Origin: Poseidonibacter ostreae
GTDB lineage: Bacteria; Campylobacterota; Campylobacteria; Campylobacterales; Arcobacteraceae
DNA: 64,000 nucleotides
Assembly: GCF_009208075.1 (NCBI RefSeq)
Contig: NZ_WFKJ01000009.1
Location: 1 to 64,000, forward strand
Direction: 5' to 3'
Shown here: positions 1 through 64,000 of the stretch, piece after piece
Layout of the letters: every line of letters starts with the position of its first letter
How positions within the stretch are numbered: the first letter of the stretch is position 1
Position numbers and translations under genes: made by a program
The notes under the pieces: generated by a model
The model's database searches: none
What the model saw: only the letters and a program-made list of their open reading frames with translations
Told to the model about the DNA's origin: nothing

Positions 1-45
1 GCAGAATATGATATTTTAAGATACTTATTATTAGATTTTTTACAT

Positions 46-77
46 AAAAAAAGGCCAATCTTTCGATTGACCTTTTT
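46..77. terminator. Bidirectional hairpin terminator downstream of rpsU
   Basis: An 8-bp stem (GGCCAATC against GATTGACC, one G-T pair) closes a four-base TTTC loop, GAAA on the minus strand. A-runs on the left and T-runs on the right give a U-tract in either direction. It lies 20 bases past the rpsU stop, so it ends rpsU transcription and could also end a plus-strand gene to the left of the window. Bases 1-45 hold no gene I can support. Confidence 0.75.
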
Positions 78-96
78 CTTGGAAGAAAAGTAAAAT

Positions 97-309
97 CTAC
101 AGTCTAGACTCGTATCGTCTAAGCATGTATAATCTCTTAAGCATTTTCTTTCTAGCGTTAATTTTTTGTTTTTTTCTGATCTCTGTCATTGGTTCAAAAA
201 ATCTTCTAGCTCTTGTTTCAGTTACAATAAGATTTCTATCACATTGCTTCTTAAACCTTCTGTATGCTTCGTCAAATGATTCACTATCTTTAACTTTAAT
301 GCCTGGCAC
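97..309 (-). CDS. rpsU: 30S ribosomal protein S21
   Basis: Small basic ribosomal protein of the 30S subunit, 70 residues from the chosen start. The sequence begins [19 protein letters not shown], as S21 proteins do, and ends in an arginine/lysine-rich helix ([17 protein letters not shown]). I chose the GTG at 309 because it places PGIKV directly after the initiator, as in the family, with the purine-rich AAAGAAAG some 12 bases upstream. A GTG three codons earlier is in frame but would sit almost on that purine run. The gene stands alone between a hairpin terminator and its own promoter and diverges from moaC. Confidence 0.95.
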
Positions 310-346
310 TAAAATCACCCACTTTCTTTTTAAATTTTAGGGTTGC

Positions 347-352
347 ATTATA
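347..352 (-). promoter_or_regulatory. -10 element for rpsU
   Basis: On the minus strand this reads TATAAT, about 38 bases before the rpsU start. Campylobacterota promoters usually have a good -10 and a poorly conserved -35, which fits what is seen here. Confidence 0.55.
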
Positions 353-391
353 TTTAAACTTTACTTAATTCTTATTTAACTAAAAATTAAA

Positions 392-397
392 TATAAT
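392..397 (+). promoter_or_regulatory. -10 element for moaC
   Basis: A perfect TATAAT, 26 bases before the moaC start, which is itself preceded by an AAAAGG ribosome binding site. No convincing -35 is visible. Confidence 0.5.
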
Positions 398-423
398 AAA
401 TACATTAATAAAAAGGTACTTTT

Positions 424-897
424 ATGGAATTAACACATTTAGATGATAATAATAGACCAAAGATGGTTGATGTTTCAAGTAAAAATGAAACACATAGAAT
501 AGCAGTAGCTACAGGGCAAATTACAATGTCTTCTGATGCATATAAGGCAATTATAGATAATACTTCTAAAAAAGGTCCTGTAATACAAACAGCAGTTATT
601 GCAGCTATTATGGGTGTTAAAAAAACTAGTGAATTAATACCTATGTGTCATCCACTATTATTAAGTGGAATTAATTGTGATGTTGAAGAAAAACCTGAAC
701 TTCCTGGTTTTAAATTAACTGTTACAGCAAAACTTAATGGACAAACTGGTGTTGAAATGGAAGCATTAACAGGTGTATCTGTTGGACTTCTTACTATTTA
801 TGATATGGTTAAAGCAATTGATAAATCAATGGTAATATCAGATGTACAATTGGAGACTAAATCTGGTGGTAAAAGTGGCGATTTTAAAAGGAAATAA
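424..897 (+). CDS. moaC: Cyclic pyranopterin monophosphate synthase MoaC
   Basis: Converts the MoaA product (a cyclic dihydroguanosine phosphate) into cyclic pyranopterin monophosphate, the first pterin of molybdenum cofactor synthesis, in the cytoplasm. The 157-residue length matches the family (about 160). Signatures are present: MCHPLLLSG around residue 76, [20 protein letters not shown] around 115-135, and a [10 protein letters not shown]-terminus. An AAAAGG site precedes the ATG. It is first in a plus-strand group but shares no obvious pathway with the next genes; no other molybdopterin gene is in the window. Confidence 0.96.
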
Positions 898-905
898 AAT
901 AAGAG

Positions 906-1169
906 ATGGTAGATTTAAGTAAAGAAAAACTAGAACTTGATTATCCGTGTAATTGGACGTATAAATTAGTTGTACTAGAGAAAATAAATATTAAAAGAAC
1001 AGTAAAAGATGTTGTACTTGAAAGAGAGCATACAGTTATTGAATCAAAAACAAGTGCTAAAGGTAAGTTTAAAAGTTATACTTTGGAATTACTTGTTCAT
1101 AACGAAGATGATAGAAAAACGTTATTTGAAGTTTTAGGTGAACATGATGATATAAAGATGGTAATATAA
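906..1169 (+). CDS. DUF493 (YbeD-like) family protein
   Basis: Small 87-residue protein of the DUF493/YbeD family (H. pylori HP0495 type). Members adopt an ACT-like alpha/beta fold and may bind small ligands or proteins; the function is not established. Family features seen are the N-terminal LDYPCNWTYKLVV strand, a KSYTLELLVHNEDDR segment and a terminal HDDIKMVI strand. It starts 8 bases after moaC and ends 5 bases before the M15 peptidase gene, so the three are probably co-transcribed. Confidence 0.75.
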   Translation: MVDLSKEKLELDYPCNWTYKLVVLEKINIKRTVKDVVLEREHTVIESKTSAKGKFKSYTLELLVHNEDDRKTLFEVLGEHDDIKMVI

Positions 1170-1174
1170 TATAA

Positions 1175-1945
1175 ATGCATCAAAACAGAAGAAACTTTTT
1201 ACAATTAGGAGCAATATCACTATTTACATTATCTTCAAATTCTAACTTATTTGCAGGTACTAAAATAATTACTAAGGAAGATTTATATATTGCAAAAAAA
1301 GATTATGATGTTTTTCAATCAGTTAGAAATAAATTAAAATTAGTACAAACATATATTGGATATGGCAATTTTAATATCATAAATTTGGATACTATGCTAA
1401 GAATTTCAAAAAATGCTTCTAATATTGAAGAGTTTACAAAAGCTGAGATAGATTTCTTAGAATTTATTTTTTATTATAATCCTTCATCTCATGGTTTTTT
1501 TGGTGAAAGAATTAGTAATAATATTACGGATACAATTGATAAAAAGATAATTACAAAGATACCTAGAACTGGACATTATTTATTTAAAGGCAAGGCTGAA
1601 AAGACTTATTATGAAATGACAAATGATGTTGGGTCTTCACTTACTTTAACTTCAGGAATTAGAAGTATTGTAAAGCAAACAAAATTGTTTCTTGATAAGA
1701 TTAATGCAGTTGAAGGAAATATTTCTGTCGCTGCTAAATCAATTGCACCTCCAGCTTTTACATATCATGCTATTGGAGATTTTGATGTTGGTAAAAAAGG
1801 TTTTGGATATGCAAATTTTACATCTAGATTTGCAAATACTAATGAGTTTAAAAAGATAAAAGAACTAAAGTATGTTGATGTTCGATATACAATAAATAAT
1901 AAGGACGGCGTTAGGTATGAACCTTGGCATATTACAACTATTTAA
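1175..1945 (+). CDS. Secreted M15-family D-alanyl-D-alanine carboxypeptidase-like protein
   Basis: Predicted periplasmic zinc peptidase acting on peptidoglycan stem peptides. The N-terminus NRRNFLQLGAISLF with a hydrophobic stretch to about residue 27 looks like a twin-arginine (Tat) signal. The C-terminal half carries the M15B/VanY-like pattern: a TLTSGIRS segment near 157, then APPAFTYHAIGDFDVG at 191-206 and EPWHI at 249-253, giving candidate zinc ligands His198, Asp204 and His252. The His-to-Asp spacing is one residue shorter than in VanY. Its last 29 bases overlap csd4, which also trims stem peptides, so coupled expression is likely. Exact bond specificity cannot be read from sequence. 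Confidence 0.78.
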   Translation: MHQNRRNFLQLGAISLFTLSSNSNLFAGTKIITKEDLYIAKKDYDVFQSVRNKLKLVQTYIGYGNFNIINLDTMLRISKNASNIEEFTKAEIDFLEFIFYYNPSSHGFFGERISNNITDTIDKKIITKIPRTGHYLFKGKAEKTYYEMTNDVGSSLTLTSGIRSIVKQTKLFLDKINAVEGNISVAAKSIAPPAFTYHAIGDFDVGKKGFGYANFTSRFANTNEFKKIKELKYVDVRYTINNKDGVRYEPWHITTI

Positions 1946-3233
1946 ATTTTTATTAATATTTATCTGTTTACAAAATTTAAATGCAGAAGTGAAGAGTTTT
2001 GATTTTGATTTTATAAAAAAAGGTCAACAAGATGAAAATACATTATTAATTATTGGTGGTATTCAAGGTGATGAACCAGGTGCTTTTATGGCTGCTTCAC
2101 TTATTGCTACACATTATGATATTAAAAAAGGTTCTGTTTGGGTAATTCCAAATTTAAACTTTTACTCAATTATTAAAAGATCTCGTGGTCCTTATGGAGA
2201 TATGAATAGAAAGTTTGCTGCATTATCTAAAGATGATCCAGATTATAATGCAATTGAGAGAATAAAGAAATATATTAAATCTGATGAAGTAAAATTGATT
2301 TTAAACTTACATGATGGAAGTGGATTTTATAGAGAGAAATATATTAATAATAAAATGTCACCAAGACGCTGGGGACAATGTGCAATTGTTGATCAATCTA
2401 CTTTAGATATAGAAAAATATGGAAACTTAGAAGAGATATCTTCAAAAGTTGTTAAAGGTATTAATACTAATTTAATTAGAGAACGTGATATGTATCATGT
2501 TAAAAATACTAAAACAAGACTTGGTGATAAAGAGATGGAAAAAACTCTTACTTATTATGCTATTAATAATGGAAAAGCAGCCTTTGCAAATGAAGCTAGT
2601 AAAGAGCTTAATTTACAAGAAAGAGTCTATTATCATTTATTAGCAATTGAAGAGTATATGAATATTATGGGTATTGAATTTGAAAGAAAGTTTAGTATTT
2701 CCACTCCAGAAATTAAAAAAGTGATAAATAATGATATCTTTATCTCTTTTTATGATGAAAAAATAAAATTACCACTTTCTAAGGTTCGAAAACTTTTAAA
2801 ATATTTTCCTATTAATAAAGATGGAGATTTAAGTTTTACTGCTTCGAATCCTTTAATGACTATTGTAAAAGAGGGCAAAGAGTATATTATTCATTATGGA
2901 AATAGAAAATTAGCTAAACTTCATCCTGATTATATAAAATTTATTGAAGATGAAAGAGATATAAATATATCTATTGATGGTGTTAATCAAAGTATAAAAT
3001 TTGGTTATATTATTTATGCAAAAGATAGTTTTAATATTGAAGCAATACCTGATTTACGTGTAAATGTAATTGGTTATGTTAATAAAAAATATAGAAATGA
3101 AGTAGGCATAAATATAAATAAAAATGAAGTTGCAAAAAGATTTTCTATAGACCAAGATGGAAATTTATTTAGAATTGAATTTTATAATGGAGATAAGTTT
3201 GCGGGAATGATTCTTTTAGGATTTGAAAAATAG
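1917..3233 (+). CDS. csd4: Peptidoglycan carboxypeptidase Csd4/Pgp1 (family M99)
   Basis: Periplasmic carboxypeptidase that trims peptidoglycan tripeptides to dipeptides and is required for helical or curved shape in Helicobacter (Csd4) and Campylobacter (Pgp1). The 438 residues equal H. pylori Csd4 in length. A signal peptide spans about residues 1-23. The unusual Gln zinc ligand is kept: IQGDE gives Gln50 and Glu53, with His132 in LNLHDGSGFY; all sit four residues after the H. pylori ligands Q46, E49 and H128. Glu226 (FANEAS) corresponds to catalytic E222. RSRGPYGDMNRKF supplies the substrate-carboxylate arginine region. The start overlaps the M15 gene by 29 bases; no better start lies between it and the signal peptide. 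Confidence 0.92.
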   Translation: MNLGILQLFKFLLIFICLQNLNAEVKSFDFDFIKKGQQDENTLLIIGGIQGDEPGAFMAASLIATHYDIKKGSVWVIPNLNFYSIIKRSRGPYGDMNRKFAALSKDDPDYNAIERIKKYIKSDEVKLILNLHDGSGFYREKYINNKMSPRRWGQCAIVDQSTLDIEKYGNLEEISSKVVKGINTNLIRERDMYHVKNTKTRLGDKEMEKTLTYYAINNGKAAFANEASKELNLQERVYYHLLAIEEYMNIMGIEFERKFSISTPEIKKVINNDIFISFYDEKIKLPLSKVRKLLKYFPINKDGDLSFTASNPLMTIVKEGKEYIIHYGNRKLAKLHPDYIKFIEDERDINISIDGVNQSIKFGYIIYAKDSFNIEAIPDLRVNVIGYVNKKYRNEVGININKNEVAKRFSIDQDGNLFRIEFYNGDKFAGMILLGFEK

Positions 3234-3253
3234 AGTATTTTTATACTCTATTT
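3228..3253. terminator. Convergent hairpin overlapping two stop codons
   Basis: A perfect 10-bp inverted repeat (AAATAGAGTA against TACTCTATTT) with a six-base loop. The csd4 TAG lies in the left arm and the TAG of the minus-strand neighbour in the right arm. It probably ends both converging transcripts, although the flanking T-tract is short. Confidence 0.55.
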
Positions 3254-3511
3254 AAAGAAAACTAATTCTTTTTTAATTTTTTCTTGATTTAATTTTTTAC
3301 AAGCAGTTTTATAAATTTCGTTAATTCTTTCTTCATCGTCATTTACAATAGTTTTAACTTCATCTATAGTTTTTCCCTCAGCAAATGCTATAAAAACTTT
3401 AAACTCTTTTTTTGTAAATTTCTTTTTAAGAACTTCTTCTAATTCATCTTCATCTTTTAATGTTCCAACTAACTTATCTATATTTAATTCTATTGCTTCT
3501 GTAAAATTCAT
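3248..3511 (-). CDS. Small helical protein with a sigma region 4-like helix-turn-helix
   Basis: An 87-residue acidic and lysine-rich protein of unknown function. Residues 31-75 (starting FTKKEFKVFIAFAEGKTID) resemble the helix-turn-helix of sigma factor region 4 or LuxR-type regulators: a 'T-x-x-E-x-x-V' helix, an EGKT turn and a following EV helix. The putative recognition helix is replaced by an acidic NDDEERINEI stretch, so DNA binding is doubtful. It follows surE by 10 bases at the end of the dnaE transcription unit and has an AAAGGA site before the ATG. The homology call is weak. Confidence 0.55.
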   Translation of the reverse strand: MNFTEAIELNIDKLVGTLKDEDELEEVLKKKFTKKEFKVFIAFAEGKTIDEVKTIVNDDEERINEIYKTACKKLNQEKIKKELVFFK

Positions 3512-3521
3512 ATCTTTCCTT

Positions 3522-4310
3522 TTAATTATTTAACCAATTTTCTATATTTTCAATATCTTCGTATGAAGTTAAATCTAACATTATTGGTGTTATTGAGATG
3601 TAATTAGCTTTTATAGCTTCAAAATCACATGTTTTATTTTCAGACTCTTTCCATATTAATGGATGTAATCCAACCCAATAAAACTCCTCGCCTCTAGGAT
3701 TATGATGCCTATGTGTATCATTTCCATATTCTCTATATCCAGCGTTTGTGATTTTAATACCATTACACTCATCTGGTTTTATTGGTGGGATATTAACATT
3801 TAAAAACTTTCTTTCCTCTAATGGAAAGTTATTATCTAATATTTTTTTTGCTAAAGATGCAATAGTTTGTCTTGCAAGTGCAAAATCCCAACCATTTTTT
3901 ATATCATTACATCCTTTTTTACATACTTGTGATATTGCAATTGCTGGAACTCCTTGTAAAACTGCTTCCATTGCTGCTGCTGCTGTTCCACTATAAGTTA
4001 TATCTTCACCCATATTAGCACCAATATTTATACCACTTATTACTAAATCAGGTTTATATCCATCTTTAAAAAGATTATTTAAAGATATAAATACACAATC
4101 TGTTGGACTTCCATCATCAACTCTATAATAGTCATCATCAACTCTATCAAGTTTTAGTGGTCTATCAAGTGTTAAAGAGTGTCCACAAGCTGATTTGTTT
4201 TTTGCTGGTGCAACTATAATAATTTTTGCAATAGGCCGTAAGGCTTCTATTAAGGCTTTTAATCCAATAGCATCAAAGCCATCATCATTTGTTAATAAGA
4301 TTTGTTTCAT
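3522..4310 (-). CDS. surE: 5'/3'-nucleotidase SurE
   Basis: Metal-dependent survival protein that dephosphorylates nucleoside 5'- and 3'-monophosphates. The family motifs are intact: LLTNDDGFDAIGL at the N-terminus (acidic metal ligands Asp9 and Asp10), NKSACGHSLTL near residue 42, GSPTDCV, and SGINIGANMGEDITYSGT. At 262 residues it matches the family. Its ATG overlaps the dnaE stop in an ATGA arrangement, which indicates translational coupling to dnaE. Confidence 0.95.
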   Translation of the reverse strand: MKQILLTNDDGFDAIGLKALIEALRPIAKIIIVAPAKNKSACGHSLTLDRPLKLDRVDDDYYRVDDGSPTDCVFISLNNLFKDGYKPDLVISGINIGANMGEDITYSGTAAAAMEAVLQGVPAIAISQVCKKGCNDIKNGWDFALARQTIASLAKKILDNNFPLEERKFLNVNIPPIKPDECNGIKITNAGYREYGNDTHRHHNPRGEEFYWVGLHPLIWKESENKTCDFEAIKANYISITPIMLDLTSYEDIENIENWLNN

Positions 4311-7300
4311 GAGACTACAAATGCTCCCTCAATTTGGTGTATTAAATTTTCTACATTTGAAGTTACTTTAAAACCACTTTCTAATTCAATGTCAGCAAGT
4401 TTTGATTTAACTAAAATTTTTAATTCTCTTTTTCCTTGATTATTTGCAACAATTTCAAAGAGTTTAAAAATACTTATATCTTGATTTACAAAAGGTATTG
4501 CAATTGTAAGAGGTGGTTCAATAACTGCTTGTTGTTTAGTTTTAATTTTCTCTTTTTTTGCAGCTTTTAAATCTTCAATTTTGATAATATTCATTCTTGT
4601 AAAGTTTTCATCTTTAGAAATCTTTACTTTAAAAGCAATAGGTTTTTCTAAATCAAAATCATCTTCAAGCTCTTTAATTCTATCTTCAAATAGTAAAAGT
4701 TCAATACTTCCATGTAAATCCATAATAGAAGCAATTCCAAATTTATTACCTTTTTTTGATACTTTTGTAACGATATTTTCGATTTTTCCTACAAATAAAG
4801 CTTGCGAACCATCTGCTAATTCATCAATTTGAGAAGAAAGTGTATATTTAATTTGATCTAATTGCTCTCTATATTCATCAAGTGGATGTCCTGAAACATA
4901 AAAACCAAGTGATGCTTTTTCAAACTCTAAGATTTCTTTTGCTTCGTACTCTTCAAGTGCATCTAATTCAATATCAATTTTTGTAAGTTCTTGTGAATCA
5001 CCAAATAATGAACCTGTAGCCATCTTTTTGGCTTTCATAGAGTTTGCAACACATTCAGAAATTTTTTCAATTTGCTCTAGCATTGCACGTCTTGAATATC
5101 CAAAACTATCAAAAGCACCAGTTTTTGTTAAAGATTCAATTACTCTTTTATTTACCTTACTTCCATCAATTCTTGAAATGAAATCTGAAAGGTCAGTAAA
5201 ATCACCACCTTCATCACGTGCAGCAATAATTGATTTAATAGCAACATCTCCTGCACCTTTTACAGCACCCATACCAAACATTACAACTTCATTTTCTTTA
5301 TCTTCTAAAGTAGTAGCTGAAAATACAAGGTCCGATTTATTAATATCAGGTGGAAATAAATCCAATCCTAATCTTTTTACTTCATCTACATATTTTACAA
5401 CTTTATCAGTATTATCTTTTTCTAAAGTAAGTAATGCTGCCATAAATTCTGATGGGTAATATCTTTTTAAATATGATGTATAAAATGTTACAAGAGCATA
5501 TGCTGCTGAGTGAGATTTATTAAATCCATATCCAGCAAATTTTACAATTAAATCGAACAGTTCTTCACAATGGGTTCTGTTATAACCTTTTTTAACTCCA
5601 CCATCTGCAAACTCACCTTTAAGTCTATCCATCTCTTCAACAATTTTTTTACCCATGGCTCGTCTAACTAAATCGGCACCACCAAGGCTAAAACCACCAA
5701 TAGTTTGCACAATTTGCATAACTTGCTCTTGATAAACAATAACTCCATAAGTAGGTTTTAAAATTGGTTCTAAAGGTGATGTAAATTCATCATAGAAATA
5801 GTCAATTTTTGCACGACCATGTTTTCTATCGATGAAGTCATCAAGCATCCCTGACTCCATTGGTCCTGGTCTATATAATGCTAGAACGGCAATAATATCT
5901 TCAAAATTATCAGGTTTTAGTCTTTTACATAAATCTTGCATACCATCTGATTCTATCTGGAATAATCCAATTGTATTTCCAGTTTGAATTAGGTCATACA
6001 CACCTTTGTCATTAACATCTGCTGTTAAGAAATTAATTCTTTTACCATGTCTTTTTTCAATAAGTTTTAAACCCTCTTCAATAACTGTAAGAGTCTTAAG
6101 ACCTAGGAAGTCAAACTTAATTAAATCAACATCTTCAACATATTTACCGTTGTATTGAGTGGCAAGTGTATCAAGTCCTGAGGGCTTAAATAAAGGAGTT
6201 TTATTCCATAAAGGCTCATTTGAAATAACTACACCAGCTGCATGAGTTCCTGCATTTCTATTAAGTCCTTCTAATGCTATTGCATATTCCCATACACGAG
6301 CTGCTTGTGGATCTGCATCACAAAGCTCTTTTATTTTTGGTTCTTTTTCCCAAGAATTTGTAAGGTCAATTCCTAATTCATCAGGAATTAGTTTTGCCAT
6401 TGCATCTGCTTTTGAGTATGGCATATCTAAAACACGGGCAACGTCTCTGATTACCCCTTTTGCAAGAAGCTTACCAAAAGTAATAATTTGAGCAACATTG
6501 GCCCGTCCATATTGTTCAACAACATAGTCAATAATTTCCCCACGTCTTGCTTGACAGAAATCCATATCAATATCTGGCATAGATATTCTTTCAGGGTTTA
6601 GGAACCTCTCAAAAAGTAGACCATAAGGCATAGGGTCAATATCGGTAATTTCTAGCGAGAAGGCTACTAAACTTCCAGCAGCTGAACCCCTTCCAGGACC
6701 TACAGGAATTTTCATTTGTTTTGCAACAATAACGAAATCCCAAACAATTAACATATATCCTGGGAACTTCATACTGTTAATAATGTCTATTTCAACTTGA
6801 AGTCTATCTTTATACTCTTGGTGTTTTGATTCATCAACAATCTTAAGTCTTTTTTCTAAACCTCTCCAGCATTCATCAATAAATAATACCTTATCATTTT
6901 CAAGTGAGTATTCAAGTTCTGGTTCAGGAAGAGTAAGATTATTAACTTCAGATTTTTGACGTGTAAACTTGAAATTTGGAGGAGTTGGGTCTCCTAGTTT
7001 TATCTCTAAATTACATTTATCTGCAATCTCTTGTGTTGCTGTAATTGCTTCAGGAATATCTGCATAAAGTTTTGCAATTTGTTCTGGTGTTTTTAAATAA
7101 AACTCATGAACACTATGTCTTAATCTATTTGGATCATCATAAAGTTTATTCATAGCAATACACATAAATGCTTCGTGTGCATCAGCATCTTTTTGGTTTA
7201 AATAGTGTGTATCATTAGTTGCTACTACTTTGATATTTAGCTCATGTGCTAGTTTTAAAATTTGATCATCAATAAAATGCTGGTCACCAATACCATGCCT

Positions 7301-7858
7301 CATGATTTCTAAATAAAAATCATCTCCAAAGATTTCTTTATATTCTAAGGCTGCTTGTTTTGCTCCCTCATAACCTTTTGCACCATTTTTTACATTTCTT
7401 TCATTTTGTAGATTTAAATGCCAGTTTACTTCACCTTGTAAACAAGCAGCTGAACACACTAAGCCCTCAGAGTTCTCACGTAATAGTTTTTTATTTATTC
7501 TTGGATAATAGTAAAAACCATGCATATATGCTTGTGAGCTTAAAAACATTAAGTTTTTATAACCAGTTTGGTTTTTTGCATATAAACATAAGTGAAATCT
7601 TTTTCTTGTAGTTTTATCTCCGACTTCTTCATTGTTATGAATATAAGCTTCCATCCCAATAATAGGTTTAATACCTTCATTTCTCATTGCATTGTAAAAA
7701 TCAATTGCTCCAAAAAGGTTACCATGATCTGTCATAGCAACAGAAGTCATTCCCATTTCTTTTACTTTTTTTGCAAGAGGTTTGATTTTATTTGCACCAT
7801 CAAGTAGTGAGTATTCTGTATGTAAGTGTAAATGCGTAAATTGTGGTGTTGTAGACAT
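4307..7858 (-). CDS. dnaE: DNA polymerase III alpha subunit
   Basis: Catalytic subunit of the replicative DNA polymerase. At 1183 residues it has the DnaE order: PHP domain from FTHLHLHTEYSLLDG, palm with the PDIDMDF catalytic aspartates near residue 425, fingers, a helix-hairpin-helix region, and an OB-fold near residue 1000 (ALFVGKIENIVTKVSKKG). The PHP residues HLHTEYS and MTDHGNLFG are retained, as in many bacterial DnaE proteins. It lies between the patatin gene (37-base gap) and surE (overlap) on the same strand. There is no sign of an intein or frame disruption. Confidence 0.97.
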   Translation of the reverse strand: MSTTPQFTHLHLHTEYSLLDGANKIKPLAKKVKEMGMTSVAMTDHGNLFGAIDFYNAMRNEGIKPIIGMEAYIHNNEEVGDKTTRKRFHLCLYAKNQTGYKNLMFLSSQAYMHGFYYYPRINKKLLRENSEGLVCSAACLQGEVNWHLNLQNERNVKNGAKGYEGAKQAALEYKEIFGDDFYLEIMRHGIGDQHFIDDQILKLAHELNIKVVATNDTHYLNQKDADAHEAFMCIAMNKLYDDPNRLRHSVHEFYLKTPEQIAKLYADIPEAITATQEIADKCNLEIKLGDPTPPNFKFTRQKSEVNNLTLPEPELEYSLENDKVLFIDECWRGLEKRLKIVDESKHQEYKDRLQVEIDIINSMKFPGYMLIVWDFVIVAKQMKIPVGPGRGSAAGSLVAFSLEITDIDPMPYGLLFERFLNPERISMPDIDMDFCQARRGEIIDYVVEQYGRANVAQIITFGKLLAKGVIRDVARVLDMPYSKADAMAKLIPDELGIDLTNSWEKEPKIKELCDADPQAARVWEYAIALEGLNRNAGTHAAGVVISNEPLWNKTPLFKPSGLDTLATQYNGKYVEDVDLIKFDFLGLKTLTVIEEGLKLIEKRHGKRINFLTADVNDKGVYDLIQTGNTIGLFQIESDGMQDLCKRLKPDNFEDIIAVLALYRPGPMESGMLDDFIDRKHGRAKIDYFYDEFTSPLEPILKPTYGVIVYQEQVMQIVQTIGGFSLGGADLVRRAMGKKIVEEMDRLKGEFADGGVKKGYNRTHCEELFDLIVKFAGYGFNKSHSAAYALVTFYTSYLKRYYPSEFMAALLTLEKDNTDKVVKYVDEVKRLGLDLFPPDINKSDLVFSATTLEDKENEVVMFGMGAVKGAGDVAIKSIIAARDEGGDFTDLSDFISRIDGSKVNKRVIESLTKTGAFDSFGYSRRAMLEQIEKISECVANSMKAKKMATGSLFGDSQELTKIDIELDALEEYEAKEILEFEKASLGFYVSGHPLDEYREQLDQIKYTLSSQIDELADGSQALFVGKIENIVTKVSKKGNKFGIASIMDLHGSIELLLFEDRIKELEDDFDLEKPIAFKVKISKDENFTRMNIIKIEDLKAAKKEKIKTKQQAVIEPPLTIAIPFVNQDISIFKLFEIVANNQGKRELKILVKSKLADIELESGFKVTSNVENLIHQIEGAFVVS

Positions 7859-7895
7859 ATATAAATCTTTATAATAATTTTTATTTTTTAATAGT

Positions 7896-8648
7896 TTATA
7901 GTATATCTAAAAAATGATTTTGTGCCTCTTTAAAACCCAATTTAAAACACTCATCAATTTCATGAAAAGTGTATAATGAAAAGTTTCTAATATGCTTACT
8001 TCCTAAGTAGTGATTTGTATTTTCTAGTGAGTATTTGTGGTTTGTATACAGCTGTGTAAAAACTCTTCTTTTAATGGCTTTTATTGGGTTTAATCTCAAG
8101 ATTGGATTTGAATATTTCTTTGGAAATAAATCAACAGAAAAAATATCATAGTTTTTATTTTCTAGAGGTTTAATTGGAATATTATCAAATAAACCACCAT
8201 CAATTAAATACATATTTTTATATTTAACTGGTTTAAATAAAGGAATAATAGCACTTGATGCCATGCATAAAGTTATAGTATCCCCACTATTAAAATAATG
8301 AAGTTTTTTCTCTTTAACATCATATGCATTTACAAAAACTGGTTTTGGAATATCTTCTAACTTTTCAATAGGTAATAATTCTTTTATGATTTTATTTGAA
8401 GTATCAATTTTTAGTAAACCATTTCTAAAATAGTTGAATTTTAAAGCTTGTCTTATATCCTTTGAAGAGAATATTTTTAATTGTTCTTTTGCAGAAATTC
8501 CACTTGCATGAGAGCATGAAATAATACTTCCAATTGAAGAACCACTATATGCTTGTATCTCTATACTATTTTCTTCGCAAAAATGTAAAACTCCTAAGTG
8601 AAAAGCTCCACGAGCTGCTCCTCCACCTAATGCTAGTGCTAAATTCAT
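7896..8648 (-). CDS. Patatin-like phospholipase
   Basis: Serine lipase of the patatin fold with a Ser-Asp dyad, probably hydrolysing phospholipid acyl chains at the inner membrane. The 250-residue protein begins LALALGGGAARGAFHLGVL, the glycine-rich oxyanion loop. It has the nucleophile elbow GSSIG with Ser38, and IDGGLFDN with catalytic Asp150. It is the minimal RssA/YchK-like form without transmembrane or beta-barrel extensions. The start overlaps the upstream phosphoesterase stop by 4 bases, so the two are coupled. The physiological substrate is unknown. Confidence 0.88.
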   Translation of the reverse strand: MNLALALGGGAARGAFHLGVLHFCEENSIEIQAYSGSSIGSIISCSHASGISAKEQLKIFSSKDIRQALKFNYFRNGLLKIDTSNKIIKELLPIEKLEDIPKPVFVNAYDVKEKKLHYFNSGDTITLCMASSAIIPLFKPVKYKNMYLIDGGLFDNIPIKPLENKNYDIFSVDLFPKKYSNPILRLNPIKAIKRRVFTQLYTNHKYSLENTNHYLGSKHIRNFSLYTFHEIDECFKLGFKEAQNHFLDIL

Positions 8649-9382
8649 TTATCTAACCAATTTATTATTTTAAATTCACCCTCATATGTCTCAACAATTG
8701 CTGTACATGATTCTACCCAGTCTCCACAATTTAGATATTCAACAGAATCAATATTTCTTATTTCTGCTTTATGAATGTGTCCACAAATAATACCATCATA
8801 ACCTTTATTTTTTGCATGTTTTGAAAGTACAGATTCAAAGTCATTTATAAAAGAAACTGAGGATTTTACACTATCTTTTACATATTTTGATAAAGACCAA
8901 TATTTTTGTATACCAATTTTTTTTCTTAAAAAATTTAATACAGAGTTTAGATGAAGTAATAAGTCATATCCATAATCACCTAATATTGCAAGCCATTTCT
9001 TTGTCATTGTAATTGAATCAAAAAAGTCACCATGGGTGATGTAATATTTTTTGCCATTTAAAGCTACATAGTCTAACTCATTACAAATATTTAGTGAATC
9101 ACCTAAAATTAACGGTACAAAAGGTCTTATAAACTCATCGTGGTTACCAGTTATAAAGCTTACTTTTGTTCCTTTTCTAGCTTTTTTTAATATCTTTTGA
9201 ATAACATCTGAGTGTGTTTGTGGCCATATAAATTTACGTTTTATTGCCCAACCATCAACAATATCTCCTACTAATATTAAGTTTTCACTTTCAGTGTGTT
9301 TTAAAAAGTTTAAAAGTTCTTTAGTTTTTGAGAATTTTGTTCCTAAATGTATGTCTGAGATAAATATGCTTTTATATTTCAT
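8645..9382 (-). CDS. LpxH-like metallophosphoesterase
   Basis: Calcineurin-type metallophosphoesterase of the LpxH/YbbF class; LpxH cleaves UDP-2,3-diacylglucosamine to lipid X in lipid A synthesis. Metal-binding motifs appear in order: SDIHLG, VGDIVDGW, TGNHDEF, THGDFFD and CGHIHKAEI. The product is about 245 residues, close to E. coli LpxH (240). I chose the inner ATG at 9382 because it gives the family-like start MKYKSIFISDIHLG; an in-frame ATG at 9403 adds seven residues and neither has a good ribosome binding site. The lipid A role is an inference, because generic members of this family exist. Confidence 0.75.
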   Translation of the reverse strand: MKYKSIFISDIHLGTKFSKTKELLNFLKHTESENLILVGDIVDGWAIKRKFIWPQTHSDVIQKILKKARKGTKVSFITGNHDEFIRPFVPLILGDSLNICNELDYVALNGKKYYITHGDFFDSITMTKKWLAILGDYGYDLLLHLNSVLNFLRKKIGIQKYWSLSKYVKDSVKSSVSFINDFESVLSKHAKNKGYDGIICGHIHKAEIRNIDSVEYLNCGDWVESCTAIVETYEGEFKIINWLDK

Positions 9383-9426
9383 AAAAATATAATATACAAT
9401 CATGATTACAATTGAATAACAAAATT

Positions 9427-9432
9427 ATTATA
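9427..9432 (-). promoter_or_regulatory. -10 element for the LpxH-like/patatin/dnaE run
   Basis: TATAAT on the minus strand, about 45 bases before the chosen start of the phosphoesterase gene. It is the only good -10 in the divergent gap shared with the FlgO-like lipoproteins. Confidence 0.4.
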
Positions 9433-9493
9433 TTTCAAGAGTATATAAGCAAAGTTTAAATAAAATTTAAATAATTAGTAAAAGGGGATTTTA

Positions 9494-10159
9494 ATGTTTA
9501 AAAGTATTTCTAAAGTAGGTATAACTGCTATTTTATCAGCATTTGTTATATCTGGTTGTACATATAAAAACGAGATTACAAGTACAACAGTTGATGGTGA
9601 AGTTTTAAAAGAGTACAACAAGGTACAAACAACAAAGCAACATCTTGAAATTGCAGAAGATAAGCAAAGAAACGTAACAACACAACAAACATTAGAAGGT
9701 ACAATTTCCTCACTAGCCACTCAAATGATGAGAAATAAAAAAATGACTACAAATAAACCTGTACTTATTACATCATTTGTAAGACTTGATTCTTTTAAGA
9801 AAACTTCAGAGTTTGGAAGAATTGTTAGTGAAAGTATGATTGATGAATTATCAAATAGAGGCTTTAACATTATAGAGTTTAGAGGTCAAATGGCTGTTTC
9901 TATAAATGATAAAGGTGAATATTTTATAACTAGAAAAACAAATAGATTAAAAGATAAAGTTCCAAATACTTATGTTGTAGTAGGAACTTATTCAAGACAA
10001 TTTGGAAAAGTAATGTTAAATGCTAGAGTAATAGATAATGTTACAGGAAAAATAATCTCTAGTTCAAGATCTACTTATAATCACGGACTAAGAAATGACT
10101 GTATGTTATTTAAAGATTGTAGACCAGCTAGAACTATAAATATTATAAAAGAACGATAG
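9494..10159 (+). CDS. FlgO-domain lipoprotein
   Basis: Predicted lipoprotein of 221 residues with a signal peptide ending in the lipobox VISGC (Cys22). Residues from about 75 to 190 match the FlgO domain, named for the Vibrio outer-membrane flagellar protein: PVLITSFVRLDSFKKTSEFG, then a SESMIDELSNRGFNIIEF helix-strand, and VVVGTYSRQFGKVMLNARVID. An AAAGGGGA site precedes the ATG. It is followed 4 bases later by a second FlgO-like lipoprotein. No flagellar gene is adjacent, so a flagellar role is only suggested by family. Confidence 0.78.
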   Translation: MFKSISKVGITAILSAFVISGCTYKNEITSTTVDGEVLKEYNKVQTTKQHLEIAEDKQRNVTTQQTLEGTISSLATQMMRNKKMTTNKPVLITSFVRLDSFKKTSEFGRIVSESMIDELSNRGFNIIEFRGQMAVSINDKGEYFITRKTNRLKDKVPNTYVVVGTYSRQFGKVMLNARVIDNVTGKIISSSRSTYNHGLRNDCMLFKDCRPARTINIIKER

Positions 10160-10163
10160 TTAA

Positions 10164-10742
10164 ATGAGTTCTAGCTTTTTTAAGATTATAAAGTATCTTA
10201 CCCTTTCATGCTTTATAATTTTATCTTTTACTTCATGTACACATAAAAATCTAATAAATGGTACAAATGATTTTCATTCATTAGTATCACAACTTGTAGA
10301 TGATTCTGCAAAAAAAATACAAAAATATACAATGCTTGATGATATTGTTTTAGTATCAGATTTTGTAAATCTTGATAACTTAAAAAATAGATCGGAATTA
10401 GGCTTTTTATTATCTGATATTTTAAAAGATAGATTAGTATCATTAAATATTTTAGTTCGAGAAGTTGAGTTTGGAAAAGAGTTTGAATTAGGACCTAGTG
10501 GTTTTAATTTATTAACTAGAGACCAAAGTAAGATTGTTTCAAAAGTAGTAAAAGAAGAAAAGTATGCTGTTGTTGGAACTTATTCAATTACAAGCAGAAG
10601 CTTAAACTTATTTATAAAACTAATTGATATTAGAACTGGGCATATATTAGCCTCTTCTTATGAAAGAACGGGTATTGATGAAGAGATATTACAACTTGAG
10701 GGAAGTGATCAGCCTGTGATTCGTCCTCATGTTGTATTGTAG
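10164..10742 (+). CDS. Second FlgO-like lipoprotein
   Basis: A 192-residue predicted lipoprotein with lipobox FTSC (Cys25). The body follows the same scheme as the preceding gene: IVLVSDFVNLDNLKNRSELG, a LLSDILKDRLVSLNILVREV segment and AVVGTYSITSRSLNLFIKLID. It is therefore a diverged tandem paralogue. It lies 4 bases downstream of its partner and its stop codon abuts the convergent recJ stop with no space for a terminator. The two could form a heteromeric outer-membrane assembly; that is inference. Confidence 0.72.
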   Translation: MSSSFFKIIKYLTLSCFIILSFTSCTHKNLINGTNDFHSLVSQLVDDSAKKIQKYTMLDDIVLVSDFVNLDNLKNRSELGFLLSDILKDRLVSLNILVREVEFGKEFELGPSGFNLLTRDQSKIVSKVVKEEKYAVVGTYSITSRSLNLFIKLIDIRTGHILASSYERTGIDEEILQLEGSDQPVIRPHVVL

Positions 10743-12311
10743 TTATATTATTATCTCTTGAATTAAAAACTGAGGAGTAACCTCTCCTCTAAACTCATTT
10801 TTATTTAAAGAAACAATTAAATCAAAACTATTAGGTAAATTGATATTTGAATCATTAAATTTTATAGCTTCAAATATTACACCTTCTGAATTTAAAACTA
10901 ATTTCATATGATTTTTATCTCTTCCCATTAGATTAATTTTTACAACACTTACTTTTGAAACTTTGAAAATTGGTTTATGATTTTCTAAACCATAAGGCTC
11001 AAATTTATCGATAATATCTAAAAACTCTAAATCAACTGATGCTACATCTAATTCACCTAAGGTTACAGGGTCAATATGTAAATCATCTTTGAAGTCTTCT
11101 AGTTCTTGATTTATCAAGGTTTTAAACTCTTCTAAATTCTCTTCTTTTAAAGATAATCCAGCAGCATTTTTATGTCCACCAAAACCTAATAATAAATGAG
11201 ATGCTTTTGTAATAATCGTATGAAGATTTATATTAGCATTAGCTCTTGCACTTCCTTTTGCAATTCCATTATTTAAAGAGAATATAAAAGCAGGTTTTTT
11301 AAAAGAGTTTGATAGTTTTGAAGCAACTATTCCAATCACTCCCTCGTGCCAATCTTCTCCCCAAACGATAACTGCATTATCTTCTTTTGATGATTTACTT
11401 TGGGCTCTTTTTGTAATTTCTTCTTGTAAAGTTTTTCTATAGTTATTTAACTCTTCTAACTCTTGTAGGGATTCATTTGCTTGAAAAGAATTTTTTGAAA
11501 GTAAAAACTCTAAAGCAGTACTTGCATCTTGCATTCTTCCTGCACTATTAATCTTAGGAGCTATAAAAAAGCCAATATCATCAGAAACTAAGGCTTGTTT
11601 ACCCATAACTTCATTTAGCTTTTTAAAGGCCTCTCTTGGAGATGTTTTGATTTTTTTTAAACCTTGTTTTACTAGTGTATAATTTAGTGCAGTCATTGGC
11701 ATAATATCTGCAATAATTGCAACACAAAGTAAATCTAAAAAGTCAGTCATCTTAACATCTAAGTTTAACTCTTTTTTAATAGCTGCACATAAATACCAAG
11801 CAACTTGAGCTCCACAAATATCTTTAAACTCAAAAGTACAATCTTCTTGTTTAGGGTTTATAATTGCATATGCATAAGGGACTTCAATTCCTACTGTATG
11901 ATGATCTGTAATAATTAAATCTATACCTTTTTCTTTTAGTTTTAAAGCAGCGCTTACTGCTGATATTCCATTATCAACAGTAATTACTAAACCTGAATCA
12001 ATCATATCTACAATTTTAGGAGATAATCCGTAACCATGTTTAAATCTATTTGGAATTATATAGTCTATTTTTACATTTATTTTTTGAAAAAAATCAACCA
12101 TAATAGTAGTAGAAACTACACCATCAACATCATAATCTCCAACTATTGTAATAGTTTCATTATTTAGTATTGCAGTTTTAATTCTTGAAGTTGCTTTGTG
12201 AATATCTTTAAAATTATTTGGAGTTGGAATATCTGCTAGACGCGAATAAAGGCTATTCGCGTGTCTTGCAGAGAGTAGTTCAAAAAGTCTATTTTTTGTA
12301 ACTTTTGACAT
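10743..12311 (-). CDS. recJ: Single-stranded-DNA-specific exonuclease RecJ
   Basis: 5'-3' exonuclease acting on single-stranded DNA in recombination and mismatch repair. DHH-family motifs are complete: GDYDVDG (residues 58-64), the second aspartate region VITVDNGIS, the signature TDHH (135-138), and the DHHA1 motif GFGGHKNAAG near residue 370. At 522 residues it is about 10% shorter than E. coli RecJ, as is common in Campylobacterota. Its ATG shares a base with the pyrG stop, so it is co-expressed with pyrG. Confidence 0.94.
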   Translation of the reverse strand: MSKVTKNRLFELLSARHANSLYSRLADIPTPNNFKDIHKATSRIKTAILNNETITIVGDYDVDGVVSTTIMVDFFQKINVKIDYIIPNRFKHGYGLSPKIVDMIDSGLVITVDNGISAVSAALKLKEKGIDLIITDHHTVGIEVPYAYAIINPKQEDCTFEFKDICGAQVAWYLCAAIKKELNLDVKMTDFLDLLCVAIIADIMPMTALNYTLVKQGLKKIKTSPREAFKKLNEVMGKQALVSDDIGFFIAPKINSAGRMQDASTALEFLLSKNSFQANESLQELEELNNYRKTLQEEITKRAQSKSSKEDNAVIVWGEDWHEGVIGIVASKLSNSFKKPAFIFSLNNGIAKGSARANANINLHTIITKASHLLLGFGGHKNAAGLSLKEENLEEFKTLINQELEDFKDDLHIDPVTLGELDVASVDLEFLDIIDKFEPYGLENHKPIFKVSKVSVVKINLMGRDKNHMKLVLNSEGVIFEAIKFNDSNINLPNSFDLIVSLNKNEFRGEVTPQFLIQEIII

Positions 12312-13927
12312 TAATCTTTTTTATTTGCTTGTTTTACAAATTCAAAGATAATTGGGTTTGGAGTTTCTAAATGTGAAGTAAACTCAGGATGGAATTGAAC
12401 ACCAACAAACCATGGATGGTCTTTAATTTCAACTGCTTCAATTAAACCATTTGATTGTCCTGAAATAACCATTCCAGCTTTTTCTAATACTTCTTTATAT
12501 TTTGGATTTGCTTCATATCTATGTCTATGTCTTTCATTATATATTTCTTCATTTCCATAAGCTTTTTGAAGGTTAGTTCCTTTTAATGGTTCAAATGGAT
12601 ACTCCCCTAATCTCATAGTTCCACCCATTGGTGATTTATGAGTTCTAAGTTGTTTTTGTCCACTTTGGTCCATAAATTCATCAATTAAATAAATTAATGG
12701 ATTAGGTGTTTCTTTATCAAACTCTATTGAGTTTGCATCTTCTAAACCTAGTACATTTCTTGCAAATTCAATAACTGCTAATTGCATACCAAGACAGATA
12801 CCTAAGTATGGAATTTTATTTTCTCTTGCATATTTAATTGCTTCAAGTTTACCCTCAACACCTCTGTGTCCAAACCCACCAGCAACAAGTACTGCATCAG
12901 AATTACCAATGATATCATAAGCACCGTGAACTTCGATTTTTTCAGAATCACACCAGTGAATATTTACTTTTGTGTTTAAGTGTGCACCACTATGAATTAA
13001 TGCTTCTGTTAATGATTTATATGATTCTTTTAATTCTAAATATTTTCCAACAAATGCAATTGTTAATTCATCTTTTGGTACTAATATATTTTTAACTAAA
13101 GTATCCCATTTTTCCATATTTGGTTTAATTTTGATATTAAAGTGTTCTGATAAAGGATTAATAATACCTTCTTTAATAAAGTGTAATGGAACTTGATAAA
13201 TAGATTGTGCATCACCTGCTTCAATAACTGCATTTCTATCAATATCACATGACATTGCAAGTTTTTCTTTAAGGTTTTTAGGTAAGGCTTTTTCTGTTCT
13301 ACAAACTAACATATGTGGAGTAATACCAATTCTTCTTAATTCTTGAACTGAATGCTGTGTTGGTTTAGTTTTAAGTTCCCCAGCAGCTGCTATAAACGGA
13401 ATTAATGTAACGTGAATATTCATTGTATTTGTTTTTGGAAGTTCATGTCTTATTGCTCTAATTGATTCCATAAATGGTAATCCCTCAATATCACCAACTG
13501 TTCCACCAAGTTCAACTATTAAAAACTCATGACCTTCAGCTGCTGCATAAATTCTATCTTTAATTTCATCAACAACATGAGGAATTACTTGAATAGTTTT
13601 ACCTAAGTAACCACCTTCTCTTTCTCTTTTAATAACACTTTGATAAACTTGACCAGTTGTAAAATTGTTTTGAGCAGTTAATGTAGTATCAATAAATCTT
13701 TCATAATTTCCTAAATCTAAATCAGTTTCAGCTCCATCAGCTGTTACGAAAACTTCTCCATGTTCTAATGGACTCATAGTTCCTGGATCTACATTTAAGT
13801 ATGGGTCGATTTTAAGCATAGATACTTTAAATCCAGATTGTTTTAATATTGTTGCAATTGATGCTGCGGTGATTCCTTTTCCTAGTGAACTTAGAACCCC
13901 ACCTGTTACGAAGATGAATTTAGTCAT
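12311..13927 (-). CDS. pyrG: CTP synthase
   Basis: Glutamine-hydrolysing amination of UTP to CTP. The synthase domain starts [18 protein letters not shown] with the ATP-binding loop. The C-terminal class I amidotransferase has the nucleophile motif [10 protein letters not shown] and the catalytic HPEFTS. I chose the ATG at 13927 (538 residues) because GGAG lies 9 bases upstream; the in-frame TTG five codons earlier overlaps that GGAG site and would be a poor start. It is transcribed toward recJ from its own -10 element. Confidence 0.96.
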
Positions 13928-13957
13928 TTTAAAATACTCCAATGATATTAGTTATTA

Positions 13958-13963
13958 ATTATA
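13958..13963 (-). promoter_or_regulatory. -10 element for pyrG-recJ
   Basis: TATAAT on the minus strand, about 30 bases upstream of the pyrG ATG, between the ccoG hairpin and pyrG. Confidence 0.5.
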
Positions 13964-14030
13964 TTCGCGATTGTAGCTAGTTTTTGTTGATAAATAAGTT
14001 AAGTAAAGTATATTTTTAATTTAAGTAGAG

Positions 14031-14059
14031 TGACAAGTTTATAAAATATAAACTTGTCA
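14031..14059. terminator. Perfect 13-bp inverted repeat after ccoG
   Basis: TGACAAGTTTATA and its exact complement are separated by AAA, 9 bases past the ccoG stop. It probably ends the ccoG transcript. On the minus strand the following bases are not a clean U-tract, so it may act as a stabilising hairpin or a factor-binding palindrome instead. Confidence 0.45.
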
Positions 14060-14068
14060 TTTAAATAA

Positions 14069-15451
14069 TTATTTTAATTTATCCATTCTTGGATAAATAA
14101 ATACAGCTTTTCTAAATACTGTAACCTTTTCAGGGTTTTCTTTTGCATAAGCTTTTAAAGTTACTGTAATTGGAGTATCTTTAGTAGCATCATTTACTAA
14201 AACTTTGTCTGTTTCTAAGATAAGAACTTTTTTAGCCATTTTACCTGGACTTAAAGTAAAAGGTTTAAATCTTTTAATATTAATTTCTGGGTGATCCATA
14301 ACTTCTACATTAAATGTTAATTTTTCTGATTCAGTATTTTGGAAAAGTAATAAGAAGTTATTTGTAACTACATTATTTTCTTTTACTTTATATAACTGTG
14401 TTGTTTTATTTACATTTAAAAGCATATACTCTTTCTTTCCACCCATTACAAATAAAAGACCAATAACAACAATTAGTGCAACTGCATACATAATAGTTTG
14501 TTTTCTTACAATTTTTGTAGGGATATCTTTCTTGATTGTATTTGTACTTGACCATTGAACAAGTGATGGTTTTCCAAGTTTTCCCATAACTGTAGTACAT
14601 GCATCAACACATTCTAAACAGTTAATACACTCTAATTGAAGTCCTTTTCTAATATCAATATGAGTAGGACAAACAGTAACACAAGCTTCACATGTCGTAC
14701 ATTCATTTGTGTCCATTGGTAAATCTTTTGCTTTGAAGATAATTTTTTCTTTATCTTCATTATAAATTTCTCCACCTCTATTTGTTGAGTAAATAGCTTG
14801 GTATGTATCATCATCATATAAAACTGATTGAACTCTTGAATAAGGACAAATATAAATACAAAAATCTTCTTTTAACCAAATTGCATCATATATAATAAAA
14901 GCAGCAATTCCTAAAACAAAACCAATTAATACCATATGTTCTGTTGGGTCTTGTAAATAAGCAAAGAAATCTTCTGGTGGAATAAAGTACCACATGAAGT
15001 TTGAGGCTGCAAGTAATGCTAAGGCTGACCATATCAAAATGGCTACAATTCTTTTAGCTGCATTTTTAGGTTTTGAAAAATCTGGATCTTTTTGTTTATT
15101 TTTTATTCTTCTTAAACCTAATAGTTTTGTTTCTATCAAGTCTCTATAAATAACTCTAAAAATAGTTTGAGGACATGCCCATCCACACCATGCTCTACCA
15201 CCTAAAGATGTAGCTGCAAATATTCCTAAAAATAAAAGCATCAGTAAAAAAGGCATTAAATATAACTCTTGCATATCAAAAGCAGTACCAAGTAAGTGAA
15301 GTTGTTTTTTATCAAATGATAATAGAAATAGATGGTTACCACCAATTGTAATAAATGGCATTGAAATAGAAACTAAAGTAGCAAGTATATATCCATAATA
15401 TCTTTTTATTCTATAAGGAATCTTATCTAAAAACTCATTTTTTTCTTTCAT
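14069..15451 (-). CDS. ccoG: Cytochrome c oxidase accessory protein CcoG
   Basis: Membrane iron-sulfur protein (RdxA/FixG family) needed for assembly of cbb3-type oxidase, probably through copper handling. N-terminal transmembrane segments (about 18-35, 63-82, 135-155, 172-192) surround CGWACPQT (Cys89, Cys93) and CIYICPYS. Two 4Fe-4S sets follow: Cys251, 254, 257, 261 and Cys275, 278, 281, 285. A further transmembrane helix at 320-336 leads to a periplasmic Ig-like FixG C-terminal domain. At 460 residues the length is typical. No cbb3 subunit gene is nearby; it appears to be its own unit ending at a strong inverted repeat. Confidence 0.93.
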   Translation of the reverse strand: MKEKNEFLDKIPYRIKRYYGYILATLVSISMPFITIGGNHLFLLSFDKKQLHLLGTAFDMQELYLMPFLLMLLFLGIFAATSLGGRAWCGWACPQTIFRVIYRDLIETKLLGLRRIKNKQKDPDFSKPKNAAKRIVAILIWSALALLAASNFMWYFIPPEDFFAYLQDPTEHMVLIGFVLGIAAFIIYDAIWLKEDFCIYICPYSRVQSVLYDDDTYQAIYSTNRGGEIYNEDKEKIIFKAKDLPMDTNECTTCEACVTVCPTHIDIRKGLQLECINCLECVDACTTVMGKLGKPSLVQWSSTNTIKKDIPTKIVRKQTIMYAVALIVVIGLLFVMGGKKEYMLLNVNKTTQLYKVKENNVVTNNFLLLFQNTESEKLTFNVEVMDHPEINIKRFKPFTLSPGKMAKKVLILETDKVLVNDATKDTPITVTLKAYAKENPEKVTVFRKAVFIYPRMDKLK

Positions 15452-15548
15452 AAAAAAACCTTTTTGTTTAATTTCATATATTATATATAAAGATAACTTA
15501 TAATTAACATAAAGTATTATAAGCTAAAATTATACTTTTAAAATTTAT

Positions 15549-16385
15549 TTAATTACCTACAAGCTTTTTATACTCATCAATCTCAACTTTTATCTTATTT
15601 GTAATATCTTCTAAATATGCATTTTTGAAGTTTTTAATTTCAGGATAATCTTCAATAATTTTTTCAAAATCTTTTACTATTGTTTTAAAATTCTTTGAAT
15701 TAATACATGGAATATTTAATTCTTTTATTAGTTCTTCATCATAAGTTTTATCTTCTCTTTTAAATAAAACTGCTTTGTTTCCACACGAAATTGATTCTAA
15801 TGCTGTTTGAAGTGATGCTGTTAAAAGGTATTTTGTATTTTGAATAGTCTCTACGTACTCTTCTTCATCAATTACATTGTTAAAATAGTTTTTAAATATT
15901 TTTTCATTTCCTAAGAAAAAATAATGTCCCATTAATAAATCCATATCTAAATTTTGGGCTTCTTTTATATTTTCTAAAAATAAGTTGTTATAATCATCAT
16001 CTCCAAAAAACATAAGTTTTTCAATTGATGGATTTTCTACTTTTTTATAAATAGTTTCATCAACTACAATTTTAGAAATATCATTTTGTACAGAGTATAA
16101 AAGTGTGCAAAATTCTTTCATATCATTTTGCATAAACTCATTTGTTTCATCTGTATCATATATTAAGATGTCTCTTTTTTCCATGATATTATAAAGATTT
16201 CTTACAACATCAATATTTACATATTTTTTTACACCTAATAAATCTTTAGCAAATGCACCAGCTCTAAAGTCACTAGTACACAATACAGGTTCAAACTCTT
16301 TTAGAGCATTTGCGATAGTTGCACATCTTTTTGTAGCTTCTAATCCAATTGCATGACCACTTTTTGCATATAAATATACTTGCAT
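15549..16385 (-). CDS. Hypothetical protein with a GT-B/PseG-like outline
   Basis: A 278-residue cytoplasmic protein I do not recognise with certainty. Three segments recall PseG-like or UDP-sugar GT-B proteins: KSGHAIGLEATKRCATIANAL at residues 9-29, LMFFGDDDYNNLFLENI near 150 (compare the GGSD-N pattern) and LLTASLQTALESISCGNKAVLF near 208 (the nucleotide-sugar site with a conserved Glu). No signal peptide or membrane segment is seen. It starts immediately after the mnmG stop, so both are probably on one transcript. A sugar-related activity is an inference; no catalytic residue can be assigned. Confidence 0.6.
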   Translation of the reverse strand: MQVYLYAKSGHAIGLEATKRCATIANALKEFEPVLCTSDFRAGAFAKDLLGVKKYVNIDVVRNLYNIMEKRDILIYDTDETNEFMQNDMKEFCTLLYSVQNDISKIVVDETIYKKVENPSIEKLMFFGDDDYNNLFLENIKEAQNLDMDLLMGHYFFLGNEKIFKNYFNNVIDEEEYVETIQNTKYLLTASLQTALESISCGNKAVLFKREDKTYDEELIKELNIPCINSKNFKTIVKDFEKIIEDYPEIKNFKNAYLEDITNKIKVEIDEYKKLVGN

Positions 16386-18269
16386 CTATTTCTCTTTCTT
16401 TTCTTGTTGCTGTTTTAAGTTGATATTTAAATGAATAATATCAATAGCTGATGGCGTAATTCCAGAAATTTCACTTGCATTAAATAGTGTAGGCGGCTTG
16501 AATTTTTCTAGTTTTTCAATAACTTCATTTGATAAACCAGCAACTCCTTTAAAGTTAAAGTTTTCAGGAATTTTTAGTTTTAACATTTTTTTCATTTTGT
16601 CAATTTGCTTTTGTTGTTTTAAAATATATCTGTAATATTTTGCTTCAATAATAATCTGCTCTTTTAAATAAGATTCAGTATTAGCTAAACTTGGAACTAA
16701 TTTATCAAACTTTTCTTTATCTACAGTGTTTCTTCCAACTATGTCAATTAAAAGTGCTCTATCTCTAATCTTATCTTCACCAATTGATTCTAATAAATCT
16801 AAGTTTTCTTTCTTTGAAGTGAACCACTCATTTGACATTAATTCAACTGCATCATTTAAAACTTTTCTTTTATTTTCAACTTTACTCATAGTTTCATCAT
16901 CAATAAGCCCTAAGTCATGACCATATTTTGATAATCTTAAATCAGCATTTTCTTCTCTTAATAATAATCTATATTCAGCACGAGATGTGAACATTCTATA
17001 AGGTTCACTTGTACCTTTTGTAACTAAATCATCTATTAAAACTCCAATATATCCTTCATCTCTACGTAGGATAAAAGGCTCTTTTTCATCAATTGCTAAA
17101 CATGCATTAATTCCTGCCATTAAACCTTGTGATGCCGCTTCTTCATAACCAGTTGTTGCATTAATTTGTCCTGCATTATAAAGGTTTTTAACTTTTTTAG
17201 TTTCAAGTGTATGTTTTAATTCAGTTGGGTCTACGTAATCGTATTCGATTGCATAACCATATCTAATAATTTTTGCATTTTCAAGTCCAGAAATTGAGTG
17301 TATCATCTCTTTTTGAACATCAATAGGAAGTGAAGTTGAAAGTCCATTTATATAATATTCAGTACACATAGCAGTTTGTGGTTCTAAAAATAATTGATGT
17401 CTATCTCTTTCAGAAAATCTATTTACTTTATCTTCAATACTTGGACAATATCTTGGACCTGAGCCTTGAATCTGACCTGTAAATAAAGGAGCTCTATCAA
17501 AATTTGATCTAATTTTATCATGAGTTCCTAGGTTTGTATATGTAATATAACAAGGATACTGAGTTGGATTAAAATTTGATTTATCTGTTCTAAATGAAAA
17601 AGGTGCTGGCATAACATCACCACCATGTGCATCCATATTTTCAAAGTTTATTGACTTTCCATCAATTCTTGCAGGTGTTCCAGTTTTAAGTCGTCCAACG
17701 TTTAGTCCTAACTCTTTTAGTTGAGTTGATAGCGTTGATGATGGTAATTCCCAAGCTCTTCCTGCATCATATGTACTTTCTCCAATATGAATAAGTCCTT
17801 TCATAAATGTACCAGTTGTGATGATAACTTTTGAAGCTTCAAACTCTTCGCCAAGTTTTGTTTTTACACCATAAACTTCATTTTCATTTTTTACAAGTAG
17901 TGTTGAAACTTCGTCTTGATAAACTTCTAGATTAGGAGTATTATGACAAACTTTTCTCATATACTCTCTATATTTATCCATATCAATTTGAGCTCGACTT
18001 CCTTGAACTGCTGCACCTTTTGATGCGTTTAATATTCTAAATTGAATACCAGTTGCATCAGTGCAAAGACCCATTTCTCCACCAATAGCATCTAGTTCTC
18101 TAACTAAATGTCCTTTAGCAAGTCCTCCAACAGCAGGGTTACAAGAAGCTGCTCCTATTTGTTCAACTAGCATAGTAATTAATAAAGTATTTTTCCCCAT
18201 TCTTGCAGCTGCTAAACATGCTTCAATCCCTGCATGCCCACCACCAACTACGATAATATCGTATTTCAT
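16386..18269 (-). CDS. mnmG: tRNA uridine 5-carboxymethylaminomethyl modification enzyme MnmG
   Basis: FAD-binding subunit (GidA) of the MnmE-MnmG complex that installs the carboxymethylaminomethyl group on wobble uridine 34 of several tRNAs. The FAD motif [11 protein letters not shown] is at the N-terminus, with [18 protein letters not shown] and [11 protein letters not shown] following. The [10 protein letters not shown] segment and a C-terminal [14 protein letters not shown] helix complete the family signature. At 627 residues it is full length. A ribosome binding site (AAAGGA) precedes the ATG. It heads a unit with the GT-B-like protein. Confidence 0.96.
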
Positions 18270-18457
18270 TTTATTCCTTTTAAAACACTTGCTATTAGAT
18301 TCTAATAATCAAGTAGTTCTTTTTATATTTTTTATTTATATAGTTTTAGTATTTATTAATGTTTGAATTTTCAAAAATAGATTTTAGATTAATGTCAAAA
18401 TTAGCTTCTTAACATATTTTAGATATTATACCTAAATTATATCAAAAGGTTTTTTAA

Positions 18458-19072
18458 GTGTTTACAGGTCTGATTAGAGAAATGGCAAAAGTTGTAAGTT
18501 TAAATAATAGTTTATTAACATTAAAAGCGAAATACACTCCTAAGATAGGTGATTCTATTGCGATTAATGGAGCTTGTTTAACAGCAGTAAAAGTTACAAA
18601 AGATACATTTTCAGTAGAAATTTCTCCAGAATCACAAAAGATTTTAGCAATGGAAAACTATAAAAATGAGGTTCATATTGAGCCTGCTATGATGATGGGT
18701 GATAGATTTGAAGGACATATTGTTCAAGGTCATGTTGACTGTTTAGGAACAGTAAGTGCAATTAAAAACAGTGGAAATTCTACAGATTTTTTCATATCTT
18801 TACCTTGTGAATATACAAAGTTTATAATACCAAAAGGTTCAATTACTGTTGATGGAGTATCTTTAACTGTAAATGAAGTTTTAAAAGATTCTTTTAGACT
18901 TACCATTATTCCTCATACTATTAAAAATTCATTATTTAAAAATTACAGTATTGGTTCTAAAGTCAATCTAGAAACTGATATGTTCGCAAGATACGTTTAT
19001 AATATGTTTAAAAATAGTAATGATTCTAAAATGTCATGGAATGATGTAGATAAGATTATGGCAGCTTATTAA
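18458..19072 (+). CDS. ribE: Riboflavin synthase alpha chain
   Basis: Dismutates two 6,7-dimethyl-8-ribityllumazine molecules to riboflavin. Two lumazine-binding repeats are visible: MFTGLIREMAKV with GDSIAINGACLTAV, then EGHIVQGHVDCLGTV with GSITVDGVSLTVNEV. At 204 residues it is normal for RibE. The start is a GTG eight bases after AAAAGG. The 188-base gap to mnmG is divergent and I see no FMN riboswitch in it. The gene ends 7 bases from the convergent flagellin stop, with no terminator visible between them. Confidence 0.95.
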   Translation: MFTGLIREMAKVVSLNNSLLTLKAKYTPKIGDSIAINGACLTAVKVTKDTFSVEISPESQKILAMENYKNEVHIEPAMMMGDRFEGHIVQGHVDCLGTVSAIKNSGNSTDFFISLPCEYTKFIIPKGSITVDGVSLTVNEVLKDSFRLTIIPHTIKNSLFKNYSIGSKVNLETDMFARYVYNMFKNSNDSKMSWNDVDKIMAAY

Positions 19073-19079
19073 AAAGTTT

Positions 19080-22000
19080 TCACTTCAGTAAATTTAATAT
19101 ATTTTCAACTTGTTTATAGCTTTGTGATAAAGCAAAACTACCTGCTTGAGTTATTATATTTAGTTTATTAAAGTTTGCACTCTCTATTGCATAATCAACA
19201 TCTCTGATTATAGATTCAGCATTTTTAATATTAACATATGAAGTCATTAAATTTCTAGTAGCTGATTCTAATTGATTTTGAGCAGAACCAAAATTTCCTC
19301 TAAATTCGTTTATTGTAGTAAGATTTTCATCAACTATTGACATAAACTCTTTAGCAATATCTATTGTTAAATAATCAAGATTTTTTAGCGATGCTAAACT
19401 TCTAACTCTTTGCAAGTTTTGAGTATCTATATCTTGTGTTTCATTATCATATTTTATTGTTGAATCTTCAGTATAAGTTTCATATTTACTTGTTGATGAT
19501 TCAAAGGTTGCTACATTTGAAGAATTAATAGATAAATCATTTTTAATTTGGTCTGAAGTTATATTAGAAAGATTAACACTTGCACTAATTGTGTATGTTA
19601 TTGAAGGTTTTATTAAGACTTGTATTGGTGGAGGAGTTTTAAATGCTACTACACCTGATAAAGGTGAACCACTAACACCACTTGCACTATCTCCATTAAT
19701 TGATTTAACTAACCCATCTATTATATCTTCTTTTGAATCTCCACTTTGAGCAGTGTAAATTGCTCCACCAATATTATAAATATTTCCTTCATTTATAAAA
19801 CCTGAAATATCATAAAAACTTTCTGCTCCAGCAGGTACATTATCAATTGTATTAATTAAACTTATTGCTTGGTCATTAGTACCTACATTTAATGCTTCAA
19901 AACTTGGTAAAGTAAAAGGAGTTCCTGTAACATCTGCTGTTAATAATAAACTAGTTGTACTATCTTTAGATGCAGTAACACTTGTTAAAGTAGAAGTTCC
20001 TGATAATCCTGTTGCTGTTCCACCATTAAGACCAATTATAAGTTTATCTACAACATCTTCAATTGTTGTGTCACTTGCTTGAATTTGATATGTAATCCCT
20101 GCAATATTATATTTATCACCTTTTTCAATAGTTCCTGATAATGTATATTTTTCTTGTTGATTCTCAGGAGATATTGGAGATACGGGTGAAATGTAACTAT
20201 CATTAATATTGGTAATAATTGGACTTAAATTTGGAGTATCTGGAACTCTACCATAAAGACTTGGACCTCTAATATAATCATCTATAGTATTTCCCACTTC
20301 ATCTTCATATGTAGAAGAGTATGATGAAAAAGATACTTCGGGAAAAAAAGTATTATTAATTGTACGATAGGCACTTTGTTGATATGAACCTGTAATAATA
20401 TCTCCATTCGCATCTTTTGAGATACTAAACTGGTTTACATCTTCTAATGCTGTTCCATTGTAAATTTTTACAAGAGTATTACTCCTTGAATCATTATTAA
20501 AAGTGTTTATTAATCCATCTACAATATCTTCTTTAGTATCACCAGATTGTACTGTATAACCTATTCTAAAACTTGTTACTTCATCGTTATTAATATCATA
20601 AAAATCTCTACTTCCATTTGTAAAACCTATGTATACAGTAGCTCCTACCTGAATATTACTTTTCAATACAGTTTTAGTTAGTTCTTGTTTCGAAGTAACA
20701 GGTAAATAATTATTTACATTTACAGAACTTCCTACAACTCCTTCTTGTAATATTGATTCAGTATCAACAACTTCATAATTATGTTCAGCAGGGGTTCTAA
20801 TTACATTTTCCCAAGCAGATATATTAATTGCATCTTTTGATTTGAAAGTAAAAGTATCACCACTTAATGAAAAAGTAACTCCATACAATGCGTCACTTGT
20901 ATTTGTTGAAGGTGCATTTAAAAGTTTATTATTAAAAAAGTTTAACAAATCTTCTTTTGTAGTTACACTTGGATTTAAATGTGGAACAAAATCCATTGAA
21001 TAACCATTAACAGTAAAGTAGTATCTATCTGCTTCTTGAATTGTTGTTGTTCCACTCCATTGAACAGTTTTTTCAATGAATTTTTCTTCTACTGCTAATA
21101 TCTCTTTAACATTATTTTGGACAGTTGAAGTAGATATTAACTGGTCATCAATACTTGTTAGATTTGATGCTGAATAACTAAGTGGAGTAAAGGCTGTTCC
21201 TGCTGTATTTGCAGTTAATACTAAATTGCCTGAACTATTTCTTGAAGCTGTTGCATCACTTAATGTTGAAATTACATTTAATCCTACAATAGAACCACCA
21301 TCTGTTCCATTTAGTCCTTCAACTATTTTATCAACAATATCATTCATTGAACTATCACTATCTTGTACTGTATAAGATACACCACCAACTGTAAATGTGT
21401 CTGCTGATTCAATAGTTCCACTAAATTCATAAGTCATTTCTTGGGCAACTGCAGCTAAAGAGCTAGAAGAACCAAGACTAATATCAGTGTCTAAAGTTAT
21501 AGTTCCAGGATTAACAGTAAATGTTTCTCCATCACTTTTACTACTAAATTGTAATACACCATTAGATGTGTTTTCAACTGTAATTAATTTAGATAATTCA
21601 CTACTAGATTCTATTTCACTCTTTAATCCCAAGGCTATCTGATTATGTTTATCACTTGTTGTTCCTACATCAGAAGCAGTTGCCACATAACTAACTGCAA
21701 TATCATTTATCACAACAGTAAATATATCTTTTTCTTTGATTTTACCAGATATTGTTAAAGTATCAACTTGATTTCCACTTCCATATGAAGTATTTGCTTG
21801 AACAACTTCAATAGAAACTATATCTTTTGCATTATCCCCAACTTGAAATGTATGCTCAGAAGATTCACCTTGGTCATCTGAACTCTTTTGTAAAATTGTA
21901 ATTCCATTATAGTTTGTAGTTGAAGCGATTTGGTCATATTGGGTAAGTGATTTTTGTATATCACCTAAAATCATTTGTCTACCTTCATCACTTGTCGTCA

Positions 22001-22292
22001 TTGTGGCAGCTTGAATTAGTTTTTGTTTTGTAAAATCTAAAATATTTGATTGTTCTGCCATTGCTTTATCACCAATTTGTGCGAAAGCAACTGCACTATT
22101 TGCATTTGATATTGCTTGTTTAATACCTGATGCCTGAGTTCTTAATTTATCAGAAATTGCAAGTCCTGATGCATCATCACTAGCTTTATTTATTTTAAGT
22201 CCACTTGATAATTTATTTAAAGAATCAGATATTTTATTTCTGTTATTGGTAAGGTTTTCTTGTGCAATTAATGATAAATAACTTATATTCAT
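19080..22292 (-). CDS. Very large modular flagellin
   Basis: Flagellar filament protein of 1070 residues; typical Arcobacter flagellins are about 300. The N-terminal D0/D1 region (1-135) is clear: NKISDSLNKLSSGLKINKASD, then AISDKLRTQASGI and NYNGITIL. So is the C-terminal D1/D0 (about 975-1070): GNFGSAQNQLESATRN, then a final SFALSQSYKQVENILNLL. Between them lie about 840 residues made of roughly six related beta-rich modules. There is no cysteine and no signal peptide, as expected for export by the flagellar apparatus. It starts 20 bases after a small lipoprotein gene, so probably shares its promoter; I found no sigma-28 or sigma-54 promoter next to it. Confidence 0.85.
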   Translation of the reverse strand: MNISYLSLIAQENLTNNRNKISDSLNKLSSGLKINKASDDASGLAISDKLRTQASGIKQAISNANSAVAFAQIGDKAMAEQSNILDFTKQKLIQAATMTTSDEGRQMILGDIQKSLTQYDQIASTTNYNGITILQKSSDDQGESSEHTFQVGDNAKDIVSIEVVQANTSYGSGNQVDTLTISGKIKEKDIFTVVINDIAVSYVATASDVGTTSDKHNQIALGLKSEIESSSELSKLITVENTSNGVLQFSSKSDGETFTVNPGTITLDTDISLGSSSSLAAVAQEMTYEFSGTIESADTFTVGGVSYTVQDSDSSMNDIVDKIVEGLNGTDGGSIVGLNVISTLSDATASRNSSGNLVLTANTAGTAFTPLSYSASNLTSIDDQLISTSTVQNNVKEILAVEEKFIEKTVQWSGTTTIQEADRYYFTVNGYSMDFVPHLNPSVTTKEDLLNFFNNKLLNAPSTNTSDALYGVTFSLSGDTFTFKSKDAINISAWENVIRTPAEHNYEVVDTESILQEGVVGSSVNVNNYLPVTSKQELTKTVLKSNIQVGATVYIGFTNGSRDFYDINNDEVTSFRIGYTVQSGDTKEDIVDGLINTFNNDSRSNTLVKIYNGTALEDVNQFSISKDANGDIITGSYQQSAYRTINNTFFPEVSFSSYSSTYEDEVGNTIDDYIRGPSLYGRVPDTPNLSPIITNINDSYISPVSPISPENQQEKYTLSGTIEKGDKYNIAGITYQIQASDTTIEDVVDKLIIGLNGGTATGLSGTSTLTSVTASKDSTTSLLLTADVTGTPFTLPSFEALNVGTNDQAISLINTIDNVPAGAESFYDISGFINEGNIYNIGGAIYTAQSGDSKEDIIDGLVKSINGDSASGVSGSPLSGVVAFKTPPPIQVLIKPSITYTISASVNLSNITSDQIKNDLSINSSNVATFESSTSKYETYTEDSTIKYDNETQDIDTQNLQRVRSLASLKNLDYLTIDIAKEFMSIVDENLTTINEFRGNFGSAQNQLESATRNLMTSYVNIKNAESIIRDVDYAIESANFNKLNIITQAGSFALSQSYKQVENILNLLK
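19638..21764 (-). repeat. Six diverged modules in the flagellin insert
   Basis: In protein coordinates the modules begin near residues 177, 288, 410, 543, 716 and 827. The best-matched three read SGTIESADTFTVGGVSYTVQ, SGTIEKGDKYNIAGITYQIQ and SGFINEGNIYNIGGAIYTAQ, each followed by a (D/E)DI(V/I)D-K/G-L(V/I)xG(L/I)NG helix. The others keep the 'strand, turn, TVQSGDTKEDIVDGL' plan less clearly. The duplication is visible in protein but is too old to show as DNA repeats. Confidence 0.7.
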
Positions 22293-22312
22293 TCACTATC
22301 AAAATTCTTAGG

Positions 22313-22525
22313 TTATGGATAATAAGGAATAAATACATCAGAATGATAAGGTACTGGTGTATGATAACGCATCGGTCTTGCGTAATACAGTGGTGACGGA
22401 TAATAGGTATTTTGATAATAGTATGGTGTTCCATAAGAACTGTAATATGGAACACATCCACTTAATAAAAGAATACTGATTATTCCAAGTAATAACTTAT
22501 AAGAGTGTTTTAAAGATTTGAGCAT
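22313..22525 (-). CDS. Tyr/Pro-rich mini-lipoprotein
   Basis: A 70-residue predicted lipoprotein. The signal peptide ends in LLSGC (Cys24), followed by a mature part of about 46 residues of which roughly a third are tyrosine, with many prolines and histidines (for example VPYYSSYGTPYYYQN). There is no recognisable domain. An AGAAGGA ribosome binding site precedes the ATG, and a TATAAT with paired direct repeats lies upstream. It is followed 20 bases later by the large flagellin gene. It could be an outer-membrane anchor or sheath component, but nothing in the sequence proves a role. Confidence 0.65.
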   Translation of the reverse strand: MLKSLKHSYKLLLGIISILLLSGCVPYYSSYGTPYYYQNTYYPSPLYYARPMRYHTPVPYHSDVFIPYYP

Positions 22526-22561
22526 ATTAAATCCTTCTAAATAAAATAATTTTTATTTTAG

Positions 22562-22567
22562 ATTATA
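22562..22567 (-). promoter_or_regulatory. -10 element for the mini-lipoprotein/flagellin pair
   Basis: TATAAT on the minus strand, about 37 bases before the mini-lipoprotein ATG. It lies 2 bases downstream of a pair of ATTTGACA direct repeats. Confidence 0.5.
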
Positions 22568-22569
22568 AT

Positions 22570-22588
22570 TGTCAAATCTATGTCAAAT
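22570..22588 (-). promoter_or_regulatory. Candidate operator: ATTTGACA direct repeat, 11-bp period
   Basis: On the minus strand two exact copies of ATTTGACA are separated by TAG, giving an 11-bp period. This is the spacing typical of OmpR/PhoB-type dimer sites. The pair lies just upstream of the TATAAT for the lipoprotein/flagellin genes. A matching pair lies before the regulator operon at 25337-25355. Confidence 0.5.
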
Positions 22589-22741
22589 TTAAAATGTATA
22601 TGTAAATATGTTTTTTGAATCTTTAGAAGTTAAATTAATTTTAATATTATACTTATCACAAACATTTTTTACAATATTTAGTCCAATCCCTGAACCTCTT
22701 TGTGAATCATTCTCTCTATAATATCTATCAAATAGTTTATC
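22589..22741 (-). pseudogene. Detached C-terminus of the histidine kinase
   Basis: Directly after the kinase TAA at 22742-22744 the same frame stays open for exactly 50 codons to a TAA at 22589-22591. It encodes the rest of a kinase ATPase domain: DKLFDRYYREND, then the G2 box RGSGIGLNIV and a terminal strand ending NIFTYTF. There is no start codon with a ribosome binding site for independent expression. It is therefore the missing end of the upstream gene, cut off by a nonsense codon. Confidence 0.85.
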
Positions 22742-24472
22742 TTAATCTTTAATCTCATCACCTCTTGAAATAAACTCTAGTTTTATACTATCTTTATTTT
22801 TTGTTAACGATATTTCAATTAAAGTATTTGGTTTAGAATATTTTATACAGTTTGATATATTATTATCAATCATCCTTTCTAATTCTATTTCATTAATAAA
22901 AAAGTTAATATTTGATTCTATTTTATCAATAATATCTCTTTTTCTAGAATTAGCAATTGAAGAAAAAAAGCGACACCTGCTTTTTAAAAGTTCAGATATA
23001 GATAACATTTTGGGAGTATACTTAATATTATCATTTGCAACAATAAAAGATAAATCTTCATAAGAGTTTGTAAGCATATTAATTGAAGAATTTATACTAT
23101 CAATAAACTCTTTTGTGTTTTTATCTTTTTGAGTTAATTCAATTAAATTTGTATTTGCCATAATTACACTAAGTGGAGTTCTAATTTGATGAACCATATC
23201 AGATATAAACTGTTTATTTTGAGAAAGTAGAAGTTGGTTTTTCTGAACTTCATTATTTAATTTATTATGCAATTGATTATAATCGTCTTGTAGTGTTTTA
23301 ATCTCTTGAACTATGATATCTTTTTCATTTGATATTTGGTTATTATTAATTTCTTGAATGATATTTAAAAGTTTTGTTGTTACATTACTCAAAATAAATC
23401 TATATACAAAAAATAGAATCAAAAATAAAACAACAAAAACTAATATTGAAGTATATAAAGTCTTATTAATCTCTTCCTTAAAATATTCATTATTAAATTT
23501 AGTTTTTACTATTAGTTTTGTTTCATCATTTTTATTAAAAAGTCCGTTTGTAATTGAATAAACTATAGAATATTTTTCTGAATTATCAACCTTAACTAAA
23601 AGATTATCTTTATTTTTCAAAATTTTAGTTAATTCTTCATTAAAGACTAAACTCTTCTCGTTTACATTTATTGATACTAATTTCTTAATTTCTTTTTTAT
23701 GCTCAGGAAAAGTATTTGATAATTGGTTTAAAAAAACAAGTGTTTCCTTCCAACTATCTTCCATAGTTTTTTTCTTTAGTTTCTGATTATACAAATCTAT
23801 ATGTTGTAATGTATTCTTTGTAGCAAAAGATAAATCAATTTCATCCGCAAGATATTTCAATGACTTATGCTTTTGTTTAATTAAGGCAAAAGAGTCTAAA
23901 GCAAAAGCAATTTGAATAATTTTATTCCCATCTGTTGAAAGTTTTACAAGATATCTTTTTAAACTCATTGTAGATGAGTCAACTTTTGGTGCAGAAATAT
24001 CAATATCAATTTTTTTTTCAAAAATAGAATCAAATAACTCTTTTACTACTTTAAACTTTGAGAAATCAAGTCCAAGATCAGCTTTGAAAGAAGTTTTTTC
24101 TATGGTATATTTTTTATTAATTATAAATATTTCATATTTTCCTAAAGTTACATTTTCATTTAATAGTTTTTGTAATTTATCAATAGAAAAATCTTCATTT
24201 TTATTAATATAATCCACTGCAAAATTTAATTTCTCTATATTTTCTTGCTCTTTTTGTCTAAAATCATATTGAATTTTATCAACTAAAAGCCTAAACTGTT
24301 CTCTAATATGGAGAGAATTTTTATAAATCCTATTTTTAAAATTATCAGTGATATTTTTTTGGGATAAATAGTATAAAGTTGATAAACCAATTACTAGTAA
24401 AAATAATACAAGATAAAATATTGATGATAAATATTGATTTAATCTGTAATTATCCTTCAATTTTATAGCCAA
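22742..24472 (-). CDS. Sensor histidine kinase, truncated by an in-frame TAA
   Basis: Membrane sensor kinase of 576 residues partnered with the adjacent response regulator. It has transmembrane helices near 15-36 and 340-362 bracketing a roughly 300-residue periplasmic sensor, then a coiled linker and the H-box DMVHQIRTPLS with His428. The N-box is near 534-545 (MIDNNISNCIKYS). The reading frame stops after GDEIKD, just before the G2 box, which continues in frame at 22589-22741. As written the protein lacks the ATP-lid glycines and should be unable to autophosphorylate. The start (TTG) overlaps the regulator stop by 23 bases; a TTG four codons later is possible. Confidence 0.85.
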   Translation of the reverse strand: MAIKLKDNYRLNQYLSSIFYLVLFLLVIGLSTLYYLSQKNITDNFKNRIYKNSLHIREQFRLLVDKIQYDFRQKEQENIEKLNFAVDYINKNEDFSIDKLQKLLNENVTLGKYEIFIINKKYTIEKTSFKADLGLDFSKFKVVKELFDSIFEKKIDIDISAPKVDSSTMSLKRYLVKLSTDGNKIIQIAFALDSFALIKQKHKSLKYLADEIDLSFATKNTLQHIDLYNQKLKKKTMEDSWKETLVFLNQLSNTFPEHKKEIKKLVSINVNEKSLVFNEELTKILKNKDNLLVKVDNSEKYSIVYSITNGLFNKNDETKLIVKTKFNNEYFKEEINKTLYTSILVFVVLFLILFFVYRFILSNVTTKLLNIIQEINNNQISNEKDIIVQEIKTLQDDYNQLHNKLNNEVQKNQLLLSQNKQFISDMVHQIRTPLSVIMANTNLIELTQKDKNTKEFIDSINSSINMLTNSYEDLSFIVANDNIKYTPKMLSISELLKSRCRFFSSIANSRKRDIIDKIESNINFFINEIELERMIDNNISNCIKYSKPNTLIEISLTKNKDSIKLEFISRGDEIKD

Positions 24473-25100
24473 TTCCTATTTCTGTTTTTATAATATCATA
24501 TGGAAGTTTATTTCGAATAGTATTAACAAGTTGTCTTATTGGATACTTCTCTTTTACTTCTCCTTCCCATACATAATCTATTATTGAATCATTTGAAACA
24601 ATAAACCCAATATTTTTAAAAAGGATATCAACAAAAAGTTTTTCTTTTTTTCTAAATTTAATTGACTCTTCTTTATATTTTAATTCCATTGAACTTTTAT
24701 CATAAAAAAAATCATCTTCAATTTTTACAATATCAGTTTTTGTATAAAAAACTCTATCTAGTCTTATTTCAAGTTCAAGTAAATTAAATGGTTTTTTAAT
24801 ATATTCTGTACAACCATAATTAAAAGCAGTTTGAAGTGTTTCAATTTCAAGTGAAGCAGTTATAATAATTACAGGTACATCAATTTTAGTTTTTCTAATA
24901 AACTTTAGTATCTCTAATCCGTCAATATTTGGAACATTTACATCTAGAATATATAAGTCATAATCTATATTTTTCTCTTCTAAATGATTAATAACATCAA
25001 AACCATCATAAAATGTATCTATATTGTGAGCTTTTATTTTAAAAAATCTTTCTATAGAAGTTGCTAACTCAACATCATCTTCAATTAATAATATTTTCAA
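24450..25100 (-). CDS. OmpR-family response regulator
   Basis: Two-domain DNA-binding regulator of 216 residues. The receiver domain (1-115) has acidic residues Glu7, Asp8 and Asp9, phosphorylation site Asp53 in LYILDVNVPN, Thr81 and Lys103 in YIKKPF. The C-terminal winged helix (about 125-216) contains FRKKEKLFVDILFKN and ends TEIGIGYKIEG, typical of OmpR/PhoB. The start is a TTG with AAAGG upstream, overlapping the preceding small gene's stop region. Its candidate targets are ATTTGACA repeats before its own operon and before the lipoprotein/flagellin genes. Confidence 0.9.
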   Translation of the reverse strand: MKILLIEDDVELATSIERFFKIKAHNIDTFYDGFDVINHLEEKNIDYDLYILDVNVPNIDGLEILKFIRKTKIDVPVIIITASLEIETLQTAFNYGCTEYIKKPFNLLELEIRLDRVFYTKTDIVKIEDDFFYDKSSMELKYKEESIKFRKKEKLFVDILFKNIGFIVSNDSIIDYVWEGEVKEKYPIRQLVNTIRNKLPYDIIKTEIGIGYKIEG

Positions 25101-25102
25101 TT

Positions 25103-25315
25103 TTAACCTTTTGAGTTTCTTTCAATATATTCTTTAATAATCTCTATAGCACTATAATTTGATTTATACCAGTTTAAAATCATTTCATCTGACGCATTGT
25201 TTATAAGTAATATATCTATTTGATCTAAAATGAGATTTACAGTTGGATATCTTTTTACAATATAATCATTGTGTTCATTTATACTATTTAAGAATTCAAT
25301 TATTTCTTTTTTCAT
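25103..25315 (-). CDS. Small hypothetical protein upstream of the response regulator
   Basis: A 70-residue, probably all-helical cytoplasmic protein (MKKEIIEFLNSINEHNDYIV at the start) with no domain I recognise and no signal peptide. It is the first gene before the response regulator, ending 2 bases before its TTG start, so translational coupling is likely. The ATG lacks a clear ribosome binding site. It could be a regulator-associated small protein; this is only contextual. Confidence 0.5.
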   Translation of the reverse strand: MKKEIIEFLNSINEHNDYIVKRYPTVNLILDQIDILLINNASDEMILNWYKSNYSAIEIIKEYIERNSKG

Positions 25316-25336
25316 AAAATGATTATGAACTCTTAA

Positions 25337-25355
25337 TGTAAAATATATGTCAAAT
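25337..25355 (-). promoter_or_regulatory. Candidate operator upstream of the two-component operon
   Basis: On the minus strand ATTTGACA-TAT-ATTTTACA forms a direct repeat with an 11-bp period and one mismatch between copies. It lies about 22 bases before the first gene of the regulator operon. It matches the repeat at 22570-22588 in both sequence and spacing, suggesting autoregulation by the OmpR-type protein. A plain -35 element (TTGACA) is the alternative reading. Confidence 0.5.
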
Positions 25356-25377
25356 TTTTAAAGATATAATTATAACT

Positions 25378-25397
25378 AAAAGGTATTAGTATCTTTT
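25378..25397 (-). terminator. Weak hairpin after mreC
   Basis: AAAAGATA and TACCTTTT on the minus strand pair over 8 bp (one G-T pair) with a four-base loop, 23 bases past the mreC stop. It probably separates the envelope operon from the two-component operon. Confidence 0.35.
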
Positions 25398-25419
25398 TGT
25401 AGTTTACTAGAAAATCATT

Positions 25420-26232
25420 TTACTTCTTAGTAGACTCTTTTTTCTTCTCGTTTATTTCCTCTTTTTTATCATGTGAATAGTGTTTATATGTATAAAAATA
25501 TTTCTTTTTTAATACATTTGCATATGGTTTAATAATTGCTGTTTGCATATCTGGAAGTTTATTCTCTTCTGAAATTCTTCCAACTTTTAGTCCTTCAAAA
25601 AAGATATTATCCATTCCTGAAGTTATAACTTCATCGCCTATTTTTATTTCAGCCCAAATTGGAATATATTTAATATGTAAGTTTTTCCCATCTTTTGAAG
25701 AGGTAATAATTCCAGGAACCTTATCTTCTCCAATAAAAACTGCATAAGAACACTCTTTATTTCCATTTAGAAGTGCTACTGATTTTCCATTTTCATTTAC
25801 AACAATTCCCGCTGCATACTCTTCAGTTATAAGACCTAAAATAGAGTCATCTTCTTTTTTTTGATCTAACCATACCTTTGTAAAGTCATTAAAGTTTATA
25901 TATGATAATACTTTTGCTAAATGAATATTAGGTTTTGTTTCGTCAGCATGCATAGTAATTACAAACTCTTTTATTGTATCAAGTTGCTTTTGTGTTGCTG
26001 TGTAAAGGATTCTATACTCTTTTAATTCATTATTTTCAATTCGTAGTTTTTCTATACTACTTGCTTGATTAAAGTATTTTTCTACAGTTGTAGATATTCC
26101 TATTACTTTATTTATATATGATAGTTTTAGGTCATTAAAAAAGGTAAAGTTCTTGATAATTAGCTTATCTACCTCAAAGAGATATAATAAACCAATTATA
26201 AGAAAAAGAATTACAAATAAGAATTTACGCAT
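25420..26232 (-). CDS. mreC: Rod shape-determining protein MreC
   Basis: Bitopic inner-membrane protein of the elongasome that links MreB to periplasmic peptidoglycan synthases. It is 270 residues with an N-terminal membrane anchor (about 3-20), a coiled-coil around 50-90 (KLRIENNELKEYRILYTATQ) and a beta-barrel domain with VLSYINFNDFTKVWLDQ and IKIGDEVITSGMDNIFFEGL. The lysine-rich tail (DKKEEINEKKKESTKK) is longer than usual. Its start overlaps mreB by 8 bases. Confidence 0.92.
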   Translation of the reverse strand: MRKFLFVILFLIIGLLYLFEVDKLIIKNFTFFNDLKLSYINKVIGISTTVEKYFNQASSIEKLRIENNELKEYRILYTATQKQLDTIKEFVITMHADETKPNIHLAKVLSYINFNDFTKVWLDQKKEDDSILGLITEEYAAGIVVNENGKSVALLNGNKECSYAVFIGEDKVPGIITSSKDGKNLHIKYIPIWAEIKIGDEVITSGMDNIFFEGLKVGRISEENKLPDMQTAIIKPYANVLKKKYFYTYKHYSHDKKEEINEKKKESTKK

Positions 26233-27256
26233 TAGTGATTAGTTTAAGTAAAGCATCCTCATCTAATACAGCACTAGTTCCATAAGCAACTGCTAATAAT
26301 GGATCTTCAGCAACTTTTACTGGTAGTTTAATAATATCAGCTAAGTAAGTATCAATACCTCTAATTAAAGCACCTCCACCTGTTAAGATAACACCATTAT
26401 CAACAACATCTCCAGCTAAATCAGGCGGCATCTCTTCTAATACAGAACGTACTGCAGATACTATCTCTTTTAGTGGTTCTTTAATTGCAGATCTAACACC
26501 CTCACTACCTAATTCAATAGTTGAAAGTAATCCAGAATTATCTCGACCTTTAACTTTGATTTTTAGTTCAGTATCAAGTTTAACAGCCGTACCAATTTCA
26601 ATTTTAATATTTTCAGCAGTTCTTTCACCTATATATAAATTGAAGTTTTGTCTAACATGTTCAATAATTGATTTATCAAACTTATCACCTGCAATTTTAA
26701 TAGATTTAGAAAGTACTAATCCTCCTAATGAAGTTACACCTATTTCAGTTGTACCTCCACCAATATCTACTACTACATATCCAGATGGATCTGATACAGG
26801 AATTCCTGCACCAATTGCTGCAGCCATTGGTTCTTCAACTAAAAATACTTCTCGTGCACCTGCACTCATAGCTGATTCTTCAACTGCTTTTCTTTCAACT
26901 TGTGTAATTCCATAAGGAATACAAATAATGATTCTTGGACGAATAAAAGATTTTCTCGAATGAGCTTTTTCAATGAAATATCTAATCATTCTTTCAGTCA
27001 TTTCAAAATCGGCAATAACACCATCTTGCATAGGTCGAACTGCTTGAATATTTAAAGGAGTTTTTCCTATCATTTGCTTAGCTTCTTGTCCAACTGCTAA
27101 AATTTTATCTCTACCATATTTATCATTTTGAACAGCAACAACTGAAGGTTCATTTATAATGATACCTTTTCCTTTTACTGAAACAATTGTATTAGCAGTT
27201 CCCAAGTCAATAGCCATATCACTTGAAAATAATCCTATTAATTTATCTAAAAACAC
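26225..27256 (-). CDS. mreB: Rod shape-determining protein MreB
   Basis: Actin-like cytoskeletal ATPase that directs sidewall peptidoglycan synthesis. The 343-residue protein has the phosphate-1 motif DLGTANTIV near residue 17, the phosphate-2 motif DIGGGTTEIGV near 165 and the adenosine motif LTGGGALIRGID near 290. An amphipathic MFLDKLIGLFSSD start suits membrane binding. It is placed 12 bases after clpX and overlaps mreC, the usual gene order in this phylum. Confidence 0.97.
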   Translation of the reverse strand: MFLDKLIGLFSSDMAIDLGTANTIVSVKGKGIIINEPSVVAVQNDKYGRDKILAVGQEAKQMIGKTPLNIQAVRPMQDGVIADFEMTERMIRYFIEKAHSRKSFIRPRIIICIPYGITQVERKAVEESAMSAGAREVFLVEEPMAAAIGAGIPVSDPSGYVVVDIGGGTTEIGVTSLGGLVLSKSIKIAGDKFDKSIIEHVRQNFNLYIGERTAENIKIEIGTAVKLDTELKIKVKGRDNSGLLSTIELGSEGVRSAIKEPLKEIVSAVRSVLEEMPPDLAGDVVDNGVILTGGGALIRGIDTYLADIIKLPVKVAEDPLLAVAYGTSAVLDEDALLKLITNA

Positions 27257-27268
27257 GTTTCATCCTTT

Positions 27269-28489
27269 TTATGCAACTTTTGGTTCTTTTAGTTTTAGAA
27301 CCACATCTTTTGTTATTGTTATAGTTTTATCTTTGTAATCTGGTAAATCAAACATGATATCAAGCATAATATCTTCTAAAATAGATCTAAGACCTCTTGC
27401 TCCTGTTTTTCTCTCAATTGCAAGACGAGCTAGTTCTTTTAATGCTGATTTATCAAATTTAAGTGTTACATCATCCATTTCAAAAAGTTTGATATATTGT
27501 TTAATTAATGCATTTTTAGGTTCAGTTAAAATATGAACCATATCATCTTCTGTGATTTCATTTAATGTGGCTAACATATGAAGACGACCAATTAATTCTG
27601 GAATTAAGCCATATTTTACTAAATCATCTGTTTCAACTTTTGAGATTATTTGTTTATCATCTTTTTTGCTTTTTGCTTCATGATTGAATCCTAAAACATT
27701 AGCACCTTCTTTTTTCTTGATAATATCTTCTAAACCATCAAATGCACCACCACAAATGAATAAGATATTAGTAGTGTCAACTTGAAGTGCTTCTTGTCCT
27801 GGATGTTTTCTTCCACCTTTTGCAGGAACATTTACAGTAGCACCCTCAACGATTTTAAGTAATGCTTGTTGAACACCTTCACCCGAAACATCTCTAGTAA
27901 TTGATCTATTTTCACTCATTCTTGCTACTTTATCAACTTCATCAATAAAGATAATACCTCTTTGAGCTTTCTCAATATCTCCACCTGCTGCTTGAACTAA
28001 TCTTGTAACAACATTTTCAACATCGTCACCAACATAACCAGCTTCTGTTAAAGATGTTGCATCAGCAATTGCTAAAGGAACATCTAAATATTTAGAGATA
28101 GTTTGAGCTAATAAAGTTTTACCAGAACCTGTTGGTCCTATTAATAAAACATTCGACTTATTTAATTCTGTATCGTCATCAATTTCATGATGTCTAAATA
28201 TTCTTTTGTAGTGATTATATACAGCAACTGATAAAACCTTTTTAGCTGTATCTTGACCAATTACATACTCATCTAAAATTGCTTTTAATTGTGCAGGTGT
28301 TCTTAATACTACTTCTTCTTTTGAACTTGTATTTTCTTGTTCATTTTTATCTTCTGCAGGAAGATTACCACTCATAATATCGTTTGCAGCAGTTACACAA
28401 GCTTTACAAATTGAAGCATTGTCTCCTGCTATTACTGGATTATCTTTAGAGTCAGTTGCTCCACAAAAGTCACATATAATTTTGCTCAT
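27269..28489 (-). CDS. clpX: ATP-dependent Clp protease ATP-binding subunit ClpX
   Basis: AAA+ unfoldase that feeds substrates to ClpP. The N-terminal zinc-binding domain has Cys6, Cys9, Cys28 and Cys31. The Walker A motif GPTGSGKT is at residues 118-125, with the pore loop GYVGDDVEN, Walker [10 protein letters not shown] and a C-terminal [10 protein letters not shown] sensor 2. At 406 residues it is normal length. It lies between lpxA and mreB with gaps of 14 and 12 bases, so it is expressed with envelope genes rather than with clpP. Confidence 0.97.
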
Positions 28490-28503
28490 TTTCTACCTAT
28501 TAT

Positions 28504-29286
28504 CTATTTTCTGTTGTAAGGAATACCACGTTTTGTATTAACTACAAAATTCGCTAATTCTTTTACATGTTCATTTTCACTAGTTTCAAGTAATTCTTTT
28601 GCAACATCTGCTAATGGATTACCTGATTCAAATAGTGCTTTATAAGCGCTTTTGATTGCATTTATATCTGCTCTATCTTTGAATCTTCTTCTTAATCCAT
28701 TTAAGTTAAGACCTCTTAAAACAGCTTTATTCCCCTCAACTAAACAGTAAGGTGGAATATCTTGAGCAACTGCTGAAGCACCACCTACCATTACATGAGT
28801 TCCAATTTTACAAAATTGATGTATTGGAGTTAGCCCACCAACAACTACAAAGTCATCAACTTCTACATGACCTGCAAGTGTTGCACCATTTGCAAATACA
28901 CAATTATTTCCAATAATTACATCATGCGCAACATGAGTATATCCCATGAATAAATTGTTATCACCAATTTTAGTGATTGAACCACCACCAATTGTTCCTG
29001 GATTAAATAGTGTGAATTCTCTAATTTTATTGTTATCACCAATAATTAGTTCTACATCTTCACCATCAAATTTAAGGTCTTGAGGTATTGTTCCAATTGC
29101 TGCATGTGAAAAGATATGGTTGTTCTTTCCTATTGTAGTTTTTCCCTCAATTACTGTATGAGAATCTACAACTGTTCCATCACCAATTGATACATTACTT
29201 CCAATAATAGTGAAAGCACCAATTGTGATATTATCACCTAATTTTGCGCCTTCTTCAATTATTGCAGTTTTATGTATATTATTCAT
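28504..29286 (-). CDS. lpxA: UDP-N-acetylglucosamine acyltransferase LpxA
   Basis: First committed step of lipid A synthesis: transfer of a hydroxyacyl chain from ACP to UDP-GlcNAc. The 260-residue protein is a left-handed beta helix of hexapeptide repeats (IGAFTIIGSNVSIGDGTVVD). The catalytic His region is MGYTHVAHDVIIGNN, near residue 122, and the C-terminus contains the LNGLRRR helix. It follows fabZ by 7 bases, the common pairing in which both draw on hydroxyacyl-ACP. Confidence 0.96.
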   Translation of the reverse strand: MNNIHKTAIIEEGAKLGDNITIGAFTIIGSNVSIGDGTVVDSHTVIEGKTTIGKNNHIFSHAAIGTIPQDLKFDGEDVELIIGDNNKIREFTLFNPGTIGGGSITKIGDNNLFMGYTHVAHDVIIGNNCVFANGATLAGHVEVDDFVVVGGLTPIHQFCKIGTHVMVGGASAVAQDIPPYCLVEGNKAVLRGLNLNGLRRRFKDRADINAIKSAYKALFESGNPLADVAKELLETSENEHVKELANFVVNTKRGIPYNRK

Positions 29287-29293
29287 AATAAGC

Positions 29294-29737
29294 CTATTTG
29301 TCCACTATCATAGCTTTAAATTCAGCTTCAGCAGTTAACTTACCATCTACATAAGCTTTTCCACTTAACATCATTAAAGTACTTTTCATTTTGATTACTT
29401 CTAATTCGTAATCTAATCTATCACCTGGTTTAACTGGGTTTCTAAATTTTGCTTTATCAATACTCATGAAGTAAATTACTTTATTTTTCATCTCTTCTTC
29501 GCTTAAATCTGAACTCTTAAGAGCTAAGATTCCACCAGCTTGAGCCATACCTTCTAAGATTAATACACCAGGGTAAATTGGGTGACCTGGAAAATGTCCT
29601 TGAAATGCTGGTTCAGAAATAGAAATATTTTTGAAGCCTTTGATTGATTTTTTTAAGTCCATTTCAGTGATTCTATCCACAAGAAGAAGTGGATATCTAT
29701 GAGGAAGAATTTCTTGAATTTGCGTAATATCTAACAT
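29294..29737 (-). CDS. fabZ: 3-hydroxyacyl-ACP dehydratase FabZ
   Basis: Dehydrates 3-hydroxyacyl-ACP in fatty acid elongation with a hot-dog fold. Signatures are [33 protein letters not shown] with the catalytic His and Glu, and [13 protein letters not shown] chose the ATG at 29737 (147 residues) because AGGA lies 7 bases upstream; an in-frame TTG two codons earlier would sit on that site. It lies upstream of lpxA, balancing fatty acid elongation against lipid A acylation. Confidence 0.95.
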
Positions 29738-29789
29738 GTACAATCCTAATTTTATTTGATTAATGGTAAAGATTATATCTAAAAAAAAA

Positions 29790-30833
29790 TTAGTTTTGAA
29801 TTATGCTTGCTACATTTTTAGAACTTCCATTTTGTAAGTATTCTCGTAAGATTTGTGATTTTTTGAAAAATAACTTTTTATCCATTGAATTATAATCATT
29901 TAATAGATTTTCAACTGTTACTTTTTCTTGTAGAAATTCTTTGTGAATTTGTTCTTTTCCCATTTTTTCAAAGAAAATATTTGCAAGTCCTACAAAGTTT
30001 AATTTTACAAATCTTGAACCAATAAAATAGTCAAGTTTTTTAGCAATATATGAAAGAGTAAAAGGAGTTCCAATTAGAGCTGCTTCAAGTGTTGCAGTTC
30101 CTGAACAAATAAAACCATATTCTGCCTCTTGTAGTGTTTCATGTGCCTGTGTTGATATTGTAAAACCTGATATATCACCATACGTTTTTTCTATATAATC
30201 TTTATCAAATTTTGAAGGTACTATTAGAATATGCTCTTTATTTGGTATCTTTTTTGCAAGCTCTTTGAAAATTGGCATATGATTTTTAATCTCTGTTTTT
30301 CTACTTCCAGGCATAAATGCAATTTTTCCACTTGAATTTAACTCTTTTTTAAAATCAGAAATTTCATCTAATAAAGGATGTCCTACATAAATAATTTTTT
30401 CTTTATCAGTGTACATTTCTTGCTCAAAAGGTATAATTGAACATAGTTTTGTACAATATTTTTCTAGTTTTTTTACACGCTTTGGTTTCCAAGCCCAAGC
30501 TTGAGGTAAAATATAATAAATTATTTCTTTATTTGGATAAGTTGCTTTTAACTTCTTTGCAAGAGGAAGATTAAAGCCTGATGAGTCCATTAATAAAACT
30601 TTGTCGCAATCACTTGCTAGTTCTACTAATTCATCTCGAAGTTTAAAGAAAAATCTTAGTTTTTTTAAAGCATCTACTATTCCCATTATTGCTAAAGCTG
30701 TTAAATCATATAAAGGATTTCCAAGTTCTTTATCAAAAACACCTACCATTTCAATATCATCATTAAAATGTTTTTTTAACTCTTTTAAGTGAATATTTGA
30801 AGATGTCTCCATTGCGCAAACTAATAGTTTCAT
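29790..30833 (-). CDS. lpxB: Lipid-A-disaccharide synthase LpxB
   Basis: GT19 glycosyltransferase that joins UDP-diacylglucosamine and lipid X at the inner membrane. The 347-residue protein shows [18 protein letters not shown], the [19 protein letters not shown] segment, MPGSRKTEI near residue 175 and [22 protein letters not shown] near 235. The start overlaps the queH stop by 4 bases. A 52-base gap separates it from fabZ, but no hairpin is visible there. Confidence 0.94.
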
Positions 30834-31903
30834 ATAATTTCCTCTCTTACGTCATCGTAAGTTTCAGCATTTAGTTCAATCTCATATTTTGCGTCTATAA
30901 TTTTATCTAAAACAATAATAGTACTTAAGTTAAAAGCACTTTTTATTATTTGGTTTCTTACTTCTAATTCTTCTTCAAAAGATGGAGGTAGGTACATTAA
31001 TTCTTTCACGCTTTTATAATTTGTATTTGCAAGAGCATTAAACTTTTCAAGAGAAATAATTTTTAATTCATCTCTATTTAGATAGTTGATTCCATCTTTT
31101 TCATACTCAATTCTTCCATTTGTTTTGTTTCTATTTATCATTGAGTATGGTAAAATGTATGATGGAATAGTTTGTTTAGCTACTTTAACTCGGGCACTTA
31201 AAAGTCTATAATTTAAAAATCTGTGTTTTACTATTTTGTATTTTTCACCGCTTGTCTCAAGCTCATTTCTTCTTTTATAAAGTTCTAATCGCTCTTCAAT
31301 TGACTCAGGTAAAATTTGATTTGAGATAGGATTAAACATCTCATCCATGATTTTATCTTGAGCTTCTCTTTGTGCTGATAAACCAAATAAACAACCACAA
31401 TAGTTTTGTCTATATAAAGAGTTTTCTTTTACTTTTTTACCTTGAATTTCTGCACCATTTCCAGCTTTATAATCTCTGTAAATGAACTCAATTCCATGAA
31501 GTTTTTCTAAGTTATGACCTATAATATCAAGCTTTTCTTGAGATTTTTTAGGTGAGATTAAAAGAGTTGTAGTAAATTTATCATGACCTAACTCTTTTGC
31601 TTTAGCAACTGTATTATCAAGTCTATCATCATAACAAACAGTACATCTATCACCTTTTTCAGGTAAATGCTCCATACCTTTTACTTTTTTAAGCCACTCT
31701 TCTAGATTGTAAGGACCTTCAATAAGCTCAATGCCTAATTTCTGGCATGAGTACTCTACATCTAAATATCTTAAACGATACTCACTATAAGGATGAATAT
31801 TAGGGTCATAAAAAAAACCTACTAGAGTTTCATCTGGATACTCTTCTTGAACTCTTTCTAAAAAATAGTGACTATCGACGGCACAGCAAATATGTACTAA
31901 CAA
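30830..31903 (-). CDS. queH: Epoxyqueuosine reductase QueH
   Basis: Iron-sulfur reductase (DUF208) that converts epoxyqueuosine to queuosine in tRNA, the alternative to QueG. The four-cysteine pattern is present: HICCA (Cys6, Cys7), CTVCYDDRL (Cys87, Cys90) and YCGC (Cys169, Cys171). The SPKKSQEKLDIIG and FIYRDYKAG segments are also family-like. At 357 residues it has a C-terminal extension of about 150 residues beyond the minimal enzyme. It starts with TTG, with AAAGG upstream. It heads the lpxB-to-mreC run and overlaps lpxB. Confidence 0.9.
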   Translation of the reverse strand: MLVHICCAVDSHYFLERVQEEYPDETLVGFFYDPNIHPYSEYRLRYLDVEYSCQKLGIELIEGPYNLEEWLKKVKGMEHLPEKGDRCTVCYDDRLDNTVAKAKELGHDKFTTTLLISPKKSQEKLDIIGHNLEKLHGIEFIYRDYKAGNGAEIQGKKVKENSLYRQNYCGCLFGLSAQREAQDKIMDEMFNPISNQILPESIEERLELYKRRNELETSGEKYKIVKHRFLNYRLLSARVKVAKQTIPSYILPYSMINRNKTNGRIEYEKDGINYLNRDELKIISLEKFNALANTNYKSVKELMYLPPSFEEELEVRNQIIKSAFNLSTIIVLDKIIDAKYEIELNAETYDDVREEII

Positions 31904-31934
31904 AAAATAACCTTTGATTTTATAATTTAAAGAT

Positions 31935-31940
31935 ATTATA
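31935..31940 (-). promoter_or_regulatory. -10 element for the queH-to-mreC operon
   Basis: TATAAT on the minus strand, about 32 bases before the queH start, within an 87-base gap. The same gap contains the inverted repeat AACCTTTG/CAAAGGTT at 31909-31916 and 31957-31964, bracketing the element. Confidence 0.55.
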
Positions 31941-31990
31941 GTAAAATATTTTAAAACAAAGGTTTATGTATTTACAACATACTAACTTTT

Positions 31991-32947
31991 TTATTTTTTA
32001 ATTAAGAGTAAAGTTTTTCTAATTATATTTATAGCTACATCATTTGTACAATATTTTAATAATTCTAGAGTAGTGCCTACTTTATGTTTTTCCAATATCT
32101 CAATAGAGTCTTTTAAGTCTTTAAAATTGTCATTTAAAGATTGTTTTTGTAATAGAATTGCAACATCCATTTCTGTAATAACAATATTTCTAATTGAATT
32201 GTATCTACTTACTAGATATATGATTATTGAAAGTAAAATAGAACTTTTAATATAAGTTCCTATTTCATTACTAGTAATAAGAAGCAATGAATCATTAAAA
32301 TATAGTGCTGCTAAAATTATACTAATAATTACAACTGTCAGTGTAAATATTATGGTAATAAATATTAATAAAGATAATAGATTACAAATAGAAAAAATGT
32401 TTTTAAAAAAGATTTTAAAAGTAATCAAGAAGTTATTTTTTTCACTAATAAAATAATTAATTTGATTTTTTTCACTATGCATATTACAAAATGAATATTT
32501 TTTAGCAATTATTTGAGAACCTAAAAAACCTAAAAAAATCATTAGAAAAGAGAAACCTTTATTTTGAATGAAATCACTAATAGATTCTGAATTTTTGTTA
32601 ACTTTTGCTTTTTCCTGAGCTTCGATTTTTAAAATACCTTCTTGTGCTTCATTATTACTAGGTTCTAATTGAAGAACTTTTAAAAAATCTATTCTTGCTT
32701 TTTCCAAGTTATTTAGAGCATAATATGATTTGGCTCTAAGCTGCAAAAGCGATATTTCATTAGGGTATTTAATCAGACCTTTGGATGATAAAATAGAAGC
32801 TTTCGTATATTCTCCTGCATCATATAATTTCTTTGTTTTAACAATCGCATATATTTCATTTTGTAAATGTTTTTTGAAATCCATTTCATCATTTGCAATA
32901 GCTTGACTAATAAAAAATATAAATAAGGTAATTAGTATTTTTTTCAT
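31991..32947 (-). CDS. Exported TPR-containing membrane protein
   Basis: A 318-residue protein of unknown function. It has a signal peptide (cleavage near residue 18 after ISQAIA), a TPR-like region at about 28-115 (AGEYTKASILSSKGLIKYPN, then RAKSYYALNNLEKARIDFLK) and three membrane helices near 135-148, 185-215 and 235-250. The C-terminus is helical and acidic/lysine-rich. Its start overlaps the upstream LPP20-like gene by 4 bases, so the two form an operon. The TPR part suggests it scaffolds another secreted protein. Confidence 0.7.
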   Translation of the reverse strand: MKKILITLFIFFISQAIANDEMDFKKHLQNEIYAIVKTKKLYDAGEYTKASILSSKGLIKYPNEISLLQLRAKSYYALNNLEKARIDFLKVLQLEPSNNEAQEGILKIEAQEKAKVNKNSESISDFIQNKGFSFLMIFLGFLGSQIIAKKYSFCNMHSEKNQINYFISEKNNFLITFKIFFKNIFSICNLLSLLIFITIIFTLTVVIISIILAALYFNDSLLLITSNEIGTYIKSSILLSIIIYLVSRYNSIRNIVITEMDVAILLQKQSLNDNFKDLKDSIEILEKHKVGTTLELLKYCTNDVAINIIRKTLLLIKK

Positions 32948-33885
32948 TTTCTACTCTTTGGTACAACAACAATTATTTTTGCTTGTTTTAATAACATATT
33001 ATAAGGATTTAATTTCTCTATATCTTCATTTGAAATAACTAAATCAGATTTTTTATTTTTGAATGTACTAACTGCTTTTATTTCATAAGGAACATTTAGA
33101 ACTCTAGCATTATTTCGGGCATCATTAATATCTAAATCTAATGCAACTGATACACCATTTTTTTCAATAAAGTTCGTTTTTTTTGTTAAGTTTGATGGAT
33201 ATATTTCCTCTCCATATGTATTAACAAGTTTTAAATTTAAAGCAATCTCCATATCTTTTAATTCTCTTGCGTCTATTAATATCCCACTATATAAAGTAGT
33301 ATCAAACTCTTCTATAATTTTTTCTAAAAACTCTTTAGCGCTTTTGTTATCAGTTTCTTTAAAATCTTTAATTAATTTATTAATAGTCTCTTTTTCATTT
33401 GTTGTATAAACCTCTTTTGCATTTAATTGAGTATTAAAAATATTTGTGAAAAATTTGAATTCATCTGAATTCATCTTAGTGAGTTTGTCATTTCTTAAAA
33501 TAGATTTTAATAAGTCTTTACCTAAATCTATTTTTATAACTGCTGTTGCATATTTATCAGAAGAATTATATTTATTCGATATTACTTGAGCTCCATTTAC
33601 AGTACCAATTACAGAGCTAGTTATGATATCACTTTTTAACATACCATCTTTTACTGTTGTTGAAGAATCAATTTTTACACCTTCTGTATATTCAAGTAAG
33701 TTTCTTCTTGCAATAGTTACTGATGCTCTTTTGGCATTATATCGTACTGGTTCTTCTGCTGATTCACCTGTACACTCAATTGTTCCAATAGTCCAATTTG
33801 TTTTACAATATTCAGATTCTTCAATTACATCTTTAGAAAATAATGAAAAGGGAATAAGAAATAATAGAAATAAAAAATTCTTCAT
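32944..33885 (-). CDS. LPP20-like secreted protein
   Basis: A 313-residue exported protein with a signal peptide to about residue 18 and no lipobox. Residues about 30-120 resemble the LPP20/FlgP family of Campylobacterota and Vibrio envelope proteins: IGTIECTGESAEEPVRYNAK, then ASVTIARRNLLEYTEGVKID and SDIITSSVIGTVNGAQVI. The remainder has no domain I recognise and ends KIIVVVPKSRK. It overlaps the TPR gene by 4 bases. The LPP20 link is by pattern only and should be tested by profile search. Confidence 0.65.
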   Translation of the reverse strand: MKNFLFLLFLIPFSLFSKDVIEESEYCKTNWTIGTIECTGESAEEPVRYNAKRASVTIARRNLLEYTEGVKIDSSTTVKDGMLKSDIITSSVIGTVNGAQVISNKYNSSDKYATAVIKIDLGKDLLKSILRNDKLTKMNSDEFKFFTNIFNTQLNAKEVYTTNEKETINKLIKDFKETDNKSAKEFLEKIIEEFDTTLYSGILIDARELKDMEIALNLKLVNTYGEEIYPSNLTKKTNFIEKNGVSVALDLDINDARNNARVLNVPYEIKAVSTFKNKKSDLVISNEDIEKLNPYNMLLKQAKIIVVVPKSRK

Positions 33886-34013
33886 ACGTGACCTTAATTT
33901 AAATAATAAAAGAATTTTATCTTAATTTTTATGTTAAAAATATTATTTTTTAACCTTTTTAATATGAAAGTTACTATAAAATAATCCTTATAAATAGATA
34001 TTTAAGGTATTTA

Positions 34014-35084
34014 ATGCGAATTTTCACAGCTCTTTTTATTTTTTTTATTTCATTAACTATTTGGGCAAATGACAAATATGAAACCTCAAAAATTAATTGT
34101 ATTTTACAATCAAACTATAATAATAAAACAATAGATGAGTTAAAAAGAATACTAGTTGAACAATCTAAAAGAGAAGCATTAGAAGAATTATATGGAACTA
34201 CAATTTTATCTAAGACAGATGTTTTAAATGGGAAACTAGTAACAGATGAAATAAAACAAAAAGCAGTTGGTTCTGTACGGCTAAAAGGAAATCCTGAATT
34301 TTACAATGGAGAAAATTTTGGTGAAATATGTTCAAAAGTACATGTCTATATTACTAAAAAAGATTTAGAAAAGTATTCTCCTAAATCTGTAATATTGAAT
34401 AACTTTTGTTTTAATGATACTTCTATAACTTTAAAAGATTTAAAGCAAAAAGCAAAAGAAAAAGCTTATATAGAGATGATTACCAGATTTAAGCCAGAAT
34501 TTAAAGATATAAAACTTTTAGATGCAAAAAAATATATTCACAAATTTATTATTTCTAATGAGACTTTTGATACTAAGAAAGAAAGCTATTGTTTTGATGC
34601 AAGAGGTGATATTCTACCGCACGAATTAGAATTAACAGATATTTCTTCTATTAAATCAAATAAAGACAATGGTTTATATGTATCATTTTTTAAAAAATCT
34701 GATTATGGCTTACAAAATGAGATATTTGATACAAAATTAAAAAAGGACTTAAGCCTTTTTAATGAAAACTTTACAAATGATATTCTTAAAAAAGAAAAAG
34801 TTTATGTCATAAGAATAAGTGGATATTTATATTCAGAACGTATTATACACAAAAAATTTAAATTAGAATCAGATGTAAATAATGCAACTTTAAAAATCAA
34901 TAATAGTGTTGTTTTAACTAAGAAAAATCCAATAGGTGGGATAACTTTAGATTTAGGTTTTAATAAAATAGAAATGATTATCAATTCAAAAAATGCTTAT
35001 GATATTAAGTTATTAGAAAAGCAAAAAAACAATATCTATTCTCCAATAAAACTAGAAAATTTATATACAAGGAAAAGTAAATGA
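34014..35084 (+). CDS. Secreted protein, paralogue A
   Basis: A 356-residue exported protein of unknown function with a signal peptide ending near residue 19. The N-terminal 190 residues closely match the minus-strand protein at 35755-36921 (shared blocks: ALEELYG, NGKL, IKQKA, KGNP, FYNGENFGEIC and NFCFNDT). The 'AKREALEEL...NGKLVTDEIKQKAVG' pattern recalls LPP20/FlgT-type N-domains. The C-terminal third is different: a small beta domain around residues 275-335 (FKLESDVNNATLKINNSV) similar to carbohydrate- or PEGA-like folds. It overlaps the next gene by 4 bases. Confidence 0.65.
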   Translation: MRIFTALFIFFISLTIWANDKYETSKINCILQSNYNNKTIDELKRILVEQSKREALEELYGTTILSKTDVLNGKLVTDEIKQKAVGSVRLKGNPEFYNGENFGEICSKVHVYITKKDLEKYSPKSVILNNFCFNDTSITLKDLKQKAKEKAYIEMITRFKPEFKDIKLLDAKKYIHKFIISNETFDTKKESYCFDARGDILPHELELTDISSIKSNKDNGLYVSFFKKSDYGLQNEIFDTKLKKDLSLFNENFTNDILKKEKVYVIRISGYLYSERIIHKKFKLESDVNNATLKINNSVVLTKKNPIGGITLDLGFNKIEMIINSKNAYDIKLLEKQKNNIYSPIKLENLYTRKSK

Positions 35085-35662
35085 AAAAAAATGTTTTAGT
35101 AGTAATATCGCTATTTCTATTATCTCTAAATTTATTTGGAGCAAGTACAAATAGTAGTGATACAACAGGAAAACTATATAACACTGCATATTTTGATATA
35201 ACGTTAAAATCACAAGGTGCAATGCTTGATTATATTAAGTACTCTAAAAGAGCTTCCTTTGATACAAAACAATTTTTAGGAACAGTTAATAAAATCAATG
35301 AAAGTGAAATTGTTATTAATATTCATGGAAGAATAGAAGTTCCAAGTGATATTACAAGTAAACTAGTATACGTTAATGTTGGTCCTAATTATATTCATAC
35401 GTATAGTCATAGTAGTAAGTATATTTATTATAATAATTCAAAAAATAATCAAACTGCAGAATATTTTTTAGTTGATACAAAAAATGATAAATTTGGGAAT
35501 AGATATATAGATTATAAAATTGTTATAAAAAGAGGTAGTATTCGTGATATTAATTCTAGTCCTACACTTCTTCCTTCAGGAATTAAGTTCACAGTAGCAC
35601 CAAAAACTAGAGGATTTAAAGATAAGTTTCAAGATGCAGAAATTTATGTTTTTGAAGAGTAG
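35081..35662 (+). CDS. Secreted hypothetical protein
   Basis: A 193-residue exported protein with signal peptide MKKNVLVVISLFLLSLNLFG and a small beta-rich mature domain. I recognise no family. It is translationally coupled to paralogue A (ATGA overlap), so it probably works with it. A long inverted repeat follows its stop and separates it from convergent paralogue B. Confidence 0.6.
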   Translation: MKKNVLVVISLFLLSLNLFGASTNSSDTTGKLYNTAYFDITLKSQGAMLDYIKYSKRASFDTKQFLGTVNKINESEIVINIHGRIEVPSDITSKLVYVNVGPNYIHTYSHSSKYIYYNNSKNNQTAEYFLVDTKNDKFGNRYIDYKIVIKRGSIRDINSSPTLLPSGIKFTVAPKTRGFKDKFQDAEIYVFEE

Positions 35663-35688
35663 TTATAAAATTAATAAGGAAAATAATA

Positions 35689-35753
35689 TATAGCTTTTGT
35701 TATTCTCAAGTAAAATTAGAATAATTAATTATTACTTGAGTTATAAGGCTATA
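35689..35753. terminator. Long inverted repeat between convergent genes
   Basis: CTCAAGTAA and TTACTTGAG form a perfect 9-bp inner stem, and TATAGC/GCTATA form an outer stem with an imperfect middle. The structure fills the gap between two converging genes of the secreted cluster and probably terminates both. Confidence 0.5.
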
Positions 35754-35754
35754 T

Positions 35755-36921
35755 TTATCTTTTAATAATAATTTGTTTTACTGGAAAGTCTTGTTGGTCT
35801 TCTCTTCCATAAGCTGGTAGTAATAATTGTTTTTTGCCATTTACAAGTACAGCTCTTACATTTAATACTAGTTCATCCATTTTATACATATCAATTACTA
35901 AAGAAATAGATTGCATATTATGTTTTCTCCAAGAAGTTTGCCAACCTTCGATTAATAAATAAGAAGATCTAATAACTTTTTTCAACTTTGCATTCCAAAG
36001 TTTACTTCCTTTTTTATATACTTTAAGTGTAGATGCTTTATTTGAAGATGTATCAAGGATTCTTCTACTATTAGTAAACTGTGGAAAAGAAACAGAAACT
36101 CCACCTTTTAAACTTCTATAAATATTGTCAATAAAAATATCAACATGTGCTTCATCTCCAACTATTTTATAGCTAACTTGGCCTTCTAAGTAATCGTTTG
36201 CAAAAGTAATCTTTTTTAAAGTATTAGATTTTGTTTCAACTACTCTTGGAACTTCTCTTACTACTTCTTCTTTTTTCTTTTTATGACTAGTTGGTTTTGC
36301 TTTATATAACTCTAGTTCATATGGATAGACAGAACCTATTGCATCAAAACAGTAAGAACCTGTATTAAAATCAAATTTATCTTTTGAAATATTAAACTTA
36401 TGAATTAACTCTTGCGCTTCTTCTAAAGAGATATTTCTAAGAGAGGGTTTATATTTTGTAAGTATTTCTCTATAAGCTTTTTCTTTTGCTTTGTATTTTA
36501 TATCTTTTGTGGCAACAGTTGTATCATTGAAACAAAAGTTCTTAAGTGAGACTTGTTTTTGTGAATATTTTTCTAAATCTTTTTCCGTAATATATGCTTT
36601 AATATCAGAACATATTTCACCAAAATTTTCTCCATTATAAAACTTTGGGTTACCCTTCACTCTAATCGCACCGATTGCTTTTTGTTTGATTTTATCTGAG
36701 ATTAGTTTGCCATTTTCAACATTTGTCTTCGAAACAATTAAGCTTCCATATAGTTCTTCTAAAGCATCTCTTTTAGCTTGATTTATTAAAACTTCTTTTT
36801 GTTGTTCTAAAGTTTTCCCTGAGTATTCAGATTGAAGTATACAAGAAGTTTTAACTGTTTCTAGTTTAGAGTTTGCATAAACTATATTTGTAACAAGTAG
36901 CAAAGCTAATAATAATCTCAT
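35755..36921 (-). CDS. Secreted protein, paralogue B
   Basis: A 388-residue exported protein with a signal peptide (MRLLLALLLVTNIVYAN). The first 190 residues are a clear paralogue of 34014-35084, including identical FYNGENFGEIC and NFCFNDT blocks and conserved cysteines. After a lysine-rich linker (HKKKKEEVVREVPR) there is a unique C-terminal domain of about 170 residues with beta-strand character and KLWNAKLKKVIRSSYLLIEG. So the pair share one module joined to different C-termini. The function is unknown. Confidence 0.65.
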   Translation of the reverse strand: MRLLLALLLVTNIVYANSKLETVKTSCILQSEYSGKTLEQQKEVLINQAKRDALEELYGSLIVSKTNVENGKLISDKIKQKAIGAIRVKGNPKFYNGENFGEICSDIKAYITEKDLEKYSQKQVSLKNFCFNDTTVATKDIKYKAKEKAYREILTKYKPSLRNISLEEAQELIHKFNISKDKFDFNTGSYCFDAIGSVYPYELELYKAKPTSHKKKKEEVVREVPRVVETKSNTLKKITFANDYLEGQVSYKIVGDEAHVDIFIDNIYRSLKGGVSVSFPQFTNSRRILDTSSNKASTLKVYKKGSKLWNAKLKKVIRSSYLLIEGWQTSWRKHNMQSISLVIDMYKMDELVLNVRAVLVNGKKQLLLPAYGREDQQDFPVKQIIIKR

Positions 36922-37043
36922 TAATTTCCTTTATTAAAACAATATAATAATAGATAAAATTTTAAAAAGTAATAAAATATAGGTATTTATAATAAAGTAT
37001 TACATTTTTTATTAATATTATTAATCAAGTTATAAAGCTTTGC

Positions 37044-37049
37044 TATAAT
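37044..37049 (+). promoter_or_regulatory. -10 element for the ATT-start lipoprotein
   Basis: Extended -10 TGCTATAAT, 28 bases before the proposed ATT start at 37078 and 17 bases before the AGAAAGGA ribosome binding site. Confidence 0.55.
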
Positions 37050-37077
37050 AATGTAAATTATAGAGAAAGGATTCCAT

Positions 37078-37461
37078 ATTAAAGTAATTATATCTTTTAT
37101 ACTTGTAATACTCTTTTTTTCAGCATGTGCAACAAAGCAAATAATTCAAAGTTCAAGTGCAACGATTTTGATTAAAACACCAAAAATGAAGTTCTATGAC
37201 AAGGGTTTCATTTATAAATATAGTGACTATACCCAAGTTCAAATATTCTCCGCTGGTACGGTGGTACTTGATATGAAAATATATGAGAATAGAGTTTGTA
37301 AAAGTACTTTTAAATGTCAAGATTTAAAAACATTTAATAGAGAAAATTTGAATAAATCTTATAATGAAATGTTTTTAAAAAACTTATTTGATAAAAATGA
37401 AAAAGAAGTTGTTCATAGAGATAAAGAGAATAATATTTTGATTAAAATCAGAAGAGATTAA
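37078..37461 (+). CDS. Small lipoprotein, apparently with an ATT start codon
   Basis: The open frame encodes 127 residues. Its first codons give a textbook lipoprotein signal, IKVIISFILVILFFSACATK, with lipobox FSAC (Cys17). An AAAGGA ribosome binding site lies 6 bases upstream of the first codon, which is ATT, not ATG/GTG/TTG. The first standard start downstream (TTG at 37168) has no ribosome binding site and would remove the whole signal peptide. A good -10 element precedes it. Either ATT initiates, as in infC, or an ATG has mutated. The mature domain (basic, DTQVQIFSAG-like strands) is unknown. Confidence 0.6.
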   Translation: MKVIISFILVILFFSACATKQIIQSSSATILIKTPKMKFYDKGFIYKYSDYTQVQIFSAGTVVLDMKIYENRVCKSTFKCQDLKTFNRENLNKSYNEMFLKNLFDKNEKEVVHRDKENNILIKIRRD

Positions 37462-37478
37462 TTCTCTTTAATATTAAT

Positions 37479-38678
37479 TTATAATTTTTTTAACTTTTTA
37501 TAACCTGCTTTGATGATTTTAAGAAGTGGTTTTCTATATGAAGAGAATACATACTTTTTAATCTCATAAGCAATTCTTCCTTCAACATGAACCATATCAT
37601 ATAAGTTTCCTGCTGCAAATTTACCACCAAGAGCAATTAAAATACCTTCAAGTTTAGGATCACAAGCAACTAGTTTTTTCTTATTTATATGTTTTAAAAT
37701 ATTCTTCCCAGCACATGTTCCACTAATTCTTGCAACTGTAACATTAGGAGGCATTATTTCGCCTTTTTTATTTTTAATTTCTGCAATATCTCCTACTGCA
37801 AAAATATTTTCATGACCTTGTGCTTGTAAGTATTCATTTACAAGTATTTGTCCTCTTCCATTTTTTTCTACATCTAAATCACTTGTAATCGTTGAAGCTT
37901 CAATACCACCTGTAAATATAATAAATGAATGGTAGATTTTAGTACCATTTGATAACTCTAAATGGTCCTCATTACATTTTTGTAGTTTTGTATTTGTAAT
38001 AACATTAATACCTAAAGATTTCAATCTTTTATGTGACATACTAATAAGTTTAGAACTTAATCCTGGAAGAATAGTATCAGAACTACTTACAAGTGATATT
38101 TTTAAATTATCACATGAAAAATTTCCACGTTTAAAAAACATCTTCGAGTTATAAGCCATCTCAGCTGCAATTTCAACGCCAGATAAACCAGCACCAACTA
38201 CTACAATATGCGTGTCATCACACTGTTTTGCTTCATTACTAATTTTATTGAAAAGTTGATTTTCAAAACTTTGTTTAAAGAACATTGCCCAATGTAACTT
38301 TTTAATATCATGTGCATTATTTAGTCCTGGAATTTGTGGAGGGAAAAATGTTCTTGTTCCTGCTGCCATTACTAAATAATCATATTCTACAATCTCTTTT
38401 TCTTCTGTATATATTTTTTGGGCTTCTTTGTCAATTTTTCGTACCTTTAGATTTTTATACTCAACATAATCATGGTTAATCCCCATACATAAAGTAGTCA
38501 AATCAATAGTAACATCTGCAATATTTGATTTATTTGCAATTAAATCATAAACTTCTGGTTGTAAGTTATGAAATGTATGTTTATCTATTAAGGTTATTTG
38601 TATATTTTTATTTTTTGCTAGTTCTTGTAGTGCATAAATTCCGGAATACCCACCACCAATTATTACAACTTTCTCCAT
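37479..38678 (-). CDS. Type II NADH dehydrogenase (FAD-dependent oxidoreductase)
   Basis: Single-subunit NADH:quinone oxidoreductase, non-proton-pumping, of about 400 residues. It has two Rossmann motifs: VVIIGGGYSGIYALQEL at the N-terminus (FAD) and VVVGAGLSGVEIAAEM near residue 163 (NADH). Further family segments are YDYLVMAAGT, NIFAVGDIAEI near 300 and a basic amphipathic C-terminus (KIIKAGYKKLKKL) suited to membrane association. Because the nuo operon here lacks an NADH module, such an enzyme would be the organism's direct route for NADH oxidation. A sulfide:quinone reductase is the main alternative, but no matching catalytic cysteines are evident. Confidence 0.82.
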   Translation of the reverse strand: MEKVVIIGGGYSGIYALQELAKNKNIQITLIDKHTFHNLQPEVYDLIANKSNIADVTIDLTTLCMGINHDYVEYKNLKVRKIDKEAQKIYTEEKEIVEYDYLVMAAGTRTFFPPQIPGLNNAHDIKKLHWAMFFKQSFENQLFNKISNEAKQCDDTHIVVVGAGLSGVEIAAEMAYNSKMFFKRGNFSCDNLKISLVSSSDTILPGLSSKLISMSHKRLKSLGINVITNTKLQKCNEDHLELSNGTKIYHSFIIFTGGIEASTITSDLDVEKNGRGQILVNEYLQAQGHENIFAVGDIAEIKNKKGEIMPPNVTVARISGTCAGKNILKHINKKKLVACDPKLEGILIALGGKFAAGNLYDMVHVEGRIAYEIKKYVFSSYRKPLLKIIKAGYKKLKKL

Positions 38679-38812
38679 AAATCCGCTTCCTTTTTATATC
38701 TTTTATTCTATCTATAATATTTCTTTAGACAATAGTAATAGTAATCATTTTTAATAAAATGATGTATGCTTAGTAATTATGTAACAGAAAATGAGATAAA
38801 ATAATTAATTGT

Positions 38813-38818
38813 TATAAT
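38813..38818 (+). promoter_or_regulatory. -10 element in the ndh-nfo divergent gap
   Basis: TATAAT, 94 bases before the nfo ATG. A 6-bp hairpin CTCTTA-TCC-TAAGAG lies between (38854-38868), so the nfo leader would be long and partly structured. Confidence 0.4.
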
Positions 38819-38912
38819 AATGATACTAAAAATTTATAGCTCAAATATAGCTACTCTTATCCTAAGAGAAAAAATTGTAATATAAGAAAATTTAAAAACT
38901 ATAGGAAATATT

Positions 38913-39758
38913 ATGAAATATGTTGGAGCACATGTAAGTGCAAGTGGTGGAGTATTTAACGCACCAATAAATGCAAAAGCAATAGGCGCAAAAGCTTTTG
39001 CTTTATTTGTAAAAAACCAAAGACAGTGGAAAGCTAAAGATTTAGAAACAAAAGTAATTGATAAGTGGTTTGAAGAGTTAGAAAAATCAGGGGTTCAAAC
39101 AAAGCATATTTTACCTCATGATTCCTACCTTATAAATCTAGGACATCCAATAATTGAAAATAGAGAGAAATCGTATGATGGTTTTATTCATGAAATTGAA
39201 AGATGTGAGATTTTAAAGCTTGATAGGCTTAATTTTCATCCAGGTTCTCACCTTAGAAAGATTACTGAAGATGAGTGTTTAGATAATATTGCAGAGACAT
39301 TAAATAGAGCAATTGATGCAACTAATGATGTTAAGCTTGTAATTGAAAACACTGCAGGTCAAGGAAGTAACTTAGGTTATAAGTTTGAACACTTAGCACA
39401 TATTATTGATAAGATTGAAGATAAAAGTAGAATTGGTGTATGTATTGATACTTGCCATATGTTTACAGCTGGTTATGATATTCGAACAAGAGAAGCTTAC
39501 GATAAGACATGGAGTGAATTTGATTCAATTGTAGGACGTGAGTATTTAATGGGAATGCATATAAATGATTCTAAACCAGAACTTGGAAGCAGAGTAGATA
39601 GACATGACTCACTAGGTGAGGGTAAAATTGGTTGGGATGCTTTTAAATTTATTATGAATGATGATAGAATGGATGATATTCCTCTTGTATTAGAAACAAT
39701 AAATGAAGAGATTTGGGCGCAAGAAATTCAAGCGCTTTATGATTTAGTAGAAAAATAA
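38913..39758 (+). CDS. nfo: Deoxyribonuclease IV (endonuclease IV)
   Basis: Zinc-dependent apurinic/apyrimidinic endonuclease for base excision repair. The TIM-barrel zinc ligands are visible: [57 protein letters not shown] and LETINEE. At 281 residues it matches the family, with [14 protein letters not shown] at the start and a TAGGAAA ribosome binding site. It stands alone, diverging from the NADH dehydrogenase gene. Confidence 0.96.
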
Positions 39759-39782
39759 ATCTACTAAAGATATATATAAACT

Positions 39783-40406
39783 TTACAGTTTATATATATC
39801 AAATGTTGTATCGTTTTTATTCTCTTTTGCTTTATTAAACCAAATCAGAGCTTCTTTTTCATTTTTTGTAACTCCAAAAGCACCTTGTTTATAAATAGAA
39901 GCTAATTTACTTTGGGCAACTTTCATTCCTTTATTTGCAGAACTTTTCATAAGTCTTATACCCTCGTTTATATCTTTTTCTATAACAATTCCCTCAAAAT
40001 AAAATCTTGATAATTGATAAGCTGCGTTGGCATCAATATTAGCAGTTTCTTTTAAATAGTTAAAAGACTTTTCTAAATCTTTTTCAACACCATCTCCTTT
40101 AAAGTATAAATACCCTAAAGGTAAGTTTGCATAAAAGTTTTTATTCTCTTTTGCTTTTTCTAGTAAAGTAAGTGCTTTTGGAAATTCGTTTTTCTCTGCA
40201 TAATAAATTCCAAGTCTTAATTGAGCAACTGAGTTTTTATCCACGATTTTTTCATAGCATTTAAGTTTTGAATCTAGTTTTTCAAACTTACTACATGTAT
40301 TAGCTTCTTGAAGTAATGTTTCTTTTTCAAACTTTACAGGGTCTTTGAAAAAACATCCATTAAAAGTAAGTACTACTATAAAAGTTAAAAGTATTGTTTT
40401 TATCAT
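39783..40406 (-). CDS. Sel1-repeat lipoprotein, copy 2
   Basis: A 207-residue predicted lipoprotein (lipobox VLTFNGC, Cys18). The mature part has Sel1/TPR-like helical repeats: LRLGIYYAEKNEFPKALTLL, then GYLYFKGDGVEKDLEKSFNY and AAYQLSRFYFEGIVIEKDI, with QSKLASIYKQGAF at the end. It is a tandem paralogue of the gene just upstream (gap 6 bases). Such proteins usually act as scaffolds; the target is unknown. Confidence 0.8.
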   Translation of the reverse strand: MIKTILLTFIVVLTFNGCFFKDPVKFEKETLLQEANTCSKFEKLDSKLKCYEKIVDKNSVAQLRLGIYYAEKNEFPKALTLLEKAKENKNFYANLPLGYLYFKGDGVEKDLEKSFNYLKETANIDANAAYQLSRFYFEGIVIEKDINEGIRLMKSSANKGMKVAQSKLASIYKQGAFGVTKNEKEALIWFNKAKENKNDTTFDIYKL

Positions 40407-40412
40407 TTTATT

Positions 40413-41030
40413 TTATATCCCGTAAATTTTTCTAAGTAAACTATTACTTTTATCTTCATATTTTTCGTACCAAAACTTTGCTTTTTCTGGATTATCTTTT
40501 GTAATAAGACCATCTCTATATATTTTTGATAATTCATATTGAGCTTTTTTAACATTGTTATTTCCTGCAAAAGTTAAAAGCTCTATAGCCTCATCATAAT
40601 CTTTTTTATTTATATAATAAAATGAAAGTTTATATGCAGCAATTCCATCAACATTATCAACATCTTTTAAAAGCTCAAGAGCTTTTTCTTGATTTTTTGG
40701 AATTCCATTTCCTTTATTATAAAGGTCAGCTAAAAGTGAATTTGCATAAAAGTTACCTTTTTTTTGTGCAATAGTATACTTTTGAAAAGCTTCTTGGTAA
40801 TTCCCTTTTGAATATGCTATTACTCCTGAACGAAGCATTGCAATTGAGTTTTTATATGAAATTAAATCATAACAATCTGCTTCAAACTCTTTATTTGTAC
40901 TTTTACACTCATTTGCTTGTGCAATCTCATTTGGCATAGTTTTTATTGCAGCTTCGTGATTAGCACATCCTATAAATAATAAAGAACTAATACTAGCAAG
41001 TAGCAATAATCTAAGACTTTTTTTTGACAT
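40413..41030 (-). CDS. Sel1-repeat lipoprotein, copy 1
   Basis: A 205-residue predicted lipoprotein (lipobox LLFIGC, Cys22) with Sel1-like repeats: LRSGVIAYSKGNYQEAFQKY, then ADLYNKGNGIPKNQEKALEL and AAYKLSFYYINKKDYDEAIE. It shares the frame 'CKS...DCYDLISYKNSIAMLR' with the copy downstream (KLKCYEKIVDKNSVAQLR), showing a tandem duplication. The AAGGGA ribosome binding site is good. It is the first gene of a two-gene unit. Confidence 0.8.
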   Translation of the reverse strand: MSKKSLRLLLLASISSLLFIGCANHEAAIKTMPNEIAQANECKSTNKEFEADCYDLISYKNSIAMLRSGVIAYSKGNYQEAFQKYTIAQKKGNFYANSLLADLYNKGNGIPKNQEKALELLKDVDNVDGIAAYKLSFYYINKKDYDEAIELLTFAGNNNVKKAQYELSKIYRDGLITKDNPEKAKFWYEKYEDKSNSLLRKIYGI

Positions 41031-41142
41031 GGTTTCCCTTTTATATTTCTCTTGTTTAAATTATGGGCTTATTTTACCTTTTTTTTTGTTCATAAATTGT
41101 TAAGAGATATTTATGTATGATTTAATCTATATAGGAGATATA

Positions 41143-41502
41143 ATGATTTTTATTGGACTTTTTTTATTTATTGTATTTATAGTTATGGCTTTAAATATGT
41201 ATGATAATTCGAACTTAGAAAAAATAGAAAATTATATTACAGAAAAAAAATGTAGTAATTATATTTATACAAAAGGTTCATACAAAGCATTATGTAAAGA
41301 TGAACTACTAGAAATACCAAATAGTTTTAGTCTTGATATAAAAAAAGATAAATTAGAGTATAAATACAAAGATATACAGAGTATAGAAAAAGAAGATAAA
41401 AATATACTAATTAATGATAAAGACAAAATATCTTTTTCAAAAACCAAAGAAACAGATATCTTTTACATGCAATTAGAAGAAAAATTAAATAAACAGGATT
41501 AG
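41143..41502 (+). CDS. Small membrane protein before the AAA ATPase
   Basis: A 119-residue protein with one N-terminal membrane helix (IFIGLFLFIVFIVMALNMY) and a charged soluble domain rich in lysine and aspartate. No domain is recognised. I prefer the ATG at 41143 because GGAG lies 5 bases upstream; an in-frame ATG at 41113 adds ten residues. It ends 8 bases before the AAA ATPase gene and may anchor or regulate it. Confidence 0.6.
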   Translation: MIFIGLFLFIVFIVMALNMYDNSNLEKIENYITEKKCSNYIYTKGSYKALCKDELLEIPNSFSLDIKKDKLEYKYKDIQSIEKEDKNILINDKDKISFSKTKETDIFYMQLEEKLNKQD

Positions 41503-41510
41503 AATAAATA

Positions 41511-43244
41511 ATGAAAGAATTAATTGATTTTATAAAGTCAAAGAAGATAGAAGATACAAATTTTTATGCACAGTTAAAATGTACAAAAGAAGAAGCAATA
41601 TTATTACAGTTTATTACAAAAGAGTATACACAAGGAAGAGATAGTTTAGTTGTTATTGATGTATTAAGTAAATTTTATGATACAGAAAAGTTTGAGCATT
41701 TAGAGAAACTAAATTTAATTAAATCCTTACTTGAATTTGGATGGTTAGTTCAAATATCATTTGATCAAATCAAATTAAATGAGATATCAAAACTAGAGTT
41801 ATTAAACTCAAGTATTTCTTTATCAAGCTCATATTTAAAACTACTTGAAAATGGTTCAAATGATTTTGTGTTACCAGAAATTAAAAACTACTCAGACCAC
41901 TTAGAATACCTACAAGACCAGTTTTTTAAAATAGATTTAGCGCAGCAATTAAATGTTGTAAAAAAGAACTTTGCTATAAATTCACCTAGTTCAAATAGAT
42001 TAAAATCAAAGTTAGTATTACTAGAAAATAGAATTAAAGAGAGAATAAAAGTTACAAGCAACTCAATTATGCTAGAAGACTTTTTTAAAGAAAATGATTT
42101 AAAAGAGCAAGAGCAAACACTATTTTTAGCACTATTAAAAGAAGAGTACTCAGGAGGCGATGGTTCAATTAGAGATATGAACGCATTAATTGAATTAATC
42201 TCAAGTGATGATTATGAGAAGATTAAATATAGATCTTTACTAGAAGAGAGTTCAACTCTTGTAGCAAACTCACTAGTAGATTATGATGAGGTTTTAACAG
42301 CTTTTGGTGGAATTAATAGAAATTTCTATATTCCAGATGAGGTATTATATAAAATCTCACATCCAACTAAGAAAAAAACTAGAGGAACAAAAATAAAGCT
42401 TGATTCTATTATTAAAGAGCAAGATACTTTTGAGCTTATAAATACATCAAAAACACTTGAAGATGTTGTTTTAAATGACAAAACAAGAGAAACACTAAGT
42501 GCTTTATTAAAACAAGTGGATAAAGATGTAATAAACCGATTAAGACAATGGGGAATTAAAGATAAGAAAAAAGGGATTGAAGCAAAGATTATCTTTTATG
42601 GAGTAGCAGGAACTGGTAAAACATTAACAGCATTAGCAATGGCGAAATCTTTAAAAAAAGATGTACTTAGTTTTGACTGTTCAAAAATTTTATCTATGTA
42701 TGTAGGTGAAAGTGAAAAAAATGTTAGAAGTATTTTTGATAAATATTATGAGTTAAGAGAGCAAACAAAATCAGAGCCAGTATTGTTACTAAATGAAGCA
42801 GACCAGTTTTTAAGCGGAAGAACTTCAGGAGCTGGAAGTGGAAGTGATAAAATGCATAATCAGATGCAAAATATTTTTTTAGAGCAAATAGAAAAGTTTG
42901 ATGGCATCTTAATCGCAACAACAAATTTACTTGAAAATTTAGATAAAGCATTTTCAAGAAGATTCAATTATAAGATTGAATTTATTAAACCAAATAAAGC
43001 ACAAAGACTTGAACTTTGGAAAAAACTACTTCCTTCAAATCTTCCTTTAAGCCAAAACTTCGATATTGATAAGTTAGCTACTTATGATTTGACAGGTGGG
43101 CAAATAGAGCTAATTATTAAAAATACTGCTTATAAAATAGCAGCTACAGCTGAGCCTATTTTTAATGTTAAGGATTTTGAAGAGCAAATTACAAAAGAAC
43201 AAAAAGGGCAATTTGATAGTGAAAATAAAGTGGGGTTTTTCTAA
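41511..43244 (+). CDS. AAA-family ATPase with a duplicated N-terminal region
   Basis: A 577-residue AAA protein. The ATPase core has Walker A GVAGTGKT (364-371), a Walker B-like LLLNEAD (425-431) with Asn in place of the first Asp, sensor ATTN (469-472) and arginine finger SRRF (482-485), followed by the lid region TGGQIELIIKNTAYKI. The N-terminal 290 residues contain two similar helical segments (about 17-80 and 186-265) sharing an 'LxxFLKEEY-(T/S)-G-(R/G)D' motif, likely winged-helix-like. It resembles SpoVK/CbxX-type remodelling ATPases. The substrate is unknown; it follows a small membrane protein gene. Confidence 0.82.
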   Translation: MKELIDFIKSKKIEDTNFYAQLKCTKEEAILLQFITKEYTQGRDSLVVIDVLSKFYDTEKFEHLEKLNLIKSLLEFGWLVQISFDQIKLNEISKLELLNSSISLSSSYLKLLENGSNDFVLPEIKNYSDHLEYLQDQFFKIDLAQQLNVVKKNFAINSPSSNRLKSKLVLLENRIKERIKVTSNSIMLEDFFKENDLKEQEQTLFLALLKEEYSGGDGSIRDMNALIELISSDDYEKIKYRSLLEESSTLVANSLVDYDEVLTAFGGINRNFYIPDEVLYKISHPTKKKTRGTKIKLDSIIKEQDTFELINTSKTLEDVVLNDKTRETLSALLKQVDKDVINRLRQWGIKDKKKGIEAKIIFYGVAGTGKTLTALAMAKSLKKDVLSFDCSKILSMYVGESEKNVRSIFDKYYELREQTKSEPVLLLNEADQFLSGRTSGAGSGSDKMHNQMQNIFLEQIEKFDGILIATTNLLENLDKAFSRRFNYKIEFIKPNKAQRLELWKKLLPSNLPLSQNFDIDKLATYDLTGGQIELIIKNTAYKIAATAEPIFNVKDFEEQITKEQKGQFDSENKVGFF

Positions 43245-43264
43245 AAATCTCATATTTATATTAG

Positions 43265-43280
43265 ATTTTAACGTTAAAAT
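43265..43280. promoter_or_regulatory. 16-bp perfect palindrome upstream of nuoA
   Basis: ATTTTAACGTTAAAAT reads the same on both strands. It lies 20 bases after the AAA ATPase stop, in the 249-base gap before nuoA. It could be a repressor or activator site, or a loop-poor terminator. The rest of the gap holds T-rich sequence and a possible -10 near 43456 (ATTATAAAG), with an AAAGGA site before nuoA. Confidence 0.35.
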
Positions 43281-43493
43281 ATCTTTATAATTTTTATTTA
43301 AAACAATGATTATAGAGTGTTTCTTTTTGTACCATCTTATGAGTATCCTAAAAAAACACTTAAAAAATAAGCTTACTTTTAAAAGGTTAGATTATTATTT
43401 GCTTAAATTATTGTAAGTGGCTATTTATCACTAATTTGATAAAATATTAGTCATTATAAAGAAAACTTTTTTAAGGTTTAAAGGAAATATAAT

Positions 43494-43883
43494 ATGACAC
43501 ACATGGAATTTGCCCATCCTTATTTTGGTGCATTTGTGATGTTTATAGTAACATTCACTGCATTCGGTGCTACAGTATGGCTATCACGGTATATTAGTAG
43601 AAAAATAGCACGTCTAGATACAGAAAAATTAAAGACTACATTATATGAATGTGGACCAGAAGTTACAAAACAACCTAATACAATATCAACACAATTTTAT
43701 TTAATAGCACTATTATTTATTCTCTTTGATGTAGAAATAATTTTCATGTTTCCATGGGCTGTTAACTTTAAGTTATTAGGATGGTTTGGATTTGTAGAAA
43801 TGTTACTATTTATCACACTATTATCAATCGGATTTTTATACGCATGGAAAAAAGGAGCCCTTGAATGGCACAGCATAAAGTAA
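43494..43883 (+). CDS. nuoA: NADH-quinone oxidoreductase subunit A
   Basis: Membrane subunit of complex I, 129 residues with three helices (about 12-32, 68-88, 98-118). The loop YECGPEV is the conserved quinone-site region facing NuoD. It is the first gene of a 14-gene nuo operon, with an AAAGGAAATATA ribosome binding site. The last 19 bases overlap nuoB. Confidence 0.95.
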
Positions 43884-44374
43884 ATTATTTACAAGATGGT
43901 GGCGCACCAATTAAATTAACAACTATTGATAAGTTAGTTAATTTTGGTCGTTCAAACTCACTATGGCCAATGACTTATGGATTAGCATGTTGTGCTATTG
44001 AAATGATGGCAACAGGAGCATCTAGATATGACTTCGATAGATTTGGTACTATTTTTAGAGCAAGTCCAAGACAATCTGATGTATTAATAATCGCAGGAAC
44101 TCTTACAAAAAAACATGCTGAGTTTATGAGAAGATTATATGACCAAATGCCAGACCCAAAATGGGTAATCTCAATGGGTTCATGTGCAAATACTGGAGGT
44201 ATGTTTAATACTTATGCAACAGTACAAGGTGCAGATAGAATTATTCCAGTTGATATTTATCTTCCAGGATGTGCTCCAAGACCAGAAACACTACAATACG
44301 CACTTATGACACTTCAAAGAAAAATCAGAAAAGAGTCAATTTTTAGAGCTCATAAGAAAAAAAGGTTAGTGTAA
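43865..44374 (+). CDS. nuoB: NADH-quinone oxidoreductase subunit B
   Basis: Carries iron-sulfur cluster N2, the last cluster before quinone. Ligands are visible: Cys42 and Cys43 ([10 protein letters not shown]), Cys107 (MGSCANTGG) and Cys136 (LPGCAPRPE). At 169 residues it is normal. It overlaps nuoA by 19 bases and shares the final A of its stop codon with the nuoC ATG. Confidence 0.97.
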
Positions 44375-45177
44375 TGAGAAAATATACGCCAAAAGATAAT
44401 GTTCAAAGACAAGCACCTTTTTCAGATAGATTCTTCGTAAGTCCAAGTGTTCCTAGACTAGATATAAATTCAGATGAAATTTTTTCAAAAGATTATGAAT
44501 CTTTTTGTAAATCATTTAAAGTAGAAGATGCTTATATTGAACATACTCATCTTGTATTGAATGTTGATAAAAATGATATTGTAGAAATCATGAAGTTTTT
44601 AAGTGAAGAACTAGAGTATGACATGCTTATGGAAATGTCTGCTATTGATTATCTAGCAGCTAAAGATGGATATGAATTATTTTATGAAATGCTTTCACTT
44701 TCAAAACACAAAAGACTTAGAATCAAATGTTTCTTAAACAAAAATGATACAGTTGAATCTGTTACTTCAGTATTTGATTCAGCAAACTGGTCTGAGAGAG
44801 AAATGTACGATATGTTAGGTGTTAAAGTTTTAAATCATCCTAATATGAAAAGAATTATTATGCCAGATGATTGGTATGACCACCCATTAAGAAAAACTTA
44901 CCCGCTTCAAGGTGATGAGGCTGCATCATGGTATGAAGTTGATAAAATCTTTGGAAAAGAAGCTAGAGATGTAATAGGACCAGAGCAAAGAGATCCTGCT
45001 GCAATTGATAGATATGACACAGAACGATTTGCAAGACTAGGACATGAGGTTCCATTTCAAACTGATATTACTGAATTTGAACCTGAAACGCCAATCTCTT
45101 ATCAAGAAGAAGATAGCTCAAAAATTATGAAAACTTTAAAACCTGAAGAATCAGTTGTTTTAAAAAGAAGAAGGTAA
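44374..45177 (+). CDS. nuoC: NADH-quinone oxidoreductase subunit C
   Basis: Peripheral-arm 30-kDa subunit, 267 residues. The signature segment is [20 protein letters not shown] followed by [16 protein letters not shown] near residue 165. It has extra N-terminal residues and a charged C-terminal tail ([18 protein letters not shown]) beyond the usual ending. NuoC and NuoD are separate genes here, unlike in E. coli where they are fused. Confidence 0.95.
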
Positions 45178-45181
45178 TAGT

Positions 45182-46408
45182 ATGCAACAACCAAATAGAT
45201 TAAAACCTTTCTTTGAAAATATTAACTTCGAGAGAGAAGATAATACAATGATGGTGAACTTCGGACCACAGCATCCATCAGCTCATGGACAATTAAGACT
45301 TATTTTAGAACTACAAGGTGAAGAAGTAGTAAAATCTCGACCAATGATTGGATACCTTCACAGAGGTATGGAAAAAATGGCTGAGAATATGATTTATAAT
45401 GAATTCTTACCAACAACAGATAGAATGGATTATATTGCAGCAACTTCAAATAACTATGGTTATGCCTTAGCTATTGAAAAACTTCTAGGTATTGAAGCTC
45501 CAAGACGAGCTGAAATTATTAGAACAATGCTTTTAGAATTAAATAGAATCACTTCTCACCTTTTCTGGTTAGCAACACACGCACTTGATGTTGGTGCAAT
45601 GTCTATGTTCCTTTACTGCTTTAGAGAAAGAGAATATGCAATGGACTTAATTGAAGATTATTGTGGGGCAAGATTAACGCATAGTGCTGTTAGAATTGGT
45701 GGAGTTCCTTTAGACTTACCATCAAATTGGATTGCTGATTGTTTATCATTCCTAGATATTTTAGAGACAGAAATTAAAAAATATGAAGGTCTTTTAACAG
45801 AAAATAGAATCTGGAAAATGAGACTTGAAAATGTAGGTATTATTACTCCTAAAATGGCAAAATCTTGGGGATGTTCAGGTATTGCTTTAAGAGGAAGTGG
45901 TATCAAATGGGATTTAAGAAAAGAGATGCCTTACGGTATTTATGATGAATTAGATTTTGATGTTCCAATTGCAGAGACTTGTGATTCTTATGGAAGATAT
46001 AAAATTTGTATTGAAGAGATGTATCAATCTTCAAGAATTTTAAAACAATTAGTTCCTATGTATGAAAAAAGTGAATCTCAATTAATGGCTCATGCGCCAA
46101 ATTACATTTCAGCTCCAAAAGAGCAAATAATGACTCAAAACTATTCTTTAATGCAACACTTTGTTTTAGTAACTCAAGGTATGAGACCACCTGTTGGTGA
46201 AGTATATGTAGCAACTGAATCACCAAAGGGCGAACTAGGTTATTATGTTGTTAGTGATGGAAGTCCTTATGCATATAGAATGAAAATTAGAACACCAAGT
46301 TTTCAGCATACTGCATTATTAGAAGAGATACTTGTTGGATTACAATTAGCTGATGTTGTTACATTAATCGGAAACTTAAACATAGTTTTCGGTGAGATTG
46401 ATAGATAA
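45182..46408 (+). CDS. nuoD: NADH-quinone oxidoreductase subunit D
   Basis: 49-kDa subunit forming the quinone site with NuoB. The 408-residue protein shows [50 protein letters not shown] and a C-terminal FGEIDR, all standard. The quinone-site His and Tyr region (HPSAHG and DRMDY) is intact. It lies 4 bases after nuoC. Confidence 0.97.
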
Positions 46409-46419
46409 GGGGAAGCATT

Positions 46420-46695
46420 ATGAAAAGATTTGATTTAAGACATTTAAAAAATGATTTCTATGACAGAATGCTTGAACTGCTCGATAAGCAAATTCAAGAT
46501 GGTGAAAATGCAATTATTATATTTGAAATTGGAGATTTTGAAAATGTTCAAAAATCCGCAGATGTAATATATGAAGCTGGATATACATTAATGAACTCAA
46601 TTAAATTTACAGAAGTTGATTGGACATTAGTTATAAAAAAAGTTGCACCAGAACCTAGAGTTGTTGAAGAAGAAGCTAAAGAGGAAGTGAAATAA
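46420..46695 (+). CDS. Campylobacterota NuoE-position subunit (HP1264 type)
   Basis: A 91-residue protein at the position of NuoE but unrelated to the 24-kDa thioredoxin-like NuoE: there is no cysteine at all, so no 2Fe-2S cluster N1a. It has an alpha/beta pattern (DGENAIIIFEIGDFENVQKS, then WTLVIKKVAPEPR) and an acidic tail. In Helicobacter and Campylobacter the equivalent proteins replace the NADH module. A flavin-linked role has been proposed for the Helicobacter protein, but no flavin motif can be seen here. Its stop overlaps the next ATG by one base. Confidence 0.85.
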   Translation: MKRFDLRHLKNDFYDRMLELLDKQIQDGENAIIIFEIGDFENVQKSADVIYEAGYTLMNSIKFTEVDWTLVIKKVAPEPRVVEEEAKEEVK

Positions 46696-47504
46696 TGAAT
46701 AAAAAAGAACTAATCTCTAAAAGTGATTTCATTCTTTCTTTAGGAACAATGCTTTCTAATAATAAAGAAGAGGTAAGAAATTCAATTATTGAATCAATTG
46801 CAAAAACAAATGCGCAATTTGTTTATATGCACCCAATTGATAATATTGATTTAAAACTTTATTATACTCAATTTATAAAATATGAAGCAGGAAGTGAAGA
46901 GGGTATTTTAGCCTTAATCCTTGATGCTTTTGTAAAAGAATCTACTAGTGATATTCAAAAATATATAAATGATTTAGATTTAGGTTATATCTCTGCTGAA
47001 AGTTCTGCTGGAGAAGAAGAGTTTGAAGAAGCTTATGAAAACTCAAAAGAATCTCAATTTAAAACATTAATTATTGGTGATGATTTAATTGAACATCCAA
47101 GAGTTGAAAATATAGTAAAACTTCTTAGTATCATAAAAAAATACACAGATTTTAATCTAATTGTTTTAGATAACGATTTTGAAGAAAAAATAGACTCATG
47201 TGATAACTTTGATTTAGAAGAAGTAGAAGATTTAAAATCTTTTGATGGAACTGTAGTATATAGACTTATTGAAGATGAATCTACTGAAGATTTAATAGTA
47301 AGTGCTTCTTTTTCAAGAATCGCAAAAGTAGCTAACAAAGATGAAGTATATTTAAACTATAAAACTTCAAAAGTAAAAAAGAGTATTAAAGTTGATGAAA
47401 AATTACATGGAACAATCGCAATTGCTAAAATTACAGATTCTAATGAAGAAATTTTCACTAACTATAGATACAAACAAGTAAAAATAGAAAAGGTTGATGC
47501 ATAA
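46695..47504 (+). CDS. Campylobacterota NuoF-position subunit (HP1265 type), NuoG-like
   Basis: A 269-residue protein in the NuoF slot with none of NuoF's NADH, FMN or 4Fe-4S motifs. Instead its segments align in order with the C-terminal half of the adjacent NuoG: FILSLGTMLSNN (12-23) with FVISVGSYLKSD; VYMHPID (43-49) with LYFHPIA; and LIIGDDLIEHPRVENIVKLL (125-144) with LMVGEDLITHPNAANLAKLC, both followed by TDF. It is thus probably a NuoG-derived structural subunit capping the peripheral arm. It cannot accept electrons from NADH itself. Its stop shares one base with the nuoG ATG. Confidence 0.82.
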   Translation: MNKKELISKSDFILSLGTMLSNNKEEVRNSIIESIAKTNAQFVYMHPIDNIDLKLYYTQFIKYEAGSEEGILALILDAFVKESTSDIQKYINDLDLGYISAESSAGEEEFEEAYENSKESQFKTLIIGDDLIEHPRVENIVKLLSIIKKYTDFNLIVLDNDFEEKIDSCDNFDLEEVEDLKSFDGTVVYRLIEDESTEDLIVSASFSRIAKVANKDEVYLNYKTSKVKKSIKVDEKLHGTIAIAKITDSNEEIFTNYRYKQVKIEKVDA

Positions 47505-49978
47505 TGAGTGATATGATTACATTAACAATTGATGGAAAGCAAGTAGAAGCTAAAGATGGTGAATCAATCTTAAATGTAGCTCGTGCAAATGATGTATTTG
47601 TTCCAGCTGTTTGTTATTTAACAAGATGTTCACCAACACTTGCTTGTAGATTATGTTTAGTTGAAGCTGATGGAAAACAAGTATATGGTTGTAATACAAA
47701 AGTAAAAGCTGATATGGAAGTGGTTACTGAAACTCCTACAATTGCAAAAGAAAGACGTGCAATTATGGAAGTTTACGATGTAAATCATCCATTACAGTGT
47801 GGTGTTTGTGACCAAAGTGGTGAGTGTGAATTACAAAACTATTCATTATATATGAAAGTTGATTCACAAAGCTATAGTATAAAAGATGTTCATAGACCAA
47901 CTGCACATTGGGGAGTTATGAATTATGACCCAGGTTTATGTATTGTATGTGAAAGATGTGTAACTGTATGTAAAGATATGGTTGGTTCAAACGCACTTAG
48001 TACAGTAAAAAGACCATCAGATGCAATTGAAAAGACTTTTAAATCTGAAATGCCAAAAGATGCATATGCAATGTGGAATAAACTTAATAAGTCACTTATT
48101 GGTTATGATGCTGATGCATGTACTGATTGTGGTGAGTGTATAGCTGCTTGTCCTGTCGGAGCTTTAGTTTCACATGACTTCCAATATACATCAAACTCTT
48201 GGGAATTAAAAAAGATTCCAGCTGCAAATTCACACTCAAGTGATTGTGCTTTTATTTATTATGAAATAAAACAAGATTCAATTGATAATCACGAAACAAA
48301 AAGAATTTATAGAGTTACAAATGAACCTCATTATTCAACATTAAATGGTGCGGGAAGATTTGCTTATGATTTTGATAATAAAGTACAGACAAAAGATACA
48401 ACTGCATTTATAAATGCAATTGAAGCGTTTAAAAAAGCAAAAACAATTAAGTTCAATTCATTTATTACAAATGAAGAAGCATTGCTTTTACAAAAAATAT
48501 CAGATAAAACTGGTGCAAAATTAGTAAATGAAGATGCAAGACTATATCAAGAGTTTTTATCTAACTACTCAAGTACTGCAGGAAATTCTTTATACTCTTC
48601 AACACTAACAGCTGTGCATGATTCAAACTTTGTAATTTCTGTTGGTTCTTATTTAAAATCTGATTTACCAAATGCAAGATATGCATTAAATAACTCCGTT
48701 ATTATGAATAAAGGTGCTGCTTTATACTTCCACCCAATTGCAGATCCAGTTATGGAAAAAATTGGTAAAAAAGGAAAAACAACAGATTTTATTTACCATG
48801 ATGCACTAGCTCAAGAATCAATTCTTTATTTTATTCTTTATAAGTTTGGAAAAGAATTACCTGAAAATGTTAAAACATATATTGACTCTTTAACTGAAAC
48901 TAGAACAAAAACAGTAACTGAAACTATTAAAGAAAAAGTTGTTGAAATTGTAAAAGATGAAGAAACTGGTGAAGAAAAAGAAGTTTCTAAAATGGTTCCT
49001 AAAAAAGTTTCTAAAGAAGTTGAGTTTGAATATATTTCACTTTTAGAAGACTTTGGGAAAGATGAATCATTTATTGAACTAATTGATACAATGCTTGCTA
49101 AAAAAGACACTTACTCTTTAATGGTTGGTGAAGATTTAATCACTCATCCAAATGCAGCAAACTTAGCAAAATTATGTGGTCTTATTTCTAGATGTACAGA
49201 TTTTGATGTTGTGATTATTCCAACATCTACAAATACATTAGGTGTTTCGCAAATCTGTACACTTTCAAAGCAAGAAGAAGGCTTTACAGTTGGATATAAC
49301 GAAGCAGCAGATTTCCAACTTTCAGCACTTGGTGATGGAGATTTAGATATTCCAGCACTTAACCAACAAGAAGGTACTTTTACAAATATTGACCAAAAAA
49401 TTATTCCTACAAATGCAGCAGTTGGATTTAAAGGCTATGCTTTAAATAATATTGCAAATATGATTTTAGATGTTGATGTAGAATACACAATTGATTATAC
49501 ATCGCAGCTTCCTGTATCAAAAGGTTATCAAGCTGTAGAGTTTGATGATTTACCAAATATGTTTGGAAATGATAGAGTTGAATATAGAGGTTATGATTTA
49601 AAAGCTAATGAAATAGAGTTTAATGATGAAGTTAAAGAAATTACTTCAAAGAAATTAGAAGTAAATGAAAATGAAATTGTAATTTACAAAGCTAATCCAA
49701 TTAATCAATTTAATGAATTTACTGCAATGTCTCATGAATTTAAAGATGAACTTCAATCAGGTATTTTCTTCTCAACAGCAATGTTTGAGAAGTTAGAATT
49801 AGAAGCTGGAAGTAAAGTAAAAGTAAGTGCAAATAATGAAACTTTAGAACTAGAAGCATTTACTGATATTCAAATTACTGGTGAAATTGCTTATGTTTCT
49901 ACATTTGATAAAAACTCTGCATCTAAAGCTTTATTTGATACTTTTAGATTCAATACAGCAGTAGTAGAAAAGGTATAA
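47504..49978 (+). CDS. nuoG: NADH-quinone oxidoreductase subunit G
   Basis: Large iron-sulfur subunit, 824 residues. The N-terminal 2Fe-2S domain has Cys37, Cys48, Cys51 and Cys63; then HPLQCGVCDQSGEC (N5-type His/Cys ligands), CIVCERCVTVC (146-156) and CTDCGECIAAC (206-216). The extra cluster site of molybdopterin-type domains is absent (only Cys248 remains). Residues about 370-660 are the molybdopterin-oxidoreductase-like domain without cofactor. A lysine/glutamate-rich insert occupies about 465-508. It follows the NuoG-like subunit with a one-base overlap. In the absence of NuoE and NuoF, electrons must enter here or close by from another donor. Confidence 0.94.
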   Translation: MSDMITLTIDGKQVEAKDGESILNVARANDVFVPAVCYLTRCSPTLACRLCLVEADGKQVYGCNTKVKADMEVVTETPTIAKERRAIMEVYDVNHPLQCGVCDQSGECELQNYSLYMKVDSQSYSIKDVHRPTAHWGVMNYDPGLCIVCERCVTVCKDMVGSNALSTVKRPSDAIEKTFKSEMPKDAYAMWNKLNKSLIGYDADACTDCGECIAACPVGALVSHDFQYTSNSWELKKIPAANSHSSDCAFIYYEIKQDSIDNHETKRIYRVTNEPHYSTLNGAGRFAYDFDNKVQTKDTTAFINAIEAFKKAKTIKFNSFITNEEALLLQKISDKTGAKLVNEDARLYQEFLSNYSSTAGNSLYSSTLTAVHDSNFVISVGSYLKSDLPNARYALNNSVIMNKGAALYFHPIADPVMEKIGKKGKTTDFIYHDALAQESILYFILYKFGKELPENVKTYIDSLTETRTKTVTETIKEKVVEIVKDEETGEEKEVSKMVPKKVSKEVEFEYISLLEDFGKDESFIELIDTMLAKKDTYSLMVGEDLITHPNAANLAKLCGLISRCTDFDVVIIPTSTNTLGVSQICTLSKQEEGFTVGYNEAADFQLSALGDGDLDIPALNQQEGTFTNIDQKIIPTNAAVGFKGYALNNIANMILDVDVEYTIDYTSQLPVSKGYQAVEFDDLPNMFGNDRVEYRGYDLKANEIEFNDEVKEITSKKLEVNENEIVIYKANPINQFNEFTAMSHEFKDELQSGIFFSTAMFEKLELEAGSKVKVSANNETLELEAFTDIQITGEIAYVSTFDKNSASKALFDTFRFNTAVVEKV

Positions 49979-49979
49979 T

Positions 49980-50972
49980 ATGGAAACAAGTATTATAATA
50001 GAAACAATTATCAAAGTAATAGTAGTTTTAACAGTATTTTCAGCGCTTGCAGGATTTACAACTTATATTGAAAGAAAAATATTAGCATTTATGCAACGAA
50101 GACTTGGTCCTACAAATGTTGGTCCTTATGGTCTTTTACAAATTGCAGCAGATGGTATTAAACTTTTTACAAAAGAAGATTTTATTCCAGCAAATGCAAA
50201 TAAACCTATCTTTATGATTGCCCCAATCATCACAGCAGCAACAGCATTTATTTCAATGAGTGCTATTCCTTTTTTCCCAGAATTTGAGATGTTTGGTTAT
50301 ACCGTAAGACCAATTATAAGTGATATTAATGTGGGTGTTTTATTTGTACTATCAGTTGGTGGTGTTGGACTTTATGGACCATTATTAGGTGGTATGAGTT
50401 CTGCAAATAAATGGGCACTACTTGGAGGTGCTAGAACTGCAATACAACTTTTATCTTATGAAGTAGTTTCAGGTCTTTCACTTTTAGCTCCTTTAATGAT
50501 GGTTGGAAGTTTATCTTTAATTGATATTAATAACTATCAAGCAGGTGGAATTTCAAATTGGATTGTTTGGTCTCAACCATTAGCATTTGTTTTATTTGTT
50601 ATTGCAGGTTTTGCTGAAACAAATAGAACACCATTTGATTTACTTGAGCATGAAGCAGAATTAGTTGCAGGTTATGCAACTGAGTATTCTGGTATGAGAT
50701 GGGGTATGTTCTTTATTGGTGAGTATGCAGCATTATTTACAATTGCTTTCTTAACTGCACTAATTTTCTTAGGTGGATTTGAGCCATTATGGTTTATTCC
50801 AGGTGGATTAGCAATTGTACTAAAAGTAATGTTCTTGATTTTCTTATTCTTATGGACAAGAGCATCTTGGCCACACATTAGACCAGATCAATTAATGTGG
50901 TTATGTTGGAAAATATTAATGCCTTTAGCACTACTAAATATTTTAGTTACTGCTTTAGTGATAATGATTTAG
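49980..50972 (+). CDS. nuoH: NADH-quinone oxidoreductase subunit H
   Basis: Membrane subunit (ND1) that joins the peripheral and membrane arms and lines the quinone channel. The 330-residue protein has about eight helices and the conserved ERKILAFMQRRLGPTNVGPYG, ETNRTPFDLLEHEAELVAGY and TRASWPHIRPDQLM segments. It starts 1 base after the nuoG stop. Confidence 0.97.
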   Translation: METSIIIETIIKVIVVLTVFSALAGFTTYIERKILAFMQRRLGPTNVGPYGLLQIAADGIKLFTKEDFIPANANKPIFMIAPIITAATAFISMSAIPFFPEFEMFGYTVRPIISDINVGVLFVLSVGGVGLYGPLLGGMSSANKWALLGGARTAIQLLSYEVVSGLSLLAPLMMVGSLSLIDINNYQAGGISNWIVWSQPLAFVLFVIAGFAETNRTPFDLLEHEAELVAGYATEYSGMRWGMFFIGEYAALFTIAFLTALIFLGGFEPLWFIPGGLAIVLKVMFLIFLFLWTRASWPHIRPDQLMWLCWKILMPLALLNILVTALVIMI

Positions 50973-50981
50973 GGGAGAGTT

Positions 50982-51602
50982 ATGGGATTCGAAGAATTTA
51001 AAAATAGAAACATATCAGAAGACTATGTAGTAGTTCAAGAAGATAATTATCCTAAAACATCTTGGGACACATTTAAGCAAGTAGTTACAAGATCTGTAAA
51101 GGGTGAATTATTTACAGGTTTAAAAATTACATTTAAGATGATGACAGGTGCTTTATTTAATGGTGAAATGGCAACTGTTCAATATCCAGCAGAAAAACTG
51201 CCAATAGGTCCACGATATAGAGCGGTACATAGATTACTTGTATTATTAGAATCAGGTGAAGAAAGATGTATTGGTTGTGGATTATGTGAAAAAATTTGTA
51301 TTGCAAATTGTATTAGAATGGAAACTAGAGTTGATGAAAACTCTAGAAAAGAAGTTTTAGAATATACAATTAATATGGGTAGATGTATTTTTTGTGGTTA
51401 CTGTGCAGAAGTTTGTCCAGAGCTTGCAATTGTTCATGGAGGAAGATATGAAAATGTTTCAGAACAAAGAGCATCTTTCTCACTTAAAGAAGATATTTTA
51501 ACACCATTTGATCAGTTAAACCAACAAACAGAGTTTGCTGGTTTTGGTTCAGTATCACCAGATGCTGATGAAAAAATTAAAAAAACACCATTGTCGTACT
51601 AA
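50982..51602 (+). CDS. nuoI: NADH-quinone oxidoreductase subunit I
   Basis: Carries two 4Fe-4S clusters (N6a and N6b) between NuoG and NuoB. Ligand sets are Cys96, 99, 102, 106 (CIGCGLCEKIC) and Cys135, 138, 141, 145 (CIFCGYCAEVC). The usual proline after Cys106 is replaced by Ile-Ala-Asn-Cys. The 206-residue protein has a longer N-terminus than E. coli NuoI. A GGGGAG site precedes the ATG. Confidence 0.96.
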   Translation: MGFEEFKNRNISEDYVVVQEDNYPKTSWDTFKQVVTRSVKGELFTGLKITFKMMTGALFNGEMATVQYPAEKLPIGPRYRAVHRLLVLLESGEERCIGCGLCEKICIANCIRMETRVDENSRKEVLEYTINMGRCIFCGYCAEVCPELAIVHGGRYENVSEQRASFSLKEDILTPFDQLNQQTEFAGFGSVSPDADEKIKKTPLSY

Positions 51603-51611
51603 GGAGTATAG

Positions 51612-52202
51612 ATGTTTGAAATAGTAGCTTTTTGTCTGTTTTCAGTTTTAACTATAACTATGTTTAGTATTACAGTATTAACAAGCAATGCTTTATATGC
51701 GTTAAGTTCATTAGCAGCGGGAATGATTTTTATATCTGCATTTTTCTTTTTATTAAATGCAGATTTCCTAGGTGCTGTACAAATCGTAGTTTATACTGGT
51801 GCGATTATGGCACTTTATGCCTTTGGAATGATGTTCTTTGATTCATTATCTGAAGTAAAAGAGAAGGTTAAAAATCCAAGATTAGTATTTTTATTATCAG
51901 GAATGGTAGCTTTAATTGTTGTAGTTATTTTTATCTCACCAATTTTAGGTGAAAATATTGATGCAAACTTACCAATTAATCCAAGTTATGGAAATACAGT
52001 AGATGTTGGTTTAGTATTATTTACTAAATACTTAGTTCCTTTTGAAGTTGCTGCAATTATGTTATTAATTGCCATGATAGGTGGAATTGTATTAGCAGGA
52101 AAGAAAATGGAAGTATCATATTCTGATATGACTGAAGAAGAAATTGATGCACATATTGAAGCTCAAAATGAGTTAGAAGCATCAAAAAAGGATGTTAAAT
52201 GA
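51612..52202 (+). CDS. nuoJ: NADH-quinone oxidoreductase subunit J
   Basis: Membrane subunit ND6, 196 residues with five helices. The conserved third helix region LGAVQIVVYTGAIMALYAFGMM contains the pi-bulge needed for coupling. Its C-terminus is acidic (MTEEEIDAHIEAQNELEASK). It overlaps nuoK by 4 bases. Confidence 0.95.
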   Translation: MFEIVAFCLFSVLTITMFSITVLTSNALYALSSLAAGMIFISAFFFLLNADFLGAVQIVVYTGAIMALYAFGMMFFDSLSEVKEKVKNPRLVFLLSGMVALIVVVIFISPILGENIDANLPINPSYGNTVDVGLVLFTKYLVPFEVAAIMLLIAMIGGIVLAGKKMEVSYSDMTEEEIDAHIEAQNELEASKKDVK

Positions 52203-52498
52203 CACTTAACGCTTATTTGATATTATCAACACTTTTATTTTGTATTGGATTAGTTGGAGTATTAAGAAGAAAGAATGTTTTAATGCTTTTCTTCTCAACA
52301 GAAATTATGTTAAATGCAGTAAATGTTGGGCTTGCAGCAATTTCTAAATTCCATGGAGATTTAGCAGGGCAAATGTTTGCTTTCTTTATTATTGCAGTTG
52401 CTGCTAGTGAAGTTGCTATTGGATTAGGTCTTTTAATTCTTTGGTATAAAAGAACAGGTTCTATTAACTTAGATGATATTGCTAAGATGAAGGGGTAG
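52199..52498 (+). CDS. nuoK: NADH-quinone oxidoreductase subunit K
   Basis: Membrane subunit ND4L, 99 residues, three helices. The two conserved membrane glutamates are seen in FSTEIMLNAVNVG and AASEVAIGLGL. The ATG lies inside the nuoJ stop (ATGA), so translation is coupled. Confidence 0.96.
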   Translation: MTLNAYLILSTLLFCIGLVGVLRRKNVLMLFFSTEIMLNAVNVGLAAISKFHGDLAGQMFAFFIIAVAASEVAIGLGLLILWYKRTGSINLDDIAKMKG

Positions 52499-52500
52499 TA

Positions 52501-54372
52501 ATGGAAAAATATGTATATATAGCACTTTTTGCCCCACTAGTTGGTTCTTTAGTTGCTGCTTTATTCTCAATGAGAGGAAAGATTGCCTTTACAGGATGGT
52601 TTACATCATTTATGTTAGCTGTTTCAATGTTTGCATCTTTAAATCTTCTATCATTTATTTATTCAACAGATACAGTTTTAAATATAACTCTATTTCAGTG
52701 GATAAAAGCAGGTAATTTAAATATTCCTTTTGGTTTTATTATTGACCATGTAAGTGTTGTGATGATGACAGTTGTAACTGTGGTTTCAACAATGGTTCAT
52801 ATTCACTCAATTGGTTATATGGAAAATGATGAAGGTTTTAATAGATATTTCTCTTATCTTTCAGCTTTCGTTTTCTCAATGCTTGTTCTTGTAATGAGTG
52901 ATAACTTTGCTGTTCTTTTCATTGGATGGGAAGGTGTTGGAGTTTGTTCATGGCTATTAATTGGATTCTGGTATAAAAAAGAATCAGCATCATGGGCAGC
53001 TAATGAAGCCTTTATTATGAATAGAGTGGGAGATTTAGGTCTTCTTCTTGGTATGTTCTTAATTTACTGGAATTTAGGTTCGTTACAATATTCACATGTA
53101 TTTGAAAATATTGCAAGTTTAGAAACTAGTACTATTGCATGGATTGGAATACTATTATTCGTAGGAGCAATGGGTAAATCAGCGCAATTCCCATTACATA
53201 CATGGCTAGCAGATGCGATGGAGGGACCAACTCCTGTTTCTGCATTAATTCATGCAGCAACTATGGTAACAGCTGGTGTTTATTTAGTAGTACGTGCAAA
53301 TGAATTATATGTATTAGTTCCTGAAGTTGGATATGCAATTGCTTGTTTAGGTGCATTTGTTGCAATATTTGCTGCATCAATGGCACTTGTTCATAATGAT
53401 ATGAAAAGAATTATCGCTTACTCAACACTATCTCAACTTGGATATATGTTTGTTGCTGCTGGTCTTGGAGCTTATTGGGTTGCATTATTTCACCTTGTAA
53501 CTCATGCTTTCTTTAAATCAGTATTATTCTTAGGTGCTGGTAATGTTATGCATGCTATGAATGATGAACTTGATATTAGAAAAATGGGTGGATTACATAG
53601 TAAAATGAAATCAACTTCAATTATTATGACAATTGCATCTGTTGCTCTTGCTGGTATTTTCCCTCTTGCTGGTTTCTTCTCAAAAGATAAAATCTTAGAA
53701 GCAGCCTTTAATGGTGATGCTTATTTCTTATGGTTAATTTTATGGATAACAGCAGGTTTAACAGCATTTTATTCATTTAGATTAGTAATGAAAGTTTTCC
53801 ATGGAGAACAAAACTATTCAAATGAAGATTTCCATCCTCATGAAGCAAAAAGTTTTGTAATAGCTGCAATGATTCCTCTTGCTATTTTAGCAGTAATTGC
53901 TGGATGGTTTGAGCATGCATTTATAGATTTTGTTACTAAAACTTTACCAACTTGGGAAGCTAGTAATACTGCATCTTCAACAGTTTGGATTTTAATTCTT
54001 GTAACAAGTGCAGTTGCCATTGCTGGTATTGCTTATGCAGTTATTAAATATAGAAATGGTGGATTTAGTAAAGAATGGGAAAATAAAGGGATTTATAAAC
54101 TTTTATCAAACCAATATTATATTCCTCATTTCTATGAAAACTTTATTACAAAACCATATCATCAGCTTTCAGTTTGGGTATTTGAAGTTATTGAAATAAA
54201 AATGATTGACAATACAATTGAGGGAATTGCAAGATTAATTAATAAAGCTGGTGGAAAAGCTAGAGTTATTCAATCAGGTAATTTATCATCATCATTAAGA
54301 CTTATGGTTTTAGGATTAATTTTAGGATTAGTTTTAGCTTTAGTGTTATCGTTATTTGGAGGAGTTAAGTAA
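52501..54372 (+). CDS. nuoL: NADH-quinone oxidoreductase subunit L
   Basis: Distal antiporter-like proton-pumping subunit (ND5), 623 residues with about 16 helices. Key segments: FIGWEGVGVCSWLLIGFWYK (essential Glu), KSAQFPLHTWLADAMEGPTP, ALIHAATMVTAGVYL and HNDMKRIIAYSTLSQLGYM (coupling Lys). The C-terminal lateral helix region (after about residue 520) is present. It begins 2 bases after nuoK. Confidence 0.97.
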   Translation: MEKYVYIALFAPLVGSLVAALFSMRGKIAFTGWFTSFMLAVSMFASLNLLSFIYSTDTVLNITLFQWIKAGNLNIPFGFIIDHVSVVMMTVVTVVSTMVHIHSIGYMENDEGFNRYFSYLSAFVFSMLVLVMSDNFAVLFIGWEGVGVCSWLLIGFWYKKESASWAANEAFIMNRVGDLGLLLGMFLIYWNLGSLQYSHVFENIASLETSTIAWIGILLFVGAMGKSAQFPLHTWLADAMEGPTPVSALIHAATMVTAGVYLVVRANELYVLVPEVGYAIACLGAFVAIFAASMALVHNDMKRIIAYSTLSQLGYMFVAAGLGAYWVALFHLVTHAFFKSVLFLGAGNVMHAMNDELDIRKMGGLHSKMKSTSIIMTIASVALAGIFPLAGFFSKDKILEAAFNGDAYFLWLILWITAGLTAFYSFRLVMKVFHGEQNYSNEDFHPHEAKSFVIAAMIPLAILAVIAGWFEHAFIDFVTKTLPTWEASNTASSTVWILILVTSAVAIAGIAYAVIKYRNGGFSKEWENKGIYKLLSNQYYIPHFYENFITKPYHQLSVWVFEVIEIKMIDNTIEGIARLINKAGGKARVIQSGNLSSSLRLMVLGLILGLVLALVLSLFGGVK

Positions 54373-55899
54373 ATGGAAAATATCTTATCAATGCTGATAT
54401 TTTTTCCAGCAGTAGCAGCAACTGTAGGATTTATGATTCATAAAGATTCTATGAGACAGTTTGGTGTAGTTGTTACTATTGTTGAGTTTGTATTAGCTCT
54501 TTTATTATGGTATCACTTTGATACTAATGTTGCACAAATGCAGTTTGTTCAAACATTCCCACTTATTAGCTCTTATGGTATTAATTATGTGGTTGGAATT
54601 GATGGTGTTTCATTATTCTTAATTATTATGATTACGTTTATGACGATGATATCTGTAATTGGATTAACAGAAAAAAGAGCAGTTAAAAACTTAATTATTA
54701 CAATTCTTTACCTTGAAATGACAATGGTTGGAGTTTTTGTATCTTTAGATTTAATTATGTTCTATATTTTCTGGGAACTTACACTTATTCCAATGTTTTA
54801 TATTATTGGTTTTTGGGGTGCAGAGAGAAGATTCCACGCAGCTATTAAGTTCTTCTTATATACATTTATAGGTTCACTAATTATGCTTATTGGTATGTTA
54901 TATTTTGGATATATTTACCATGAAACTACTGGTGTTTGGAGCTTCAATTTACTTGATTGGTATAGTGTTGTTTTACCATTTGATGTTCAATTATGGCTAT
55001 TTATTGCTTTCTTCTTTGGTTTTGCAGTTAAAGTACCTATGTTTCCTTTCCATACTTGGTTACCTCTTGCACACAGTCAAGCGCCAACTATTGGTTCTAT
55101 TGTATTAGCAGCTGTATTACTTAAAATGGAAACTTATGGATTTATTAGATTCTCACTTCCACTGTTTCCAGATGCGAGTGTATACTTTATGCCATTTATG
55201 GCAACGCTTGGAATCATTGCTATTATTTATACGGCAATGGTGGCTTATGCGCAAGAAGATATGAAACAAATGATTGCATACTCTTCAATTTCACATATGG
55301 GTGTAATTATTCTTGGAGTATTTGCATTAAATGCTGAGGGGATTTCAGGAGCAGTATTCTTAATGATTGGACATGGTGTTGTATCAGGAGCACTATTTAT
55401 GAGTGTTGGTGTACTTTATGATAGAAGAAAAACTAAGATGATTAAAGAGTTTGGTGGATTAGCTAAAAATATGCCAATGTTCGCATTAGTTTATGCGGTT
55501 GTATTAATGGCTTCAATTGGTTTACCTTTAACAATTGGGTTTGTTGGAGAGTTTTTATCTCTTCTTGGATTCTTTAAAGTTTCACCAATCTTAACATTTG
55601 TTGCATCTTTAACTATTGTATTAAGTGCTGTATATATGTTATCAATGTATAAAAGAACATTCTTTGGAGAATTAATAAAAAAAGAGAATAAAGATATGAA
55701 AGATATTCATGGACGAGAGCTTCTAGCTTTAGGTTCACTAGTTTTCTTAATTATTTCATTAGGTGTTTATCCAAAAGTTATCTTAGAACCACTTGATATC
55801 TCAGTTCAAAAAGTTATAAAAATTATGGATGTAAAATCTGTAGAAGAGAGTACTAAAGAGAGACTTCGTTCTTTAAATTCAATTGGGGAGGTTAAATAA
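54373..55899 (+). CDS. nuoM: NADH-quinone oxidoreductase subunit M
   Basis: Antiporter-like subunit ND4, 508 residues. Signatures are FYIFWELTLIPMFYIIGFWG, KVPMFPFHTWLPLAHSQAPT, VLLKMETYGFIRF and QEDMKQMIAYSSISHMGVI. It starts immediately after the nuoL stop and shares a base with nuoN. Confidence 0.97.
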   Translation: MENILSMLIFFPAVAATVGFMIHKDSMRQFGVVVTIVEFVLALLLWYHFDTNVAQMQFVQTFPLISSYGINYVVGIDGVSLFLIIMITFMTMISVIGLTEKRAVKNLIITILYLEMTMVGVFVSLDLIMFYIFWELTLIPMFYIIGFWGAERRFHAAIKFFLYTFIGSLIMLIGMLYFGYIYHETTGVWSFNLLDWYSVVLPFDVQLWLFIAFFFGFAVKVPMFPFHTWLPLAHSQAPTIGSIVLAAVLLKMETYGFIRFSLPLFPDASVYFMPFMATLGIIAIIYTAMVAYAQEDMKQMIAYSSISHMGVIILGVFALNAEGISGAVFLMIGHGVVSGALFMSVGVLYDRRKTKMIKEFGGLAKNMPMFALVYAVVLMASIGLPLTIGFVGEFLSLLGFFKVSPILTFVASLTIVLSAVYMLSMYKRTFFGELIKKENKDMKDIHGRELLALGSLVFLIISLGVYPKVILEPLDISVQKVIKIMDVKSVEESTKERLRSLNSIGEVK

Positions 55900-57398
55900 T
55901 GGAACCTATTTCAATTAATATTGATTCTTTAAATTTAGGAACTTTAGCACCAATGCTTATTGCAATAATTGGGGCTATTAGTATTTTATTAACAGACCTT
56001 TTTAATAAAGAAAAACACAAATCTTTATATGTAGTTTTAGTTGTACTGTTTTTAGTATTTGATTTATTTACACTACTTGCATATAGCGGTGAACCAGATG
56101 GAATGTTTGATTTAATGCTTCTTGATGGTATTGCGATTTTATCTCAATGTATTATTATTTGTGGAGCTATTTTATTTATATTCTTATCTTTATCAAAACT
56201 AAGATTCCAAGAGTTTAGATATGCTGAGTTCTTTGCTCTTTATTTATTTACAATAGCAGGGTTCCAGTTTATGGTAAGTTCTGATTCTTTAATCTTAATC
56301 TTTGTTGGATTAGAAACAGCATCTTTATCTTTATATACAATGATTGCAATGCATAATAGAATGACATCAATTGAAGCTGCTGTTAAGTACTTTACAATGG
56401 GTGCACTTGCAGCTGCGTTCTTTGCTTTTGGTGCTATGATTTTCTACGGCCTTACTGGTTCATTAGATTTATCTCAAATCTCAGAAATAATTGTTCAAGA
56501 AAATTTCTTATCTAGTGAAAATTATGCAAACCATGTATTTGTTTTAACTGGATTTGTATTTATGTTTGCAGCTTTAGGATTTAAACTATCTTTGTTCCCA
56601 TACCATGTATGGGTTCCAGATGTTTATAGAGGTTCAAGTTCTGCAATGGCTGGGTTCTTATCAGTTGTTCCAAAAATGGCAGGTTTTGTAGTTGCAATTA
56701 GATTCTTTGAAGTATTTATTGCAAGTGATGATATGATTATTAAAACTATGCTTTATACAACAATAGTTGCAACTATTACAATACCAAACTTAATAGCCCT
56801 ACATCAAACAGATATTAAAAGAATGCTAGCATACTCTTCAATATCAAATGCAGGTATGGCAATGGCTGCTGTTTATATTGGAACTACACAAGCAACTACA
56901 GCACTATTTTTATACTGGATTTTATTTACAATAACTAACTTTGGTGCCTTTGGTATGTTGTGGTTAAATAGAGGGAAAGAGCAAAAAGATTATGAATCTC
57001 CATATACTTTTGAAAAGTATTCAGGATTAGTTCAAATTTCGCCATTTGCAGCTTCAATTTTAGCAATGTTCCTTTTTGCATTAACAGGACTTCCTCCATT
57101 TGCATTATTCTGGGGAAAAATGTATTTAGTTGCAAGTGCAGTAAATGCAGGTCAAATTGCACTTGCTGTAATTATTGTATTAAACTCAGCAATTGCTGCT
57201 TATTATTACTTAAGACCAATTTCTTATATGTTCTTAAAAGATCCAATTGAGGGTGCAAATAAGAAGTTTATGCAAAACGCATCAACACCAATGAAATCTG
57301 TAATTGGTTTATGTGTATTCCTTGCAATTGTTTCAGTTTTAGCAATAGAACCACTTTTACAAGTTATTACTTACTACGTTACAAACGCAGGGTTTTAG
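55899..57398 (+). CDS. nuoN: NADH-quinone oxidoreductase subunit N
   Basis: Antiporter-like subunit ND2, 499 residues. It has FVGLETASLSLYTMIAMHNR, KLSLFPYHVWVPDVYRGSSS and HQTDIKRMLAYSSISNAGMA, plus LTGLPPFALFWGKMYL near the end. It is the last gene of the operon and is followed directly by a strong hairpin. Confidence 0.96.
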   Translation: MEPISINIDSLNLGTLAPMLIAIIGAISILLTDLFNKEKHKSLYVVLVVLFLVFDLFTLLAYSGEPDGMFDLMLLDGIAILSQCIIICGAILFIFLSLSKLRFQEFRYAEFFALYLFTIAGFQFMVSSDSLILIFVGLETASLSLYTMIAMHNRMTSIEAAVKYFTMGALAAAFFAFGAMIFYGLTGSLDLSQISEIIVQENFLSSENYANHVFVLTGFVFMFAALGFKLSLFPYHVWVPDVYRGSSSAMAGFLSVVPKMAGFVVAIRFFEVFIASDDMIIKTMLYTTIVATITIPNLIALHQTDIKRMLAYSSISNAGMAMAAVYIGTTQATTALFLYWILFTITNFGAFGMLWLNRGKEQKDYESPYTFEKYSGLVQISPFAASILAMFLFALTGLPPFALFWGKMYLVASAVNAGQIALAVIIVLNSAIAAYYYLRPISYMFLKDPIEGANKKFMQNASTPMKSVIGLCVFLAIVSVLAIEPLLQVITYYVTNAGF

Positions 57399-57406
57399 AT
57401 AAATAC

Positions 57407-57442
57407 TCTAAGCATTTAAGAATAAATACTTAAATGCTTAGA
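57407..57442 (+). terminator. 14-bp perfect hairpin at the end of the nuo operon
   Basis: TCTAAGCATTTAAG and its exact complement flank an eight-base AT loop, 8 bases after the nuoN stop. The following bases are AT-rich but not a clean T-run. It may act as a terminator, or as a stabilising 3' structure with partial read-through to the SLT-like gene, which starts 19 bases later. Confidence 0.6.
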
Positions 57443-57461
57443 ATTATTGTAAAATTAATTT

Positions 57462-57950
57462 ATGAAAAAAATATTTCTTATATTAATCCTTTCTTCTGTA
57501 TCACTATTTTCTAACACTTTAAATTTAACTCAAAATGATATTGTAATTTTAAAAAAACTAAAATCTCTTACAAATGATAAAATGATGAAATACTCATTAA
57601 TGGCAATAGCTATAAAAGAGTCATCTTTAGGAAAATATGTAATAAACACTCAAAGTGAAGATTATGGTCTATTTCAAGCAAATATAAAGACTGTTTTAAA
57701 AAGACAAAAAGTAAAAGACAACTCTTATAATAGAAGTATTTATGCCCAAAAATTAATAAATGATGTCGGTTTTGCAACTGCAAATGCAATTATTGAATTA
57801 AAGTATTGGAGAAAGGTACATAAAGATAATTGGTTTAAAACTTGGTCAAGTTATAACACAGGGTGGAATTATAACAGTAAAACTGGAATTAAATATGCCA
57901 CAAATGTATTTGATATTATTAAAAAACTAAAACTAGAGTACAAACTATAA
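57462..57950 (+). CDS. Secreted lytic transglycosylase-like (SLT) protein
   Basis: A 162-residue exported protein, with a signal peptide to about residue 17 (LSSVSLFSN). The mature domain looks like a minimal lysozyme-fold transglycosylase: IAIKESSLGKY near residue 51 offers the catalytic Glu, followed by DYGLFQANIKTVL (the YGLFQ motif), AIIELKYW and WSSYNTGWNY (the YN-G motif). It would cut peptidoglycan glycan strands. It has its own small slot between the nuo hairpin and mqnD. The call rests on motif order; a lysozyme-like protein with other specificity is possible. Confidence 0.72.
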   Translation: MKKIFLILILSSVSLFSNTLNLTQNDIVILKKLKSLTNDKMMKYSLMAIAIKESSLGKYVINTQSEDYGLFQANIKTVLKRQKVKDNSYNRSIYAQKLINDVGFATANAIIELKYWRKVHKDNWFKTWSSYNTGWNYNSKTGIKYATNVFDIIKKLKLEYKL

Positions 57951-58006
57951 CCAAAAAATAAACCACAAACTGATACAATCACACTAATAAACTTTAAGGA
58001 CTGCTT

Positions 58007-58870
58007 TTGAAGACTATAAGTGTTGCTCACTCACCGGATGCTGATGATATATTTATGTATTATGCGATTAAATTTGGTTGGGTTACTCCTAATGATACTA
58101 AATTCACTAATATTGCTGATGATATTGAAACATTAAACCAAGCTACTTTAAGAGGCGAATATGATATTTGTGCAATCTCTTTTGCACTTTATCCTTTCAT
58201 AAAAGATGATTATGCCTTACTTAAGACTGCTGTTTCTTTTGGCGAAGGATATGGGCCAAAGCTTATAAAGAAAAAAGGTACTAGACTTAAAAAGAATTTT
58301 AAAGTTGCACTTAGTGGGGAATTTACTACAAATGGTCTTTTATTTAAAATAGCATACCCAAATGCAAGAATTACATATATGAATTTTTTAGATATTGAGC
58401 AGGCAGTTCTTGATGGAGTTGTTGATGCTGGTGTTTTAATTCATGAATCAATTTTAAACTTTAGTGATGAACTTGAAGTTGAGAAAGAATTATGGGATAT
58501 ATGGGTTGAATTAAGTGGTGGGGATTTACCTTTACCACTTGGTGGAATGTGTTTAAGACGTTCAATCCCACTTCATAGTGCAATTGATTATGAAAATACA
58601 TTAATAAAAGCAGTTGATGTAGCTAATAAAAATAGAAAAGTATTAGCTCCAATGTTACTTGATAAAGGTCTTATCCGAGTAGATGCTGATACTTTAGATA
58701 CATATTTAGACCTTTATGCAAATGATAATTCAGTTGAATTAAGTGACATTCAATATAAAGCTTTAGATAAGTTATTTGAATTAGGATATAAAAATGGGTT
58801 TTATGAAAACTTAATAAAATCGCAAGATTTTTTAATTCCAAGTCTTTATAAAGAATTAAGAGAAAAATAG
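58007..58870 (+). CDS. mqnD: 1,4-dihydroxy-6-naphthoate synthase MqnD
   Basis: Fourth enzyme of the futalosine route to menaquinone, cleaving cyclic de-hypoxanthine futalosine. The 287-residue periplasmic-binding-protein fold shows SPDADDIFMYYAI at the N-terminus, DDIETLNQATLRGEYDICAI, GEGYGPKL, VDAGVLIHES and LPLPLGG, as in characterised MqnD. The start is a TTG with AAGGA 6 bases upstream. It supplies the quinone used by the complex I encoded just before it; the other mqn genes are elsewhere. Confidence 0.9.
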   Translation: MKTISVAHSPDADDIFMYYAIKFGWVTPNDTKFTNIADDIETLNQATLRGEYDICAISFALYPFIKDDYALLKTAVSFGEGYGPKLIKKKGTRLKKNFKVALSGEFTTNGLLFKIAYPNARITYMNFLDIEQAVLDGVVDAGVLIHESILNFSDELEVEKELWDIWVELSGGDLPLPLGGMCLRRSIPLHSAIDYENTLIKAVDVANKNRKVLAPMLLDKGLIRVDADTLDTYLDLYANDNSVELSDIQYKALDKLFELGYKNGFYENLIKSQDFLIPSLYKELREK

Positions 58871-58876
58871 AAAAAA

Positions 58877-59656
58877 ATGGAAAACTATTTTAAAGAACTA
58901 GACTTTTCTAGATATTCATCTATTAAAATTGGACCTAAGGCAGAAGTTTTAGTAATAAATGAAATAGGTGAATACAAAGATTATCAAATCATGGGACGAT
59001 GTAATAATACTTTAGTAGGTCCTGATCATCCAAAATTCGCAATTTTAGGTGAAGAGTTTGATTATATAAAGCAAGTTGGCGATTTACTTTATGTTGGTTG
59101 TGCTACAACTTCAGGTAAACTTTTAACATATACAAGAAATAATGATATTGCAGATTTAGAATTTTTAGCTAAGTTACCTGGAAATATGGGTGGTTTAGTT
59201 AAGATGAATGCAGGATTAAAATCTTGGGAAGTATTTAACTATGTTCATTCTATTAAAACAAAAGATGGATATATAAAAAAAGAAGATGTCGAATACTCAT
59301 ATAGACATACAAAACTTGAAGAAATAGTTTATGAAGTAGTATTTAATATCTCTTATGGTTTTTCGAAAGATAAACTAAAAGAGTTTAACAAAATGAGAGA
59401 TAATCAACCTCATGTTCCAAGTGCAGGTTCATGTTTTATTAATCCTAAAGACGATTATGCTGGACGATTAATTGAAGCTATTGGACTAAAAGGTTTTGAA
59501 AAAGGAAATATGTCTTTTTCAAAGCAACATGCTAATTTTTTAGTAAATAATGGCGATGGAACATACGAAGATGCTGTATATTTAATCAACTTAGCAAAGA
59601 GTAAAATTAAAGAGCAGTTTAATATAGATATAAAAGAAGAAGTAATAATTTATTAG
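58877..59656 (+). CDS. murB: UDP-N-acetylmuramate dehydrogenase MurB (compact form)
   Basis: FAD- and NADPH-dependent reduction of UDP-GlcNAc-enolpyruvate to UDP-MurNAc in peptidoglycan synthesis. At 259 residues it is the short form found in Campylobacterota. Seen are YSSIKIGPKAEV, LAKLPGNMGGLVKMNAGLKS (FAD binding), SYRHTKLEE and VPSAGSCFINPKDDYAGRLI with the catalytic Ser/Cys region, then KQHANFLVN. The start lies 6 bases after mqnD. Confidence 0.93.
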   Translation: MENYFKELDFSRYSSIKIGPKAEVLVINEIGEYKDYQIMGRCNNTLVGPDHPKFAILGEEFDYIKQVGDLLYVGCATTSGKLLTYTRNNDIADLEFLAKLPGNMGGLVKMNAGLKSWEVFNYVHSIKTKDGYIKKEDVEYSYRHTKLEEIVYEVVFNISYGFSKDKLKEFNKMRDNQPHVPSAGSCFINPKDDYAGRLIEAIGLKGFEKGNMSFSKQHANFLVNNGDGTYEDAVYLINLAKSKIKEQFNIDIKEEVIIY

Positions 59657-59715
59657 TAATATCATTTAATTTATGATAGAATGCAAAAATTTAAAATAAT
59701 ATAAGGTTTTTTTTA

Positions 59716-62145
59716 GTGAAGAATTTAGTAATAGTTGAGTCACCCGCAAAAGCGAAAACAATATCAAAGTTTCTAGGAAGTGATTACGTAGTAATGGCTT
59801 CTATGGGACATGTAAGAGATTTACCAAAATCAAAATTAGGCTTTGATCCAGACGATAATTTTAAACCTAAATACTTAATATCAACAGATAAAAAGAAAGT
59901 AATCACTGATTTAAAAAAACATATTAATAAAGACACAACAATCTACCTAGCGGCCGATGAGGATAGGGAAGGGGAAGCTATTGCTTGGCACTTAATCCCT
60001 GCACTTAAAATCGAAAACAATCCTATTAAAAGAATTGTTTTCCATGAGATTACAAAAGATGCAATTTTAAAAGCCTTAGAAAACCCTAGAGAAGTTGATC
60101 AACACTTAGTTGATGCTCAACAAGCAAGAAGAATACTTGACCGTGCAGTAGGATATGAACTTTCACCATTATTATGGAGAAAAGTTAGATATGGTTTAAG
60201 TGCTGGTCGTGTTCAAAGTGTTGCTGTTAAAATTATTGTAGATAGAGAGAATGAAATAAGAGCTTTTGTTCCAGAAGAGTATTGGAAAGTTAAATCAGAA
60301 TTTTCAAATCCAGAGTTAAAATCAGAATTAGCAAAAATAAATGGTAAAACTGCAAAAATTAAAAATGAAGCACAAGCTAAAGAGATTGAAGCATCTATTA
60401 ATATGGGCAATTTTGTATTAAATGATATTGAAGAAAAAGAGTCTAAAAGAAATCCAGCTGCTCCATTTACAACTTCAACACTTCAACAAGAAGCCAGTAG
60501 AAAGCTTGGTTATTCTGTTAAGCAATCTATGGTTATAGCACAACAACTTTATGAGGGTAATGTAGGAAATATCCCAGGACATACTGGTGGTTTAATTACA
60601 TATATGAGAACAGATTCATTAAATCTTTCTAAAGTTGCAACAAGTGCAGCTAAAGAGGTTATTGAAGCTGAATATGGAAAAGATTATTCACTTAGTAAAC
60701 CACGAACTTATAAATCAAAAGCAAAAGGTGCACAAGAAGCGCATGAGGCAATTAGACCTGTAAATTTAAGTTTAAAACCAAGTGATATTAAAGCATATGT
60801 AGATAGTGCGCAGTATAAACTTTACTCATTAATTTGGAAAAGAACACTTGCTACTCAAATGGCAGCGGCACAAATTGCAAATACAACATATAAAATTCAA
60901 GCTGGAAAAGATAAAGAGTATGAATTCCAAACAAAAGGTCAGAGAATCATTTTTGCTGGATTTATGAAAGCTTATACTGAAGGTAGTGATAATCCTGAAG
61001 CTGCTCTTGATAGTACAGAAAAAATTCTTCCAAGTATTAAAAAAGGAACAGTTTTAGATTTAGAAAAACTAGATTTAGAGCAGTTATTTACAAAACCACC
61101 AGCAAGATATACAGAAGCTTCATTAGTTAAAAAACTTGAAGCTGAGGGAATTGGACGACCATCAACTTATGCTCCTACAATTTCAACAATTCAACAAAGA
61201 GAATATGTTGTAAAAACAGAAGATAAAAAACTTACACCAACTCCAACTGGTGAAATTGTAAATAGTTTTTTATCAGACCACTTCTCAGATATTATAAACC
61301 TTGGCTTTACTGCAAAAATTGAAGAAGAGTTTGATGAAATTGCTGAGGGTAAAATTGCTTGGGAACAAGTAATGCAGGAGTTCTATGGTGGCTTTAAAAA
61401 GACTATTGAAGAGAAAGAAGAAACGGTAAATAAAGAAGATTATTTACAAATTAGAGAAATAGGAATAGATCCAAAATCTGGAAAACCAATGAGTGCAAGA
61501 GTTGGTAGATTTGGTCCTTTTGTTCAAATAGGAACTAAAGATGATGAAGAAAAACCTTTATTTGTAGCAATTCCAAAGCATTTAAATATGGATACTATTA
61601 CTATGGATGAGGCACTATTTTTATTTACACTCCCAAGAGTTGTAGGACAAAATAAAGATGGGGAAGATATAAAAGCAAATATAGGAAGATTTGGTCCTTA
61701 TTTACAAGTTAAATCTACATATTTCTCTTTAAAAGAAGATGACCCTTATAAAATTGAATTACCTCGTGCTTTAGAAGTTATTCAAGAATTAACAGAAGCA
61801 AAAGCAAAAGCAACTATAAAAGTATTTGAAAAAGAAAAAATTCATGTACTAATTGGAAGATATGGTGCTTATATCAAGCAAGGTAGAAAGAACTATAAAA
61901 TTCCAAAAGGAAAAGTTGCAGAAGATTTAACACTTGAAGAGTGTGAAGAAATTATTGCAAAAGATCCTAAATCAAAAACTGCAGATAAAAAAGCTCCTGC
62001 TAAAAAAACAGCTGCAAAGAAACCTGCGGCTAAGAAAAAACCTGCTGCTAAGAAAAAACCTGCTGCAAAGAAAACTCCAGCTAAGAAACCTGCAACAAAA
62101 AAGCCTGTAGCTAAAAAAGCTCCTGCAAAAAAAGAAGCAAAGTAA
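59716..62145 (+). CDS. topA: DNA topoisomerase I
   Basis: Type IA topoisomerase that relaxes negative supercoils. At 809 residues it has the Toprim domain (KNLVIVESPAKAKTI with Glu8; AADEDREGE with Asp81, Asp83 and Glu85) and catalytic Tyr296 in GLITYMRTDS. Instead of C4 zinc fingers the C-terminal part carries three Toprim-associated repeats (VGRFGPFVQIG, IGRFGPYLQVK, IGRYGAYIKQG). It ends in a lysine/alanine/proline tail of about 55 residues. The start is a GTG. Confidence 0.96.
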   Translation: MKNLVIVESPAKAKTISKFLGSDYVVMASMGHVRDLPKSKLGFDPDDNFKPKYLISTDKKKVITDLKKHINKDTTIYLAADEDREGEAIAWHLIPALKIENNPIKRIVFHEITKDAILKALENPREVDQHLVDAQQARRILDRAVGYELSPLLWRKVRYGLSAGRVQSVAVKIIVDRENEIRAFVPEEYWKVKSEFSNPELKSELAKINGKTAKIKNEAQAKEIEASINMGNFVLNDIEEKESKRNPAAPFTTSTLQQEASRKLGYSVKQSMVIAQQLYEGNVGNIPGHTGGLITYMRTDSLNLSKVATSAAKEVIEAEYGKDYSLSKPRTYKSKAKGAQEAHEAIRPVNLSLKPSDIKAYVDSAQYKLYSLIWKRTLATQMAAAQIANTTYKIQAGKDKEYEFQTKGQRIIFAGFMKAYTEGSDNPEAALDSTEKILPSIKKGTVLDLEKLDLEQLFTKPPARYTEASLVKKLEAEGIGRPSTYAPTISTIQQREYVVKTEDKKLTPTPTGEIVNSFLSDHFSDIINLGFTAKIEEEFDEIAEGKIAWEQVMQEFYGGFKKTIEEKEETVNKEDYLQIREIGIDPKSGKPMSARVGRFGPFVQIGTKDDEEKPLFVAIPKHLNMDTITMDEALFLFTLPRVVGQNKDGEDIKANIGRFGPYLQVKSTYFSLKEDDPYKIELPRALEVIQELTEAKAKATIKVFEKEKIHVLIGRYGAYIKQGRKNYKIPKGKVAEDLTLEECEEIIAKDPKSKTADKKAPAKKTAAKKPAAKKKPAAKKKPAAKKTPAKKPATKKPVAKKAPAKKEAK
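61981..62142 (+). repeat. Lys/Ala/Pro tandem tail of TopA
   Basis: The last 54 codons encode repeats of the type AKKKPA, AKKTPA and AKKPAT, resembling histone H1 tails. The DNA shows near-identical 18-base units (GCTAAGAAAAAACCTGCT) in tandem, so this stretch may vary in length between strains. Confidence 0.8.
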
Positions 62146-62151
62146 ATACAA

Positions 62152-62664
62152 ATGAAAATTGGTATTCTCTCAGATAGTCACTTTAAAAGTGACTATACTA
62201 AAGAAGTAATTGATTTATTAAAAGAACAAAAATGTGAGTATTTAGTACATGCAGGAGATTTGTGTATTGAAAAAAATCTTCAACTTTTAGAAGAATCAAA
62301 ACTTCCTTATGTAAGTGTTTTTGGAAATAATGATATGAGTTTATTCTCACTTTCAAATAAATATGTAATAAAACAAGAACCTTACTATTTTAAAATCAAA
62401 GAACATAAATTTAAACTAATGCATATGCCTTATCATTTAAGTCCTGATAGTGATATTGTGATTTTTGGGCATACACATATGTTTGAATGTGAATATAAAA
62501 ACAAAACACTCTTTATAAATCCAGGTGAGGTTTGTGCACGAGAAAAACCTCATATTGAGTGTGCACTACTAGAAATTAATGAAAATGAGTATATAATCTC
62601 ACACTATTTTAAAGATATAAATAAAAAAAATTATGAAAAAGAAGAATATAAATATGAACGATAA
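62152..62664 (+). CDS. YfcE/MJ0936-family phosphodiesterase
   Basis: Calcineurin-like metallophosphodiesterase, 170 residues. Metal motifs in order: ILSDSH, HAGDLC, VFGNND, LMHMPYH (the usual HG is altered to HM) and FGHTHMFE, then INPGE. Family members hydrolyse artificial phosphodiesters in vitro; the natural substrate is unknown. It starts 6 bases after topA and its last codons overlap the bioB leader. Confidence 0.88.
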   Translation: MKIGILSDSHFKSDYTKEVIDLLKEQKCEYLVHAGDLCIEKNLQLLEESKLPYVSVFGNNDMSLFSLSNKYVIKQEPYYFKIKEHKFKLMHMPYHLSPDSDIVIFGHTHMFECEYKNKTLFINPGEVCAREKPHIECALLEINENEYIISHYFKDINKKNYEKEEYKYER

Positions 62665-63535
62665 ATTTAAAAATACTGATGAAATTTTTTTATGTGCTAT
62701 TTGTAATGTAGAAAGTGGTACATGTAACGAAGACTGTAAGTTTTGTACTCAAAGTGTAAGATATAAAGCAGATATTCAAAGATACAAACTTAAAGAAATT
62801 GAACAAATTGTAAAAGAAGCTACAATTGCAAGAGAAAATGGTGCAGTAGGTTTTTGTTTAGTAACTGCTGGACTTGGATTAACTGATAAAAAGACTAAGT
62901 TTATAGCTCAAGCTGCTAAGGCTGTTAAAGCTGCAAATCTTGGACTTAGATTAATTGCATGTAATGGAACGGCTTCAGTTGAACAATTAAAAGAATTAAA
63001 AGCTGCTGGTGTTGATAACTATAATCATAACTTAGAAACATCAAGAGAATTCTATCCAAGTATTTGTACAACGCATCCTTGGGATGATAGATATCAAACT
63101 TGTTTAAATGTTAAAGAAGCTGGTTTACAACTAGTTTGTGGTGGAATTTTTGGAATGGGTGAAACTCAAGAAGATAGAATCTCTATGATTAAAGCTATTG
63201 CTTCATTAGATCCAATGAATGTACCTTTAAACTTTTTCCATCCAAATGAAGCTTTACCAATAGTTGAAAATACAATTACTAGAGAAGAAGCTTTTGATTT
63301 AATTGAATTATCAAGAGAAATGATTCCAAATGCACATAAAATTATGGTTGCAGGTGGAAGAGAATTAATGTTTGGTGAAGAGCAATATGAAATCTTTAAT
63401 AGAGGTGCAAATGCATTTGTTATTGGTGATTACTTAACAACATCTGGTAAAACTCCAAAAGATGATGTTGAAGCTTTAGAAGCATTAGGTTTTAAAATAG
63501 CTAAACACGTAGTAAAAATGCCAGAGGAAAAGTAA
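62654..63535 (+). CDS. bioB: Biotin synthase
   Basis: Radical SAM enzyme that inserts sulfur into dethiobiotin. The SAM cluster motif is Cys24, Cys28, Cys31 (CNEDCKFC). Further family segments are YNHNLETSREFYPSICTTH, VCGGIFGMGETQEDRI, FFHPNEALP and MVAGGRELMFG. I chose the ATG at 62654 (293 residues) because AAGAAG lies 9 bases upstream; an ATG at 62633 has no ribosome binding site. At 293 residues it is shorter than E. coli BioB (346), a form common in this phylum. It overlaps the phosphodiesterase gene by 11 bases. Confidence 0.94.
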   Translation: MNDKFKNTDEIFLCAICNVESGTCNEDCKFCTQSVRYKADIQRYKLKEIEQIVKEATIARENGAVGFCLVTAGLGLTDKKTKFIAQAAKAVKAANLGLRLIACNGTASVEQLKELKAAGVDNYNHNLETSREFYPSICTTHPWDDRYQTCLNVKEAGLQLVCGGIFGMGETQEDRISMIKAIASLDPMNVPLNFFHPNEALPIVENTITREEAFDLIELSREMIPNAHKIMVAGGRELMFGEEQYEIFNRGANAFVIGDYLTTSGKTPKDDVEALEALGFKIAKHVVKMPEEK

Positions 63536-63544
63536 GGTTAATTA

Positions 63545-64000
63545 ATGACTGAAGAAATATCAATAATTATCACAGTATCTTTAATTATATTTATTTCGCC
63601 ACTAATTTCTAAGATATTAAGATTACCAACAATTACTGTTGAAATAATGCTAGGTGCACTTGCTGTTTATTTTGCATTTATTGTAGAGCATGCAATTCTT
63701 CACTTAGTAGCTGAGTTAGGTTTTCTATATCTAATGTTTTTAGCGGGTCTTGAAGTTGATTTAAAGAAACTTGTAAATATTTCTCCTTCACTTTTAAAAA
63801 AGTCATTACTTTTTAACTTGATTTTATTCTCCCTATCAGGTTTGATTACTTGGTATTTTGGTTTAAGCAATCTATTTATTGTAATACTTCCTCTAATCTC
63901 TATTGGAATATTAGCCGCTTTAAAAAAAGAGTATGGTGATGTTGACTGGATTAGATTAGCCATAGTAGTGGGTTTAATAGGCGAGATTGTATCAATCTTT
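63545..64000 (+). CDS. Cation/proton antiporter (CPA2 type), partial
   Basis: The frame opens at an ATG 9 bases after the bioB stop, with AAGG upstream, and stays open for 152 codons to the window edge. It encodes successive membrane helices: ISIIITVSLIIFISPLI, then LPTITVEIMLGALAVYFAFI, LGFLYLMFLAGLEVDL and SLLFNLILFSLSGLI. The 'E-x-x-LG' and 'FLAGLE-x-DL' segments are typical of the Na+/H+ exchanger (CPA2/KefB-like) membrane domain. The C-terminal half lies outside the window. Confidence 0.82.
   Translation, partial: MTEEISIIITVSLIIFISPLISKILRLPTITVEIMLGALAVYFAFIVEHAILHLVAELGFLYLMFLAGLEVDLKKLVNISPSLLKKSLLFNLILFSLSGLITWYFGLSNLFIVILPLISIGILAALKKEYGDVDWIRLAIVVGLIGEIVSIF

Follow-up and report, generated by a model that had tools for sequence, protein, structure and literature searches.

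The protein encoded in the NuoF position of the Poseidonibacter ostreae nuo operon (the F-slot protein, or short F) is probably what remains, after reduction, of a second NuoG (G2) that was once full-length, with its core kept for a job that is independent of complex I. The window analysed was a 64,000-nucleotide stretch of contig NZ_WFKJ01000009.1, and relatives were collected from 150 Campylobacterota genomes and 80 named loci. For Campylobacterota as a whole we lean towards a wider reading, in which a redox-stripped complex I paralogue is now a free-standing, complex-I-independent and possibly essential protein, reached in parallel by trimming of G2 after loss of a module formed by G2 and a flavoprotein (F').

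Within a complete Campylobacterota nuo operon the F-slot gene is flanked by nuoX (PF16514) and nuoG, and its product is by this position the NuoY of the NuoX/NuoY pair (HP1264/HP1265, Cj1575c/Cj1574c). Coordinates are collected in Table 1. Three sequence blocks by which the sequence-only reading had likened the protein to NuoG were present in the same order in both (NuoG at 47504-49978). BLASTP aligned residues 7-158 with NuoG 371-572 at E=9e-15, in a single pairwise comparison. The NCBIfam model of Campylobacterota NuoG (PRK08493.1) matched the F-slot protein in three stretches (E=2.6e-25), with a score of 88.7 bits that is below the model cut-off of 591 bits. Pfam returned no match to the protein at E<=10, and neither Pfam nor the PDB sequences yielded a hit when queried with the short protein or its profile. 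A profile built from 38 relatives was aligned to NuoG (G1) with hhalign at a probability of 99.7% and E=1.6e-25, significant over 255 columns; this alignment takes in the C-terminal ~95 residues, which were absent from the blocks noted earlier.

An AlphaFold model of the F-slot protein (37 sequences) had a pLDDT of 94.6 and a pTM of 0.91. Its best PDB fold matches were molybdopterin oxidoreductases of the formate dehydrogenase / DMSO reductase (MopB) family, which is the fold family of the NuoG C-terminal half; the top match was FDH-H (TMq 0.73, E=1.3e-8, about 7% identity). A fold different from that of NuoG, which would have spoken against the relationship, was not found. The F-slot protein is a homologue of the NuoG C-terminal half over nearly its whole length. 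It resembles NuoG / Nqo3 (75-kDa subunit) in the ~255-column homology, the MopB fold and the operon, but is without the N-terminal FeS domain, has an internal block deleted and is kept in genomes without this complex I. Unlike MopB enzymes, it carries no molybdopterin or FeS machinery.

The missing N-terminal half takes with it the Cys/His ligands for clusters N1b, N4 and N5, and no Cys column was occupied in more than 12 of the 38 short F proteins. Neither the FMN/NADH domain nor the N3 4Fe-4S domain of NuoF / Nqo1 was present, the NCBIfam match being only to NuoG. The F-slot protein is probably not the electron-input subunit.

Table 1. Positions of the features in the window, and of F' genes in four loci that carry G2.
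Feature	Position	Strand	Remark
nuoABCD-X-Y-GHIJKLMN operon holding the F-slot gene	43494..57398	+	phmmer mapping
AAA ATPase gene	41511..43244	+	upstream of nuoA
E-slot protein NuoX, HP1264 family	46420..46695	+	PF16514, E=5.9e-36
F-slot protein NuoY (equivalent of Cj1574c / HP1265)	46695..47504	+	269 aa; apparent truncated G2, no conserved Cys
MopB-type alpha/beta core, residues 7-158	46713..47168	+	homologous to NuoG 371-572 and G2 ~368-523
Signature LDxGYLSAESNxGEEExE, residues 94-111	46974..47027	+	in short F, orphans and G2; not in NuoG (G1)
C-terminal beta domain, residues 173-268	47211..47498	+	homologous to last ~110 residues of NuoG/G2
NuoG (G1), partner copy	47504..49978	+	824 aa
NuoG aa 371-572	48614..49219	+	matched by F-slot residues 7-158
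NuoG about aa 577-712	49232..49639	+	internal deletion, no equivalent in short F
F', example	L050:2044-4041	+	
F', example	L042:9582-11585	-	
F', example	L094:1955-3994	+	
F', example	L144:4518-6689	+	

The MopB half of the window NuoG contains a highly charged, repeat-like insertion, ETRTKTVTETIKEKVVEIVKDEETGEEKEV, at 48866-49060 (about aa 455-519), without counterpart in G2 or the F-slot protein. The same genome also carries a second complex I of another type (G000:C74:13393-19906), comprising a NuoCD-type 544-aa frame, a 478-aa short NuoG and a NuoH-like gene.

Relatives of the F-slot protein were found by six-frame search in 137 of the 150 genomes, and the matching frame was 670-785 aa long in many. 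A full-length second NuoG, G2 (~750 aa), occupies the F slot in 32 of the 150, with gene maps of the order nuoABCD-X-[..]-G2-G1-HIJK. G2 carries a PF00384 molybdopterin match, and its FeS ligand motifs are mostly kept, some being lost in L049 and L056. The short-F profile was aligned to G2 at E=1.8e-58 with 40% identity over 255 columns; the first ~345 residues of G2 and one internal block of about 115 stayed outside the alignment. The C-terminal beta domain of the F-slot protein starts directly after this internal deletion, and the G2 counterpart of the alpha/beta core falls within the PF00384 match in L042. Residues E64, D95, G97, E102, F206, K211 and G239 are common to short F, the orphans described below and G2; only G239 is conserved also in NuoG (G1). 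The short protein is G2 minus its FeS half and one internal block.

Recent gene conversion between the tandem copies was observed in family f8 (L050, L051, L094), where G1 and G2 are 97-100% identical over about 180 aligned residues and 23-57% identical in most other alignment windows. The converted block falls within or close to the region missing from short forms.

Every G2 operon examined has a gene of ~670 aa, F', between nuoX and G2. Its product contains the NuoF N3 domain (PF10589), Fer4_20 and Pyr_redox_2 (flavin/NAD(P)H), and so joins the N3-cluster domain of NuoF to a GltD/NfnB-like FAD/NAD(P)H domain. F' is present in 32 of the 150 genomes, exactly those with full-length G2 (32/32, one of them, G041, entered through locus L144). 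Among the 80 named loci, of which the nearest named species to the window is Poseidonibacter lekithochrous (88%), F' was found in 38 of 41 G2 loci and in 0 of 39 short-form loci; the three G2 loci without it start inside G2 at a contig end. The MAG titles of four loci, L193, L196, L204 and L210 (Helicobacter pylori PMSS1, Desulfosporosinus, Helicobacter cetorum), are at odds with their sequences, which resemble Arcobacteraceae or other free-living Campylobacterota, and these are probably mislabelled bins.

Sequence matches link F' to Nfn-ABC subunit A (E=8.7e-97) and to StnC (E=3.3e-85), the latter a GltD-like NADPH domain fused to a NuoG-like domain (PMC10482914). It differs from the Stn (StnABC) and Nfn-ABC transhydrogenases in that F' and G2 are separate genes within a complete membrane complex I operon, and in that F' has the N3 domain of NuoF but lacks its FMN/NADH domain. 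In the ancestral arrangement, electrons probably entered through this GltD-type NAD(P)H flavoprotein and passed to two serially connected NuoGs. It had been proposed that the NuoG copy replaced the NADH-oxidising subunit; since the duplicate was paired with its own NuoF/GltD-like flavoprotein, G2 did not do so by itself.

The distribution of the short gene was set against that of the complex. Thirty-two of the 150 genomes were without Campylobacterota NuoD; 25 of these keep a short F gene (orphan F) and seven have neither operon nor F. The nuo operon is kept without F in five Helicobacter-type genomes (L139-L143; nuoABCD-X-G-H). The nuoG of L139 appears as two neighbouring ORFs of 305 and 510 aa. 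An obligatory complex I subunit would be expected wherever the complex occurs and nowhere else, and 25 + 5 genomes depart from this pattern. The seven genomes without operon and F, together with the five operons without F, indicate that F is not universally needed. Within one Helicobacteraceae genus (coded g17), F is present in G016, G018 and G119 and absent from G050 and G124. Family names for the coded genomes were inferred from named loci and gene content.

Orphan F is often found exactly at the site of operon deletion. In Aliarcobacter (A. vitoriensis, A. cryaerophilus) it immediately follows the counterpart of the AAA gene located upstream of nuoA in the window, and in several Campylobacter/Helicobacter family genomes (f3, f2) directly before pflA, which comes after nuoN in their operon-bearing relatives. 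Contamination or assembly gaps are an unlikely cause, as many of the genomes are single-contig and >=99% complete, with the deletion in place. The neighbours of orphan F (mqnD/murB, pflA, hemN) vary between lineages, and no shared partner was found by neighbourhood. NuoX is absent from 24 of the 25 orphan genomes; its only remnant is a decayed, frameshifted fragment in G087, upstream of an intact orphan F (L080, 5584-6414, minus strand).

Orphan pairs gave dN/dS of 0.04-0.3 in most resolvable lineages, as expected of purifying selection. Survival of the gene in genomes lacking the complex, mostly under such selection, indicates that the job of the core does not need this complex I; as many relatives keep the gene after losing this complex, the F-slot protein probably has another job. 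Values of 0.4-0.6 in Aliarcobacter suggest that selection there may be weaker. These values, and the presence of another complex I in some orphan lineages (f1 g2, f3 g15), would suit a reading in which the core has a purely structural, capping function in complex I and the orphans are slowly decaying or attached to a second, CD-fused complex I. We consider this reading improbable: seven F-keeping genomes (G072, G016, G018, G119, G087, G103, G071) have no NuoH-like gene and so lack every kind of complex I, intact orphan F genes occur in at least eight genera belonging to four families, with several dN/dS values below 0.3, the signature residues are invariant in orphans, and in G087 nuoX decayed and F did not.

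The same distribution bears on the proposal that NuoF gave way to a duplicated NuoG domain, the two copies forming a flavodoxin-fed entry point as a pseudo-dimer at the tip of the complex. A pseudo-dimer cannot be the only role of a protein that is kept without this complex I and is missing from five intact operons. The proposal draws on the homology and adjacency of the F-slot protein and NuoG, on the operon context and on a report crediting Cj1574c of C. jejuni with passing electrons from flavodoxin (PMC4178425). It is nevertheless unlikely, as the ancestral duplicate was a full NuoG with its own flavoprotein, the short form is without conserved Cys or FeS motif, and flavodoxin was absent by profile search from four orphan genomes of family f5. 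Co-occurrence with flavodoxin was also considered as a reason for the retention of F and was rejected, because flavodoxin presence does not track F: the flav_long profile had no match in G004, G006, G028, G040 and G008, all of which keep F, and flavodoxin is present in genomes lacking F.

The origin of the two copies was examined with trees of the shared core and of the FeS domain. The shared-core tree divides into G1 and F+G2, each clade being supported at 100/99. In the FeS-domain tree G1+G2 are apart from nine outgroup rows (100/97), with G1 and G2 each monophyletic (99/95 and 82/80); the outgroups are limited. Plasmid and E. coli NuoGs were used in no other capacity than as outgroups. Within that limit, this topology favours an in-house duplication of NuoG. 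The tandem duplication predates the divergence of the sampled Campylobacterota families. The earlier suggestion that NuoG was duplicated, and no foreign protein recruited, thus holds in that the copy is a paralogue, and fails in that a full-length NuoG was duplicated and not one domain.

In a denser tree the Sulfuricurvum short forms nest in Sulfurimonadaceae G2 (99/92), the short form of L176 groups with Arcobacteraceae G2 (97/90) and separately from the other Arcobacteraceae short forms (98/98), and the short form of L181 lies near Sulfurovaceae G2. A single short clade was rejected by the AU test in this denser, shorter-branched set (p=0.0001); the same test on the wider, phylum-level tree did not reject a single origin (p=0.36). 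The cut points are nearly identical at each truncation, leaving nearly the same ~260-aa core. The short form thus appears, from these trees, to be a later and repeated truncation of G2, always accompanied by loss of F'. That the short form was instead ancestral, and that full-length G2 is a later product of fusion to, or recombination with, NuoG in F'-bearing lineages, is very improbable despite the recent G1-G2 exchange in family f8, where identity drops from 97-100% in one block to 28-48% around much of the remainder. The short forms nest in several separate G2 clades, and the FeS domains of G2, far from being scattered among G1, group together as a sister clade of G1 with weak support (82/80). 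On this view NuoG was duplicated, the copy was at first part of an input module, and the gene in the window is what is left of it.

Under the preferred reading, reduction of G2 to a remnant, F' and G2 would have passed electrons from NAD(P)H along an extended FeS chain to NuoG (G1). Loss of F' would have made the redox half of G2 useless, and it would have decayed. The complex may now take electrons from flavodoxin or ferredoxin, with the F-slot protein having no redox role. No cofactor site is visible in the F-slot sequence, which favours a cofactor-free binding or scaffold role for the retained core, possibly through E64, D95, E102, E107 and K211, which are shared with G2.

NuoX and NuoY have been treated as distinct, novel genes and described as replacing nuoEF (PMC6682613; PMC4178425), and HP1264, of the NuoX family, is reported to bind FMN (PMC6269979), in contrast to the F-slot protein with no visible cofactor site. 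NuoY is here a descendant of NuoG. Neither the NuoG ancestry of NuoY, nor the orphans, nor the F'-G2 module were found in the papers searched, most subscription papers lying outside that search; in this literature F' is undescribed as part of complex I operons. A review states that A. butzleri has nuoEF 'instead of' nuoXY (PMC6682613). This would need amending if A. butzleri, which is itself not among the identified loci, keeps an orphan nuoY like its sampled relatives. By TraDIS, Cj1575c was essential in C. jejuni and C. coli, with Cj1574c mentioned alongside (PMC10077673).

These findings alter the interpretation of the unusual complex I in relatives of Campylobacter, Helicobacter, Arcobacter and Sulfurimonas, the 'NuoF replacement' being a redox-dead second NuoG. 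Weerakoon and Olson (2008) reportedly found Cj1574c to be essential in C. jejuni and the remaining nuo genes dispensable. Such essentiality would be explained by a complex-I-independent role. The independent reductions to one core provide a natural experiment on which part of the protein selection keeps.
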